Positions 1 to 51,851 of a stretch of 51,851 nt of DNA are shown here, in pieces. The DNA lies in assembly GCA_030430575.1 (NCBI GenBank), contig JAUIKF010000059.1, forward strand, positions 1 to 51,851, read 5' to 3'. The DNA is from Bacteroidia bacterium. Its GTDB lineage: Bacteria; Bacteroidota; Bacteroidia; J057. Each line of letters opens with the position of its first letter. Positions within the stretch are counted from its first letter, which is position 1. The position numbers and the translations under genes were made by a program. The notes under the pieces are model-generated. The model did not search any database and was not told where the DNA came from. It worked only from the letters and a program-made list of their open reading frames with translations.

Positions 1-66
1 TTCGACTTGCATGTGTTAGGCCTGCCGCTAGCGTTCGTCCTGAGCCAGGATCAAACTCTCCATATT
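1..66 (-). rRNA. rrs: 16S ribosomal RNA, 5' end only
   Basis: The reverse complement contains the universal bacterial 27F primer site (AGAGTTTGATCCTGGCTCAG) at 59 down to 40, followed by the conserved GACGAACGCTAGCGGCAGGC and the start of the first variable region. Counting from the primer site (E. coli position 8) puts the mature 5' end near 66. The rest of the gene runs off the left edge, so only about 66 nt are present. Confidence 0.97.
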
Positions 67-613
67 ATAACAATCTTTATTCGATTGAGGCAATCTTGGT
101 TTAATTCACATAAATACAATAATGCATCCTGTGCTTTTGGCCTACTTATTCTAGTACTTCAAATAACTCTTATTTCTTATTCCAATCCCCTTGTTTTTCG
201 AAGGGGCTGCAAATATCTGACGCTTTTTCTTTATCTCCAAACTTTTCAGAAAATTTCTTTAAAGTTTTTCTTGACAGCACTTTTTGCCTCCCTTGTTTTG
301 CAAAGGACTGCAAAGGTGCAGTGTTGAAATCTATTTTCCAAATTTGAAGAGAAAGTACTTTTCCACAATCTTTTCCCCATTTTCCTAGAACTTCTTGTGG
401 ATAACTTGATGCTTGTTTCAATAAAATATTTTTGTCTAAATATTTTCAGAAACGGATGATAAAATTACAACCATTTCTCTAAAATTCCAAATAGCCATAC
501 CCTTATTTATGGGGGCAGCATCTACCAATAATATCTAACTCATTGATAATGTGACACTTCGCGTGTGGAAGTTTTCTGACGGTATTCTATTTATTCTAAA
601 ATCCTTATCTCAT
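67..613 (-). other. rRNA operon leader and upstream region (no protein gene)
   Basis: These 548 bases lie between the 16S 5' end and the stop of the next minus-strand gene. The first ~140 bases are the likely transcribed rRNA leader; the promoter is annotated separately at 210-241. The rest is AT-rich, with short open frames on both strands that overlap the leader and promoter and lack any recognisable protein signature, so none is called. I see no tRNA or other RNA gene in it. Confidence 0.6.
210..241 (-). promoter_or_regulatory. rRNA operon promoter (Bacteroidota -33/-7 type)
   Basis: On the minus strand a TTTG at 241-238 is followed after 22 bases by ATATTTGCAGCCC, with TATTTG at 215-210. 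This fits the Bacteroidota sigma-A arrangement TTTG-N19-23-TAnnTTTG, and the GCAGCC context resembles rRNA promoters of this phylum as I know them. Transcription would start near 204, giving a leader of about 140 nt before 16S. Confidence 0.65.
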
Positions 614-1321
614 TTAGCACAGATAAGAGAGGAATTTGCGCTTTGCTACAGGAAGTAAAGTCGATTCTTTGGGCAATAAGGAAGGGCTAAAAACTAAAAA
701 AGTAGCGGGGTTGGGAAATTTCGCATGGGACCGAATGAGCTGTAGCTTGATGGACTCGTAGGTATTGACGATACTTTTTCGGAAGGAATCTATATGACTT
801 AGGGAGATTCCGTGATAATTGGCATTAATATTTTCGAAAAAAATGATCTTATATTCATAAGCATCTATCTCATTTCGATTTTCCATTTTCAATAGCAGGT
901 ATCCTTCTTTCTTATAAAGTGGAGAAATACCAATTGGAGAAATCACTAATTGTCGATCGATAAAATCATATATCTCTTTACCATCATCCAGATGTGTTTT
1001 GATTTCCGGCATAGCATAGGATATTATCGCTTCTATCTCTGCAATCTCTCCCTCCTCTGAGACGTCGGTTTGATAAACCAGCCGCATTTTGGCAAGTTCT
1101 TCCTCATTCAACTTGGTGGGAAAGCTTTCAAAAAGCTTTTTCTTGCTCGTTTGAAAACGATGCAAGTTATTGTAATGAGCAATCAGATCAGAAAAACTAG
1201 GATATAGTTTGACTTCTGCAAATTCACGGCTTACCTGCTGGAGATATGCCAGGAGTAAATACTTTTTGTATTCAAGGTCAATTAATCCTTCAACAAACCA
1301 ATCTTCGCTTAACTTTTTCAT
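614..1321 (-). CDS. Conserved hypothetical protein, 235 aa
   Basis: I do not recognise this family. The product is a soluble, charged protein without signal peptide or membrane segment. It starts MKKLSEDWF and has a lysine/glutamate-rich helical first half (about residues 1-100) and a more beta-like second half. The ATG is the first in frame, and the gene is transcribed away from the two lipoprotein genes' terminator at 1368-1400, so it is probably its own unit. Nothing in its neighbourhood suggests a role: it sits between the rRNA operon and a lipoprotein pair. Confidence 0.7.
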   Translation of the reverse strand: MKKLSEDWFVEGLIDLEYKKYLLLAYLQQVSREFAEVKLYPSFSDLIAHYNNLHRFQTSKKKLFESFPTKLNEEELAKMRLVYQTDVSEEGEIAEIEAIISYAMPEIKTHLDDGKEIYDFIDRQLVISPIGISPLYKKEGYLLLKMENRNEIDAYEYKIIFFENINANYHGISLSHIDSFRKSIVNTYESIKLQLIRSHAKFPNPATFLVFSPSLLPKESTLLPVAKRKFLSYLC

Positions 1322-1367
1322 AACATTAAGTTAGGTTTATTGCAGGAGTCTGTCAAGAACAAAAAGC

Positions 1368-1400
1368 AAACCCTCCAAGTAGCGCGTACTTGGAGGGTTT
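1368..1400 (-). terminator. Rho-independent terminator of the lipoprotein pair
   Basis: A perfect 14-bp stem (AAACCCTCCAAGTA paired with TACTTGGAGGGTTT) has a 5-base loop. On the minus strand it is followed by a T-rich stretch (GCTTTTTGTTC). It lies 24 bases after the stop of the 1424-2107 gene. Confidence 0.85.
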
Positions 1401-1423
1401 GTTAGTACAAATGGGTAGAAATA

Positions 1424-2107
1424 TTATTTAAATTTGATTTTACCTGTCATAACATCAGTATCTTCCATTATCTCTAGAAAGCCCAAAGTCTGAGTAACCG
1501 TATTGCCAGACACCTCAGCCCCATTCATCTTAGCTTTTTTCACTTTTCCTGGAAGATTATAAATTACAGTATAGGTGGCATCTTTAAACATCATTTTCAT
1601 CATATCTTCCATCCCTTCTCCCTCTTCATCCATCCCTCCATCTCCTAATCCATCTACAAATTGGCGGTCTAGGAGGCCCTTTTTATAAGCGAAATAAGAA
1701 GGTTTCAGTCCTTGTTTTTCTGTAAATCCCATTGCCTGAATACCATTATTGAGCGCGTCAATATTTTCAAAGTCAAATTTGAATCGCATAATTGCGCCTT
1801 CTGTCTCTGTACCTAAATTTGAAACCCCTTCTACATTCCCCATTTTTTCATCCATCAGCTCCAAATCCTCTCCCATTTTAGAACCCATTCCAGCCATCAA
1901 GCTATCCACCATTTGTTCTTTGGTCATAGTTTCTTTTACTGAATCAGGAGCCATAGACATCATCATATCTATCGCTTTGTCCAAATCCAAAAATAAGACA
2001 TAAGACCCAGAGCCATCCTCATTTAGGGTGATTTCTTCGCCCATATTCAGGCAGCTGGTACAAAAGACTGCCAAGGCAGCCATGATAGTCAAAACAAGTT
2101 TTTTCAT
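1424..2107 (-). CDS. Predicted lipoprotein, paralogue of its upstream neighbour
   Basis: The 227-residue product has an N-terminal signal peptide ending in a lipobox-like CTSC, so Cys19 is the probable lipidated residue. After it comes EEITLNEDGSGSY, then a methionine-rich middle (about residues 45-95), and near the C-terminus YNLPGKVKKA. The same two landmarks occur in the 242-residue gene immediately upstream (EEITLHADGTGTY and YHLPGKVKKL), so the two arose by tandem duplication. They are separated by 20 bases and share a direction, hence one operon ending at the 1368-1400 terminator. The molecular function is unknown to me; an outer-membrane or periplasm-facing location is inferred from the lipobox. 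Confidence 0.8.
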   Translation of the reverse strand: MKKLVLTIMAALAVFCTSCLNMGEEITLNEDGSGSYVLFLDLDKAIDMMMSMAPDSVKETMTKEQMVDSLMAGMGSKMGEDLELMDEKMGNVEGVSNLGTETEGAIMRFKFDFENIDALNNGIQAMGFTEKQGLKPSYFAYKKGLLDRQFVDGLGDGGMDEEGEGMEDMMKMMFKDATYTVIYNLPGKVKKAKMNGAEVSGNTVTQTLGFLEIMEDTDVMTGKIKFK

Positions 2108-2127
2108 ACGTTTTTTAGGTTCGATAA

Positions 2128-2856
2128 TTATTGGTGCTTAAAACGGAAGCTTACGTTAAATACGGTAGGATCGTTTAAGATTTCTTTCAATGAAGCTGAA
2201 ATTCGGACTGTCCGTTTGTCCTTCGATAATACAGCGTGTTTATTGTCAAGTTTTTTGACTTTTCCAGGTAAGTGATAGATAGTGGAAACCTTCATACTAC
2301 TGAAAGAAGTCATTAAAGCCTTTTTAAAGACATTTTCCTCAAAAGAATCTTTGGTGGAATTGGCATCAGCCTTATCTTCTTCTTTTTTAGGGCGAGGCTT
2401 CTTGTGATAGTGAAACCAAGAAGACTTCTTGGAAGCAGGAGAAATTTGGTATCCACCTGTTTGAAGCCCTGTTTGAGCCTTTAACATCGATGCAGTCAAT
2501 TTCCCTCGTGCATTTTTGATATCAGAGAAGCTGTGTCCTGTAGTAACTGTATATCCTTCTACCCGATAAAAGGCATTACTCACCCCCTCCTTTGCATTCA
2601 TCGTAATAACCAAACTCTCCGGCGTTTCTCCTTTTTGTAGGAGCCTTGATCGCATGGTATCTGCAAACTCTTCCTGGGTATAGAATTCTCCATAGAGGCG
2701 CATCATGCGTTCCATGCTGAATTTCATCTGGTATGTGCCCGTACCATCAGCGTGTAGAGTGATCTCTTCTTCAATGTCTAGACAGGAAGTTAAGACAAAG
2801 GAAGAACACAAAAATACAATTAGGGGAAATATCCTTGAATAAACATTAGTAGACAT
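2128..2856 (-). CDS. Predicted lipoprotein, first of a paralogous pair
   Basis: The 242-residue product has a hydrophobic signal (residues about 10-24) ending in LTSC, so Cys25 is the predicted lipid anchor. Shared landmarks with the downstream gene are the EEITLHADGTGTY stretch directly after the anchor and YHLPGKVKKL near residue 200, followed by a similar C-terminal strand ending in FRFKHQ. A lysine- and proline-rich linker (about residues 150-170) is absent from the shorter paralogue. It is the promoter-proximal gene of the two-gene operon. No enzymatic motif is visible, and I can only call it a surface or periplasmic lipoprotein. Confidence 0.8.
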   Translation of the reverse strand: MSTNVYSRIFPLIVFLCSSFVLTSCLDIEEEITLHADGTGTYQMKFSMERMMRLYGEFYTQEEFADTMRSRLLQKGETPESLVITMNAKEGVSNAFYRVEGYTVTTGHSFSDIKNARGKLTASMLKAQTGLQTGGYQISPASKKSSWFHYHKKPRPKKEEDKADANSTKDSFEENVFKKALMTSFSSMKVSTIYHLPGKVKKLDNKHAVLSKDKRTVRISASLKEILNDPTVFNVSFRFKHQ

Positions 2857-2891
2857 GGCCCTAATACGCGCAAAAAACGAGCAAGTTCAGC

Positions 2892-4058
2892 CTATCCAAG
2901 CTGAACTTGACGCGAAGCGCGCTTAATTATGCTTCTGGCAATTACCAATCGTTGGATCTCACTGGTTCCTTCATAAATCTCTGTGATTTTGGCGTCACGC
3001 ATGAATCGCTCTACGTGATATTCCTTCACATAACCATTCCCTCCATGGATCTGAATGGCTTCAGTAGAGCATTTCATGGCAACCTGAGAAGCATATAGTT
3101 TCGCCATGGCCGCAGCTTCTACATAGTCTTGTCCGGCGTCTTTGAGCGTAGCAGCACGCAAGCACAACAGGCGGGCAGCGTCTACTTCAGTTGCCATATC
3201 TGCCAATTTAAACTGAATTGCCTGATGATTGATGATCTCTGTACCAAAAGCTTTGCGGATCTGTGCATAGGCAAGGGCTACTTCCAAAGAGCCAGAGGCG
3301 ATGCCCAATGCTTGTGAGGCAATGCCAATACGCCCTCCATTCAAGGTGCTCATGGCAAATTTAAACCCAAAACCATCATCTCCAATTCGATTTTCCTTGG
3401 GGACGCGCACATCATTGAAATTAAGGGAATGCGTATCTGACCCACGAATCCCCAGCTTATCTTCTTTGGGGCCTACTTCAAATCCGTCCATCCCACGCTC
3501 AACGATCAGGCAGTTAATTCCTTTGTGGCGCTTCTCCTTATCTGTATGTGCCATGACCAGATAGACATCAGCGATCCCACCATTGGTGATCCAGTTTTTG
3601 GTGCCATTGACCAAGTAATGGTCTCCCATATCTACCGCGGTAGTACGCTGCTGTGTGGCATCACTACCTGCTTCAGGCTCTGACAGACAAAAGGCTCCAA
3701 TAAACTCTCCAGTCGCCAATCGGGTCAAGTATTTTTGCTTTTGCGCTTCTGTACCATAAGCCTCTAGGCCCCAAGCTACCAGCGAATTTTGGACAGAAAC
3801 AATCACAGAAGCCGAAGCGTCCCACTTGGATAGCTCTTCCATCGCCAAGACATAAGAAACAGTGTCTAAGCCTCCACCTCCATATTCAGGAGAGACCATC
3901 ATTCCCAAGAAACCTTGCTCAGCCATTTTATTGAGCAATTCACGGGGAAATTTTTGATCGCGATCTCTTTCTATGACGCCAGGTTTCAATTCATGGACAG
4001 CAAAATCGCGGGCCATTTCCTGAATCATCTGTTGTTCTTCTGTTAATTCGAAATTCAT
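2892..4058 (-). CDS. Acyl-CoA dehydrogenase
   Basis: This FAD flavoenzyme (388 aa from the chosen start) catalyses alpha,beta-dehydrogenation of acyl-CoA in beta-oxidation or branched amino-acid breakdown. The family signatures are present in order: FCLSEPEAGSDA and NGTKNWITNG for flavin/substrate binding in the middle domain, and IHGGNGYVKEY then EIYEGTSEIQRLVIAR at the C-terminus, where the Glu of YEGTSE is the usual catalytic base. Length and motifs match short-chain/butyryl-type enzymes, but chain length cannot be fixed from sequence. I chose the ATG at 4058 (MNFELTEEQQ) because family members start there; the in-frame ATG 22 codons earlier lies at the -7 promoter element. Confidence 0.92.
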   Translation of the reverse strand: MNFELTEEQQMIQEMARDFAVHELKPGVIERDRDQKFPRELLNKMAEQGFLGMMVSPEYGGGGLDTVSYVLAMEELSKWDASASVIVSVQNSLVAWGLEAYGTEAQKQKYLTRLATGEFIGAFCLSEPEAGSDATQQRTTAVDMGDHYLVNGTKNWITNGGIADVYLVMAHTDKEKRHKGINCLIVERGMDGFEVGPKEDKLGIRGSDTHSLNFNDVRVPKENRIGDDGFGFKFAMSTLNGGRIGIASQALGIASGSLEVALAYAQIRKAFGTEIINHQAIQFKLADMATEVDAARLLCLRAATLKDAGQDYVEAAAMAKLYASQVAMKCSTEAIQIHGGNGYVKEYHVERFMRDAKITEIYEGTSEIQRLVIARSIIKRASRQVQLG

Positions 4059-4121
4059 ATTAATAGGGAGATTTGATGAATGATTGATAAAGTTGCAGTA
4101 AGTGGTCTTAAAAAAAACGTG

Positions 4122-4129
4122 CAAATATA
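4122..4129 (-). promoter_or_regulatory. -7 promoter element for acyl-CoA dehydrogenase
   Basis: The minus strand reads TATATTTG, a full match to the Bacteroidota -7 consensus TAnnTTTG, followed by GCACG. Transcription would begin near 4115, leaving a leader of roughly 55 bases to the ATG at 4058. I see no convincing -33 TTG; the 14-bp palindrome at 4139-4152 occupies the spacer/-33 region. Confidence 0.55.
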
Positions 4130-4138
4130 CATCTTTTT

Positions 4139-4152
4139 AGCGAATATTCGCT
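4139..4152. promoter_or_regulatory. Candidate operator (14-bp perfect palindrome)
   Basis: AGCGAATATTCGCT is a perfect palindrome lying just upstream of the -7 element of the acyl-CoA dehydrogenase promoter, where a dimeric repressor would block RNA polymerase. Fatty-acid degradation genes are often controlled by TetR-type regulators. Which protein binds here is not visible in the window. Confidence 0.4.
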
Positions 4153-4277
4153 GGTGTTTTTTTCTTCATAATTAAACGCTAACTAAAATCTTAGATGAAC
4201 CAAAAAAGAAAACATTTTCCAAAATAATAGTTAAATTTACATAGAAAGGACCCTAATATGGCCAAAGATATTCACTA

Positions 4278-4637
4278 ATGGATAACATAGCATTAAAGAT
4301 AAACAAGCACCAAGAAATACTATCTCAATATATCAGGAAGCTCGCTTATGATCATAATAATGCATTGGGAAATAGTATGACCTATCAATCAATAATTGAT
4401 CTCCAAGAAAACCACTTCCAGCTAGTAAGAATAGGTTGGTATGAACAGCGTTTTTTATATTCTGTCTTAATTCATTTAGACATTAATCCCAAAACGGGAA
4501 ATATTTGGATTCAGCAAAATAATACAGAAATCCTATTAGATGTTGATTTAGGCAAACTCGGAATCCCCAAAAACAACCTTGTTTTAGGATTTAGACCCGC
4601 TGAAATGCGCCCCTATTCAGATTTTGCCGTTGCCTAG
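4278..4637 (+). CDS. XisI-like protein (orphan)
   Basis: The 119-residue product has the layout of the XisI family, first named as a factor controlling fdxN-element excision in heterocystous cyanobacteria. Landmarks are VRIGWYEQRFLYSVLIHLD (strand region, near residue 50), GNIWIQQNNTE and the C-terminal LGIPKNNLVLGFRPAE followed by FAVA. XisI is normally encoded next to XisH, a nuclease-fold partner; no xisH is present anywhere in this window. A second, diverged copy lies at 23988-24341. Its stop codon overlaps that of mazG: the four bases CTAG at 4634-4637 serve both genes. In Bacteroidota the role is unknown. Confidence 0.8.
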   Translation: MDNIALKINKHQEILSQYIRKLAYDHNNALGNSMTYQSIIDLQENHFQLVRIGWYEQRFLYSVLIHLDINPKTGNIWIQQNNTEILLDVDLGKLGIPKNNLVLGFRPAEMRPYSDFAVA

Positions 4638-5413
4638 TGTCCAACTCCTTCCTTCGCCTCCTGCCACCATGCTTCCATCGCCTCTAGTTCCATTTCCTTG
4701 AGCCGCTGGCCCGTTTCTTCCGCCCTCTGTTCTACATATTCAAATCTGCTTTTGAATTTTCGATTGGTGCGCGCCAAAGCATCCTCGGGGTTGATGCCTT
4801 CAAATCGGCAATAATTGACAATGCTAAAGATCACATCTCCCATTTCTGCCTCGCGATCTGCGGTGCTATTAGCTTGTTCAAATTCCGCCATTTCTTCCTT
4901 CACTTTATCCCACACTTGATCTTTATGGTCCCAATCAAATCCCACATTGGCCGCTTTTTCTTGCATCCGCATGGCCTTGATAAGCGAGGGTAAATGTTTG
5001 GGAACGCCATCTAACGTGCGTTTTTTCTTCTTTTTACCTGCATTCTCTTTGGCCTTGATCATCTCCCAATTTTCAGCGACAACCTTGGGATCATCTACAG
5101 CCTCAGGGCCATAGACATGGGGATGACGCCGGATGAGTTTTTCACATTGCGCATTAATCATCTCCGCTAATGTGAATTTTTCCTTTTCCTCTGCTAACTT
5201 CACATAAAATAAAATGTGCAATAATAGGTCACCTAATTCGATTTTGATCTCATCATAATCATTTTGGAGCACTGCATCTGCCAGTTCATAGGTCTCTTCT
5301 ATGGTAAGGTGACGCAGGCTTTCTTTGGTTTGTTCGCGGTCCCAGGGGCACTTTTGGCGGAGTTCTGAAACGATGGTGGAAAGCCGTTGAAAGGCGGTAA
5401 GGGTATCAGTCAT
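4634..5413 (-). CDS. mazG: Nucleoside triphosphate pyrophosphohydrolase MazG
   Basis: This cytosolic enzyme hydrolyses (d)NTPs to NMP and pyrophosphate and helps clear damaged nucleotides. The 259-residue protein has two MazG domains. In the first, CPWDREQTKESLRHLTIEE leads into the metal-binding EETYEL and ELGDLLLH motifs (about residues 20-68). The second starts near KAANVGFDWD (residue ~155) and carries KEEMAEFE and EAEMGDVIFS. A lysine-rich KKKKKR linker separates them. It converges on the xisI-like gene with a 4-base overlap. The ATG at 5413 gives MTDTLTAFQRL, a normal start for the family. Confidence 0.95.
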   Translation of the reverse strand: MTDTLTAFQRLSTIVSELRQKCPWDREQTKESLRHLTIEETYELADAVLQNDYDEIKIELGDLLLHILFYVKLAEEKEKFTLAEMINAQCEKLIRRHPHVYGPEAVDDPKVVAENWEMIKAKENAGKKKKKRTLDGVPKHLPSLIKAMRMQEKAANVGFDWDHKDQVWDKVKEEMAEFEQANSTADREAEMGDVIFSIVNYCRFEGINPEDALARTNRKFKSRFEYVEQRAEETGQRLKEMELEAMEAWWQEAKEGVGH

Positions 5414-5536
5414 GTGGAGAAATCCATTAAATTGAAAAATGGTTGAGGTGAAATGCTAAAAATCATTTTCGAAGCCCTCAAAACGTTTAGACAACCTATT
5501 GCTTTTTTCGTTGTTTAGAAAAGAAAATAAAAAAAT

Positions 5537-6385
5537 ATGCAAATGTATCGTTGGCGGTTGTTTGTTTTCCTGAGCATAGTACTTGGAATGCTGATGGGGT
5601 CGCATGGATGTGGGTGCAATGACGATGATATGCCCGTCCCTGAAGACGCTGGCATGTTTGAATTGGCTTTTGTTCCAACTGCTAGCGGGCAGTCATTAGA
5701 TAATAATGTGCCTGTCACCAATGTCCAGGGGCGGCCCTTTTACACAGAAGAATTTTTGATGTATGTTTCAGATATCGTGTTGGTAAAGGAAAATGGCGAA
5801 GAACTATTGTTGGCGGAAACAAAATTGTATGATTTGGGCAATGGGGACGAGGCGAAAAAGACCAGTCATGGTGATGGCGCTTATGCGACTTTTGTAGGCC
5901 CTGAAGTGCTGGGCACCTTCCGCGGAGTGAAGTTTGCCGTCGGCGTCCCGGCAAGGCGCAATCACCAAGATCCCACTTCCCTTCCCCCAGAGAATCCCTT
6001 GAATGCATCATATGGAATGCATTGGAATGCACAAGATGGGTACCAATTTATCTCACTGGAAGGCAGAATAGACGACAGTCCAAACATGGATGGGCAAAAC
6101 TATGATACCCATTTCAGCTACCATTTAGGCACAGATGCCCTCTATCAACCCCTCAGTTTCACTGAATCCCAGCATGCTTTTTCCATACAAGCAGGGGAAG
6201 AGCTTCAATTTGTCATTGAAGTGGATGTGAACCGCCTGTTCTTTTCAGCTACCGACACCATCGATATGGTGACTCAAAACCTAACCGAATCTCAGAATTC
6301 GCCTGAAATTCCCAATGGTTTTGATTTGTCGCAACAGATGATGGACAACCTGGTTAAAGGTGCCCTATTTAAAAGACCTTTTTAA
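5537..6385 (+). CDS. MbnP-like copper-associated lipoprotein
   Basis: The 282-residue product has a hydrophobic leader ending near GSHGCGC, so Cys25 is a plausible but atypical lipid anchor. The body matches the MbnP family: FYTEEFLMYVSDI near residue 70, then NPLNASYGMHWN (Trp163), FISLEG, and THFSYHLG (His192, His196). MbnP is the partner of MbnH in methanotroph methanobactin operons, where a Trp is oxidised to kynurenine; the related CorA protein of methanotrophs uses such a residue to bind copper. Trp163 is the obvious candidate here. The gene precedes its presumed enzyme (6503-7537) by 117 bases. No methanobactin biosynthesis gene is present. Confidence 0.8.
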   Translation: MQMYRWRLFVFLSIVLGMLMGSHGCGCNDDDMPVPEDAGMFELAFVPTASGQSLDNNVPVTNVQGRPFYTEEFLMYVSDIVLVKENGEELLLAETKLYDLGNGDEAKKTSHGDGAYATFVGPEVLGTFRGVKFAVGVPARRNHQDPTSLPPENPLNASYGMHWNAQDGYQFISLEGRIDDSPNMDGQNYDTHFSYHLGTDALYQPLSFTESQHAFSIQAGEELQFVIEVDVNRLFFSATDTIDMVTQNLTESQNSPEIPNGFDLSQQMMDNLVKGALFKRPF

Positions 6386-6502
6386 TGAAATCGCCAAAAA
6401 TGCTTATCTTTAGCCATTGCAGGCAGATATGGCATGGGCAAAATATCATGGAATATTGAATTGATTCATTATTCCATACATTTAACCCCAAATCAATAAG
6501 TT

Positions 6503-7537
6503 ATGAATCCAAGACCTGCATTATTTCTAATTATCCTCCCTGTTCTCATATTATTCAGTTGTACAGAAGACGATGTGCCCCCGCTCGTCGATGTTGACAT
6601 GCCCTATGTGCTGACCCATCCTGCGCATTTTCCCAAAATGCCTATTCCCGAAGACAATGAGCTGACTGTCAAACGTGTAGCGCTTGGGAAAAAGCTCTTC
6701 TTTGATAAAATATTGTCCCTCGACAATTCTCAATCATGTGCCTCCTGCCATGACATCGATCATGCATTTGCAGATCCTCGTAAAGGCAGTGTTGGCGTAA
6801 ATGGTCACGTAGGCACAAGAAATGCAATGCCTCTCATTAATTTAGGCTGGGAAAAAAGCTTCTTCTGGGATGGCCGGTCAGCAACATTGGAGGAGCAAGC
6901 ACTTTTGCCTATCCAAGACCCAACTGAGATGGCCTCGAATTTAGAAGATGTCATCAATAAGTTGCTAGCTCATGACGAATATCCCGAATTGTTTGATAAA
7001 GCTTATGGAGAGCCTCCGAGTGAGGCTACTTTGGCCAAGGCCATTGCGTCATTTGAGCGCATTCTCATCAGTGGAGGCAGTCGGTACGACCGCTATGTGG
7101 AAGGGGATACCAATGCCTTAACGGCTTCAGAAAAACGAGGCATGTCTCTCGTGCTGGACAGTCATACGGCCGAATGTAACCATTGCCATGTAGGGTTTAA
7201 TTTTACAGACCATACTTTTCACAATACAGGCCTTGATCGTGGGACAATAGATCCAGGACGACTTGCTGTGACTGGGGACCTCAATGATGAAGCTGCTTTC
7301 AAGGTGCCTACCCTCAGAAATATTGCCTTAACGGCTCCCTACATGCACGACGGTAGGTTTGAAACCTTAGAGGAAGTAGTAGATCATTATGCAAATGGAG
7401 GCCAAGGCCACCACAACCAAACGCCCCTTGTTCGCAGGTTTATCCTCACCCCAACTGACAAGGAAGACCTCGTCAATTTTCTCAAAGCCCTTACAGATGA
7501 GGCATTTGTTGAGAATCCGGCGTTTAGGGAGGAATAA
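6503..7537 (+). CDS. MbnH/MauG-type dihaem peroxidase lipoprotein
   Basis: This 344-residue dihaem c-type protein has a signal peptide ending LFSC, so Cys20 is the predicted lipid anchor. Two haem motifs are visible: CASCH (79-83) in the N-terminal domain and CNHCH (225-229) in the C-terminal domain. FFWDGR with a family-typical Trp (about 120-125) follows the first, and LRNIALTAPYMHDGRF (about 271-286) holds Met281/His282 in the region that supplies the other axial ligand in cytochrome c peroxidases. The gene directly follows the MbnP-like gene, matching the MbnP/MbnH pairing, so tryptophan oxidation of that partner is the likely role. A general cytochrome c peroxidase function is the alternative. 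Confidence 0.88.
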   Translation: MNPRPALFLIILPVLILFSCTEDDVPPLVDVDMPYVLTHPAHFPKMPIPEDNELTVKRVALGKKLFFDKILSLDNSQSCASCHDIDHAFADPRKGSVGVNGHVGTRNAMPLINLGWEKSFFWDGRSATLEEQALLPIQDPTEMASNLEDVINKLLAHDEYPELFDKAYGEPPSEATLAKAIASFERILISGGSRYDRYVEGDTNALTASEKRGMSLVLDSHTAECNHCHVGFNFTDHTFHNTGLDRGTIDPGRLAVTGDLNDEAAFKVPTLRNIALTAPYMHDGRFETLEEVVDHYANGGQGHHNQTPLVRRFILTPTDKEDLVNFLKALTDEAFVENPAFREE

Positions 7538-7563
7538 GGAAGAAAGTTTTGAGTTTTAGGTTT

Positions 7564-7763
7564 TAGTGTTCTTTCAAGGCTACTATGTTGAGGAGACAGA
7601 GGCGCGGATTACACACAAATCATCCCCCCGAATCCGGAAATCCACGCCAGCTTGCCTAGCAAGCAATTTGATTTGATTTGCTGGGGCGGATTTCCGGATA
7701 GTGAGTTGGCTCTTGGCGTAATCCAACCCGCTAACTCCACAATACTAAATTGAAAGAACGCTA
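7564..7763. repeat. 200-bp imperfect palindrome (MITE-like)
   Basis: The two ends are inverted copies with one mismatch: TAGTGTTCTTTCAA at 7564-7577 against TTGAAAGAACGCTA at 7750-7763. Further in, GGCGCGGATTACAC mirrors GCGTAATCCAACCCGC. Near the centre, 7633-7651 pairs with 7680-7698 in 17 of 19 positions. No open frame of interest is inside. Length and end-to-end symmetry suggest a miniature element or REP-type hairpin. The stretch 7538-8080 after the MbnH-like gene holds only such repeats. Confidence 0.6.
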
Positions 7764-8023
7764 GTGCCTTCGGCACGAAATAGTTAGCAGTTATGCTTAA
7801 TCAAGACCCAGTAGTACAAAAGGGCGTGTTAGATTTCTCCTCCTTTCGCAAAGCCTCAAGTCGTCGAAATGACTCCTATTCTTTTTGGCTTATGCCAAAA
7901 TTTCCATACAGCAAAGCTGTCATTTCGACCGAAGGGAGAAATCTAACAATCTGGTCTAGTAATCTATTCGAAGCATCTGTTGTTGTGCAAAACCACTAAT
8001 CATTAAGTGCCGAAGGCACTAGG
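7761..8023. repeat. Inverted repeat CTAGTGCCTTCGGCAC enclosing a second hairpin
   Basis: CTAGTGCCTTCGGCAC at 7761-7776 recurs as its exact reverse complement at 8008-8023; each 16-mer contains its own GTGCC/GGCAC hairpin. Between them lies another inverted repeat: GTTAGATTTCTCC (7828-7840) against GGAGAAATCTAAC (7935-7947), with GTCGAAATGAC (7863-7873) against GTCATTTCGAC (7919-7929) inside it. The GTTAGATTTCTCC/CGAAATGAC motif is one I recognise as a dispersed intergenic repeat in Bacteroidota. A short open frame at 7793-7999 runs through the hairpin and is not a gene. Confidence 0.65.
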
Positions 8024-8080
8024 TTCTAAGTGAGTATGTTGCCTAGAACGTAAAACATAGAACCTAAAACTTAAAACCTA

Positions 8081-8110
8081 AAAGAGCCACCCATTGCTGG
8101 ATGGCTCTTT
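8081..8110 (-). terminator. Terminator of the WG-repeat gene
   Basis: AAAGAGCCA (8081-8089) pairs with TGGCTCTTT (8102-8110), with CCA/TGG continuing the stem past one mismatch to a 4-base loop. On the minus strand the stem is followed by TAGGTTTTAAG. It lies 18 bases after the stop of the 8129-8767 gene. Confidence 0.75.
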
Positions 8111-8128
8111 TCGCGTCTATATCAAATC

Positions 8129-8767
8129 TCAATCACAATCTTCTACACATTGGCCTTCTTTGTTGATATACTTCCATTTGGCGCCTTGGCGGACCCAGGC
8201 TTTCCCACCGAAGAAGGACCAGGCTTCATCATACATCATGGGGATTTTCAACTGCCCACTGATGTCGTAAAACCCGGTTTTTCCATTTTGGGTCACCATG
8301 GCCATACCTTCGGTGACGGACTGGGCATGATCAAATTTCAAGGGAATCACTACTTTTCCGTTGAGGTCAATAAAGCCAAATTTATCTCCTTTTTGAACCA
8401 TAGCGAGGCCCCCACTGAAGGACCAAGCGCGGTCATATTCTATTTTTATGACGATTTTGCCATTGGCATCAATAAAGCCGTATTTGCCATTCTGAATCAC
8501 GCGCGCGCGATTTTCACTAAAATCTGAGCTCTTGTGGAAGGTCGGGGCCACAATGACCTCACCTTCAGCGCTGACAAAGCCATATTTTCCATCTTTCTTG
8601 ACACGGGCTATGCCTTCAGAGATTGGAAACACCTTGTCATAAGCGGCCAGTTCCAGGTTTTTAGGAAGTAATTCCTTCTCTAGGTCATGTTCTTGGGCTA
8701 TTCCAGCAGTCATACACATGGCTGCCAGCAATAGGATCAGTGCGTATTTTGCTTTAATTAATTTCAT
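8129..8767 (-). CDS. Exported WG-repeat protein
   Basis: The 212-residue product has a cleavable signal peptide (MKLIKAKYALILLL...AGIAQ) followed by about five WG-type beta repeats, each of the form 'x-G-K-Y-G-F-I-D-x-x-G-K-V-V-I-x-x-x-Y/F-D'. Examples are KDGKYGFVSAEGEVIVAPTF, QNGKYGFIDANGKIVI and KGDKFGFIDLNGKVVIP. WG repeats form all-beta assemblies whose partners are mostly unknown. Two cysteines occur only in the last few residues (CVEDCD). The gene is divergent from plsC, with 22 bases between their start codons. Exported; function unknown. Confidence 0.85.
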   Translation of the reverse strand: MKLIKAKYALILLLAAMCMTAGIAQEHDLEKELLPKNLELAAYDKVFPISEGIARVKKDGKYGFVSAEGEVIVAPTFHKSSDFSENRARVIQNGKYGFIDANGKIVIKIEYDRAWSFSGGLAMVQKGDKFGFIDLNGKVVIPLKFDHAQSVTEGMAMVTQNGKTGFYDISGQLKIPMMYDEAWSFFGGKAWVRQGAKWKYINKEGQCVEDCD

Positions 8768-8789
8768 AATAGGTTTACTTGTTTGGTTG

Positions 8790-9566
8790 ATGGGTCGTTT
8801 TTTTCAGCTATTTATCCTTACGCTATACAATATTTATGCCTGGATATTGCTCATTCTCATTATCATCGGTTCGCTGATAGGTACGCGACTCATGTTGCTG
8901 GTGGTAAAACGCAATTGGGAGGCCCTTTATTTCAAGGTTGTAGGTCGCTTTGTGTCGATTTGGGGTCGATTGGTGGGAATTCCATTTAGGGTAAACCCCA
9001 ATAACCGGCAGTTGTTAGAAGCGGGTCAAGCTTATGTCATAACGGGAAATCATATCTCCTTTTTGGACTTACATGCTATTGCTATAGGGATTCCAGCAGC
9101 TTTTAAGCCACTATCCAAGGTTCAGAATACCCGAATCCCTATTCTAGGACCGCTGATACGGAAGGCCGTCATTTCTGTAGATAGAAGCAGCCCTGAAAGT
9201 CGGGAAGAAAGTATGCAACGAATGAAAGAGACTGTGGCTCGCGGGGTATCTGTTTTGGTATTTCCAGAAGGAGGGCGAAATCGTGTCCTCGATCAACCGC
9301 TGCGCGAACGCTTTTATGACGGCGCATTCAGGATTGCCATCGAACACCAGATTCCTGTAATTCCTCTTGTCATCACAGGCACTCGTAATACTTTGCCGAC
9401 GGGTAAGCTGCTCTTTAAACCAGGCCCTATCGGTATCCACCTCCTCTCCCCTATTCCTACTTTGGGAATGACTGATCAGGATACAGAATCCCTGAAACAA
9501 ATCGCTTATAAAGCGATGGAAAGCCAAATTTTGGCCCTTGATCCCTATTTCAACCCATCCAAATAA
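8790..9566 (+). CDS. plsC: 1-acyl-sn-glycerol-3-phosphate acyltransferase (PlsC family)
   Basis: This membrane enzyme acylates lysophosphatidic acid to phosphatidic acid in phospholipid synthesis. From the ATG at 8790 it is 258 residues. A hydrophobic segment (about 8-37) is followed by the catalytic NHISFLD motif (NHx4D; His88, Asp93) and the substrate-binding FPEGGR (158-163). Later come VPIIPL-like IPVIPLVITG and a hydrophobic C-terminal strand. An upstream in-frame ATG at 8718 lies inside the divergent WG-repeat gene and is rejected. The 3' end overlaps the convergent TPR gene by 22 bases. Confidence 0.9.
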   Translation: MGRFFQLFILTLYNIYAWILLILIIIGSLIGTRLMLLVVKRNWEALYFKVVGRFVSIWGRLVGIPFRVNPNNRQLLEAGQAYVITGNHISFLDLHAIAIGIPAAFKPLSKVQNTRIPILGPLIRKAVISVDRSSPESREESMQRMKETVARGVSVLVFPEGGRNRVLDQPLRERFYDGAFRIAIEHQIPVIPLVITGTRNTLPTGKLLFKPGPIGIHLLSPIPTLGMTDQDTESLKQIAYKAMESQILALDPYFNPSK

Positions 9567-11353
9567 GCCTGCTTTACAGGGAAGCCTAGCTGCCTGGCTT
9601 TTTGCGCATCTTTTAAAGCTTTTCCCCTTTTGCCCATCTGCTTATAAGTCACAGAACGCGCATAATAGGCATTGCCCAATCCATTGCCCAGTTTTTTACC
9701 GAGATTGGGATCTGTGATGACAGTATTAAAATATATAAAGGCAGAATCTCTTTTTCCTAAATTAAGGTAGGCCAACCCAAGATTGACATAGCCTTGGGCA
9801 AATCCTTTTCGCATTTGGATGGCACGCAGGAAATCTGATTTTGCCTTAGCATTTTGTCCTTTTTTCAGCAAAATATCGCCTCGGTTGTTATAGGCCGTGT
9901 ATTGCTCCTCAATTGCCAGTGCACTATTATAATCCTCCAAGGCGGCATCCTGATCAGTAGCACTCAGATACTGCCCACGGCTGATATAGGGTTTGGCAGC
10001 ATAAGGATATTTGTCAATGGCATCTGAGAAAAGAGTTCCAGAGTTTTCCCATTTTCCAACCCGGTCATACGTACCATACAAGCTCAAAGCTCCCAAAGCG
10101 ATCACGGCGCCTATGATACCATACTTTGCCCCTCCTTTGGCCCAAGGCTGATTGAGCAGCCAATCAACGCCCATTCCCAAAAGGAGTAATAGCCCTACAT
10201 AAGGAACATAGGTATATCGTTCAGAAATAACCGTATCACCCACCGAAAGCACTTGTAAGACCAAAGCAATGGTGATCAAGAAAAATCCTACCCCAAATAA
10301 AGGCAGGCGACTTTTTTTAGCATACCAAATGGCCCCTCCAACTATAGCAATCGCCAAAACAGGCGCTAGCTTATAAAGAATCGGCAGGCTATCTGGGGGA
10401 TAAGCGTGAAAAGCGGAAAGCTTGATCGGCACAAAAAGCATTGCGATGTAAGTGACAAAAGCATAACCACCGATAAATATTTTGCTACCCATTCCATAAT
10501 CGTGAGCGGGCAAAGCACCAACACTTTTCTGAATATCGAGGATCATCAATCCAATGATGATGGATAAGATAAAAAATGGAGCTTTTTCCAGAAGGACCTT
10601 TGCATCAATAGCTCTCTTTTGAAAATAATCTATCAATAATAGGATCACAGGAAGGACTACTGCCGCTGGTTTGGAAAGAATAGATAAGGTAAAAAATGCA
10701 AAGCATAGGCCATACCAGAGTTTTCCTCCGCCAACACGCATTCGTAGATAGCTCAGCAAGCTGAGAAAAAAGAAGAAAGTGTACAACACATCTTTACGCT
10801 CAGCTATCCAAGCTACCGACTCCACGTGCATGGGATGCACCCCAAAGAAAAAGGCGGTGATCAGGGCAGGAATTGCCTTTTTATCTAATAATAAATAGAC
10901 AAACAAAAACACCAAAACGGTGTTTAGGAGGTGAAACAGCAGATTAGTCCCATAATAGGCGCCGAAGTTCATCTCGGATACCTTATGGTTGATGGCAAGA
11001 CTCAACATCGTAACAGGGTGATAATTGCCTGCCACTTGGGCATCAGAACTGAAGATCTTTCCTATATTGGGCGCATCTGCCCCTCGCACCAGCGGATTGT
11101 CGCGGACATAGACATTGTCATCCCAGTTGGTGAATTCATGGTCAAAGCCGCCACTATAGGCGATGCCTGTGGCGAGGAGAATTCCCGCTAACCATAGCAA
11201 GGCGACTTTGTCTATTTGAATCCATTGCAGAAATGGGATCGAAACGACTGGCTTCTCAGATTTAGAAGATCCTTTTTTGCGAGAAGCCCTGGAACGGGGT
11301 TTTGATTTATTTGATGGTGCTTTGTAGCGCCCTTTAGCGGCTTTTTTTGCCAT
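9545..11353 (-). CDS. Multi-pass membrane protein with C-terminal TPRs (TMTC-like)
   Basis: The 602-residue product starts with a very basic segment (residues 1-35, AKKAAKGRYK...). A first membrane helix (about 47-66) is followed by HEFTNWDDNVYVRDNPLV (Asp78, Asp79), a periplasmic acidic motif shared with GT-C-type glycosyltransferases of the TMTC (transmembrane and TPR) class. About ten further hydrophobic segments run to near residue 425, and at least three TPR units follow to the end. HPMHVESVAWIAERKDVLY is another TMTC-like loop. The likely activity is protein O-glycosylation from a lipid-linked sugar, but that is inference. It overlaps plsC at their 3' ends. Confidence 0.75.
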   Translation of the reverse strand: MAKKAAKGRYKAPSNKSKPRSRASRKKGSSKSEKPVVSIPFLQWIQIDKVALLWLAGILLATGIAYSGGFDHEFTNWDDNVYVRDNPLVRGADAPNIGKIFSSDAQVAGNYHPVTMLSLAINHKVSEMNFGAYYGTNLLFHLLNTVLVFLFVYLLLDKKAIPALITAFFFGVHPMHVESVAWIAERKDVLYTFFFFLSLLSYLRMRVGGGKLWYGLCFAFFTLSILSKPAAVVLPVILLLIDYFQKRAIDAKVLLEKAPFFILSIIIGLMILDIQKSVGALPAHDYGMGSKIFIGGYAFVTYIAMLFVPIKLSAFHAYPPDSLPILYKLAPVLAIAIVGGAIWYAKKSRLPLFGVGFFLITIALVLQVLSVGDTVISERYTYVPYVGLLLLLGMGVDWLLNQPWAKGGAKYGIIGAVIALGALSLYGTYDRVGKWENSGTLFSDAIDKYPYAAKPYISRGQYLSATDQDAALEDYNSALAIEEQYTAYNNRGDILLKKGQNAKAKSDFLRAIQMRKGFAQGYVNLGLAYLNLGKRDSAFIYFNTVITDPNLGKKLGNGLGNAYYARSVTYKQMGKRGKALKDAQKARQLGFPVKQAYLDGLK

Positions 11354-11405
11354 GTATTTCCAAAATTAATAATCGCTTAATCATTCAATTAATAATTCCT
11401 CAAGG

Positions 11406-11413
11406 TATATTTG
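11406..11413 (+). promoter_or_regulatory. -7 promoter element for ferritin
   Basis: TATATTTG matches TAnnTTTG exactly, 21 bases before the ferritin ATG at 11435. Transcription would start near 11420, giving a very short leader. No clear -33 TTG is visible at the expected distance. Confidence 0.55.
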
Positions 11414-11434
11414 TCACAGAAAAAATCAAAATTT

Positions 11435-11935
11435 ATGATAAACGATAGAATTCAAGAAATGATCAATGAACAATTCCATAAGGAATTGTATTCCGCTCAT
11501 CTCTACCTCGCGATGTCCTCCTACTTCCTTACACAAGACTTGGATGGCTTTGCCCACTTTTTTCGTTTGCAAGCGGACGAGGAAATGATGCATGCGATGA
11601 AGCAGTTTGATTACCTACATGAAGTGGATGGTCAAGTCACTATCGGAACTATTCCAGCACCAGAAACCTCCTTCAATTCCATTATTGAGGTATTTGAGCT
11701 GGCATTGGAGCATGAAAAATTGGTCACCCGATCAATCAATTCCATTGTAAAAGCAGCCCTCGATTGCAGTGATTTTGCCACCCATGGTTTTATGCAATGG
11801 TTTGTTCAAGAACAAATCGAGGAAGAATCCACCTTGCGTACGATCATCGCCAAGATCAAGCTCGCCGATGGCAATAAGAGCACGCTCTATTTGCTCAATG
11901 AAGAACTGCTGCAGCGACAGCCAGAGGAAGAGTAG
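11435..11935 (+). CDS. ftnA: Bacterial ferritin (FtnA type)
   Basis: This iron-storage protein forms a 24-subunit shell that oxidises Fe(II) and stores it as ferric mineral. Counting from the ATG at 11435 (166 aa), the ferroxidase residues fall at the same numbers as in E. coli FtnA: Glu17, Glu50, His53, Glu94, Gln127 and Glu130 (segments NEQFHKELYSAHLY, QADEEMMHAMKQ and VQEQIEEES). A TTG codon 8 codons upstream is in frame but lies across the promoter, so it is rejected. The gene has its own TAnnTTTG promoter. No Fur box was identified near it. An inverted repeat follows 5 bases after the stop. Confidence 0.95.
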   Translation: MINDRIQEMINEQFHKELYSAHLYLAMSSYFLTQDLDGFAHFFRLQADEEMMHAMKQFDYLHEVDGQVTIGTIPAPETSFNSIIEVFELALEHEKLVTRSINSIVKAALDCSDFATHGFMQWFVQEQIEEESTLRTIIAKIKLADGNKSTLYLLNEELLQRQPEEE

Positions 11936-11940
11936 AAGAA

Positions 11941-12033
11941 ATTGCAGAATATCGAACAAGGATTGATGATTTATGAAGTAAAAAATGCGTTTCTCCATCT
12001 TCAATCCTTGTTCATCAATCGATATTCTGCAAT
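11941..12033. repeat. Paired repeat units between two convergent genes
   Basis: ATTGCAGAATATCGA at 11941-11955 is exactly inverted at 12019-12033, and AACAAGGATTGA is mirrored inside as TCAATCCTTGTT. Each arm begins 3-5 bases after the stop of its gene (ferritin on plus, hydrolase on minus). Single arms of the same unit recur at 28976-29000 and 32481-32506. It may also serve as a bidirectional terminator, although there is no strong T-run. Confidence 0.75.
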
Positions 12034-12036
12034 CAA

Positions 12037-12714
12037 TCACCGTTCCACCTGATCTCCGATTCCCATCAGCGTTAACTGCTTATTTTTACTGGCAAAGTGA
12101 TCTTTGGCGGCTTGGTGGTCAATCTCGATATAGCCAAATGTATCGAAGTGCATGCCGATAATATCCTGGCAGTCAATGAATTCGGCAGCAATAGCTGCAT
12201 CTTCTATTCCCATTGTAAAATTGTCCCCTAGACAGAGAAATGCGAAGTCTAATTGGTGATACTCGCCCAAGAGTTTCATGTCATAGGTCAGGGCAGTGTC
12301 ACCACTGAAATAAAAACTGCCTTCGGCTGTTTCTACGACAAATCCGCCAGGATTGCCTGCATAGGTGCCATCGGGGAAGCTACTGGTATGAACCGCATTC
12401 ACATATTTTACCATCCCAAAGTCAAATTCCCACTTGCCTCCATGGTTCAATGGGTGCCCTTTTATCCCATGGTTTCCATAATAGGTGACGATCTCATAAT
12501 TGGAAATAATGGTAGCGCCTGTCCGCTTCGCAATAGGCAGGACATCTGCTACATGATCTCCATGACCGTGGCTAATGAGGAGGTAATCAGCAGGTATAGA
12601 TTCAATATCAATATGCGCAGCTTTTTCATTAGGGGAAATAAAGGGATCAAAAAGTAGGTGCTTTCCAGCAACCACTATCCCAAAACACGACTGGCCATAA
12701 AATGTAATCTTCAT
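12037..12714 (-). CDS. Metal-dependent hydrolase, UPF0173 / metallo-beta-lactamase fold
   Basis: The 225-residue cytosolic protein belongs to the UPF0173 (YtkL-like) branch of the metallo-beta-lactamase superfamily. The zinc motif is SHGHGDHVAD (HxHxDH), followed by further ligand regions at AVHTSSF, FSGDTAL and GMHFDTFGYIE. The start MKITFYGQSCF is typical of the family, so the ATG at 12714 is chosen over an in-frame ATG 7 codons earlier. Substrate is unknown for most members. It faces ferritin with a repeat pair between the two stops. Confidence 0.88.
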   Translation of the reverse strand: MKITFYGQSCFGIVVAGKHLLFDPFISPNEKAAHIDIESIPADYLLISHGHGDHVADVLPIAKRTGATIISNYEIVTYYGNHGIKGHPLNHGGKWEFDFGMVKYVNAVHTSSFPDGTYAGNPGGFVVETAEGSFYFSGDTALTYDMKLLGEYHQLDFAFLCLGDNFTMGIEDAAIAAEFIDCQDIIGMHFDTFGYIEIDHQAAKDHFASKNKQLTLMGIGDQVER

Positions 12715-12770
12715 AGATAATAGGTTATAAGTCAATGGAAATGAAAGTTAACATAATGAACATTCTGTAA

Positions 12771-13388
12771 ATGAAGCCCCTTTTTTGGGAAATTGTTCCA
12801 AAGAACGTTATTTGTACCATGCTTGATGGGGTATATTTATTATTTATTCTCGCCTTAACGGTGTATTTGCTGCTCAGTGCCAAAAAAGAGCTACCAATCA
12901 TCGTGGTAGTCCATGCGGTATTGCAATATATCCTCACACTGGTAATGTGGTTTACTGATATGAGCCCTTACCTAGCAGGTGTATTGCTAGCCTTTATGGT
13001 TTCGACTACAGGGCTTCTTATTTGGGGCAGAAGCCTCAATTACTCCCGCGACCACCAGATGATCAAAGTATTTGTAGCCTTAGGACAATGGACCGTAATG
13101 GTTTCCATATTGTTGTTTCTGATGCTCAAATCCCCTTACAGTTATCACTTCTCCTCTCTGGGGTCAGGCAATGGGCATAGCCTTGCCTACTCGACGATTC
13201 ACCCCTTTATTAAACTTTGTGGCAATTTATTGCTGTTTACCACCTTCCTCCAAGTAATCCTCAGTTGGGGTACGTCCTGGTCGATCAAGCAATCTTTGCG
13301 GGATTTGGGGCCTATAGTCCTTTATTTTCTCCTAACGGCCATCCTATTCCTCTTAGAATCCCCTTTTCGCCACCATGCTTTCACCTAA
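12771..13388 (+). CDS. Hypothetical integral membrane protein, 205 aa
   Basis: The product is strongly hydrophobic, with about six membrane-spanning segments: roughly residues 18-36, 41-60, 65-85, 98-120, 143-163 and 177-194. It has no signal peptide separate from the first helix and no recognisable catalytic motif. A conserved-looking loop (SLNYSRDHQMIK) lies between helices 3 and 4. It is divergent from the UPF0173 hydrolase, with 56 bases between the two start codons. I do not recognise the family. Confidence 0.7.
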   Translation: MKPLFWEIVPKNVICTMLDGVYLLFILALTVYLLLSAKKELPIIVVVHAVLQYILTLVMWFTDMSPYLAGVLLAFMVSTTGLLIWGRSLNYSRDHQMIKVFVALGQWTVMVSILLFLMLKSPYSYHFSSLGSGNGHSLAYSTIHPFIKLCGNLLLFTTFLQVILSWGTSWSIKQSLRDLGPIVLYFLLTAILFLLESPFRHHAFT

Positions 13389-13736
13389 ACATAATGAAAG
13401 GATGTCTCTCAACGTTTAGTTATCATTATACAGAGAATTCTGTACTTTTGCCGAGACGTAATTCCATTCCTTTCCCTAACCAACTGTAACCCCACAGCCT
13501 GCTCTTGTTTTGTCCCGTTTTCTATCAAGTCTTACCTGACCTGGCAGGCTAACAATCCAAGCGCGCTCGCCTCTTCTATTTGCCCCTTATATTAAGCGGG
13601 CAAAGTATCGCTATATATTTGATTATCAAATAATTACGTCAATTAAAAGGCGTAATGTTTTTGGTGGAAAAATATTTTTTAAAGGGGGAAGGTTTCCCTA
13701 ATTTGCGCCCATAATTCTATAAAAAATACCTTTCTC
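13389..13736 (+). other. Upstream region of the giant surface-protein gene
   Basis: These 348 bases contain no gene. The left part is C/T-rich without notable repeats. The right part is AT-rich and carries CCTAATTTGCGCCC (TAATTTG at 13699-13705), which resembles a Bacteroidota -7 element 31 bases before the ATG. No -33 TTTG lies at the standard spacing; the nearest is at 13660-13663. This is a weak promoter candidate for the gene at 13737. Confidence 0.4.
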
Positions 13737-16700
13737 ATGTTGTCCTTGCAGCTAAACAAGCTATCCATTTTATTCAGTTTTTTCCTAGCATTCTGGATAC
13801 CCACGAGCCTTCAGGCTCAACTTTCGGCAGATTTCTCATCTGATGATTCTAGCGGTTGCCTTACTGTCGTTGCCAATTTTTCAGATCTTTCAACAGGTAA
13901 TCCGACCAGTTGGAATTGGTTTTTTGTCCAAAATGGAGCTGTCGTAGATACGCGGACAGGGCAAAACCCTGGTAAGATTTTTAATACCCCTGGTTGCTTT
14001 GATGTCATATTGGCTATTGCTGATGGCATGGGCAATGTGGATACAGTAAGAAAAAACTGCTTCATTGAAGTCTTTAGAAATCCTGCAGTAGATTTTGGGG
14101 TGGATACGACCATAGGGTGCGCACCTGCTACGTTCAATTTTAATAACCTTACTGTCCCCAACGCAGCAGGCTTGAGTGGGTGTACCTGGGTGCTTATTAA
14201 TCAAAATACCCTCGCAACGACTTCTTCTACCAGTCTCAATCCCAGCATCACCTTACCCAATCTGGGGCGCTATGATGTACAACTCAGGTGTACCAATACC
14301 AATGGGTGTGATACTACTATCCGCAAAAATGGATTTATAGAGGTTTTTCCCTCCCCGACGGCCAGTTTTACTGTCAGTGATACGATTGGGTGTACCCTTC
14401 CAGTGAGTGTGACACTCAATAATACAAGTTCACCAAATGGTGCAACAGGGATGACCTATAATTGGGCCTTTCCGGGTGGAACCCCTCCAACGGCTTCAGG
14501 ACAAAATCCAGCCCCAGTCGCCTATGCGGCTGTCGGTTCTTATCCCATTGGACTGATTGCCGTCAGTAGCAGTGGCTGTGCGGACTCTACAGGGCTGATA
14601 GCAAATGTGTCTTTGCAAACGATCAATGCGGGTTTCACCATCAATGACACCACGCCTTGTACCAACTTGACTGTCGGATTTAGAGATACGACGACTTATA
14701 TAGGAAGTGGTAGTGCTACTTGGGACTTGGGAGACAATAGCCCTATAGCTTCAGGTACTTTTGTTCCCAAACAATATTCACACCCTGGTCCCTACACCAT
14801 TCAGATGATGGTGGTGGACGCGCTAGGCTGTACGGATACTGTCACACGCCAGATCCAAGTCCAAGGTCGTCCGCCTGTGAATTTTGGGGCATCACCCACC
14901 ACTTCATGTAATATCTCTACGGTATTTAACTTTGGCGACTCTACAGGTGGAATTGTGTCCTGGTTATGGGATTTTGGAGACAATAATACTTCCACATTAC
15001 AAAACCCTTCTCACACCTACGGTGCTTCTGGAAATTATACTGTCTGCTTGACAGTTACTGATACCAATGGGTGTGATAGTACCCGATGCATCAATAACCT
15101 GATCAGTTTAGGTACCCCGGTCACTGACTTCTCGGTAGATACAGATAGGGGCTGTGTACCCTACAATGCCAGTTTTATGGACCTCAGTACCAGCAATGAT
15201 CCGATCGTCAGCTGGATGTGGACATTTGATGGAGGGATGGGGACCAATATCGTCCCAGGCACTTCTACAGCACAGAATCCAAGTGTATCTGTTGACTCAG
15301 CAGGATTTTATGATGTGACGCTAGTCATCACTACCCAGTCAGGCTGTAAAGACTCCATCACCCGCACCAATTATATGCGGGGAGGCAATATCCCAATGGT
15401 GGACTTCACTGCTGATGCAGATACCGTCTGTATTGGTGAAACTATTCAGTTTACTAGCCTACATTTGGGAGCAAATTTCAGCTATTTCTGGGATTTTAAT
15501 TACCCAGGAGGCTTCGTGCCTTTGAGTTTTGACCCCCGCTATGCATATCCAGATACAGGGTGTTTTGATGTGGCTTTGAGGATTTCGGATAAAGGATGCC
15601 AAGATACCTTGGTGAAACAGCAAGTGGTGTGTGTATTTCCACCCAGAGCTGCTTTTACTGCAACGCCCACAGCTATTTGTACCCTGCCTGCGACCGTGAC
15701 CCTCACGGACAACTCTCTAGGTCCTGTCGACAATTACCGATGGTATTTTAATGGATTTCTGATCTCTACCGCTCCCAATCCTCCTGCCTTACCCATTCCT
15801 ATTGGCACACCAGCAGGCAGTTACCCTGTAAAACTCGTAGTAGAAAACACGGTGTCAGGATGTATGGACTCGATAGAAACCCTGATAGTCGTCGCCAATC
15901 CAATAGCTGATTTTTCCATTTCAGACAAGGATGTATGCATCGGGGACAGAGTTGACTTTGCGAACCTCTCTCAAAACACATCCGGATATTTATGGGATTT
16001 TGGGGATAATGTCCAGCGTCCAGGCCTCATCAATGGCTCATTTATCTACACCGATACAGGGTATTATTCCATTACCCTGATTGCTATCGATCAAGCGACC
16101 AATTGTCGAGATACTTTGCGAAAAACGGACTCTGTACGCGTGGAGGGTGTTTTCCCCAGCTTTACTGGGATTGACTCTTTTGGGTGCGCTCCGCTGACTG
16201 TCCAGTTTGGAGACTCATCGACTTCAAGTCGAGGAGGGACGATTACGGCCTGGGACTGGGATTTTGGTGATCTGATCAATAATTCCTCTGCCCTTCAACA
16301 CCCTATCCATACCTATGTGAATAACGGCCAGTATTCTGTGACGCTGACCGTAACGGATTCCTGGGGATGCGTGGATTCCCTTGTTAAACCCAATTATACC
16401 ATTGCTTCCCTTCCGCAACTCGATTTTTCTGTCGATAGAGATAGCACCTGTTTGGGGAATAATTCCAATTTCACTAACCTTTCCACTGGCAATGGACTGA
16501 TATACCAATGGCGTTTTGGCCCACTGCCCACTGATACAAGCTTTCAGGTTAATCCCACCTGGACTTTTCCAGATACAGGGTTTCACCATGTACAGCTTAT
16601 TGCGGTAGATCAATTTGGATGTGTCGATAGCTTGTTGCGTACGAATGTGGTGTATATTGAGAAAGATTCCATAGAATTCGATTCGGATAAAAGAGCAGGC

Positions 16701-19700
16701 ACTTGCCCACCGCTGAGTGTCCAATTTTCAAATCTGAGTGTAGGGAATATAGATTCCGTGATCTGGGACTTTGGCGATGGGACAAGGAGTTTTGACATGA
16801 ATCCCGGTCATATCTACTCCACGCCTGGATGTTTCGACGTGCAGTTGATCATATTCCATCCCGATGGTTGTAGCGATACCCTTTTTAAACCCTGCTATAT
16901 TGACATTGCAGGACCTAATGGGCAATTGGCTTTTTCCCCTTCCACCATTTGTATCAATGACACCATCACCTTCGCCGTATTCACAGACAGTGCTGCGACT
17001 GTGATCTTAGATCCAGATGATACCCCGCTTCAGACCTTTACTTTTGGTCAAAATACCACCGATACCGTTTTCTTCCAGCATGTGTATACTACAGCGGGCA
17101 TTTTTGATCCTATTGTAGTGGTCACTGACGTTCGAAATTGCCTTCGGACCCTCCCGGCAGACAGTGCTGTCAGGGTATTAGAATTGCCTAATCCCCAAAT
17201 GCTCCCTAGTGCATTCAGCGGGTGTACGCCTTTTACGACCTTATTGAATGACAACTCGACACCTGGAGATACCACAGTCAATTCATGGACCTGGATCATC
17301 AGCACAGGGGATACCCTTGTTGCAATGGACACTTCCTATACCTTCACTCAAGCGGGCATTTATGATATCACGCTTCAGGTAAGGGATGCATTTGGGTGTA
17401 GAAATGAAATTACCCAACAATTTGAATCCAATCCTCTTCCTATCGCGGACTTCGTCGCATCAGATTCATTCAATTGTGCGCCAGCAACCATTACTTTCAC
17501 TGATAGGAGCACCAATACCATGGTGGTAGATTGGAAATGGTATTTTGGAGATGGAGATAGTGCCATAAGTGTCAATAATCCTTTGCATACTTATACGGCT
17601 GATGGTACCTATGATGTAACCCTCATCGTATTTGATATCAACAACTGCTCAGATACGCTCACCAAAAGCCAGTATATACGGCTTCGCCACCCATCAGCCC
17701 ATATTTATGGGCCTATCATGGCAGACTGTACGCCTGCGACATTGACGCTATTTGCAGACAGTTCACAGATTGTGTCTGATACAACCCTTGCCCGCTATAC
17801 CTGGAACCTGGCCTTGCCAGGAGGAGGTAGCACTACGGTCACAGACCTGGTAGGCGGCACGGCAGACAACGTGACACAGACCTACGGGACACCTGGTTTT
17901 TATCAGGTGGAACTGATCGTAGAAGATGTGTTTGGCTGTACAGATACCCTCTTGGATACCGTTCAAGCCTATAACCTGCCTGTGGCAGGATTTGCCCTTT
18001 CCGACTCCGCAGGCTGTAGACCATTAACTGTGAGCTTTGCTGACACGAGTCTCGCTGGTGATACGACCTTGGCCAACTGGCTATGGGATTTTGGTACGGG
18101 AGACCAGGCTTTTACAGATACTGCGACTTATACTTTCATGAATCCAGGCACCTATACGGTAACCCTATATGTGCTAGATAATCACGGATGTATTGATTCG
18201 GTGGAAAAGGATATTACGGTTCACGATATCCCCGTAGCAGACTTTAGTGCTTCTGACACCTTTAACTGTTCGCCCATTGCCATTACCTTCAGCGACAATA
18301 GCTCCAATACACCGATTGCAGACTGGGCCTGGGATTTTGGGGATTCTGGGCAAGCTACTGGCACGCCCAATCCCGTGCATAATTACACTGCCGATGGCAT
18401 GTTTGACGTGCAACTCATCGTGACGGATGTCAATGGCTGTATGGACACCCTTGTGAAGCCTCAATACATTCACTTGCGACACCCTACGGCATTTGTATAT
18501 TCTAATGCACCTTCTGGTTGCAACCCCGTAACGCTTACCTTCTTTGCAGATTCTTCTCAAATCTTATCAGATACAACTTTGGTTAGTTATACCTGGATAC
18601 CTGAAACCCACCTGGGGCAAAGGCCTCCTGTCACAACCACTGTAGACACCTTTTCTCAAGGCTATCCCCAAGCAGGGACTTACGACGTGACCCTCATTGT
18701 TGAAGATATTTTTGGCTGTAGAGACACCATGTTTAGAGATGATTATGTTGTAATCAATCAAACTACCGTGCCTGATCCGATTGCCATTGAATATGTAAGT
18801 GTCCTCGGAAGTGATAGCATAGAGATTGTCCATGAAGCTTTTCCCGTTCCTTCAGATCTCAATCAGTACATCATTTATTGGGAAAATCCGCTCACCAATC
18901 TCTTCCAACCGATTGATAGCACCACCAATCCCAACCAGCTGCGGTATGTTCATAGGACAGGCTCATTGAATACAGAAGATCAGCCACATTGTTATAAGGT
19001 CATCGCCCAAAATTCCTGCCTCCAACGGGCATCGCTCCGCAATACCCTGGAGCACTGTACGGTGCATCTCACAGCGACGCCATCCATCGATGAGATACAG
19101 CTTGACTGGACGCCGTATCAAGGATGGAGCCCTACCTTATACCAGATCTATCGGGTAACGGACTACGATGTAAGCAATATTACCTTACTGGCGACCGTGA
19201 ATGGCGACCAAACAAGTTATGTAGATACAGCAACATTCTGTGACGAGCCCATCACCTACCGGGTAATAGCTGCCCAAGGAATGGGAAGTCCTATACGCTC
19301 CTTCAGTAATATCGATACGGAACGCCCTATACACCTTAAACCGAGTGAAGTAGTAGACATTTCTTTTGCCTCTGTTTTTGAAGACACTGCCATAGATATT
19401 GCCTGGCAGCCTTATACTGGGTATAGGCCCCTCACCTACTTGCTAGAAAAGTCTGAAGACAATATCGTATGGAATTTTTTAGACAGCTTACCTATTACCC
19501 AATTAGCTTATCAAGATTGGGCCGTCAAAGTGAATGAGCAGTCTTACTATTATCGAATGTCAGTCTTGGATGAATGTGGGGACATAGCCCCTATTGGTTT
19601 CCACGGGAAAAGTATTCTCCTAACCGTAGAACTTGAGGGTAAATATCCCATCCTTTCCTGGTCTGCATATGAACAGTGGAGAAATGATGTATTCGCCTAC

Positions 19701-20162
19701 CAAATTGAAATCTTCAATGACGCGACACAAGCCTGGGAACTCGTGGAGCAAGTAGGCGGAACCGTGAATAAGTTTATCGATGACCTGACGACCCTCAATC
19801 AAGCGACCTACTGTTATCGCATACGCGCACTGGAAGCCAATGGCCTCAGGTCTACCGCTCTCTCAAACGAAGACTGTACCATATTTGGCCCCAATATCTT
19901 TGCCCCCAATGCCTTTAGCCCTAATGATGATGGGACAAATGATCGCTTCTTCATCTTTGGTCCAAACCTCCGCAATGTGACGCTAATCATATTCAATCGC
20001 TGGGGAAGAAAAATCTATGAGACCAGTAACCTCGATGAAGGCTGGGACGGCACCTATAATGGTGTCCATGTTCCAGAAGGCGTGTATGTATGGCATGTCA
20101 GCGGCACAGGCGTTGATGGTACTAGTAGCAAGTTGACGGGTACGGTGACGGTGATAAGATGA
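13737..20162 (+). CDS. Giant PKD-repeat surface protein with T9SS type B sorting domain
   Basis: The 2141-residue product has a signal peptide ending near LQAQ (about residue 28). Then come about 19 PKD-like beta-sandwich modules of 75-100 residues, many with the PKD core WDFGD or WxFGDG and a closing GCxDT. At about 1680-2050 there are Fn3-like segments (IQLDWTPYQGW, IDIAWQPYTGYRPL). The C-terminus (about 2052-2141) has NAFSPNDDGTNDRF, FNRWGRKIYE and WDGTYNGVHVPEGVYVW: the type B ('gliding-motility-associated') sorting domain recognised by the type IX secretion system. It should be exported and attached or released at the surface, probably as an adhesin. Modules 14-16 and 17-19 form a duplicated block. 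A palindromic element starts directly after its stop. Confidence 0.93.
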   Translation: MLSLQLNKLSILFSFFLAFWIPTSLQAQLSADFSSDDSSGCLTVVANFSDLSTGNPTSWNWFFVQNGAVVDTRTGQNPGKIFNTPGCFDVILAIADGMGNVDTVRKNCFIEVFRNPAVDFGVDTTIGCAPATFNFNNLTVPNAAGLSGCTWVLINQNTLATTSSTSLNPSITLPNLGRYDVQLRCTNTNGCDTTIRKNGFIEVFPSPTASFTVSDTIGCTLPVSVTLNNTSSPNGATGMTYNWAFPGGTPPTASGQNPAPVAYAAVGSYPIGLIAVSSSGCADSTGLIANVSLQTINAGFTINDTTPCTNLTVGFRDTTTYIGSGSATWDLGDNSPIASGTFVPKQYSHPGPYTIQMMVVDALGCTDTVTRQIQVQGRPPVNFGASPTTSCNISTVFNFGDSTGGIVSWLWDFGDNNTSTLQNPSHTYGASGNYTVCLTVTDTNGCDSTRCINNLISLGTPVTDFSVDTDRGCVPYNASFMDLSTSNDPIVSWMWTFDGGMGTNIVPGTSTAQNPSVSVDSAGFYDVTLVITTQSGCKDSITRTNYMRGGNIPMVDFTADADTVCIGETIQFTSLHLGANFSYFWDFNYPGGFVPLSFDPRYAYPDTGCFDVALRISDKGCQDTLVKQQVVCVFPPRAAFTATPTAICTLPATVTLTDNSLGPVDNYRWYFNGFLISTAPNPPALPIPIGTPAGSYPVKLVVENTVSGCMDSIETLIVVANPIADFSISDKDVCIGDRVDFANLSQNTSGYLWDFGDNVQRPGLINGSFIYTDTGYYSITLIAIDQATNCRDTLRKTDSVRVEGVFPSFTGIDSFGCAPLTVQFGDSSTSSRGGTITAWDWDFGDLINNSSALQHPIHTYVNNGQYSVTLTVTDSWGCVDSLVKPNYTIASLPQLDFSVDRDSTCLGNNSNFTNLSTGNGLIYQWRFGPLPTDTSFQVNPTWTFPDTGFHHVQLIAVDQFGCVDSLLRTNVVYIEKDSIEFDSDKRAGTCPPLSVQFSNLSVGNIDSVIWDFGDGTRSFDMNPGHIYSTPGCFDVQLIIFHPDGCSDTLFKPCYIDIAGPNGQLAFSPSTICINDTITFAVFTDSAATVILDPDDTPLQTFTFGQNTTDTVFFQHVYTTAGIFDPIVVVTDVRNCLRTLPADSAVRVLELPNPQMLPSAFSGCTPFTTLLNDNSTPGDTTVNSWTWIISTGDTLVAMDTSYTFTQAGIYDITLQVRDAFGCRNEITQQFESNPLPIADFVASDSFNCAPATITFTDRSTNTMVVDWKWYFGDGDSAISVNNPLHTYTADGTYDVTLIVFDINNCSDTLTKSQYIRLRHPSAHIYGPIMADCTPATLTLFADSSQIVSDTTLARYTWNLALPGGGSTTVTDLVGGTADNVTQTYGTPGFYQVELIVEDVFGCTDTLLDTVQAYNLPVAGFALSDSAGCRPLTVSFADTSLAGDTTLANWLWDFGTGDQAFTDTATYTFMNPGTYTVTLYVLDNHGCIDSVEKDITVHDIPVADFSASDTFNCSPIAITFSDNSSNTPIADWAWDFGDSGQATGTPNPVHNYTADGMFDVQLIVTDVNGCMDTLVKPQYIHLRHPTAFVYSNAPSGCNPVTLTFFADSSQILSDTTLVSYTWIPETHLGQRPPVTTTVDTFSQGYPQAGTYDVTLIVEDIFGCRDTMFRDDYVVINQTTVPDPIAIEYVSVLGSDSIEIVHEAFPVPSDLNQYIIYWENPLTNLFQPIDSTTNPNQLRYVHRTGSLNTEDQPHCYKVIAQNSCLQRASLRNTLEHCTVHLTATPSIDEIQLDWTPYQGWSPTLYQIYRVTDYDVSNITLLATVNGDQTSYVDTATFCDEPITYRVIAAQGMGSPIRSFSNIDTERPIHLKPSEVVDISFASVFEDTAIDIAWQPYTGYRPLTYLLEKSEDNIVWNFLDSLPITQLAYQDWAVKVNEQSYYYRMSVLDECGDIAPIGFHGKSILLTVELEGKYPILSWSAYEQWRNDVFAYQIEIFNDATQAWELVEQVGGTVNKFIDDLTTLNQATYCYRIRALEANGLRSTALSNEDCTIFGPNIFAPNAFSPNDDGTNDRFFIFGPNLRNVTLIIFNRWGRKIYETSNLDEGWDGTYNGVHVPEGVYVWHVSGTGVDGTSSKLTGTVTVIR
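17180..18760 (+). repeat. Duplicated three-module block inside the PKD protein gene
   Basis: Two consecutive blocks of about 790 bases (roughly 17180-17967 and 17968-18760) encode the same order of three PKD variants. First is a 'GDTT...WTW/WDF' module. Next is a 'PxADFxASDxFNC' module ending KPQYI or KSQYI. Third is an 'HPxA...FADSSQI(V/L)SDTTL' module. Module-to-module likeness between the blocks is much higher than to other modules, so the block was copied as a unit. The block boundaries are approximate. Confidence 0.7.
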
Positions 20163-20403
20163 TGAGACCGCTCGGGCTCGAAGACTCGCCCTCGCTGCGA
20201 GAGGCGAGACCGTTCGCGCCTTCGGCACTCACTGCGAGACCGCTCGCCTTGCAGGCTCGCTACGAGACAAGAGACAAGAAGATTTGCCTTTAGTCTCGTA
20301 GCGAGTCTTCGAGCGGTCTCGCAGTGAGGAGCTTCGGGACGAACGATCTCGCAGGGAGCCCGCAGGGCGACCGGTCTCGCAGCGAGCGAAGCGAGCGGTC
20401 TAA
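20163..20403 (+). repeat. Palindromic element, copy A (241 bp)
   Basis: The sequence starts TGAGACCGCTCGGGCT immediately after the TGA of the PKD gene and ends CGAGCGGTCTAA, so its ends are inverted copies. Its arms pair over most of their length, for example CACTCACTGCGAGACC with GGTCTCGCAGTGAG. A colinear second copy lies at 26493-26718 on the other strand. GC content is well above the surrounding sequence. It encodes no protein and accounts for the 306 bases between the PKD gene and tRNA-His. Confidence 0.8.
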
Positions 20404-20469
20404 TTTTTTCTGCCTCACTATTGCATTTATTTCGGGTAATTCCGTATTATTGCAATCCGAATTTATACG

Positions 20470-20543
20470 GTGGCTATAGCTCAGCTGGTTAGAGCACCAG
20501 ATTGTGGTTCTGGGGGCCGGGGGTTCAAATCCCCTTAGCCACC
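20470..20543 (+). tRNA. trnH: tRNA-His (GTG)
   Basis: The cloverleaf folds fully: acceptor GTGGCTA/TAGCCAC, D arm GCTC/GAGC, anticodon stem CCAGA/TCTGG around loop TTGTGGT (anticodon GTG), and T arm GGGGG/CCCCT with loop TTCAAAT. The base before position 1 is G (20469) and the discriminator is C (20543), giving the extra G-1:C73 pair that marks histidine tRNA. The CCA end is not encoded. A terminator follows 12 bases later. Confidence 0.97.
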
Positions 20544-20555
20544 CCTCTTTAAAGC

Positions 20556-20589
20556 AAAAAGCGCTTTTCTTAATTGAAAAGCGCTTTTT
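20556..20589. terminator. Bidirectional terminator after tRNA-His
   Basis: AAAAAGCGCTTTTC pairs perfectly with GAAAAGCGCTTTTT around a 6-base loop and runs into T's on both strands. It ends the tRNA transcript and can also stop the convergent aminopeptidase gene, whose stop lies 22 bases away. Confidence 0.9.
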
Positions 20590-20611
20590 TGTGTTTATCT
20601 TCTTCGATGAA

Positions 20612-22012
20612 CTAAGCAGTCATCATTTCCCCTCGGAGGGCTTCTACCTCCGAAATTGTCTTGGCGACAGGGTCACCTAGCAATTGAGAACCAGTCTCGG
20701 TGACGATATAGTCGTCTTCTATGCGGATGCCTCCAAAGTCTCGATAGGCCCCAAGGCGATCATAATTGATGAATTCGCTGTGTTTGTGCGCTACTTGCCA
20801 CTGGTCAATGAGTTCTGGGATAAAATAAATGCCAGGCTCTACCGTCAGGACAAAACCTGCTTCCAATTCTCTACCTAAGCGCAAAGCGTTTAAGCCAAAC
20901 TGGGTGCTCCGCTTCAGCGAGTCAGTATACCCTACATGATTCTCTCCAAAATTCTCCATGTCGTGGACATCCAATCCCATCATATGCCCCAGGCCATGAG
21001 GGAAGAAAAGCGCATGTGCGCCAGCAGCTACTGCTTCTTCAGGGTTTCCTCTCATCAAGCCAAGCCCCGTAAGCCCTTCTGCAATCACACGACTAGCAAG
21101 TAGATGAACATCTCTATAAGGAACTCCAGGTCTTAACGCTTCAATAGCTGCTAATTCAGCATCCAACACGATTTGGTAGATTTCTTTTTGCTGAGCGGAA
21201 AAACGATGGCTGACAGGAAAGGTACGGGTGAGGTCCCCAGCGTAATGCATGGGAGAATTGCCTCCTGCATCTACGAGCACCATTTTACCTTCTGTAAGGG
21301 TATTGCTATGGTCGTGATTGTGCAAGATCTGCCCATTGACGGAAAGGATCACCGGGTAAGCAGTAGAGCTATCCACAGCAGCAGCTATCGCTTGGATGGT
21401 TCCATGAAGTTCAGCTTCTGTCATCCCTGGGCGAGCCGCACGCATGACAGCTTCATGCATCTTGCCCGATAGGCGGACTGCCTTTTCCAACTCTGTGATC
21501 TCTTCAGGAGATTTAACAGATCGCTGGGCGACAACTGCCTGCAGCAAAGGTAAAGAAACGGCTCCAGCTTGTTCTTCGGGCTGTAAGCCAAGCAGATCTT
21601 GCAACTGAAGTGTGTGTCTTCCTCTATAAGGAGGAAGAAAATGGATTTTCCTTCCCTGCTGTTGAGTACCTGCCAAAACAGGCCTCAACTGCTTAATTGG
21701 CAGGACTTGGCTCACCCCACAATCTGCCGCTAAAGAGGCGATGGAAGGTTGAGGACCTGTCCATACGATGTCATCCATCGTGGCTTCATCTCCAAAGACC
21801 ACTTCTAGTCCTTCATCAAGGTCTACCAATGCAGCTAAGCCAGGATTATTTATGCCAAAATAATAAAGAAAGGTGCTGTCCTGACGGAAATGATAGGCGT
21901 TGTCCCGATAGTTCATTGGGCTTTCATCATTTCCCAAAAACAAAATCATCCCTCCCTGGAGACGGCTGCGTAAAGCTTGACGTCTCTTTAAATATACGTT
22001 TGCTGGAAACAT
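20612..22012 (-). CDS. pepP: Xaa-Pro aminopeptidase (M24B family)
   Basis: This cytosolic dimanganese peptidase removes the N-terminal residue before proline. The 466-residue protein has an N-terminal creatinase-like domain (ILFLGNDESPMNYRDNAYHF near residue 25). The C-terminal pita-bread domain shows all five metal ligands: Asp248 (VDAGG), Asp260 (YAGDLTRTF), His343 (PHGLGHMMGLDVHD), Glu392 (TVEPGIY) and Glu432 (IRIEDDYIVTE). Length and motifs fit PepP well. It is transcribed away from a T9SS cargo gene 60 bases upstream and converges on tRNA-His. Confidence 0.94.
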   Translation of the reverse strand: MFPANVYLKRRQALRSRLQGGMILFLGNDESPMNYRDNAYHFRQDSTFLYYFGINNPGLAALVDLDEGLEVVFGDEATMDDIVWTGPQPSIASLAADCGVSQVLPIKQLRPVLAGTQQQGRKIHFLPPYRGRHTLQLQDLLGLQPEEQAGAVSLPLLQAVVAQRSVKSPEEITELEKAVRLSGKMHEAVMRAARPGMTEAELHGTIQAIAAAVDSSTAYPVILSVNGQILHNHDHSNTLTEGKMVLVDAGGNSPMHYAGDLTRTFPVSHRFSAQQKEIYQIVLDAELAAIEALRPGVPYRDVHLLASRVIAEGLTGLGLMRGNPEEAVAAGAHALFFPHGLGHMMGLDVHDMENFGENHVGYTDSLKRSTQFGLNALRLGRELEAGFVLTVEPGIYFIPELIDQWQVAHKHSEFINYDRLGAYRDFGGIRIEDDYIVTETGSQLLGDPVAKTISEVEALRGEMMTA

Positions 22013-22072
22013 ACTCTAACAGTGTTTTTTACTGGTTAAGCAAGGTATCAATTTTGACTTCTTGAACAAAAT

Positions 22073-23932
22073 TTACTTTTTCATTATTCTCCTACTTACG
22101 ACACCTGTACCTATTTGACACTCAAGGACATAAAGGCCATTCGCATGATCGTTCAGGTCAATTTTAGTGTGGAATTCTCCTATATAATTCTCCCAATTAT
22201 TCTGAAATACAACCCGTCCCATTAGGTCCATCACCCGTAGCTTTACATCCTTTGATTTCACTAACGTAAATCCAACTTGAATTTCTTCTTTGAAGGGATT
22301 TGGGAAAAAACGAAAATCTTCCAAAATGCCTACCAGGTCTTCCAGGCTGCTCAACACAATGGTGATATTCCCAGAAGTATCAGACACACACCCCGTAGCG
22401 ATATCTATAGCTACCGCCCAGTGGCGCCCTGTTCCATTAATCATATAGCTAGTTGTGGTATCAACTGGATTAGGGCCCAACTGGTCTACATACCAGACAT
22501 AGATATATCTAGGATCTGGGTTCAGGATTTCAATGGTTTGTTGACCGATTAAGTTAATGGAAGGCGTAGGCACAGTGACCTCGGTGAATGTCATAGGCTG
22601 AGTCTGAGCAGAAGTACAGCGTGTTGTACGATTTACCGATTGAACGGAATAGTTCCCTGGCGTTTTTACAAAATAACTACTCCCACTTGCCCCAGTGATG
22701 GGCAAGCCATTCATAAACCAAACCAGGGAATCGGTAGAGGTTGTCATCAGTTCCACCGAATCTCCTTTACAGAAAAACGTATCTCCCAGAGCCATCAAAT
22801 CGGGAATGACAGGCAGGGTATCTAAGTGAAAGGTATCTGAACAGGAAATGGTCATTTTGGGATTTGACACGAAGAAAGTCACTTGAAGGCCACCATTGGT
22901 TACGACGACAGGCCCAGGACTTGTAGGGGGAATATTGAGGAAAACAGAAGCACTTCCTTGATTCTGGCCATCTGCGCAGCCATCATCAGGAGAAGTTGTA
23001 TCATCATCCCATACCTGGAGTTCATAGGCGCCTGTATCCAACAGAATAGCCGGAACACCAATATTAAGAGGAAGTTGGTTAAAATTATTGAGGGGGGAAC
23101 TAGAAGTATTGACTACGTCCATCCCTCCTGGATCTTTTAAAATCCAGTAGAGGTCAGGATCCACACCGATCAAGACGTCACTACAGTTCACGGTATCAAT
23201 TCGCACCGAATCAAGGATAAACCCAATAGTATCTACCACTAGCTCATAATCAATGGTATAAGTACCTCCATCAGTAATGACTTGGGGCAAAGGGTTTTCA
23301 TCTGTCGTGGAAAAACTGTGACCAGGTCCCCCTATTTCCCACAAATAGGAAAAGCCAGCTTTTCCATTACTCGGGATATTGTTGGTCAAGCCAAGCACAG
23401 CTGGCTCACAATTGTCACTCAACGAATAGGTATAGCAGCTCCCTACAAAGGTACAAGCGGTCACCTCAATCGTCCCTGTATAGGTGGTTTGCTGGGCACC
23501 AAGTGGAGGTGGAAGTACCACATCCAGGTCTACCACAAATGTATAGATACCTGGTACGCCAGGCGTGCCATAAAACTGGACACAGCCGACTGTGTCAGGC
23601 ATAGGATTATTGGGACTCACATCATACATACAGTTAGGAGAAAGGTTACATTTCCAATTGATGCCAAGAGGCAATCCCGTCACATTCGTAATCGTGAAAG
23701 AATTGAATGGAATGCGAATATTTTGACCTGCCACATTCACCACCGTATCCCGTGGAAAGACAAAGGTGACATCTTGTTCATTGTATTGGCAGCCGTTCAT
23801 GGGTGGAAAGCTATCTGGATAGATACCTGGGACATTGGGCACCAAGGTGTCTATCATACAGTTCTGGGCGAAGCTGGTTTGGGGGAAGAGAAAAAATATA
23901 AATAGGGAAAAAAGAAGTAGGGGTCTTTGCAT
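22073..23932 (-). CDS. Secreted protein with T9SS type A sorting domain
   Basis: The 619-residue product begins with a signal peptide (MQRPLLLFSLFIFFLFPQTSFAQ). Its large cysteine-containing beta-rich body includes an Ig/PKD-like stretch (about 395-455, SVELMTTSTDSLVWFMNG) and repeated PDTV/DTV strands. The last ~80 residues form a type A sorting domain: FRFFPNPFKEEIQV, LRVMDLMGRVVFQ, HANGLYVLECQIG and a terminal RRIMKK. Such domains direct proteins through the type IX system to the surface, usually with cleavage. The role of the cargo portion is not evident. The gene is followed by pepP on the same strand. Confidence 0.85.
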   Translation of the reverse strand: MQRPLLLFSLFIFFLFPQTSFAQNCMIDTLVPNVPGIYPDSFPPMNGCQYNEQDVTFVFPRDTVVNVAGQNIRIPFNSFTITNVTGLPLGINWKCNLSPNCMYDVSPNNPMPDTVGCVQFYGTPGVPGIYTFVVDLDVVLPPPLGAQQTTYTGTIEVTACTFVGSCYTYSLSDNCEPAVLGLTNNIPSNGKAGFSYLWEIGGPGHSFSTTDENPLPQVITDGGTYTIDYELVVDTIGFILDSVRIDTVNCSDVLIGVDPDLYWILKDPGGMDVVNTSSSPLNNFNQLPLNIGVPAILLDTGAYELQVWDDDTTSPDDGCADGQNQGSASVFLNIPPTSPGPVVVTNGGLQVTFFVSNPKMTISCSDTFHLDTLPVIPDLMALGDTFFCKGDSVELMTTSTDSLVWFMNGLPITGASGSSYFVKTPGNYSVQSVNRTTRCTSAQTQPMTFTEVTVPTPSINLIGQQTIEILNPDPRYIYVWYVDQLGPNPVDTTTSYMINGTGRHWAVAIDIATGCVSDTSGNITIVLSSLEDLVGILEDFRFFPNPFKEEIQVGFTLVKSKDVKLRVMDLMGRVVFQNNWENYIGEFHTKIDLNDHANGLYVLECQIGTGVVSRRIMKK

Positions 23933-23987
23933 TATGTTATTGGATTAAAATTAAGTGTTGATTTTGGGCGGCAGGCAAAACGATTGG

Positions 23988-24341
23988 TCACGATGCTGCA
24001 AATTCCGTAAAGGGGCGTTTATAAGGTGCCTGAAACCCTAAAACAATATCTTCCTTGGGAACACCATGTTCTATCAAATCTTCGGCAATTCCAGCTTCTA
24101 CATAGTCTTTTTGAATCCAGATTTTGCCATCTTTTATATCTAGATGAAGTAAGCAAACATGGATTCTATCCATATGACTCCAACCAATATCAAGCAGAAA
24201 ATAATGATTTCGCTGATCATCAAATACTATTTGGGTTTCTGATTCTTCAACATTTTCATCCTCAATAAAATGATCTTTATGGCCTGCATATTGGGTCAAA
24301 ATGGCTTTCACAATTTGTTGATAGCTCTTCAGTCTATCCAT
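23988..24341 (-). CDS. XisI-like protein, second orphan copy
   Basis: The 117-residue product carries the XisI hallmarks: LDIGWSHMDRIHVCLLHLD, KDGKIWIQKDYVE, IAEDLIEHGVPKEDIVLGF and a C-terminal FAAS. It is closer to the classical XisI pattern (LLHLDIKDGKIWIQ, GVPKEDIVLGF) than the copy at 4278-4637. No xisH-like gene adjoins it: upstream is pyrD, with a perfect 42-bp palindrome between, and downstream is the T9SS cargo. The start MDRLKSYQQIV is the usual N-terminus. Function outside cyanobacterial element excision is not established. Confidence 0.88.
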   Translation of the reverse strand: MDRLKSYQQIVKAILTQYAGHKDHFIEDENVEESETQIVFDDQRNHYFLLDIGWSHMDRIHVCLLHLDIKDGKIWIQKDYVEAGIAEDLIEHGVPKEDIVLGFQAPYKRPFTEFAAS

Positions 24342-24427
24342 AATTCAGTTGTTAGTGAAGTAGAAATTGTTCCTCTTAAAACGTCATCCCGGAATTTTTC
24401 GATGCTTTTTGGCGGGAGATCACGGAT

Positions 24428-24469
24428 AAATTTTGTAGGGACAGGACATGTCCTGTCCCTACAAAATTT
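24428..24469. repeat. Perfect 42-bp palindrome
   Basis: The 21 bases 24428-24448 are the exact reverse complement of 24449-24469, centred on ACATGT, with GTAGGGACAGGACA as the core arm. GTAGGGACAGG/CCTGTCCCTAC palindromes are dispersed intergenic repeats in many bacteria. It lies between pyrD and the XisI-like gene, 74 bases after the pyrD stop, where it may also act as a transcript-end hairpin. Confidence 0.85.
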
Positions 24470-24543
24470 TCCGCGCTGACGCTTCACTGGCAAGCATAGT
24501 ATGTTTGGTCAAGAATATTTCTTTACGACAAAAAAACAAAAAA

Positions 24544-25575
24544 TCACTTACACAAATACTTACATATCCTTCTAACGAAGCCTGGCCCCTGATAGACAAA
24601 TCCCGTGTAGATTTGTACCAAATCGGCCCCAGCATCGAGTCGATCAGCAGCATCCTGAGGCGTCATAATTCCTCCTACCCCCACTAAGGCCAAGCCTTCA
24701 GGCTTATTTTTTGCCACATAAGCCATAGCCTCCTGGGCCCGGTCCGTCAACGGAGCGCCACTGAGTCCCCCGGCACCAATAGCATTAACAGTAGCTTCAG
24801 GGGTAATCAAACCTGTCCGTGAAATGGTAGTATTGGTCAAAATCAACCCACTCAGTTGAGCGTCTCGGCAGACTTCCAAGATGTCGTCAAACTGCGATTC
24901 TGTCAAGTCAGGTGCGACTTTGAGGAGGAGAGGTTTTGGCTGGTCCTTGCCTTGGTTTAGTTGCTGAAGGCGGAGGAGGAGGCGGGTCAATGGTTCTTTT
25001 TCCTGCAGTTCCCGCAGGCCTGGCGTATTCGGAGAACTGACATTTACCACAAAATAATCGACGTAGGGAAATAATTTCTCAAAACAAATCTCATAGTCTT
25101 CCACCGCCTGATCATTGGGGGTATCTTTATTTTTGCCAATATTTGCGCCAATCACTAAATCGCCCTTCTTGACCTTTTCAAGGCGTTTTACCATCGCCTC
25201 CACCCCGGCATTATTGAACCCCATTCGGTTGATAATTGCCTTGTCTTTGGGCAAGCGAAACAAGCGTTTCTTGGGATTCCCCACTTGTGGACGAGGTGTG
25301 ACCGTGCCTACCTCTACAAAGCCAAACCCCAAATGACGCCATTGGGCGGTCAGCTTAGCATCCTTATCAAAACCAGCAGCCAAGCCTACTGGATTGCGAA
25401 ACCGAAGCCCAAAGGCTTCGGTCTCAAGCGATTTGTGTCTGTATTGTAAGCTTTGGCGCCATAGCCAAGCGATAGGCAGCACTGCCAATAATCCTTTTAA
25501 GCCCCAAAAGGTCAAATGATGTACACGTTCGGGATCAATCAGAAAAAATAGCGGGCGAATAATGATTTTATACAT
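24544..25575 (-). CDS. pyrD: Dihydroorotate dehydrogenase (quinone), class 2
   Basis: This FMN enzyme oxidises dihydroorotate to orotate in pyrimidine synthesis, passing electrons to membrane quinone. The 343-residue protein has the N-terminal membrane-associating hydrophobic extension of class 2 (about residues 1-40). NPVGLAAGFDKDA then follows, with NRMGFNNAGVEA and VNVSSPNTPGLRELQ with the catalytic Ser. LLLKVAPDL, NTTISRTGL, GGLSGAPL and the phosphate-binding VGVGGI complete the barrel. It follows a lipoprotein gene by 6 bases and is probably cotranscribed with it. Confidence 0.96.
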   Translation of the reverse strand: MYKIIIRPLFFLIDPERVHHLTFWGLKGLLAVLPIAWLWRQSLQYRHKSLETEAFGLRFRNPVGLAAGFDKDAKLTAQWRHLGFGFVEVGTVTPRPQVGNPKKRLFRLPKDKAIINRMGFNNAGVEAMVKRLEKVKKGDLVIGANIGKNKDTPNDQAVEDYEICFEKLFPYVDYFVVNVSSPNTPGLRELQEKEPLTRLLLRLQQLNQGKDQPKPLLLKVAPDLTESQFDDILEVCRDAQLSGLILTNTTISRTGLITPEATVNAIGAGGLSGAPLTDRAQEAMAYVAKNKPEGLALVGVGGIMTPQDAADRLDAGADLVQIYTGFVYQGPGFVRRICKYLCK

Positions 25576-25581
25576 AGTCGC

Positions 25582-26433
25582 TTACATCTCAGCATCGCCA
25601 GGACTGAGGGTAAAAGTCCTTTCTACAGGGTTAAATGGACTAGGGATCAACTGCCCTTGAGAATCGAGGAATTCTAGCTTCACAGTATTTTCTCCCATAG
25701 GAAGGCCTTCCATTACATATGGGATCCATTGGTCCAGTACAACTACATGCTCATTAATGGTTGCCCGAACCCTTTTATCATCTGGCGTAAGGCTACCATT
25801 TAGAATAAAAAAGTCGAGTAAAACACGTTGGGTATTCGCTTCTCCCTTGTATTCCCCTTTTGGACGGCTGTAGAACATGTGTGGCGCATTGAGGTCGACA
25901 GGCTCACTGCCTTCTGCACCTGCTACGTTGGTTTGAGTGATATAAAAGGCATGGCCATTTTTCACACTTTCATGATAGGAGCGTGAAAGAAAGGCCAAAA
26001 TCACATTGTTGCCAGGGTCTAATTGCTTATTGAATGCTCCATCATAATGGGCTGAATAGGGGCCATTGTTCACGATCAAGTGGATGTGCTGGCCTTTGGC
26101 AGAGTTCGCTAATAATATCCCATCTGCGCCAGGTGTCTGGTCGCCTAGCAAGTAATTGGTCACCTCAAAGTTAAATGCAGCTTCGCCTGTTTCACTGACT
26201 TCCAATGGCCCATGCGAAAGCTGGGCTTCTGGATAGTCCTGTGAACCTTCAAGGGGATAAATGCGAAAAGCATCTTGCTCATACGGAAGGGGTGTTCCAG
26301 CCAGATGCCCTTCTGGCACAGTCTGAACGGGAGGCTTGGCGTCAGCTGTCTCGCCGTTATTTTCTTTTGCAGGACAGCCCATCAGCAAGAATGCGATCAC
26401 TGTCATGAATCCAATGTAAATACTTCTGTTCAT
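25582..26433 (-). CDS. Predicted lipoprotein, 283 aa
   Basis: From the ATG at 26433 the product begins MNRSIYIGFMTVIAFLLMGCPAKEN, a lipoprotein signal with lipobox LMGC. A proline/threonine linker and a beta-rich body of about 220 residues follow. Recognisable stretches are EAAFNFEVTNYLLGDQT, KGQHIHLIVNN and HMFYSRPKGEY, which look like a beta-sandwich fold with a conserved HIHLIV strand; the C-terminal part (RVRATINEHVV, LEFLDSQGQLI) looks like a second sandwich. I do not recognise the family with certainty. An earlier in-frame ATG (26550) would read through palindromic element B and is rejected. pyrD follows after 6 bases. Confidence 0.78.
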   Translation of the reverse strand: MNRSIYIGFMTVIAFLLMGCPAKENNGETADAKPPVQTVPEGHLAGTPLPYEQDAFRIYPLEGSQDYPEAQLSHGPLEVSETGEAAFNFEVTNYLLGDQTPGADGILLANSAKGQHIHLIVNNGPYSAHYDGAFNKQLDPGNNVILAFLSRSYHESVKNGHAFYITQTNVAGAEGSEPVDLNAPHMFYSRPKGEYKGEANTQRVLLDFFILNGSLTPDDKRVRATINEHVVVLDQWIPYVMEGLPMGENTVKLEFLDSQGQLIPSPFNPVERTFTLSPGDAEM

Positions 26434-26492
26434 AGTTTGTTTCAGTTTTTGCGGGTAAAATACAATTATGTGGGTAGAAAAGAAAGGGGTCG

Positions 26493-26718
26493 AAGACCGC
26501 TCGCCCTTCGGGCTCGCTGCGAGAAGCGAGACCGTTCGCGTCTTCGACACTCACTGCGAGACCGCTTGGCTCGAAGACTCGCCTCGCTGTGAGACAAAGG
26601 CACTTTTCTTGTCTCGCCTCTCGCAGCGAGCCTGAAAGGCGAGCGGTCTCGCAGTGAGGAGCCCCGCGACGAACGATCTCGCAGCGAGGGCTGAGTCTTC
26701 GAAGCCCGAGCGGTCTCA
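26493..26718 (-). repeat. Palindromic element, copy B (226 bp)
   Basis: Read on the minus strand it begins TGAGACCGCTCGGGCT, where TGA is the stop codon of the amidohydrolase gene, and it ends CGAGCGGTCTTCG. It is colinear with copy A at 20163-20403, sharing blocks such as CTCACTGCGAGACCGCT, GAGTCTTCGAGC, GCGGTCTCGCAGTGAG and a central GACAAGAA. Both copies stand in the same orientation relative to the gene they follow. The arms are self-complementary. Confidence 0.8.
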
Positions 26719-28020
26719 CTTCATCAAATCCATCACCGCTGCAGCCATACTTTTGACGCCTGTTTTGATGCTAGTCTCAGGAACGGGGCAATACTTGGAG
26801 GAATGGAGAGAAGGCAAGCTGAGTTCACCGCGCTCACTGGCCGCGATGTCTTCGGCAGAAACCGTTCCCAGCCAAAACAAAAAGATGGGCACCTTGTGAT
26901 CTGTCCGGCCATAGCGGGAGAAGTCTTCTCCTCCCATCACGGGCTTTAGCACTTCAACTTGGGTTTCGCCTAAAACGCGGGCAAACACATTGTGCATACG
27001 CCGAGCCAGTTCTGGCTGGTTGAATAAAGCAGGGGTGAATTCCTTACGTACTTCAATCTTGGGGTATTTGTCTTCAGGAACACCCGCAGACATAGCCACT
27101 CCTTTACTGATCCGATGCAATCTTTCTATCAGTCCCTGACGAACCTCATCAGTATAGGAACGAAGTGTCAACTCCATTTTCACTTCGTTTGGGATGACAT
27201 TTCCCTTGGTGCCGCCGTGGATGGAACCCACAGTGACAACGGCTGGTTGGAGGGGTGAAATCTCTCGGCTGACGATCGTCTGAAAGTCCAAGATAAGGCG
27301 TGCTGCTAAGACAACAGGATCAAGCGTAAGGTGTGGATACGCCCCATGTCCCCCAGAACCATAAACAGTAATGTCTACCATGTCCACATTGGCCAAGGCA
27401 AACCCAGGCGAGTAGCCCACCTTTCCAGTCTCCAAAGAAGCACTCACGTGCAATGCCAGCGCATAGTCTGGCAAGGGAAATTTCTCATACAGGCTGTCTG
27501 CCAGCATGGCTTTGGCTCCGCCACCCCGCTCCTCCGCTGGCTGAGCGATAAAGACCAGCGTACCTTTCCACTGATCCTTCATCGATGCTAATAGCCTAGC
27601 GGTACCCGTCCAGCAAGTCATGTGCACATCATGGCCGCAGGCATGCATGACGCTCACATCGTTACCCGCATCATCAGTTTTGATCACTGTACTTGCATAG
27701 GATACGCCCGTTTCTTCCTTCACAGGCAGGGCATCTGTATCTGCCCGAACAAGGACCGTAGGGCCTTTCCCATTTTTCAATACACATACGACGCCAAAAC
27801 CGCCCACATTCTCCGTTACGTCATAGCCGATTTTTCGCATTTCTTCCGCCAGATATTTGCTCGTTTCTTCTTCGTGAAAAGAGAGTTCCGGATGTGAGTG
27901 AAGGTATTCGTACAGAGATTCGAGGTAGGGATAGTCTTTGTTAATCTGTTTGGTAGCTTTTGTTTCTTGGGAAAAAACAGCTCCAGCCCATAAGAGGGCG
28001 ATTAGTAAATAAATACGCAT
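26716..28020 (-). CDS. Secreted M20-family amidohydrolase
   Basis: This metallopeptidase-fold hydrolase resembles N-acyl-L-amino-acid amidohydrolase/hippurate hydrolase. From the ATG at 28020 (434 aa) a signal peptide (MRIYLLIALLWAGAVFSQ) indicates export. Motifs in order are HSHPELSFHEEET, VLVRADTDALPV, the metal site HACGHDVHM, AEERGGGAKAML (catalytic Glu pair) and GGEDFSRY near the end. IHGGTKGNVIPNEV lies in the lid domain. The in-frame ATG at 28257 would place 79 odd residues upstream and overlap the divergent SDR gene, so it is rejected. Its TGA stop is also the first codon of palindromic element B. Confidence 0.92.
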   Translation of the reverse strand: MRIYLLIALLWAGAVFSQETKATKQINKDYPYLESLYEYLHSHPELSFHEEETSKYLAEEMRKIGYDVTENVGGFGVVCVLKNGKGPTVLVRADTDALPVKEETGVSYASTVIKTDDAGNDVSVMHACGHDVHMTCWTGTARLLASMKDQWKGTLVFIAQPAEERGGGAKAMLADSLYEKFPLPDYALALHVSASLETGKVGYSPGFALANVDMVDITVYGSGGHGAYPHLTLDPVVLAARLILDFQTIVSREISPLQPAVVTVGSIHGGTKGNVIPNEVKMELTLRSYTDEVRQGLIERLHRISKGVAMSAGVPEDKYPKIEVRKEFTPALFNQPELARRMHNVFARVLGETQVEVLKPVMGGEDFSRYGRTDHKVPIFLFWLGTVSAEDIAASERGELSLPSLHSSKYCPVPETSIKTGVKSMAAAVMDLMK

Positions 28021-28142
28021 TGGGTTTTTTTGAAATGAAAATAAAAACTTGTCCTGAGCTAGTCGAAGGAGGAAAGTTAAAATGAAAATAGATGGGAAGA
28101 AAGGCAATGGCACTTTGCGATAGAAAAATCCTGGGTTTTTGA

Positions 28143-28175
28143 ATTTGCAGCTTGAAACGTGATCCCTTATTTTCG
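28143..28175 (+). promoter_or_regulatory. Promoter of the SDR gene at 28181
   Basis: TTTG at 28143-28146 and TATTTTCG at 28168-28175 (one mismatch to TAnnTTTG) are separated by 21 bases, the Bacteroidota spacing. The ATG lies only 5 bases after the -7 element, so the transcript would be leaderless or nearly so, or else the true start is further in. Moderate support. Confidence 0.4.
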
Positions 28176-28180
28176 CGGCC

Positions 28181-28966
28181 ATGCAGTATACGCTTATTAC
28201 AGGTGCTAGTATGGGCATTGGAAAAGCCCTGGCAGAGGAGTGTGCTAAAGAAGGCATGCACCTTCTGCTCGTAGCCCTTCCAGGGCCTGAATTGGACCAG
28301 GTCTGTCAGGACCTTGTGGCCCGTTATGGCATTCAAGCCCACCCTTTTGCCATTGACCTAACCCTCGAAGATGCCCCGAGGAAAGTCTATGATTGGTCGC
28401 AGACCAATGGGTACGAAGTCAATATTCTCATCAATAATGCAGGATTTGGAACAGGGGGATTATTTGAAAACACGCCCTTGGCTACCTATATCAACATGGT
28501 CAGGCTCAACAATCAGGCACTTGTAGAGATGACTTACCATTTCCTTCCAGAACTCAAACGTCACAACAATGCACACCTTCTGTGTTTGAGTTCCATGGAA
28601 GCCACCCTTCCCCTCCCCTACAAGGCTGTATACACAGGCACCAAAAACTTCATTTATTCCTTCTGTCTCGCCATCCGCGAAGAACTCAGACCTTCTACAG
28701 TCAGGGTAAGCATCCTATGCCCAGGCCCGGTACTCACCAATCCCGATGGCCTCAAACGAATTGAGTCACAAGGCGGAAAAGGGCAAATTCTCATGACCAT
28801 GCCTGAAAAAGTGGCCAAAATAGCTGTCAAGAAAATGCTCCAGAACAAAGCCATCATTATTCCTGGTGCGCTGCCTATTGCGATCGTCAGAGTCCTCAAT
28901 TTATTGCCCATTTTGTGGCGAATGCGGATCCTGGAGCGGGTGTTTCGGCCGTATAGAGATATGTAG
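28181..28966 (+). CDS. Short-chain dehydrogenase/reductase
   Basis: The 261-residue Rossmann-fold oxidoreductase has the NAD(P) motif TGASMGIG (TGxxxGIG) near residue 7 and NNAGFG near 87. A catalytic Ser sits in LSSMEA and the YxxxK pair in YTGTK. The C-terminal helix rich in I/L/R (IAIVRVLNLLPILWRMRIL) resembles DltE/YqjQ-like SDRs that act on lipids, which might associate it with membranes. The substrate is unknown. It is divergent from the secreted amidohydrolase. A short repeat unit begins 9 bases after its stop. Confidence 0.88.
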   Translation: MQYTLITGASMGIGKALAEECAKEGMHLLLVALPGPELDQVCQDLVARYGIQAHPFAIDLTLEDAPRKVYDWSQTNGYEVNILINNAGFGTGGLFENTPLATYINMVRLNNQALVEMTYHFLPELKRHNNAHLLCLSSMEATLPLPYKAVYTGTKNFIYSFCLAIREELRPSTVRVSILCPGPVLTNPDGLKRIESQGGKGQILMTMPEKVAKIAVKKMLQNKAIIIPGALPIAIVRVLNLLPILWRMRILERVFRPYRDM

Positions 28967-28975
28967 GAAAATGAG

Positions 28976-29000
28976 ATTGCAGAATATCGAACAAGGATTT
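28976..29000 (+). repeat. Stop-adjacent repeat unit (ATTGCAGAATATCGAACAAGG)
   Basis: This unit matches the left arm at 11941 over its first 24 bases and begins 9 bases after the SDR stop codon, in the same direction as the gene. It has no inverted partner here. Confidence 0.7.
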
Positions 29001-29086
29001 CAGATTGAAGAAGTAATGCCTATTGGTTTTTTTCATAAAAATCCATGGCCAAAATTTGTGTAAAAATATATTAGTTTGTAATTTCG

Positions 29087-29098
29087 TTGATACATCAA
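29087..29098. promoter_or_regulatory. Candidate MarR operator upstream of marR
   Basis: TTGATACATCAA is an inverted repeat (TTGAT/ATCAA) 12 bases before the MarR start codon, overlapping the expected transcription start downstream of a -7-like TTAGTTTG at 29071-29078. A nearly identical, perfect site follows the gene at 29562-29575. Confidence 0.5.
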
Positions 29099-29109
29099 TC
29101 ATTCTACTT

Positions 29110-29544
29110 ATGAAGGACTTGCCGTTAGAGGAAGTATATGTGTATTTGTTGGAGCGGACCGCACGACAATTTCAGCGGTATGCGCAGGCTGTGATGGCCG
29201 AAAACGGCATTTATATTTCTGGTGAACAATGGGTGGTCATCAAACGGATCAGCGAAAATGAAGGTATTAGCCAACGAGAGATTGCTCATTTGACCTATAA
29301 AGATCCTGCTTCAGTGACGAGAATGCTTGATTTGATGGAAAATGAAAAGCTGGTCAAAAGGGAGAAAAGTACAAAGGACAGAAGAGTTTATGCCCTTTAC
29401 CTTACCTCTAAAGGGAAATCGCTAGTTGAAAAGATGACGCCTATCGCCCAGCAAGCCCGTGCCCATGGGCTCTCTGGCATCAATGAAGCTGACGCTGCAA
29501 AACTCAAAGTTATGCTCAACAAAATTTATCAAAATTTCAGTTGA
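29110..29544 (+). CDS. MarR-family transcriptional regulator
   Basis: This winged-helix dimer usually represses its own and neighbouring genes and is relieved by small ligands. From the ATG at 29110 it is 144 residues. Recognition-helix region SQREIAHLTYKDPASVTRMLD (about 62-82) is followed by the wing KREKSTKDRRVYALYLTSKG, both characteristic of MarR. The helical ends form the dimer interface. An earlier in-frame ATG at 29023 would run through the promoter and operator and is rejected. TTGATAnATCAA sites lie before and after the gene, pointing to autoregulation and control of the downstream gene. Confidence 0.9.
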   Translation: MKDLPLEEVYVYLLERTARQFQRYAQAVMAENGIYISGEQWVVIKRISENEGISQREIAHLTYKDPASVTRMLDLMENEKLVKREKSTKDRRVYALYLTSKGKSLVEKMTPIAQQARAHGLSGINEADAAKLKVMLNKIYQNFS

Positions 29545-29561
29545 TTTTTTTTGCCCAATTA

Positions 29562-29575
29562 ATTGATATATCAAT
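29562..29575. promoter_or_regulatory. Second candidate MarR operator
   Basis: ATTGATATATCAAT is a perfect 14-bp palindrome located 17 bases after the MarR stop and 31 bases before the next ATG. Its core TTGATATATCAA differs by one base from the site upstream of marR. Confidence 0.55.
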
Positions 29576-29606
29576 AGTATACCTATCAATCATTATTCTA
29601 TTTATT

Positions 29607-30038
29607 ATGAAAATCCTTATCGTTATTCCCATGATTTTTTATAGCCTCATGGCTATGTATCCAGGTGATTCAACTGATGTAAAAGCAGTGGAAAAGGTAG
29701 TAACATCTTTTGCGAATGGTGCTGATAATCAGGATGTAACAGCCGTAGATGCTGTACTCCATCCAGATTTCCGATCAGTAGTCAATCGCTTATTTGGAGC
29801 CGAAACAGTCAGTTTGATGGATAAACCTACTTATTTGAAGTTGTTGGAGGAGAAAAAAATAGGCGGGGATAAACGGCGCGTCCAGATCATCTCTACTGAT
29901 ATTGTGAAGAATAATGCTATAGTCAAGGTGAAATTGGTAGGTAAAAAATTGGTCTTCACTTCTTATATCTCCCTTGTGAAAGATACAGAAGAAAATTGGC
30001 AGATCATTCAGGACATGCCTGATATTGAAAAGTTGTAA
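29607..30038 (+). CDS. Exported NTF2-like (lumazine-binding-like) protein
   Basis: The 143-residue product has an N-terminal hydrophobic leader (MKILIVIPMIFYSLMAMYPG), probably a signal peptide. An NTF2-like fold follows: helix VEKVVTSFANGADNQDVTAVDAVLHPDFRSV (about 28-58), then strands RVQIISTDIVKNNAIVKVKLV and the closing SYISLVKDTEENWQIIQDM. The AxxxLHPDF start of the core is typical of the putative lumazine-binding/SnoaL-like group. The ATG at 29607 gives a clean leader; an earlier in-frame ATG overlaps marR and the operator. It is the likely target of MarR through the palindrome upstream. Ligand or reaction unknown. Confidence 0.75.
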   Translation: MKILIVIPMIFYSLMAMYPGDSTDVKAVEKVVTSFANGADNQDVTAVDAVLHPDFRSVVNRLFGAETVSLMDKPTYLKLLEEKKIGGDKRRVQIISTDIVKNNAIVKVKLVGKKLVFTSYISLVKDTEENWQIIQDMPDIEKL

Positions 30039-30053
30039 ATGCACCTCAAATCC

Positions 30054-31637
30054 CTACCAACTATCAATATACCGAGGCGCTTGGTTGGCATACCTTGTAG
30101 GAGAAATGCTTTCTAAAGCATGGGTGATCCATTTTCGTGTATCCTTGGGATCTATGACTTCATCAAATTCCAAGGCCGCAGCGGCACGAATGGCTTTCCC
30201 TTTGTCATAGGCTTCTGAAACCAATTTTTCATACAGTGCCTCTTTTTCTGTCGGGTCATCTACTGCATCAAGTTCCTTTTTGAACCCTAATTTTACCGCG
30301 CCTTCCAGTCCCATTCCTCCAAATTCTCCTGTAGGCCATGATACGGTCAAAAATGATTCTGTTAAACTCCCTCCTGCCATGGCCATGGCCCCCAACCCGT
30401 ATGCCTTCCGCAATACAACAGTCAACATAGGCACACGCAGGGATGCCCCTACGACGAACATCCTGGAAGCATGTCGGACCATGGCGGCTTCTTCACAAGC
30501 GGGTCCTACCATGAATCCTGGGGCATCACATAAGGAGATGATTGGAAGCCCAAAAGCATCGCAGAGTTGCATGAAGCGGGCTGCTTTGTCGGAAGCATCG
30601 CTGTCAATGGCACCGCCAAGATGGCGGTTGCTATTCGCTACCAGCCCCATGGGGCGGCCTGCAATCCTCACGAGAGCAGCGACCATGTTTCGAGCAAATT
30701 CACTCCGCAATTCAAGAACAGTATCCTTATCACAGAGGGCGCGGATCACTTTCAGCACATCATAACCGTATTTGCGGTTTTCCGGGATTAGGGATCGTAA
30801 GGCTTCCTGATCATCACAGGTCCAGGTTGGGAGATTTCCCTGGAAAAAAGAGAGGTATTTTTTTGCAACAACAACAGCCTCTGCTTCATCTTTTACCAAG
30901 ATGTCTATCACCCCATTTTTTACCTGAACCTTGGCTGGGCCTATTTCTTTGGGATGAAATTTGCCCAATCCACCTCCTTCGATCATCGCAGGTCCTCCCA
31001 TGCCGATGGCTGTATTCTCAGTTGCAATAATGACATCTGAACACCCTGCAATAGCCGCATTCCCTGCAAAACAGTAACCTGAAACGATGGCTACCCTAGG
31101 CATTTTGCCACTTAGTCGGCAAAAAGAAGCCCACGTTTTGAGGTCCAGTCCGCCAACTGTAATGGGTTCAAAATCTACATCGCCTGGCCGCCCACCCCCT
31201 CCTTCAACAAAAAAGACTATCGGCTTGCCTGCTTTCTCAGCAATGGCCATCATTCGGTCTGTTTTTTTGTGATTAAAGGCACCTTGGGTGCCTGCAAGCA
31301 CAGTATAGTCATAGCTCAGAACCAAGCATTTTGCTCCCTCCTTTCCAAAAATCTCCCCATTGATTGTCCCGATCCCCGCAACTAAGCCATCTGCGGGTGT
31401 CTTCTCCACTAGTTCCTCCCATGATCGCCTGCCCCGCTGCCCAGCAACGATCAATGACCCTATTTCCAAAAAGCTATCTGGATCACACAAATCCATCACA
31501 TTTTCCCTTGCAGTTCGCTGGCCTTTTGCATGTCGTTTCTGGACAGATTCGGGACGATTTTCATCCTTCAAATATGCCTGCCGCTGGTACAGTTCTGCCA
31601 AATCAGCCCTCAACTTTTTCTCTTCGTTTTTTGCCAT
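30054..31637 (-). CDS. Acyl-CoA carboxylase, carboxyltransferase subunit
   Basis: The 527-residue carboxyltransferase-domain protein belongs to the group of propionyl-/methylcrotonyl-CoA carboxylase beta subunits. Typical segments are RHAKGQRTARENVMDLCD near the N-terminus, VLSYDYTVLAGTQG, the oxyanion-hole-type VSGYCFAGNAAIAGCSDV and AIGMGGPAMIEGGGLG in the N-half. In the C-half are RPMGLVANSNRHLGGAIDSD, ISLCDAPGFMVGP and RKAYGLGAMAMAGG. It transfers the carboxyl group from biotin to an acyl-CoA. No biotin carboxylase subunit lies in the window, so the partner and substrate are open. Divergent from a FabG-like SDR. Confidence 0.9.
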   Translation of the reverse strand: MAKNEEKKLRADLAELYQRQAYLKDENRPESVQKRHAKGQRTARENVMDLCDPDSFLEIGSLIVAGQRGRRSWEELVEKTPADGLVAGIGTINGEIFGKEGAKCLVLSYDYTVLAGTQGAFNHKKTDRMMAIAEKAGKPIVFFVEGGGGRPGDVDFEPITVGGLDLKTWASFCRLSGKMPRVAIVSGYCFAGNAAIAGCSDVIIATENTAIGMGGPAMIEGGGLGKFHPKEIGPAKVQVKNGVIDILVKDEAEAVVVAKKYLSFFQGNLPTWTCDDQEALRSLIPENRKYGYDVLKVIRALCDKDTVLELRSEFARNMVAALVRIAGRPMGLVANSNRHLGGAIDSDASDKAARFMQLCDAFGLPIISLCDAPGFMVGPACEEAAMVRHASRMFVVGASLRVPMLTVVLRKAYGLGAMAMAGGSLTESFLTVSWPTGEFGGMGLEGAVKLGFKKELDAVDDPTEKEALYEKLVSEAYDKGKAIRAAAALEFDEVIDPKDTRKWITHALESISPTRYANQAPRYIDSW

Positions 31638-31730
31638 ATTTCATCATTGATTGCTTATACTTTCAGTAAATAGATGAATTCGCAGCATTATATCAAAAGG
31701 AGAATCCAAAAAGACTAAAAATTAACTATT

Positions 31731-32474
31731 ATGATGAGATTAGATGGCCAAGTGGCTATTATCACTGGCGGTGCTAGAGGCATCGGGGAAGGGGTTTGCA
31801 AAGTTTTTTGTGCGGCAGGCGCGACTGTCGCTATGTGGGATGTATTGGGTGAAGGGGAAAAAACAGCAGAAAAAATAGCCGCAACTGGTGGAAATATTTT
31901 TTTTCAACGGGTTGATGTCACTTCCAAACTGCAAGTGCAAGAAGCTGTTGACAAAATCATGGCGACCTATGGGAGAATTGACATCCTGATCAATAATGCG
32001 GGTATCATCCGCGATAGATCGTTCCTCAAGATGTCTGAAACAGAATGGCATACGGTGATGGATGTCAATTTGAATAGCTTATTCGTCACTACGAAGGCTG
32101 TCCTTCCATATATGAAAGAAGCTGGCTATGGCCGGATTGTATCGGCTTCCTCTGTCAACGCCATGGCTGGCGCCTTTGGCCAGACGAACTATGCGGCGAC
32201 CAAGGCTGCCATCCAGGGATTCACTCGCTCTCTATGCAAAGAAGTAGGCAGATACGGCATCACCGTCAATTGTGTAGCACCAGGCTTTATCAAATCAGAC
32301 ATGTCTGACAGCATGCCTCCTGAGGTCCTTGAAGCCGGAATTAGGATGATTCCTACAGGCCGAATAGGCACGGCTGAAGATATGGGGTATTGCTACCTTT
32401 TTCTCGCTTCTAAAGAAGCTGCATTTGTCAACGGAATCACCCTACATGCCAACGGAGGCGCTTATCCTATATAG
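31731..32474 (+). CDS. FabG-like short-chain dehydrogenase/reductase
   Basis: The 247-residue SDR has the full classical signature set: TGGARGIGEG (NADP-binding), DVT, NNAGIIRDRSF, the catalytic Ser in SASSVN, YAATK (YxxxK) and VNCVAPGFI. This fits 3-oxoacyl-ACP or acetoacetyl-CoA reductase activity. The RDRSF and SDMSDSMP segments resemble PhaB/FabG4-type reductases. Two consecutive ATGs start the gene; the second (31734) is equally possible. It is divergent from an acyl-CoA carboxyltransferase, suggesting related acyl-CoA chemistry. A repeat unit starts 6 bases after the stop. Confidence 0.9.
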   Translation: MMRLDGQVAIITGGARGIGEGVCKVFCAAGATVAMWDVLGEGEKTAEKIAATGGNIFFQRVDVTSKLQVQEAVDKIMATYGRIDILINNAGIIRDRSFLKMSETEWHTVMDVNLNSLFVTTKAVLPYMKEAGYGRIVSASSVNAMAGAFGQTNYAATKAAIQGFTRSLCKEVGRYGITVNCVAPGFIKSDMSDSMPPEVLEAGIRMIPTGRIGTAEDMGYCYLFLASKEAAFVNGITLHANGGAYPI

Positions 32475-32480
32475 ATTTAT

Positions 32481-32506
32481 GAATATCGAACAAGGATTGA
32501 TGATTT
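32481..32506 (+). repeat. Stop-adjacent repeat unit (third locus)
   Basis: GAATATCGAACAAGGATTGA followed by TGATTT matches the interior of the 11941 unit, beginning 6 bases after the SDR stop, again in gene direction. The first seven bases of the unit are missing or changed. Confidence 0.7.
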
Positions 32507-32562
32507 AAGATGGGATAGAATTTTCAACTTAGAAGATTTTCTCTTGGATTTCCAAATATGCA

Positions 32563-32596
32563 AAATGGGCCACCTGAAGATTCAGGCGGCCCATTT
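32563..32596. terminator. Terminator between convergent genes
   Basis: AAATGGGCC pairs with GGCCCATTT, and CCTGAA with TTCAGG inside, separated by single A/C mismatches, with a 2-base tip. It is flanked by A/T on both sides and lies between the SDR and the minus-strand beta-barrel gene (stop at 32617). Confidence 0.75.
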
Positions 32597-32616
32597 CATC
32601 TATTAACAAATATTAT

Positions 32617-33465
32617 CTACAACATACCGAAGCGCAAGGCAAGCCCTGTAGCAGGCCGGAAGGACGCCTTTTGGAAATCTTTTCCAAATAGCATGGAGGC
32701 ACTTGTCTGCCAGACCAATGTTTTGCCTAATGGCACATTCAGGCCAAGCGTAGCGATGTTGTAACGGAGGTCTATACGCTCTCCGCCAAGGTTGGTGAAG
32801 CTTTGCTGACCCAATCCTCCGCTAACGCGGAACCATTCCTTGAGGAGGAAGCCAGCTTCTAGCTCTGTGAAGCTATTTTGAGAATTGCTGCGAGGCACCT
32901 GTACGACTTCTTGGGTATACAAGACCCGCTCCAATGCATGGGAATTGAGCAGTCCTGCGGTGCCCCATACGCCAAATACATTGGCCTTTTTGTTCCCTTT
33001 CATGTCAAATCGGTACCCCAAAAAGGCATTGCCAAACCCCGAAAGCATTTGGGGATTCCAGCTAAGTCCACTGGTCGTTTCTTCTCCTTTGGGAATGCCG
33101 CTGGAAGCGGGGGCTGGGTCGAGCGTATAAGAAGGGCCACCGCCCACCATAAGCATTAGCCGATCCTTAGACACAGACCTCCGGTTGCGATGATGATTAG
33201 CATTCGATCTCCTTTCCGTGCGGTGTCGGTTGTGCCGAGCTTGGTTTCTTTGTGCCCTTACCCTCCGCTCCTGACGCGTGTTTTGCCTTCCTTGATAATT
33301 GCGGTAGTATTCCCTATTGACATTCGAGTTCTTCTTGGCTTTCGAAGAAGTCTTCGAATAGTTCTTTGACTTTTTCGAACAACAAGAAGATTTCGACTTG
33401 GAACACTGCCCATGGAGAGCGATCAACATGCCAGACAAGGCAAAAAAGAGTATCAGCTTTTTCAT
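32617..33465 (-). CDS. Predicted outer-membrane beta-barrel protein with basic N-terminal region
   Basis: From the ATG at 33465 (282 aa) a signal peptide MKKLILFFALSGMLIALHGQ is followed by an unusually basic, low-complexity stretch (about residues 20-100, rich in K, R, N, S and H). A C-terminal half of alternating strands follows (LMLMVGGGPSYTL, AFLGYRFDMKG, ASMLFGKDF and terminal LALRFGML). The aromatic/hydrophobic C-terminal residue and glycine-rich strands fit a small porin-like barrel. The basic linker might contact lipopolysaccharide or nucleic acid, but that is speculation. The earlier ATG at 33516 would extend the protein by 17 residues before the signal peptide, so it is rejected. 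Confidence 0.72.
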   Translation of the reverse strand: MKKLILFFALSGMLIALHGQCSKSKSSCCSKKSKNYSKTSSKAKKNSNVNREYYRNYQGRQNTRQERRVRAQRNQARHNRHRTERRSNANHHRNRRSVSKDRLMLMVGGGPSYTLDPAPASSGIPKGEETTSGLSWNPQMLSGFGNAFLGYRFDMKGNKKANVFGVWGTAGLLNSHALERVLYTQEVVQVPRSNSQNSFTELEAGFLLKEWFRVSGGLGQQSFTNLGGERIDLRYNIATLGLNVPLGKTLVWQTSASMLFGKDFQKASFRPATGLALRFGML

Positions 33466-33862
33466 TTGGACGAGAAATTTGAGGGTGAAAAAAAGAATCG
33501 ACAAGTAGTGTGACAATCAAGATGGAAGAATTTAATCAGCATTCAAACAGCTATTCTTCCAACACTTAGATAAAATCGACCAAGCTAAAGGAGGCTCGTA
33601 TTTTTAAGGACAGGAGGGTTTGCAGAGGGTTGCACAGGCAACGATAGCAACTGTCGACAGATTGTCGACAGTTTATGGCCCATGGAATAAAACCACAGAT
33701 TCTCACAGATTAACACGGATAAAATCTCTAGAATCTGTGAAAACCTGTGATATCTGTGGTGAATTCATCCTATAAAAATCTAATGAGATTCTAATCGTAA
33801 TAATCTCTCGTTTAATAAACAGCCAAATTGAAACAGCTCAATTCAAACAGATATATAGCAAA
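33466..33862. other. Intergenic region with two inverted repeats
   Basis: The gap between the barrel gene's start and the rplT terminator holds no gene. It contains a short inverted repeat at 33649-33673 (AACTGTCGACA, GAT, TGTCGACAGTT) and the imperfect repeat at 33692-33759. The rest is unremarkable. Confidence 0.6.
33692..33759. repeat. Imperfect palindrome of the CACAGAT...ATCTGTGG family
   Basis: CCACAGATTCTCACAGATTA at the left pairs imperfectly with the right half, which contains AACCTGTGATATCTGTGG; the inner part reads CACGGATAAAATC. Palindromes of this type are dispersed intergenic repeats I recognise from many bacterial genomes. Confidence 0.65.
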
Positions 33863-33894
33863 AAAAGAGCGCCTCTTTTCAGAAGCGCTCTTTT
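33863..33894 (-). terminator. Terminator of rpmI-rplT
   Basis: AAAAGAGCGC pairs with GCGCTCTTTT around a 12-base loop, and on the minus strand a run of seven T's follows. It sits 26 bases after the rplT stop. Confidence 0.9.
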
Positions 33895-33920
33895 CATATA
33901 ATATGATATGTCTTGACAGG

Positions 33921-34265
33921 CTAGTTCACCGCATCCACGACCGCCTTGAAGGCGTCTGGATGATTCATCGCGAGGTCAGCGAGGACCTTACGGTTGAGCT
34001 GGATGTCAGCCTTGTGGACTTTGCCCATAAACTTGGAGTAGCTCATATCGTACTGGCGGGCGCCTGCATTGATACGAATGATCCAGAGTCTGCGGAATTC
34101 GCGTTTTTTTGCTTTGCGGTCGCGGTAGGCGTAGAGCCATCCTTTTTCAATCTGGTTTTTGGCTACTGTCCAGACGTTTTTCTTACGACCAAAATATCCT
34201 TTGGCGTGCTTGAGCATTTTCTTTCTGCGTGCACGCGATGCTACGTGATTTACTGATCTAGGCAT
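33921..34265 (-). CDS. rplT: Large ribosomal subunit protein bL20
   Basis: The 114-residue protein binds 23S rRNA early in 50S assembly. [38 protein letters not shown] and [13 protein letters not shown] are hallmark bL20 segments, and the length is normal. It is 50 bases downstream of rpmI in the same operon and ends in a strong terminator. In many bacteria bL20 represses this operon by binding its leader; no such structure could be confirmed in the short leader here. infC, which normally precedes rpmI, is absent. Confidence 0.98.
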
Positions 34266-34315
34266 TTTTTTCCGTTTTTAAAGAGATAAACAAATTTCAC
34301 TAATAAAAAGAAGCG

Positions 34316-34504
34316 TTAGATTTGGCACTTGATACGTGCTTCGTCACTTTTGTCCACGATGGCAGTCTTGCCAAGGCGATGCTTACGCTTTTTGCTCTTT
34401 TTGGTGAGAATGTGGCTTTTGAAAGCATGCTTTCTCTTCAATCGTCCAGAGGCGGTCTTCTTAAAACGCTTGCTAGCCCCTGACCTTGTTTTCATTTTAG
34501 GCAT
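34316..34504 (-). CDS. rpmI: Large ribosomal subunit protein bL35
   Basis: The 62-residue, highly basic protein [20 protein letters not shown]...[23 protein letters not shown] has the standard bL35 sequence and length. It is the first gene of the rpmI-rplT unit and has its own TAnnTTTG promoter at 34546-34553, about 35 bases upstream. In most Bacteroidota the order is thrS-infC-rpmI-rplT; here the upstream neighbour is a divergent VOC-family gene, so the operon has been split. Confidence 0.98.
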
Positions 34505-34545
34505 AATGCTTTGTATAAAACGGTTTTGTGATTTTTAATGAACGG

Positions 34546-34553
34546 CAAAGGTA
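34546..34553 (-). promoter_or_regulatory. -7 promoter element of rpmI-rplT
   Basis: The minus strand reads TACCTTTG followed by CCG, a full match to TAnnTTTG. Transcription should start near 34539, giving a leader of about 35 nt. No clear -33 TTG is seen. Confidence 0.6.
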
Positions 34554-34573
34554 AACATTTTTTCCATATATCC

Positions 34574-35230
34574 ATGCATATCCATCACCTTTCCCTCTAC
34601 ACTCAACAACTTTCAGCTCAGCGGGATTTTTACCACCAAAAACTGGGATTCCCACTCCTAGAAGCCGCTCCAGACAGCTTCAAAGTTCAGGCTGGCGCAA
34701 CTATTTTGCAATTCAAGCAAGCCGATCCAGGCGTCGACTGCTTTTACCATTTTGCTTTCAATATCCCTTCCAACCAATACCGCGCTGTACCCGACTGGCT
34801 AGCGGCTCGCTCAGAAGTTTTGCTGTATGAAGGCCAGCCCATTGTTCGGTTTGAGAACTGGGATGCCCATGCGACCTACTTCATGGATGTAGACCGCAAT
34901 ATATTGGAGCTAGTTGCGCGGCACACCCTTCAACAAAAGCTTGAAGGCCCCTTCTCTTCATCCATGATCCTGAATATCAGCGAGATAGGGCATCCCGTAG
35001 ACAATCCACAAACCACTGCCACGCAGTTGATGGCAAGATTTGATGTGAAGCGTTACAGTTTTAATAATGACGTATTTTGCCCAGTAGGCGACCCAAATGG
35101 ACTGATTATCCTCACAAAGATTGGCAGGAACTGGGTACCCACGGATAGGCCTGCCATCGTGTCGCCATTTGAGGTTACTTTTGAGGTGAATGGGAAACAG
35201 GGGGAGATCAATGAGAGAATGATAGGGTGA
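34574..35230 (+). CDS. VOC-family (glyoxalase/dioxygenase-like) protein
   Basis: The product, 218 residues from the ATG at 34574, starts MHIHHLSLYTQQLSAQRDFY, a typical first strand and helix of the vicinal-oxygen-chelate fold with a metal-site-like His near the N-terminus. YHQKLGFPLLE follows, then a second module with ENWDAHATYFMDVDRNILELVAR (ligand-type Glu). The second half (DNPQTTATQLMARFDVKRYSFNNDVFCPVGDPNGLIILT) looks like a further, degenerate VOC repeat. Substrate unknown. The upstream in-frame ATG at 34538 overlaps the divergent rpmI promoter and is less likely. Confidence 0.78.
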   Translation: MHIHHLSLYTQQLSAQRDFYHQKLGFPLLEAAPDSFKVQAGATILQFKQADPGVDCFYHFAFNIPSNQYRAVPDWLAARSEVLLYEGQPIVRFENWDAHATYFMDVDRNILELVARHTLQQKLEGPFSSSMILNISEIGHPVDNPQTTATQLMARFDVKRYSFNNDVFCPVGDPNGLIILTKIGRNWVPTDRPAIVSPFEVTFEVNGKQGEINERMIG

Positions 35231-35259
35231 GGGAAGGATAGAATGAAAAGAGAATGATT

Positions 35260-35289
35260 AGATGAGAAAATGACTAAATGATAAAATAG
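35260..35289. repeat. 30-base repeat, inverted copy at 48625-48654
   Basis: The 30 bases starting AGATGAGAAAATGACTAAAT and ending GATAAAATAG recur exactly, as reverse complement, at 48625-48654. Both copies lie directly 3' of genes (VOC here; gldD and fur there), among ATGA-rich degenerate repeats. Confidence 0.8.
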
Positions 35290-35321
35290 TGGTTTCTTCC
35301 ATTATCAATTCTCCATTCTCA

Positions 35322-36335
35322 TTACTCTTCTCTTGCCAATAACGGCACGCGCACCACATATTGACCATTTTCTTCAAAAAATTCAGGTTGCTGATCTGCC
35401 AATAAGCCATAACGATCCGCGAGATTTTTGAGGCCAATTCCTGTCGAAGTGACCCCTTCCGAACGCTTTTGGAGGGTATTGCGGATGACAAGTGCATCTT
35501 CACCCTCGGAGCTAATCTCAATGGTGAGCGGCTGATCACGGGAAATGATATTGTGCTTGATCGCATTTTCGGCAAGTAGTTGCAAGGTCAAAGGGGGAAT
35601 TTGTCGATCGAGGCTTTTGGGGTTCACATCTTCTTTGAGAATCAAGCTCGGTCCAAAACGCGTTTTTTGCAGGAAAAAATAATCGTGCATAAAGCGCATT
35701 TCCTCCGAAAGTTCAACCAAGATTTTCTCCTTATGCTCTAAGACATAGCGGTATACCTTTGTCAATTTGCTGATGAAGTCCTCAGCCATATCTGGGTCGT
35801 CGTGCACGAGTGAAGCTAGCGCATTCAGGCAGTTGAATAAGAAATGCGGATTCACCTGATTTTTGAGGGTCTCAAATTGAGAGAGAATAGCCTCTTTCGA
35901 TTGGCGTTCGGACTTAATAATCAACTCATTGCGCTCGTTGGCGAGGGCACGGTTTTCCTTCTTGAGGCGATAGGATTCCAATGCATTGTCAATGATGAGC
36001 TTCAGCTCATCGTGCTTCCAAGGCTTCGTGACGTAATAATAAACCTTGCCCTTATTGATCGCATCTATGATCACATTGATGTCACTATAGCCCGTCAGAA
36101 CCATCCTGACAGGGTCTGGGAATTCGTCTCGAATGACTTCAAATAACTCTACGCCTGTCATCTCAGGCATTCGCTGATCGCTGATGATCAAATCAATGGG
36201 TTGTGCACGCATGACTTCCAAAGCCTCTTTGCCGCTATTTGCAGTGAATACTTGGTAATTTCGACGAAAGGAAGCCTTAAAGGCCATCAGGTTTTGCTGT
36301 TCGTCATCGACGTATAGGATGGAGAATTTATTCAA
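35322..36335 (-). CDS. Response-regulator/LytS-type histidine kinase fusion
   Basis: An N-terminal receiver domain (ILYVDDEQQN; phosphoacceptor Asp53 in LIISDQRMP; Lys104 in VTKPW) is fused through a coiled-coil helix (about 112-155) to a LytS/YehU-type kinase. There VNPHFLFNCLNAL holds the phospho-His (His164), LQLLAENAIKHN is the N box and GIGLKNLADRYG the G box. Such proteins usually signal to a LytTR-type regulator, which is not in the window. I choose the TTG at 36335 (MNKFSILYVDDE, 337 aa). A GTG at 36410 would put the start inside the 58-bp palindrome and add 25 residues encoded by GGTTCAAG repeats. Confidence 0.85.
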   Translation of the reverse strand: MNKFSILYVDDEQQNLMAFKASFRRNYQVFTANSGKEALEVMRAQPIDLIISDQRMPEMTGVELFEVIRDEFPDPVRMVLTGYSDINVIIDAINKGKVYYYVTKPWKHDELKLIIDNALESYRLKKENRALANERNELIIKSERQSKEAILSQFETLKNQVNPHFLFNCLNALASLVHDDPDMAEDFISKLTKVYRYVLEHKEKILVELSEEMRFMHDYFFLQKTRFGPSLILKEDVNPKSLDRQIPPLTLQLLAENAIKHNIISRDQPLTIEISSEGEDALVIRNTLQKRSEGVTSTGIGLKNLADRYGLLADQQPEFFEENGQYVVRVPLLAREE

Positions 36336-36385
36336 AGGTTCAAGGTCGTTTAAGGGTTCAAGAGATGGTTCAAGAATTTGAGTTA

Positions 36386-36443
36386 CCTTTTTCCGTATCC
36401 GTAGGGTCACGATATATCGTGACCCTACGGATACGGAAAAAGG
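36386..36443. repeat. Perfect 58-bp palindrome
   Basis: Bases 36386-36414 are the exact reverse complement of 36415-36443, centred on GATATATC, with arms containing CCGTAGGGTCACG and CGTGACCCTACGG. It begins one base after the Wzi-like gene's stop and reaches the alternative start region of the kinase gene. The TTTTTCC/GGAAAAA ends would let it act as a terminator hairpin. It belongs to the GTAGGG...CCCTAC group of palindromes, like the one at 24428. Confidence 0.9.
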
Positions 36444-36444
36444 C

Positions 36445-38124
36445 CTAAATACGTGATGATCGCGAAGGCAGATTGAGCCTCAGTCCCCCGCGAATTTGCA
36501 CAGAATTGATGCCATTTTCATTTCTGGCACGGCCTTCTAGTTCGAGATAGGTGTCTGTATGAAAGAGCTGAAGACTCACACGGCCGTAGAGGGTTTTTAT
36601 CTGATAATCAAGGCCTTGCCCTACTTTCACCCCTACATCCAGCGGCCGCCCAAAATTGTCGGAAGCCGCCACGTCACCGCCGTAATTGATGTCGCCATCA
36701 TTGAGGCCTTTGTTCAGCAATGTATATCGAAGGTAAATGTCCCATGCAGGTCGGGGATGATAACGCAAGGCTATAGCTGTCTCGCTAAGATTTCCTCCCC
36801 ATGTATGTCCTAGATGTTGGCCATAGTGCGTGTAATTGCTTGAAACGTTAAAATGCTGATAGACATAAGGACGAACCCGATTGTATTCTACCTGCAGGTC
36901 AAGTGTTTCTATCCCAAATAGATTGATCCATTTGAGTCCTGCTTGATAGCCAAGCTTATTGCCCCAATAGGTAGGGTCTTCACGAAATTCACTGAAGTTG
37001 AGATCGTCTATGAGCAACTGGCCATAGAACTGAAAACGGTTCGCAAAGTTGTACTTGGCGGTGAAACCGAGCATGCCATTGTCGGGGCTTCCCAGGCTTT
37101 GTTCCAACGCACGATAAAAAATGATAGGATTAAGGTATTGGATCTCAAAACCACGAGGGCCGTTGGCAAGGTTGGAGGCGTAGACTACGGACTCAAAAAG
37201 ACCCAATGTGAGTTTGGGAGTAGGTTTATAAAGCAATTGATGGAGGGCAATGTATTTTCGGGGAAAAGTACCGACATCATCAGGTTTATTGGGGATAAAG
37301 TCGATAAGTTGGGCAAAATGATTCACATATTCCAGTTTCCAAACTCGGGTGCGAATATTGAGCATCAGGTGATTGGCACTGTAGTCTGATAAGGTCAAGC
37401 TTTGCAAGCCATTGCCCCAGAATGCACGATCCTGCCCAAATTTGACCCGCATGTTTTTGATTGGACTGAAGGTAATGTAGGCACGAGAATGGAAGAAGTC
37501 GAGGGCGGTATTGTTGTTAAATCCTTTGACAAAGCCTTCTCCGAACAAGAACCGGTTATCCTGATAATGCTCCCACATATACCTTGGGACACGCAGCAAA
37601 TTATCATAGACTTCTGTATAAAAACCTACTTTTCCATAAAAGCTCCCCCTTACAACTAGCCCACGAGAGTTGGAGGCAATCACCTGATTGTCAGGCATCT
37701 GGTTGTCATAGCTATGACGATCCAATCCACCAAAAAACCGTGCCACTGGGTTGATAAACAACTGAAGATGAGGGGTCTTCAGGCTGTAGAGGTCACGTCC
37801 ATTTCGATAGAAATAGCGCAAGACTCTCTTCCCCGTGCTATCCTCAGCTCGTTTATCACTCACCAACAATTCTGCTCGGTCAAACCACTGTTTTTCCCAG
37901 TAAGACAAATCCGAAACATAGCTGTCTTCGAATACTTTTGACAAATAGGCCCGGCCCAAGGGCTTGACATCTGTATGCACCCCTTCTTCTATATGCCCCA
38001 AAATATCCAGGCGGTCAACAAAATGATAGACATCATGCTGTAAGGGCAAATCCGAATCCTGTGTGAAGGCGGATGAAATAGAAATCAATAAAAAGGCAGA
38101 AGCTAGAAATATCCCTTTTCGCAT
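36445..38124 (-). CDS. Capsule-assembly Wzi-like outer-membrane protein
   Basis: The 559-residue product has a signal peptide (MRKGIFLASAFLLISISSAFTQ). A helical N-terminal domain follows, then a long stretch of amphipathic beta strands to the C-terminus (VGFYTEVYDN, VKFGQDRAFWGNGLQSLTLSD, WGNKLGYQAGLKWI). The segment RAFWGNGLQSLTLSDYSAN and the overall pattern match the Wzi family, which forms an 18-stranded barrel that anchors capsular polysaccharide at the cell surface. No capsule synthesis genes are nearby, though a sugar nucleotidyltransferase lies at 40876-41874. A different surface glycan role is possible. Confidence 0.82.
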   Translation of the reverse strand: MRKGIFLASAFLLISISSAFTQDSDLPLQHDVYHFVDRLDILGHIEEGVHTDVKPLGRAYLSKVFEDSYVSDLSYWEKQWFDRAELLVSDKRAEDSTGKRVLRYFYRNGRDLYSLKTPHLQLFINPVARFFGGLDRHSYDNQMPDNQVIASNSRGLVVRGSFYGKVGFYTEVYDNLLRVPRYMWEHYQDNRFLFGEGFVKGFNNNTALDFFHSRAYITFSPIKNMRVKFGQDRAFWGNGLQSLTLSDYSANHLMLNIRTRVWKLEYVNHFAQLIDFIPNKPDDVGTFPRKYIALHQLLYKPTPKLTLGLFESVVYASNLANGPRGFEIQYLNPIIFYRALEQSLGSPDNGMLGFTAKYNFANRFQFYGQLLIDDLNFSEFREDPTYWGNKLGYQAGLKWINLFGIETLDLQVEYNRVRPYVYQHFNVSSNYTHYGQHLGHTWGGNLSETAIALRYHPRPAWDIYLRYTLLNKGLNDGDINYGGDVAASDNFGRPLDVGVKVGQGLDYQIKTLYGRVSLQLFHTDTYLELEGRARNENGINSVQIRGGLRLNLPSRSSRI

Positions 38125-38210
38125 TGGCAGTTATTTGGAGGACCAATTTACGGGAAATATGGGGAAATGTGATAAGGGCTTTTGGAAAGTATTTCAACTA
38201 CCCATTTGCT

Positions 38211-38255
38211 AAAATTGGACAAATCCAAAGTTAAATTATGGATTTGTCCAATTTT
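38211..38255. repeat. 17-bp inverted repeat with 11-base loop
   Basis: AAAATTGGACAAATCCA (38211-38227) pairs exactly with TGGATTTGTCCAATTTT (38239-38255). It lies between the permease gene (stop at 38309) and the start of the Wzi-like gene on the same strand. It could serve as the permease terminator, since on the minus strand the stem is flanked by A/T. Confidence 0.75.
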
Positions 38256-38308
38256 GCATGTAGTTTTGATCTCTTGTCTCAGTTCCCTTCTCCCTGTTCC
38301 CTATTCCC

Positions 38309-40675
38309 CTACTCACTCCTCAAGCTTTCCACTGGATTGGCGCTTGCCGCCTTATAAGCCTGCCAACCGATTGTGAGCCATGCAATGGCAATGGCCAAGG
38401 AGCCTGCCAGCAAAAAGATCAACACCCCTTGAGAGGCGTGAAAAGCAAATTTGGAAAGCCACTGATCCATAAGGAAATAAGCCACAGGCGTAGCGATCAA
38501 GAAAGACCATAGAACAAGCTTCGTGAAGTCTTTGGAGAGCAACATGACGAGGTTGCCGACAGGGGCACCGAGGACACGGCGGATGCCGATTTCTTTGGTG
38601 CGCTGCTCCGCAGTGAAGGAGGCAAGGCCTAGGAGCCCTAGGCAAGAGATGAATATCGCCATTATCGCAAAGGCACGGCTGAGCTGGCCCACCATGGTTT
38701 CACTTTGGTAGCGCTGCTCGTATTCTTTGTCTAGAAAATCATAGTCAAAAGGGTAGGCGGGATTAAAGGTTTTGTAAACAGTTTCCAATCCCTCAAGGGC
38801 CTGATCAGTTTGACCAGCTTCTAATTTGACAAACAACAACCAGCAATCCTTTGGTTCTAGCCTAATGATCAGCGGATCGATGGTCTCATAGAGGGAAGAA
38901 ATGTGAAAATCCTTAATTACGCCAATGATTTTCCCCTCTCGTTCCCAAAATTCCAAGGGTTTGCCAATAGGGTTCTCTAATCTCATGGCCTCGGCTGCGA
39001 CTTCATTGATCAGAAAACTGGCTGAATCTGTAGAAAATTCTTTTTGATGGCTCCTCCCCTCTTTGAGCTCGATACCCAAAGTTTCAAGGTAGTCATAGTG
39101 TGTGTCGATGATTTGGAAAAGGATTTGGTCATCTGGCCTTTTTCCATCCCAAGAAGGGTCTGTAGTGCTACTGCCTACAGAAAGAGGATATTGGTCAGTA
39201 GCAGTTACCCCTTTGATGCCTGGCTGGCGTAGTAGTTCTTGCTTAAACTCATCATATTTCTCCCCTGCCTTCCCTTCTAGCTTCATAAAGACCAGGTTGT
39301 CTTTTTGTAGACCTATGTCTTTGTTAAGAATAAAGCTGATTTGCTGTTGAATGGTAAGGGTGCCAATGATCAGAAAGATGGACATCGCAAACTGAAATAT
39401 TACCAGTGCTTTTCGAAAATTGGCGGCGCTAGCTCCGTGCCTTAACGTCCCCTTCATCACTTTCACAATCTTGAACGAGGAGAGGAAAAGGGCAGGGTAA
39501 ATACCTGAAATCAGGCCTGTCAAAAGCGCTATTCCAATAAAACTTAACAGGTATAAAGGATTTGCATAATCAATCGCTACTTCCTTATGCGTCAGAGAGT
39601 TAAACGTGGGTAACAACAACTCAACCAATAAAATGGCTATCACCAGAGAACTCAGCGATAGGAAAATGGACTCTCCCATGAATTGGGTAATAAGCGAGTT
39701 TTTATGGGCTCCTACCACTTTGCGAACGCCGATCTCACGGGCACGCTTGCTCGATCGAGCGGTGGCAAGGTTCATGAAATTGATGCAAGCGATCAGTAGG
39801 ATAAAAATGGCTACCAGCGTAAAAACCCTAACGTATACAATACGACCACCGACAAGTTGCCCTTCTTGGAAATTGGAACGGAGATAGACATCTGGCAACG
39901 GCTGTAAAAAAAGCTGTGCATTGGCATTTTCGTGGTGTTCATTGATGATATTGGCAATTTTATCCGATATCACATCTGCCTCCGCTTCCTCCGTCAATTG
40001 CACATATAACCGCAAGCCACTATTTCCCCAATGCTCTACCCAATCATTCTTTTTAATAAAATCCACCATAGGGATCACGTAGTCAAAGTTCAGGGTTGAG
40101 TTTTCTGGCACATCCTCACAGATCCCAGTGACCAATAAATCCTCCTCATGATTCAAGCTCACGGTTTTGCCTACAACCTCCTCCTTGGCCCAATCTTCTC
40201 CAAACAGTTTCGCGGCCAATGACGCTGTCAACACCACAGAATTAGGGTTTTGAAGTACTGAAGAAGCTTCTCCTTCAAACAAAGGGAAAGTAAATACTTC
40301 GAAAAAAGCTTTTCCTCCATATAGCAAATTGGCGCGAATATGCTGCTCCTCAAAAGACAATAGTTTGTCCTCTCCCCAGGATGTCAAGACCGCATGCTCC
40401 ACTTCTGGATAATCCTTCTCCAGTGTCTCTGCGAGGGGTTTGGGAATGGCGGCCCACGTATAAACAGCGCCATCAGAAAAGGTTACATGACGCATGATAC
40501 GGTGTATCCGGTCACTCTTTTGGTGGAATTTGTTGAAGCTCAATTCGTCCTTGACCCAAAGCATGATTAGCAGGCTACAAGCCAAGCCTACAGATAGGCC
40601 CAAGATGTTGATGAGGGTATATCCTTTTTGTCGCCAAAAATGTCTTAAGGCTGTCATTAAGTAGTTGCGAAGCAT
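38309..40675 (-). CDS. ABC transporter permease, FtsX/MacB type
   Basis: The 788-residue membrane protein has the double architecture of Bacteroidota FtsX-like permeases: MacB periplasmic domain plus FtsX membrane domain, twice. A first helix (about 19-41, GYTLINILGLSVGLACSLLIML) precedes a large periplasmic domain. Helices near 283-303, 330-350 and 377-400 follow, with ARSSKRAREIGVRKVVGAHK between them. A second set starts at about 427 and ends with RTKEIGIRRVLGAPVGNLV and three C-terminal helices. Such permeases usually use a separate ATPase, absent here, for lipid, lipoprotein or peptide efflux. It is transcribed alone. Confidence 0.9.
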   Translation of the reverse strand: MLRNYLMTALRHFWRQKGYTLINILGLSVGLACSLLIMLWVKDELSFNKFHQKSDRIHRIMRHVTFSDGAVYTWAAIPKPLAETLEKDYPEVEHAVLTSWGEDKLLSFEEQHIRANLLYGGKAFFEVFTFPLFEGEASSVLQNPNSVVLTASLAAKLFGEDWAKEEVVGKTVSLNHEEDLLVTGICEDVPENSTLNFDYVIPMVDFIKKNDWVEHWGNSGLRLYVQLTEEAEADVISDKIANIINEHHENANAQLFLQPLPDVYLRSNFQEGQLVGGRIVYVRVFTLVAIFILLIACINFMNLATARSSKRAREIGVRKVVGAHKNSLITQFMGESIFLSLSSLVIAILLVELLLPTFNSLTHKEVAIDYANPLYLLSFIGIALLTGLISGIYPALFLSSFKIVKVMKGTLRHGASAANFRKALVIFQFAMSIFLIIGTLTIQQQISFILNKDIGLQKDNLVFMKLEGKAGEKYDEFKQELLRQPGIKGVTATDQYPLSVGSSTTDPSWDGKRPDDQILFQIIDTHYDYLETLGIELKEGRSHQKEFSTDSASFLINEVAAEAMRLENPIGKPLEFWEREGKIIGVIKDFHISSLYETIDPLIIRLEPKDCWLLFVKLEAGQTDQALEGLETVYKTFNPAYPFDYDFLDKEYEQRYQSETMVGQLSRAFAIMAIFISCLGLLGLASFTAEQRTKEIGIRRVLGAPVGNLVMLLSKDFTKLVLWSFLIATPVAYFLMDQWLSKFAFHASQGVLIFLLAGSLAIAIAWLTIGWQAYKAASANPVESLRSE

Positions 40676-40699
40676 AAGAGGGAAAGTTTTAGGTTCAGG

Positions 40700-40754
40700 G
40701 TTTTGAGTTTGGGGTTTTGTGCCTTAGCACAACGCAAAACTTCAAACTCAAAAC
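40700..40754. repeat. Inverted repeat GTTTTGAGTTT...AAACTCAAAAC
   Basis: Bases 40700-40719 (GTTTTGAGTTTGGGGTTTTG) mirror 40735-40754 (CAAAACTTCAAACTCAAAAC) with few mismatches, and the loop carries TGCC/AGCA. Related GTTTTGAGTTTTAGG and CCTAAAACTTAAAACC runs flank the 7541-8080 repeats. Further right, at 40850-40868, CTTCAGACCTTCAGACTTTG is a short direct repeat. Confidence 0.6.
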
Positions 40755-40875
40755 ACTTCTAAAGATGGGAAAATGGGGGGAGGGTTGCAAATAGCCGTTA
40801 GGCAGTCTGAGCGTCCGATTGTGTGATTGGTTTTTCTTCCAGCCTATCAGACCTTCAGACCTTCAGACTTTGTCT

Positions 40876-41874
40876 TTAATCATCAAAATCGATCTCGGTA
40901 TTGTCGCCAATATTCACACTGGTAGAACGCCCTTTCAGAGTCGTATCACTGCCAACCACGGAATTGGTAAGGATAATACGCTTTAGGGTGGAATACGGGC
41001 CGAGAATTGTGTTTTTGATAATGGTGTGCTCGATGGAGGCATGCTCTGCAATCGCCACATAGGGGCCTATGATAGAATTTTTGATCTTGCATCCAGGCGC
41101 AATATGCACAGGATGGATAATGACCGTATTGTCAAAATCATAGGATTCGAGGTTTTCGATACGTTCGAGCAGGATATGATTGGCTTTCAGCAGAGACTGG
41201 CGTTTGCCGCAGTCAAACCAATTTTCAACCCGAAAAGTGCGGAAGATAATGCCTCGATTTACCATTTGCATCAGGGCATCGGTAAGCATAAACTCTTCAG
41301 CAGGTGGCAATTCTTTTGCCATCATTTCTTCCAGGACTTCTATGAAAACGTCAATGTGATTCAGTTTATAAATCCCTACCAAAGCGAGGTTACTGGTTGG
41401 GATTTGAGGTTTTTCCGTCAATTTGTAAACTACCCGGTCCTCGTTCAAGGTTGCAATCCCAAATTCCCTGGGATCGTCCACGTCGTGGACTCCCAATACA
41501 GAGCCTTCCATTTCCATCAATTGCTGGATCTCCTGTCCGAAAATGATGGTGTCTCCTAACAAAATCATCACCTCTTCTGTATCTGCCAGATATTCACGTG
41601 CCATCCAGACAGCATGTGCAAGGCCTCTTCTAGGCTCTTGCACCACAAATTCCATTTCGATTTTCCCTGTATAATTGGTCTCTACATATTGTTGAATTTT
41701 ATCCCTTAGATAGCCTATGACAAATACTTGCTGAGTGATCCCTACTTGAATCAAACTGTCAATAATATGTCCTAAAATGGGCTTTCCCGCAACAGGGATG
41801 AGCGGTTTGGGTTGGGTATGGGTATGGGGGCGAAGACGGGTGCCTGCCCCTGCAACGGGTATGATTGCTTTCAT
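40876..41874 (-). CDS. Sugar-phosphate nucleotidyltransferase with left-handed beta-helix
   Basis: The 332-residue enzyme has the nucleotidyl-transferase signature GAGTRLRPHT and PKPLIPVAGKPI at the N-terminus, then QEPRRGLAHAVW and LLGDTIIF (metal-site Asp). From about residue 245 a hexapeptide-repeat beta-helix follows (HPVHIAPGCKIKNSIIGPYV and similar). This combination resembles glucose-1-phosphate thymidylyl/uridylyl transferases of the archaeal/LbH type. The sugar is not determinable. The gene starts within the last 4 bases of the RNase gene upstream, so the two are translationally coupled. Confidence 0.88.
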   Translation of the reverse strand: MKAIIPVAGAGTRLRPHTHTQPKPLIPVAGKPILGHIIDSLIQVGITQQVFVIGYLRDKIQQYVETNYTGKIEMEFVVQEPRRGLAHAVWMAREYLADTEEVMILLGDTIIFGQEIQQLMEMEGSVLGVHDVDDPREFGIATLNEDRVVYKLTEKPQIPTSNLALVGIYKLNHIDVFIEVLEEMMAKELPPAEEFMLTDALMQMVNRGIIFRTFRVENWFDCGKRQSLLKANHILLERIENLESYDFDNTVIIHPVHIAPGCKIKNSIIGPYVAIAEHASIEHTIIKNTILGPYSTLKRIILTNSVVGSDTTLKGRSTSVNIGDNTEIDFDD

Positions 41875-43424
41875 AGTTTTATTTCATTACCCATCGAATT
41901 GAAGTATTTAACCTTCGTGAAAGGTAAAGTGGTGTCACTATCTATTTTAATCCACTTTTGATACTTAAAAAACCACTTCCATTGGGCGCTTTTCAAGAAT
42001 CCTTTTGTCAAATAAGAAGCTACAAATGGGTTCATCAAGATACGCATTTTCTTTTCTTTATTCTGCCGCATCAGAAAATCCACATTATTACTGATCTCAT
42101 CTGCGATTAGAATAGAAGCTTGAATCTTACCTGACCCATTGCAACTAGGACATGTCTCGGCTGTGCTAATGTTGAGCTGAGGACGTACACGCTGGCGTGT
42201 GATCTGGACAAGTCCAAAACGACTGACAGGCAGGATAGAGTGCCTAGCTCGATCAGGCTTCATGATCTCACGAAAGTATTCGTTGAGCTTCCGCCGATTC
42301 TCACTGCGCTTCATGTCGATGAAGTCAACGACGATGATGCCTCCCATATCGCGCAAGCGCAATTGGCGGACGATTTCATCCGCCGCAGCCATATTGACTT
42401 TGAGGGCAGTCTCCTCCAAAGTGTTGTTGTTCAGGTTCTTGCTCCCGCTATTGACGTCAATGACGTGCATCGCCTCAGTATGTTCGATGACGATGTAAGC
42501 GCCATTGGCCATCGAGACAATTTTCCCAAAAGAAGCCTTAATCTGCCGTTCAAGCCCCAAATGTTGAAACAGGGGCATGCGGCCCTTATACATTTTAAGA
42601 ATCTTCGAATGCTCAGGGAGATTGGAATCAAGAAATTGCTTGATGTTCCGGTAAGCCGCAGCGTCATCGGTGTGGATCGCATCAAATCCCTGGCTGAGCA
42701 TATCACGCAAGATGCTGGTAGCTCGCGTCTGTTCGCTTAGAACTTTGATAGGTGCCTTGGATTTAAGCAGGCTCTCCGTCATGTCTTTCCATTTGTCCAA
42801 AATCCCAAAAATATCCTGGCTCAACGTCGCAGCATCCTTGCCTTCAGCAGCAGTCCGCACGATCATCCCAAAGTTTTGGGGTTTGAGGCTTTCTGCCAAG
42901 ACACGGAGTCTCCGTCGCTCTTCAGAGGAGCGAATTTTCTTGGAAATAGAGGTGGTTTTGGAAAAGGGGACCAGTACTACATATTGTCCTGGAAGGGAAA
43001 TCTCGCTCGAAAGGCGAGGGCCTTTGGTCGAAATGGGTTCCTTGACAACTTGGACAATCACATCTTGATTGGGTTTAAAGACCTCCTCCATTTTGCCATG
43101 CTTATTGATGTCTGGCAAAGGTTTGATATGGTCCAGGTACCCTGTGACATTATTCTTATTGGATCTAGCGACCCGCATATACTTGAGCATGGACCTGATT
43201 TGAGGTCCAAGGTCAAAATAATGGAGGAAAGCATCCCTAGGATGCCCTACGTCCACAAAGGCTGCATTGAGGCCGGGAACTATTTTTTTTATCCTACCCA
43301 AAAACAAATCACCTACAGAAAACTCTTCGGAAATTTTCTCATGGTGTAATTCGACAATGGTCTTATCTTTTAGAATCCCTATGCGCAGCCCTTCTTCACT
43401 TTTGCTTATAACTAGTTCGTTCAC
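41871..43424 (-). CDS. rng: Ribonuclease E/G family protein
   Basis: This endoribonuclease is the RNase G type used for rRNA/mRNA processing. The 517-residue protein has the S1 domain (VGDLFLGRIKKIVPGLNAAFVDVG, about residues 36-60) and the 5'-sensor/RNase H-like core. Magnesium-binding Asp residues lie in VIDVNSGS and IIVVDFIDM, and the Zn-link CPSCNGSG near the C-terminus. It lacks the RNase E scaffold tail. It overlaps the nucleotidyltransferase by 4 bases. A hairpin (43546-43580) separates it from the upstream 30-residue gene. Confidence 0.95.
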   Translation of the reverse strand: MNELVISKSEEGLRIGILKDKTIVELHHEKISEEFSVGDLFLGRIKKIVPGLNAAFVDVGHPRDAFLHYFDLGPQIRSMLKYMRVARSNKNNVTGYLDHIKPLPDINKHGKMEEVFKPNQDVIVQVVKEPISTKGPRLSSEISLPGQYVVLVPFSKTTSISKKIRSSEERRRLRVLAESLKPQNFGMIVRTAAEGKDAATLSQDIFGILDKWKDMTESLLKSKAPIKVLSEQTRATSILRDMLSQGFDAIHTDDAAAYRNIKQFLDSNLPEHSKILKMYKGRMPLFQHLGLERQIKASFGKIVSMANGAYIVIEHTEAMHVIDVNSGSKNLNNNTLEETALKVNMAAADEIVRQLRLRDMGGIIVVDFIDMKRSENRRKLNEYFREIMKPDRARHSILPVSRFGLVQITRQRVRPQLNISTAETCPSCNGSGKIQASILIADEISNNVDFLMRQNKEKKMRILMNPFVASYLTKGFLKSAQWKWFFKYQKWIKIDSDTTLPFTKVKYFNSMGNEIKL

Positions 43425-43545
43425 TCGGTAATTTTATTAAATACCAGTAATACGTCTTGCCCATTTCCATATAGGAATGGCAAAACTCAATTTAGGGAAA
43501 GCCTACTTGTACGTGTCGCTGGGGATACTCAGAAGGGAAGCAAAA

Positions 43546-43580
43546 GGGCAGATAGGCCCTCAGAGGTAGCCTATCCGCCC
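43546..43580 (-). terminator. Terminator-like hairpin between the mS38-like gene and rng
   Basis: GGGCAGATAGGC pairs with GCCTATCCGCCC (one A/C mismatch) around an 11-base loop, and on the minus strand TTTTG follows. It lies 15 bases after the stop of the 30-residue gene. It would end the HU-TPR-small-protein transcript or reduce read-through into rng. Confidence 0.65.
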
Positions 43581-43594
43581 AGCAATCACAATAC

Positions 43595-43687
43595 CTAACG
43601 CTTCTTCTTGTGCCTGTTTTTTCTTAGGCGTTTCTTACGTTTGTGAGTTGCGATCTTATGTCTTTTTCTTTTTTTTCCACAAGGCAT
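43595..43687 (-). CDS. 30-residue basic protein, mS38/AURKAIP1-like
   Basis: The complete product is MPCGKKRKRHKIATHKRKK followed by RLRKNRHKKKR, with 20 of 30 residues Lys, Arg or His. GKKRKRHKIATHKRKKR is the motif of the small Bacteroidota proteins often named 'AURKAIP1/COX24 domain-containing', related to mitochondrial small-subunit protein mS38. A role in the small ribosomal subunit is inferred from that likeness. It lies 13 bases after the TPR gene stop and before rng, on the same strand, in an RNA-biology context. Its size easily lets it escape gene callers. An in-frame ATG start and TAG stop are clear. Confidence 0.85.
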   Translation of the reverse strand: MPCGKKRKRHKIATHKRKKRLRKNRHKKKR

Positions 43688-43700
43688 AATTTATTCCTTT

Positions 43701-44591
43701 TTATGGGTTCGTATATTGGTTAATCAAATTTCGCGCTCGCTGCTTCAGTTCAGGGTCTGGGGCTTCAGACAGCACTTGCTCAAGCATGGCTACTGAACCT
43801 TCCGTTTTCCCTAATTGAAGACGAGAATAAGCGAGGTAATACCGGGCAATATGATTGGCAGGGTCCATTTTAAGCACTTTTTCAAAGCGCGATTCTGCTT
43901 TGTCAAATTGTCCTGTCTGTATCGAAAACACCCCTAGACTGAAGCTCGCATCAGCATTGTCAGGATTGATTTCAAGCACCTTTCGAATGTTGAGAATTCC
44001 CTTCATGCTATAGCGGCTATCACGGCTTTCTACATAGGCCATTCCAAGGTAATACAATGCTTGCTCATTATTTGGGTCTTCATCTACGACCGATTCAAGT
44101 CGTGCGATTGATTTCCCACTATATTGGGCAAATAATGTTGTATCCCTGGAAATGTAATCCAGTCTACTTGCTTGTTGTAGAAGTCTTCCAGCCCGCAGGC
44201 GTGTCTTCAAAGAACTATTGGCCTCAGCCAAAATCTCGGCATAGTGCGCTGCATATCCAAAACGGCCGCGCGCTTCCAAGTTATTGATAATGCTATCTAA
44301 TAAAACTGTCCGTTCTGCACCTGTACTTCCCTCTAAAGAGGACCTCCATGTATCCAGTTTCGGGTCAGAAGCCAGTGGAGGCAAAATAGCTAAGCTTAAA
44401 GCCCCCTCTTGGGCATCAACCGTTTCTCCTGCACTTGGAGGAGCAGCAGAGAGCGTTCTTCCAGGTTGATTGTTGAGGTTTTCTTTTTCGGCAAAGAAAA
44501 GTAAGGCAAATAGCCCTATCCCCGCCAAGAGAATACCTATTCGTTGGAGTCGCCCGCTACCAGCCTGTTGAGTTCCTAAGGATGCTTTCAT
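43701..44591 (-). CDS. TPR-repeat protein, membrane-anchored
   Basis: The 296-residue product has a short basic N-terminus, a single membrane helix (about 19-36, IGILLAGIGLFALLFFA) and an Ala/Gly/Pro-rich linker. From about residue 100 it consists of helical tetratricopeptide repeats, including EQALYYLGMAYVESRDSRY, PDNADASFSLGVFSIQTGQF and PANHIARYYLAYSRLQLGKT. These are protein-interaction scaffolds, probably facing the periplasm if the helix is a signal anchor. It lies 19 bases after the HU gene and 13 before the mS38-like gene, so it is in the middle of that operon. Partner unknown. Confidence 0.82.
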   Translation of the reverse strand: MKASLGTQQAGSGRLQRIGILLAGIGLFALLFFAEKENLNNQPGRTLSAAPPSAGETVDAQEGALSLAILPPLASDPKLDTWRSSLEGSTGAERTVLLDSIINNLEARGRFGYAAHYAEILAEANSSLKTRLRAGRLLQQASRLDYISRDTTLFAQYSGKSIARLESVVDEDPNNEQALYYLGMAYVESRDSRYSMKGILNIRKVLEINPDNADASFSLGVFSIQTGQFDKAESRFEKVLKMDPANHIARYYLAYSRLQLGKTEGSVAMLEQVLSEAPDPELKQRARNLINQYTNP

Positions 44592-44610
44592 CTCCTAAAT
44601 CGTCTTCCGT

Positions 44611-44907
44611 TTATGCAGGTCCTTCTATGCTGGCCTTTCTCACCTTGTCTACAAAGACTTTGGCGGGTTTAAAACTAGGCACATTATGGGCAGGAATCAC
44701 TACAGGCTTGTTTTGTGAAATGATTCGTCCAATTTTTTCTTTACGATGTTTGACGACAAAACTGCCAAAGCCACGTACATAGACATTCTCTCCATCGGCC
44801 AAACTATTTTTGACAACGGTAAAGAATGCTTCTAGTGAAGCTGACACGTCAGCTTTGTCGATTCCACTTTTCGTAGAAATTTCGGCGATTACTTCTGCTT
44901 TAGTCAC
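44611..44907 (-). CDS. hup: HU-family DNA-binding protein
   Basis: This nucleoid-associated protein bends DNA as a dimer. The 98-residue protein starts MTKAEVIAEISTKSGIDKADV. ADGENVYVRGFGSFVVKHR contains the GFGSF signature, and the beta-ribbon arm reads RKEKIGRIISQNKPVVIPAHNVPSFKPAK. Length is normal. It is the first gene of the minus-strand cluster HU-TPR-mS38-like and has a strong Bacteroidota promoter at 44970-44999, divergent from mutY. Confidence 0.96.
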   Translation of the reverse strand: MTKAEVIAEISTKSGIDKADVSASLEAFFTVVKNSLADGENVYVRGFGSFVVKHRKEKIGRIISQNKPVVIPAHNVPSFKPAKVFVDKVRKASIEGPA

Positions 44908-44969
44908 TGCTATGCTAAATTATTAAGTATGAAATGGTTAGCTAAAAAAACCAAGTGCAAAATGCCCTG

Positions 44970-44999
44970 CAAATTTAGTAGTTTAGAGGTAAGGACAAA
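44970..44999 (-). promoter_or_regulatory. Promoter of the HU gene
   Basis: On the minus strand TTTG (44999-44996) is followed after 18 bases by TAAATTTG (44977-44970), a full match to the TTTG/TAnnTTTG consensus. Transcription would start near 44963, giving a leader of about 55 nt. Confidence 0.65.
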
Positions 45000-45031
45000 A
45001 CTATTTATCGCAAAAACTCTTTGAACCCTTC

Positions 45032-46045
45032 ATGGCTATCGGAATAAAAGTGACTCAATGGTACAAAAACTCGGGCAGAGACCTGCCCTGGAGAGAGACC
45101 AAAAACCCTTATTTAATTTGGATTGCAGAAGTCATTCTGCAGCAAACTCGGATAGAGCAAGGCATCCAATATTACTACAGATTTATCGAGCGGTTTCCTG
45201 ACGTTTTTAGCCTCTCATCGGCTCCATTGGACGATGTATTGAAGCAATGGGAAGGGCTGGGGTATTATTCCAGGGCCCGAAATCTACATGCGGCGGCCAA
45301 GACTTTGGCGGAAGAACTGGGAGGAAAATTCCCTACTACCCACACCGAATTGATTCGCTTAAAAGGCATCGGTCCTTATACTGCCCGGGCTATTAGTTCT
45401 TTTGCATTTGGAGAAGCAACAGGCGTGGTAGATGGCAATGTTTTGCGGGTGGCGAGCCGTATTTTGGGAGATCATTCTCCTATCAATGAGCAAAAATATC
45501 GGAAAAATTTTCAGGCAGCGGTAGATTCTTGGGTTCAAGGTGTAGACCCGCGAGCCTTCAATCATGGGATGATGGACCTTGGTTCAACAGTGTGTACCCC
45601 TACCAAACCAGCCTGTATGATATGCCCTGTGGAGGCTGACTGCGTAGCCCGACAAGAGGGCTTGGAAGCTATTTTGCCGATCAAGTCAAAAAAGCTCAAA
45701 CGGAAGGTGCGCTTCTTCAATTTCTATATCTATAAAAATGAACAGGCAGAAATAGCTATTCAGCAACGCCCATTAGAAGGACTTTGGGGAGGGCTCTGGG
45801 AAATCCCCAATGAAGAGATTCCCCATCCGCAATGGGAAAAGCAGGAGGCAGGTTCAGAAGCGAATTTCCAATTTTCCTTTAAACATGTATTCACGCATTT
45901 CGATATGATGGGTAATGTATTCGAGGCATCTTCGCCGAATCACGCCAATTCTCCCTCCTATACCTATATATCTACTGATAAAATTCCTATATTTGCCTTT
46001 TCAAAAGCAGTGTTAAAAATCTTTCATAGATTAGGGATTTTGTAG
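45032..46045 (+). CDS. mutY: A/G-specific adenine glycosylase
   Basis: This base-excision enzyme removes adenine mispaired with 8-oxoguanine. The 337-residue protein has the catalytic-site segment EVILQQTRIEQG (Glu33), the helix-hairpin-helix LKGIGPYTARAISSFAFG with Asp134 in VVDGNV, and the 4Fe-4S cluster cysteines 188, 195, 198 and 204 (C-X6-C-X2-C-X5-C). The C-terminal NUDIX-like domain (IQQRPLEGLWGGLWEIP) recognises 8-oxoG. It heads the cluster mutY-ssb-gldE-gldD, an arrangement known from gliding Bacteroidota. Confidence 0.97.
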   Translation: MAIGIKVTQWYKNSGRDLPWRETKNPYLIWIAEVILQQTRIEQGIQYYYRFIERFPDVFSLSSAPLDDVLKQWEGLGYYSRARNLHAAAKTLAEELGGKFPTTHTELIRLKGIGPYTARAISSFAFGEATGVVDGNVLRVASRILGDHSPINEQKYRKNFQAAVDSWVQGVDPRAFNHGMMDLGSTVCTPTKPACMICPVEADCVARQEGLEAILPIKSKKLKRKVRFFNFYIYKNEQAEIAIQQRPLEGLWGGLWEIPNEEIPHPQWEKQEAGSEANFQFSFKHVFTHFDMMGNVFEASSPNHANSPSYTYISTDKIPIFAFSKAVLKIFHRLGIL

Positions 46046-46066
46046 CGGGGATAGTATCTTTTTGTA

Positions 46067-46507
46067 ATGATAAATAGTGGACTAAATCGTGTAATACTGG
46101 TGGGCAAACTGGGTAGACAACCAGCGCTCACTTATTTGGATGGTGGACTCGCAAAAGCCAGTATCCTCCTCATCTGCCAAAGCAAACATCGGGATGCACA
46201 TGGCCATATGGTAGCCAAGTCAGACTGGATTCCTGTCACCCTGTGGGAGGAAGAAGCTGAGCGTATACATAAGCAATGCCGAAAGGGTTCTCTGCTTCTT
46301 ATAGAAGGTGAACTCCATTATCAAGGTACCAATCCGCCTCCCCCAGCTGCTATCTCCAGTCCTCTTTATGTCGAAGGTAAGCAAGTCATGATCCTGGATC
46401 AGCGGCCATTGCCCCTAGAAGAACAGGATTCGGCCAAGCCGATCGGAAATGTCAATCCTTTGGAAGCATTTTTTACCACTGCCAATTCTGATGAAATCCC
46501 ATTCTGA
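46067..46507 (+). CDS. ssb: Single-stranded DNA-binding protein
   Basis: The 146-residue OB-fold protein coats single-stranded DNA during replication and repair. NRVILVGKLGRQPALTYLDGG and WIPVTLWEEEAERIHKQCRKGSLLLIEGEL cover the OB-fold strands. The C-terminal tail ends SDEIPF, the acidic-hydrophobic tip that recruits partner proteins. It is 21 bases after mutY and 28 before gldE, so probably cotranscribed. ssb between mutY and gldE is also the order in Flavobacterium. Confidence 0.94.
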   Translation: MINSGLNRVILVGKLGRQPALTYLDGGLAKASILLICQSKHRDAHGHMVAKSDWIPVTLWEEEAERIHKQCRKGSLLLIEGELHYQGTNPPPPAAISSPLYVEGKQVMILDQRPLPLEEQDSAKPIGNVNPLEAFFTTANSDEIPF

Positions 46508-46535
46508 CCATTATTCACCTAAGATTTAATTATTT

Positions 46536-47885
46536 GTGGACCCGGACCCTGGCAATTTATTTTGTTCGGTTTTATTAGCAGGAACCATTTCTTTCCCTTG
46601 GGGATTGCTTTTGCTATTCCTTATCCTGCTCAGTATCTCCTTCATCATTTCGAGTTCTGAGGTAGCATTTCTTACCCTCAATGATACAGAAAAGGACCTT
46701 CTATCCTCAGAGGATACCCCTGCCGCTAAGCGGGTACTCCAACTCATCCGAAACCGAAAAGAGGTAGAGTACCTACTTGCTACGATTCTCATTACTAACA
46801 ATTTTGCCAACGTATTTGCCATCCTAGTGGCAGTGGAGCTCTTTTCTCCTCTCCTAGAAGATGCCCCAACTTGGGTAGAATATACCGTCAATACAGGAGT
46901 CATTACGACGCTTTTATTGTTGTTTGGAGAAATTGTTCCTAAAAAATTTGCTCGCCTCAATCGGACTGGCCTTGCCAAGGTCTTGTCTGGCGTGATGCTA
47001 CGCCTCCGCAAGGTCTTACATGGTCCTGCCTTTATCCTCAGCTCCGGCACACACATCATTAATCGTCGACTGACAAGAGAACAAGAAGAGATCGTTTCGC
47101 TTGAAGACCTCAAGCATGCCATTGACCTTACAGTAAATGACGATCAATCCAAGGAAGAGAAAGAAATCTTGCGGGGCATCGTTACATTTGGCAATACCCC
47201 AGCGAAGAGCGTCATGCGTGCGCGCGTAGATGTCGTGGCTATCGATTGGGAAACCTCCTTTGAAGAAGTCATTGACCTCGTCAATCAGCACAATTTTTCA
47301 CGATTCCCCGTCTATGAAGAGCATTTAGACAATATTAAAGGGATTGTTCACATTAAAGCCTTACTACCGCTCCTCCACTTAAAAGGAGAAAGCCCAGCCT
47401 GGCAAGACCATATTGGGGAAGCTTATTTTGTTCCAGAGAGCAAAAAGATAGATGATTTGCTAGAAGAATTGAAGCGCAAGCGCCTACACATGGCCATCGT
47501 AGTGGATGAATATGGCGGGACGGCAGGGGTCATCACTTTGGAAGATATTATCGAAGAGATTTTTGGGGAAATAATGGATGAGTCTGATAGCATCGATAAT
47601 AACTATCGCCAAATTGACAAAAATGAATACATTTTTGAAGGAAAAATCCCCATCAATGATGTGAAGAAAATAATTGGGTTGGATGATACGATATTTGAGG
47701 ATGTACGAGGTGATAGTGATAGCCTCGCCGGTCTCATTTTAGAAATAAATGGAAAATTTCCGCAAAAAGACGAAATCATTACCTACCAACATTTTGACCT
47801 AAAAATAGAAGCGGTAGACACGCATCGTATCATACGCGTGAAGTTTACCATTAAAGAGGAGGATATAATTGAGAATGAAAAATGA
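46536..47885 (+). CDS. gldE: Gliding-motility-associated protein GldE
   Basis: This 449-residue inner-membrane protein of the CorC/HlyC type starts at a GTG with MDPDPG, the usual GldE N-terminus. A DUF21 membrane domain (about 20-190; helices near LLLLFLILLSISFIISSSEVAFL) is followed by a CBS pair (VMRARVDVVAIDWE; HMAIVVDEYGGTAGVITLEDI) and the C-terminal CorC_HlyC domain (GKIPINDVKKIIGL, LILEINGKFPQKDE). GldE supports gliding with GldD in Flavobacterium. It overlaps gldD by 17 bases. Confidence 0.92.
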   Translation: MDPDPGNLFCSVLLAGTISFPWGLLLLFLILLSISFIISSSEVAFLTLNDTEKDLLSSEDTPAAKRVLQLIRNRKEVEYLLATILITNNFANVFAILVAVELFSPLLEDAPTWVEYTVNTGVITTLLLLFGEIVPKKFARLNRTGLAKVLSGVMLRLRKVLHGPAFILSSGTHIINRRLTREQEEIVSLEDLKHAIDLTVNDDQSKEEKEILRGIVTFGNTPAKSVMRARVDVVAIDWETSFEEVIDLVNQHNFSRFPVYEEHLDNIKGIVHIKALLPLLHLKGESPAWQDHIGEAYFVPESKKIDDLLEELKRKRLHMAIVVDEYGGTAGVITLEDIIEEIFGEIMDESDSIDNNYRQIDKNEYIFEGKIPINDVKKIIGLDDTIFEDVRGDSDSLAGLILEINGKFPQKDEIITYQHFDLKIEAVDTHRIIRVKFTIKEEDIIENEK

Positions 47886-48528
47886 AGAATTAGTAATGGA
47901 AATGGGGCTAGGAAGAGTTAGCCGAATTAGGAGCTGGGCAAAAACCTCCTCCTTTATCCTCCTATTGCTTGGAAGCCTCATGGTTATCAGTTGTGAGGCT
48001 CCAGGACCTCCCATTCCCCGCAAGCACGGATATCCTAGAATTCAAATCCCCCAAGTCACGGAATATGAGCAATTTGACAACGAAATTTGCCCTTTCACTT
48101 TTGACTATCCTGCTGAAGGAAATATCACCAGAAATGCAGATGATTCCTGCTGGGTCGATATCCACTTCCCTTCTCACAGCCTCAAATGGCATATCACCTA
48201 CCGCCATATTCCTAGCTCTCAAATCCCCCTAGAAGGGCATTTAGAAGAACATCGCAAGCTTATCTATAAGCACGGTAAAAAAGCCACCCAGATCAAAACA
48301 CATGAGTTGATCACCCCCAGTGCCAAAGGCGTATGGTATGAAGTTTATGGAAATGTAGGCACACCTGCCTATTACTTCATGGCAGATCACGATCAAGAGC
48401 ATCTTTTTATGATGTCCTTTTACTTCAACACCGCCTTAAAAAATGATTCCCTTGCTCCCGTCATCTCCTTCATGAAAGAAGAAGTCATGAAAATGGCTCA
48501 ATCACTTGAATGGGAAGAGGATGAATAA
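47869..48528 (+). CDS. gldD: Gliding-motility lipoprotein GldD
   Basis: The 219-residue lipoprotein carries a signal ending in MVISC (Cys42), followed by EAPGPPIPRKHGYPRIQIP, the Pro-rich GldD start, and YEQFDNEICPFTFDYP. Later segments WHITYRHIPSSQIPLEGHLEEHRKL and YYFMADHDQEHLFMMSFYFNTA are typical of the family. GldD is needed for gliding and type IX secretion in Flavobacterium. Several in-frame ATGs near the start (47869, 47875, 47896) make the exact start uncertain; the first overlaps gldE, implying translational coupling. It is the last gene of the mutY cluster and is followed by ATGA-rich repeats. Confidence 0.9.
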   Translation: MRMKNEELVMEMGLGRVSRIRSWAKTSSFILLLLGSLMVISCEAPGPPIPRKHGYPRIQIPQVTEYEQFDNEICPFTFDYPAEGNITRNADDSCWVDIHFPSHSLKWHITYRHIPSSQIPLEGHLEEHRKLIYKHGKKATQIKTHELITPSAKGVWYEVYGNVGTPAYYFMADHDQEHLFMMSFYFNTALKNDSLAPVISFMKEEVMKMAQSLEWEEDE

Positions 48529-48550
48529 TGAATAATGAATAATTGAAAAT

Positions 48551-48613
48551 GGAGAATGGAGAATGGATAATGGATAATGGATAATGGATAATGGATAATG
48601 GATAATGGATAAT
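48551..48613 (+). repeat. Heptanucleotide tandem repeat
   Basis: GGAGAAT occurs twice (48551-48564), followed by seven exact copies of GGATAAT (48565-48613), just after the gldD stop. The copy number may vary between strains through slippage. It is outside any coding sequence. Confidence 0.9.
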
Positions 48614-48624
48614 GAAAGAAACGC

Positions 48625-48654
48625 CTATTTTATCATTTAGTCATTTTCTCATCT
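48625..48654. repeat. 30-base repeat, inverted copy of 35260-35289
   Basis: These bases are the exact reverse complement of 35260-35289. The following bases to 48699 (CATTCTATCATTCACTCATC and similar) are degenerate ATGA/TCAT repeats between the convergent gldD and fur genes. Confidence 0.8.
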
Positions 48655-48699
48655 ACTCATTTTCTTCCCATTCTATCATTCACTCATCCTATCATTCTA

Positions 48700-49122
48700 T
48701 CATTTCCCCCCCCCACAATCCGGACAAGTCCCCTGGGCCAACACATTTAATTCTGCTAGCTGAAAGCCAGCCGGTAATTGAATAGGCGGAATAATTGCCT
48801 CTTCAATGCATTGTGTGGTTCCACAATGGGTGCATTTGAAATGCAAATGATCATGTTGATGTACCTCGGCTGAACAGGTATCCGCACAAAGGGCATATTT
48901 CATTGCTCCTTGATCGTCTAGCACCTTATGAATCACCCCTTTTTCCAAAAATGTAGCTAATGTCCGATAGATCGTGACACGATCACAGGAATCATCCAAC
49001 TCATGTTCAATCTCCGGTTGGGATAGGGCTATTTCTTTATTCAGAAACAATTGAAGCACTTCTTTACGCACAGAAGTATTCCTCAATTGGTGGTCTGTCA
49101 AAATATGGTGAACTGTTCTCAT
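48700..49122 (-). CDS. fur: Ferric-uptake regulator (Fur) family protein
   Basis: This metal-sensing repressor has 140 residues. The N-terminal winged helix (RKEVLQLFLNKEIALSQPEIEHEL, DRVTIYRTLATFLEKG) is followed by the dimerisation/metal domain. It contains HQHDHLHFKCTHCGTTQCI and a second CPDCG near the end, giving the two CxxC pairs of a structural zinc. This fits Fur or Zur rather than PerR; the specificity cannot be fixed. The 3' end holds a run of nine G's (Gly-Gly-Gly-Lys-stop), prone to slippage. It is divergent from the lgt transcription unit, whose promoter has a Fur-box-like site. Confidence 0.88.
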   Translation of the reverse strand: MRTVHHILTDHQLRNTSVRKEVLQLFLNKEIALSQPEIEHELDDSCDRVTIYRTLATFLEKGVIHKVLDDQGAMKYALCADTCSAEVHQHDHLHFKCTHCGTTQCIEEAIIPPIQLPAGFQLAELNVLAQGTCPDCGGGK

Positions 49123-49127
49123 CTGCC

Positions 49128-49135
49128 CAAAATTA
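49128..49135 (-). promoter_or_regulatory. -7 promoter element close to the fur start
   Basis: The minus strand reads TAATTTTG, a full match to TAnnTTTG, only 5 bases before the fur ATG. Transcription from it would start at or next to the ATG, giving a leaderless message. A chance match in AT-rich DNA is possible. Confidence 0.35.
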
Positions 49136-49262
49136 ACGAAATTTTGAGGACTTACCCATTCTCATTCATTAAGTAAAAACACGTATCCACGCATGCCCTT
49201 TTTGCTCTTTTTTTTAGTATAAGTCTTCCGTTTTACCACAAATCTCCCTTTTTTTGCAACAA

Positions 49263-49295
49263 TTTTGAAAAAGTCATAACATTATGATTATTTTG
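49263..49295 (+). promoter_or_regulatory. Promoter of the lgt leader with Fur-box-like site
   Basis: TTTTG at 49263-49267 is followed after 20 bases by TTATTTTG (49288-49295), close to TAnnTTTG, which would start transcription near 49302. Overlapping the spacer and -7 element is ATTATGATTAT (49281-49291); its reverse complement ATAATCATAAT fits the Fur-box hexamer pattern NATWATNATWATN. The fur gene itself is divergent. The region is AT-rich, so the box is a candidate only. Confidence 0.45.
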
Positions 49296-49309
49296 TAGTA
49301 TCATTGTGT

Positions 49310-49377
49310 GTTCCCTGTTGGGAACTGATATTAGGGCTTGGGGGTTCCACTCTTTATAGGGTGGAACCTTTTTTTTT
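49310..49377 (+). ncRNA. Structured leader or small RNA with terminator before lgt
   Basis: Two hairpins follow the promoter. The first is GTTCCC-TGTT-GGGAAC (49310-49325). The second is a strong terminator, GGTTCCACTCT-TTAT-AGGGTGGAACC (49343-49368, 11 bp with one G-U), followed by nine T's (49369-49377). lgt begins 5 bases later, so the terminator lies in its 5' leader. Segment GGAAC of hairpin 1 could instead pair with GTTCC of the terminator, a four-segment layout like a transcription attenuator. Alternatively it is a free small RNA of about 75 nt. I do not recognise it as a known RNA family. Confidence 0.6.
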
Positions 49378-49382
49378 GATAT

Positions 49383-50633
49383 ATGTATCCAAAAATCAGT
49401 GATTTCCTCAATGACCTCTTTGGTAGAGAAGTCATCAACCTCCCAATTCAGAGTTATGGGTTCTTTTTGGCACTGGCCTTTCTAGTTGCCTATTTGGTCC
49501 TTAAACGTGACCTCAAAAGAAAAACTGCGCTAGGAATCTTTCCTTCCTGGTCGCTTGAAGTACAGAAAGGCGGCCCTATCCCTGTATCAGATATTGTCTT
49601 TAGCGCGCTCATATGGGCCATTATTGGCTTCAAACTAGGGGCTGTCCTATCTGATTATACCGCCTTCGCCAATGATCCTCAAAGCGTCTTATTGTCCTCC
49701 CAAGGAACCTTGTGGGGCGCATTGCTTGGCGCAGCCCTAGCCGGTGGCCTGAAATGGCTTCAATTCAATAGACAAAAAGGTAAAGAACCCACCATTTCAA
49801 CTGAACATCGAAGCGCAGCCGATGAGTTGGGAACTATTTTCACACTGGCATTTGTATTCGGAATTGTAGGGTCAAAAATCTTCCATAACCTTGAAAACTG
49901 GGATCAATTCATCGCAAATCCCTGGGAGCAATTGATCTCTTTTTCGGGCCTTACATTTTATGGAGGCTTGATCTGTGCAGGAGCAGCGATTATTTATTAT
50001 GTAAAAAAACGCGGCTATCAACTATTGCCTTTTGCTGACTCGGCTAGCCTTGTTCTGATCCTTGGATATGGCATAGGCCGCATTGGCTGCCAGGTCTCGG
50101 GTGATGGTGACTGGGGCATCATCAACGAAAGCCCACAACCCGATTGGCTATCCTGGCTACCCGACTGGACCTGGGCCTACCACTACCCCAACAATGTCTT
50201 GGAGCGCTGCAACCCAGACCCTTCCAGATATACTGATATTAACTGCAATTGGGAGGAGCTCCATCAACTGGTTGTCCCTGTTTTCCCAACCCCTATTTAC
50301 GAGACGACTATGGCTTTGCTGATTTTTGGCTTGCTGTGGTTTCTCAGGAAAAAGCTTCCGTTTTGGGGACAGCTTACAGGCATTTATTTGATGCTAAATG
50401 GATTGGAGCGGTTTTTCATCGAAAAAATACGGGTAAATTCTATCTTGGAAATAGGAGGAATAACTGTCACCCAAGCTGAAATTATCTCTACCCTTCTATT
50501 TTTGGCAGGCTGCGTTTTGTGCTATTTTGCTACCTTTGTATGGAAAAAAAAGCTGGAGAACACGGAGATTGAACCCGTGCAACCCGTAACCCCTTTCTCC
50601 TTCGGCCATTTTGGGAAAAAACCCAATAGCTAG
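49383..50633 (+). CDS. lgt: Prolipoprotein diacylglyceryl transferase
   Basis: This inner-membrane enzyme transfers a diacylglyceryl group to the lipobox cysteine of prolipoproteins. The 416-residue protein is longer than E. coli Lgt (291), as is usual in Bacteroidota. It has about seven membrane segments and the landmarks IQSYGFFLALAFLVAY, FYGGLICAGA, GYGIGRIGCQVSGDGDWG (the GRIGC signature) and PTPIYE near the end of the periplasmic loop. It serves the many lipoproteins in this window. A terminator lies immediately upstream of its ATG. Its stop overlaps the possible GTG start of rluA by one base, so the two are cotranscribed. Confidence 0.93.
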   Translation: MYPKISDFLNDLFGREVINLPIQSYGFFLALAFLVAYLVLKRDLKRKTALGIFPSWSLEVQKGGPIPVSDIVFSALIWAIIGFKLGAVLSDYTAFANDPQSVLLSSQGTLWGALLGAALAGGLKWLQFNRQKGKEPTISTEHRSAADELGTIFTLAFVFGIVGSKIFHNLENWDQFIANPWEQLISFSGLTFYGGLICAGAAIIYYVKKRGYQLLPFADSASLVLILGYGIGRIGCQVSGDGDWGIINESPQPDWLSWLPDWTWAYHYPNNVLERCNPDPSRYTDINCNWEELHQLVVPVFPTPIYETTMALLIFGLLWFLRKKLPFWGQLTGIYLMLNGLERFFIEKIRVNSILEIGGITVTQAEIISTLLFLAGCVLCYFATFVWKKKLENTEIEPVQPVTPFSFGHFGKKPNS

Positions 50634-50641
50634 TGCATATC

Positions 50642-51706
50642 ATGAGCGACCAGACGCCCACAGAACCCTTTGACCAAAGCCAAGTATCTCGGGGAGATAC
50701 CGTAGAGATAGAGGGAGATTCCTTGTTTATGCATCATACCGTGACAGCTGCTCCACGGCAGAAGCCGCTGCGGGTAGATAAGTTCCTCGCCAATCTTCTC
50801 CCCTTTGTCACCCGTTCCAAAATCAAAAATGCAGCCCTGGTAGGCAGCATCTATGTCAATGGCCTTGTCGTCAAGGCATCCTATAAGGTAAAGCCTGACG
50901 ATGTAGTGGGCTTGCTCCTCCCCTATCCCCCCTCAGAGGAGTCTCAGCCTGAACCCATGGACTTGGACATTCGCTATGAAGATGAGGCATTGATCATTGT
51001 ACATAAGTCTGCTCCCATGGTCTGCCATCCCGGGGTTAGCAATCGGACAGGAACTTTGATCCAAGGATTGCAATGGCATGTGGAGAAATCCCTTCCCATT
51101 GGCACCAATGACCATACCCGCCCTGGCCTTGTCCACCGCCTAGACAAGAATACCACTGGCCTCATGGTGATCGCGAAGACCGAATATGCCATGTCCCATT
51201 TAGCGCAACAGTTTTTCCACCGGACCACAGGCCGGAGTTATAATGCCATTGTGTGGGGAGATGTCCCAGAAGATCAAGGGACTATAGGGGGCTATATCGG
51301 GCGAAATGCCAAAAATAGAAAGACTTATTCTATCTATGAAGATGAGTCAAAAGGCAAGCGAGCTGTCACTCACTATGAAGTAATAGAACGCTTTGGGGTT
51401 GCTACCCTGGTCAAGCTCAAACTGGAAACAGGGCGCACCCACCAGATCCGGGTACACATGAAACATATAGGCCATACCTTGATCGGTGATCCCGAATATG
51501 GAGGCGACACCTATCCTGGAGGGCCGCCTACCAAAAATTTTCGTCAGTTTGTCAAAAACTGTACGGCCATCATGCCACGCCAGGCGCTCCATGCCCGAGA
51601 GCTGTCGTTTGATCATCCCATGACCAAGAAGCGCATGACTTTTACCAGCGATTTGCCAGAAGACTTCCTGTTGTTACTGGAAAAGTTGAGGCGATTAGCG
51701 CATTAA
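50642..51706 (+). CDS. rluA: RluA-family pseudouridine synthase
   Basis: This enzyme isomerises uridines to pseudouridine in rRNA or tRNA. From the ATG at 50642 it is 354 residues. An N-terminal S4 RNA-binding domain (LRVDKFLANLLPFVTRSKIKNA) is followed by the catalytic domain with RPGLVHRLDKNTTGLMV (catalytic Asp in HRLD), SYNAIVWG and GRTHQIRVHMKHIGHTLIGD. The domain order is that of RluD/RluC-type enzymes rather than minimal RluA, so the exact uridine target is uncertain. A GTG at 50633 would add three residues. Confidence 0.92.
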   Translation: MSDQTPTEPFDQSQVSRGDTVEIEGDSLFMHHTVTAAPRQKPLRVDKFLANLLPFVTRSKIKNAALVGSIYVNGLVVKASYKVKPDDVVGLLLPYPPSEESQPEPMDLDIRYEDEALIIVHKSAPMVCHPGVSNRTGTLIQGLQWHVEKSLPIGTNDHTRPGLVHRLDKNTTGLMVIAKTEYAMSHLAQQFFHRTTGRSYNAIVWGDVPEDQGTIGGYIGRNAKNRKTYSIYEDESKGKRAVTHYEVIERFGVATLVKLKLETGRTHQIRVHMKHIGHTLIGDPEYGGDTYPGGPPTKNFRQFVKNCTAIMPRQALHARELSFDHPMTKKRMTFTSDLPEDFLLLLEKLRRLAH

Positions 51707-51824
51707 AGGCAGGGTTCCAAGAAAGGTTCAAGGTACTGTGTTACGATGCAAGAAAAAAGTGAGAAAAATTCGATACATTTGTTAAAACTTAAGAAGGGCA
51801 TGCCATTGGCTGTTCTATCTTGTG

Positions 51825-51849
51825 TAGCTCAGGCGAATTGCCTGGGCTA
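51825..51849. repeat. Short hairpin at the right edge
   Basis: TAGCTCAGGC pairs with GCCTGGGCTA (one mismatch) around GAATT, 118 bases after the rluA stop. It may be a terminator or an intergenic palindrome. The stretch 51707-51824 holds no gene; it begins with GGTTCCAAG/GGTTCAAGG repeats like those at 36336-36385. Confidence 0.5.
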
Positions 51850-51851
51850 TC

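Follow-up and report, generated by a model that had tools for sequence, protein, structure and literature searches.

A predicted MarR-family autorepressor with matching operators on both flanks of marR and NTF2-like or DOMON cargo genes in Bacteroidota

The marR gene in the window (the whole stretch of 51,851 nucleotides analyzed here) probably encodes an autorepressor that also represses a local cassette through two palindromic operators, O1 and O2, one on either side of the gene. From the comparison of related loci we put the probability of this reading at about 0.83. Self-repression together with repression of the next gene had been predicted from the window alone, and comparative genomics now strongly supports it: a site is found upstream in 19 and downstream in 22 of 26 marR loci, and cargo genes follow the downstream site in all 22. 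We infer that a MarR-family dimer binds TTGATAyATCAA-type palindromes on either side of its own gene, where it would repress rather than activate. Bound at O1, the dimer would sit over the start site of marR, which closely follows the -7 box, and thus repress its own gene; bound at O2 and a weaker site 15 bp further, it would close off the downstream gene's own promoter. That gene is NTF2-like in the window, and elsewhere there is often a DOMON gene plus an NTF2-like gene. A small molecule would release MarR, so that the regulator and the cargo are induced together.

Results

The operators and their genes

Two matching palindromes flank marR, at the places given for them in the original prediction. 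O1 (TTGATACATCAA, 29087 to 29098, forward strand) precedes marR (29110 to 29544, forward strand; ATG at 29110), which encodes a MarR-family winged-helix regulator of 144 aa. The prediction was right to place O1 before marR but gave the distance as 12 bases, where it is 11. O2 (TTGATATATCAA, 29563 to 29574, forward strand) is a perfect palindrome between marR and the gene for an NTF2-like (Lumazine_bd_2) protein of 143 aa (29607 to 30038, forward strand; ATG at 29607), the presumed target of MarR. The O2 core sits inside the 14-nt ATTGATATATCAAT at 29562-29575, and 32 bases separate O2 from the NTF2-like ATG. Longer frames with TTG starts extend across both operators; we prefer the ATG starts, a choice that the orthologue alignment, cited for marR, supports. 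O2 is palindromic at all positions and O1 at 5 of 6, an asymmetry that we dropped as a general rule because, over 19 two-site loci, O1 is the worse site in 7, O2 in 4, and the two are equal in 8. An SDR-family dehydrogenase gene (28181-28966 of the window) is on the same strand as marR and ends 143 bp before it; one related locus (L062) also has an SDR gene near the cassette, but on the opposite strand.

Conservation at orthologous loci

A profile built from four MarR proteins (L006, L007, L055, and L060) found 50 loci in named genomes. The 26 loci counted here are the window, G005, the first 23 profile loci (the contigs of G007 and G008 included), and G213. Excluded were L065-L091 (27 of the 50 profile loci, of lower similarity, none titled Bacteroidota), other MarR loci from genome searches, and L009 and L010, which lie on the same contigs as L055 and L060. 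L092 was added after its operator-like site was seen, which favors the count by one. A site was counted when it had at most two mismatches to TTGATATATCAA and lay within 90 nt upstream or 110 nt downstream of marR.

The original prediction had named absence of the motif upstream of orthologous marR genes as a refutation, and this is not what the loci show: the motif occurs there in 19 of the 26 (exact in 8), and downstream in 22 of the 26 (exact in 15). Dinucleotide shuffles of the same stretches (2,600 each) gave a site at two or fewer mismatches in 3.4% of cases upstream and 2.7% downstream, none of them exact, and no such site was found in 103 coding segments of marR of 100 nt each. When the four profile seeds are left out, the counts are 15 of 22 upstream and 18 of 22 downstream. 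Four loci (L047, L057, L058, and L059) have neither site; L047 encodes a MarR that is 46% identical, yet has neither site nor cargo. Three others (L050, L052, and L053) miss only the upstream site, which suggests that autoregulation through O1 is not universal. Both sites occur at related marR genes in records labelled Saprospiraceae, Lewinella, Imperialibacter, Cyclobacteriaceae, Flavobacteriales, and Chitinophagales, and also in one MAG whose record label is Calditrichia.

MarR matches at E ≤ 1e-15 turned up in 11 of 60 genomes (that of the window among them), and NTF2-like matches at ≤ 1e-8 in 4. G005, G007, and G008 carry the marR and NTF2-like genes together, with a palindrome on both marR flanks: TTGACGTATCAA and TTGATATATCAA in G005 and G008, TTGATAAATCAA and TTGATATATCAA in G007, where a third site precedes the NTF2-like gene. 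The palindrome sites are absent at the nearest MarR of G003 (37% identity).

Rarity of the site

In the window, exact TTGATAYATCAA has 3 strand matches against 0.03 expected, a number that none of 100 shuffles reached; with one mismatch allowed there are 4 strand matches against 0.88 expected, which 4 of 100 shuffles reached. The 8.16-Mb genome holds five distinct exact places, O1, O2, and three inside ORFs of 449, 301, and 292 aa. Across 22 genomes of the order, exact TTGATATATCAA occurs at 10 distinct places, 5 of which are at the marR-NTF2 loci of four genomes. Four exact TTGATATATCAA places, G020:C60:462, G020:C168:536, G014:C12:27901, and G001:C20:297823, lie in related genomes in which no NTF2-like match was found; one of these genomes, G001, encodes a MarR of 34% identity at another place.

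The original prediction also proposed that a genome-wide search would define a regulon. From such a search we claim no further target, although others may exist. The loose pattern TTGAYRHRTCAA has 39 strand matches at 31 distinct genomic places, against 11 for the reversed control. We inspected 27 of the 31, O1 and O2 among them; of the 25 others, 17 lie in ORFs of at least 106 aa, 5 in ORFs of 62-81 aa, and three (L123, L124, and L133) in no ORF. The copy 15 bp further on never exceeds 6/12 matches at these 25 places (8/12 for O2, 4/12 for O1). One of the loose-pattern places, L126, has a 7/12 match at -15.

Promoter elements and the second operator copy

The predicted -7 promoter box of marR (TAATTTCG, 29079 to 29086, forward strand) abuts O1 and agrees with TAnnTTTG at 5 of the 6 defined positions. 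Of 19 loci, 10 have a box with at least 5 of the 6 positions immediately ahead of O1 (perfect in 6), and the other 9 have no good -7 box abutting it. In Flavobacterium psychrophilum the Bacteroidota -7 box occupies -12 to -5, according to an excerpt of PMC9723704; by that reckoning O1 would span roughly -4 to +8 and cover the start site. With the -7 box abutting O1, a bound dimer would thus cover the marR start site.

At O2 the consensus reads TTTT 11-14 nt before the operator when 22 loci are aligned on it. In the window, the TTTG that closes the T-tract before O2 (29550 to 29553, forward strand) may serve as a -33 element. A perfect TAnnTTTG box near O2 is found at a recurring position in 2 of the 22 loci at most. 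O2 is followed in the window by a degenerate second copy, O2' (TATACCTATCAA, 29578 to 29589, forward strand), 15 bp after O2 and with 8/12 matches. Across the 22 loci the mean match at +15 is 7.91/12, and none of the other offsets scanned exceeds 5.73. The rise at +15 is smaller for the upstream sites (5.53/12, next highest 4.95), and O1 of the window matches at only 4/12. Two adjacent sites are said in an excerpt of PMC9892617 to be common in MarR operators.

The MarR protein

A profile scan places the marR product in the MarR winged-helix family (PF01047, 46.3 bits against a cut-off of 24.6), and its structure model (pLDDT 92.8) is predicted to have the standard MarR fold. Foldseek matches of the model include MexR, BpsR, HosA, SlyA, and a C. 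difficile MarR, with a best E of 4.5e-10, and the top match is a MexR mutant. The nearest PDB entry is 8xt8, for which our literature search found no paper. Aromatic-acid-bound entries are among the structural neighbors (salicylate in 8xu0, 4-hydroxybenzoate in 8xzu); acids bound in structures that resemble a model do not name the ligand of this MarR. The known MarR equivalogs BilQ, SlyA, HpaR, OhrR, FabT, and E. coli MarR all score far under the NCBIfam curated cut-offs (54.4 of 125 for BilQ, 25.3 of 240 for MarR).

Thiol-switch MarR proteins of the OhrR/SarZ type are defined by a sensing cysteine. The window's MarR contains no cysteine and none is conserved among 22 aligned MarR proteins, which argues against this type and favors ligand sensing over a thiol switch.

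Phylogeny and divergent operators

In a tree of 92 MarR proteins, which has few columns and many open forks, the site labels are strongly clustered: they change 13 times, against a mean of 32.5 after shuffling, and none of 200 shuffles was as low. TTGCTATAGCAA-type matches with two mismatches occur in some of the excluded loci, and these carry site labels in the tree. TTGCTATAGCAA-like palindromes were seen near homologous marR genes of Bacillota and delta-type bacteria (L066, L065, and L070); they have the same outline as TTGATATATCAA with other inner letters.

Another, well-supported Bacteroidota MarR clade of 13 rows has the upstream site only in 9 of the 13. Eight of its loci (L095, L097, L098, L100, L102, L105, L118, and L120) have, 42-61 nt ahead of the marR match, a site that differs from TTGATATATCAA at one position or none. 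These loci resemble the window in the upstream site but are mostly without the downstream one, and the tree supports no particular placement of them relative to the window clade. They have no NTF2 or DOMON profile match within 1.5 kb on either side; at the three loci scanned (L095, L102, and L105) the following gene has a match to an outer-membrane barrel, beta-lactamase-like, or S41 peptidase family.

With an NTF2 profile at 1e-18, matches were found in 14 of 395 genomes of the phylum, the window's included. In 6 of the 13 others (G213, G143, G366, G329, G274, and G394) the NTF2 match adjoins MarR or is one gene away, and the gene in between is a DOMON gene by profile in G213 and by eye in G274. 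The sites differ among these pairs. G213 has TTGATGTATCAA and TTGATGCATCAA, while G143 and G366, from one genus, have AGTTGYYYAGCTAACT sites on both marR flanks. Inspected by eye, G329 and G274 have TTAGTA-type and TTGCC-type sites, with 15-bp repeats, on either side of marR; their flank match is not significant in a motif-blind test. In G394 (L160) a downstream palindrome was seen and a matching upstream one was not. The motif-blind flank test (60 shuffles each) gave 16/18 matches in L104 and L111, the loci of G143 and G366, against a shuffled maximum of 15; L093 reached 13 (maximum 15) and L159 13 (maximum 13). Because only L104 and L111 exceed their shuffles, the comparison supports a concerted change of both operators in one genus and gives a lead elsewhere.

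The NTF2-like and DOMON cargo

The NTF2-like product matches the Lumazine_bd_2 profile (PF12893, 41.6 bits against a cut-off of 22.1) and has no NCBIfam match. Its N-terminus resembles a signal peptide, as judged by eye, and the protein is predicted to be exported. The structure model (pLDDT 89.4) resembles NTF2-like proteins to which no function is assigned, with 3fka and 3blz among the Foldseek matches, and ketosteroid-isomerase-like folds. It is similar to many pocket proteins without pointing to one ligand.

We called cargo genes by clustering neighboring ORFs, by a translated search for genes that the clustering missed, and by a profile scan. All 22 loci with O2 have cargo after it, an NTF2-like gene in 21 and a DOMON gene in 12; such cargo is present in none of the 4 loci without O2. 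Haem and sugars are known ligands of DOMON domains. In G005 and G007 marR is followed by the DOMON gene and then by the NTF2-like gene. Other genes can stand between O2 and the cargo (e.g., L061 and L063), and in L063 a RidA-like cluster member comes first after the operator. L061 has, at 2551-5053, a row of RidA-like, AhpC/TSA-like, DOMON, NTF2-like, and weak EthD-like genes after the operator. An extra exact site stands directly before the NTF2-like gene in L060 (G007), L052, and L053. In L053 (Flexithrix dorotheae) two exact sites 128 bp apart lie between marR and the NTF2-like gene (3453-3592); a DOMON gene, present in its near relative L052, was not matched here, which looks as though one had been lost from between the two sites.

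Discussion

The proposed repression of both genes has to be weighed against other roles for the same palindromes. One is that MarR binds both sites and represses itself but activates the NTF2-like gene, with O2 upstream of the target promoter. The 32 bases between O2 and the NTF2-like ATG, the conserved T-tract before O2, and promoter boxes that are not placeable with confidence at O2 would all fit such an arrangement. We consider it improbable, since most MarR proteins are repressors, as stated in the sections of PMC3737563 drawn on here, and since O2 is near the start codon (in G007, 5 bases separate its end from the ATG of the DOMON gene), a position that suits a block better than activation. 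It is highly improbable that a different regulator binds the palindromes, or that they are promoter or terminator elements unrelated to the window's MarR. O1 overlaps the predicted marR promoter, and the binding of the palindromes by a dimer of this MarR is deduced from sequence; however, the sites go with related marR genes in more than one family and are seldom found elsewhere, and on the marR tree their labels group together (13 changes, 32.5 in shuffles). As for a terminator or RNA hairpin, no terminator-like site was found, and the RNA folds no better than shuffles.

The pair in the window is convincing because of the orthologues and not by itself. In a motif-blind comparison of the window's two flanks, the best 18-nt match has 14 matches, against a maximum of 15 in 60 shuffles, and this lack of significance would fit chance palindromes in AT-rich intergenic DNA. 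Nevertheless, the expectation in the window is 0.03, the downstream site is kept in 22 of 26 loci, and the orthologous sequences already refute chance, whose probability we regard as negligible. The original prediction further suggested that one ligand is bound by both MarR and the NTF2-like protein, in which case the cassette would sense a compound and also sequester or convert it; this is an addition to the best explanation and not a replacement for it. The aromatic-acid-bound forms among the neighbors of the MarR model (8xu0 and 8xzu) and the pocket proteins among those of the NTF2 model are compatible with a shared ligand, but such neighbors are generic to both folds, and the RidA-like, AhpC/TSA-like, and weak EthD-like genes of L061 also fit it poorly; we find this addition doubtful.

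Three things that the comparison brings out go beyond the original prediction: a DOMON gene as partner, a second operator copy at +15 bp, and operators of other letters in distant pairs. A search of titles and abstract openings in one open-access library found no paper on a TTGATATATCAA-type operator or a marR-NTF2/DOMON cassette. We tentatively suggest, at a little less than even odds, that these loci represent a widespread Bacteroidota response cassette, undescribed in that library, in which marR accompanies an NTF2-like and/or a DOMON gene and is usually bracketed by matching operators, often with a second site at +15 bp, and in which the regulator and both operators have altered their letters in concert (the main clade has TTGATATATCAA, two genomes of one genus AGTTGYYYAGCTAACT, and two other genomes, by eye only, TTGCC- and TTAGTA-types). 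If this is true, the cassette would be a natural series for the evolution of MarR specificity under a fixed circuit layout. What began as a guess from one sequence becomes a local regulon that can be tested, with a defined operator, across many genomes (nearly all of them labelled Bacteroidota), and two poorly understood families of predicted exported proteins, NTF2-like Lumazine_bd_2 and DOMON, would be tied to a sensor with a screenable ligand.

Similar switches are known outside the Bacteroidota. MexR of Pseudomonas aeruginosa, as described in part of PMC9892617, is a MarR dimer on inverted GTTGA sequences and resembles the window's system in having two sites that overlap the promoters of its own gene and of its target; MexR controls an efflux pump, whereas the window's cassette contains no efflux gene. 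The likeness to the MarR-family protein SCO3205 of Streptomyces coelicolor is closer in layout. According to the portions of PMC3737563 cited here, SCO3205 has two operators, for its own gene and for a neighbor; they were predicted, as here, by comparing orthologous upstream regions, and the footprinted O3204 contains the core TTGAACTCTCAA. The two systems have the TTGA-N4-TCAA layout in common. The SCO3205 neighbor is divergent and resembles an extradiol dioxygenase, while the presumed target in the window is co-directional and downstream, and belongs to the NTF2-like/DOMON cargo. By this analogy, the best reading is that the window's system is of the SCO3205-like kind, with its own operator letters and its own cargo. 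This layout is ordinary for MarR proteins, and its presence in many related bacteria suggests a real, but ordinary, kind of gene switch.
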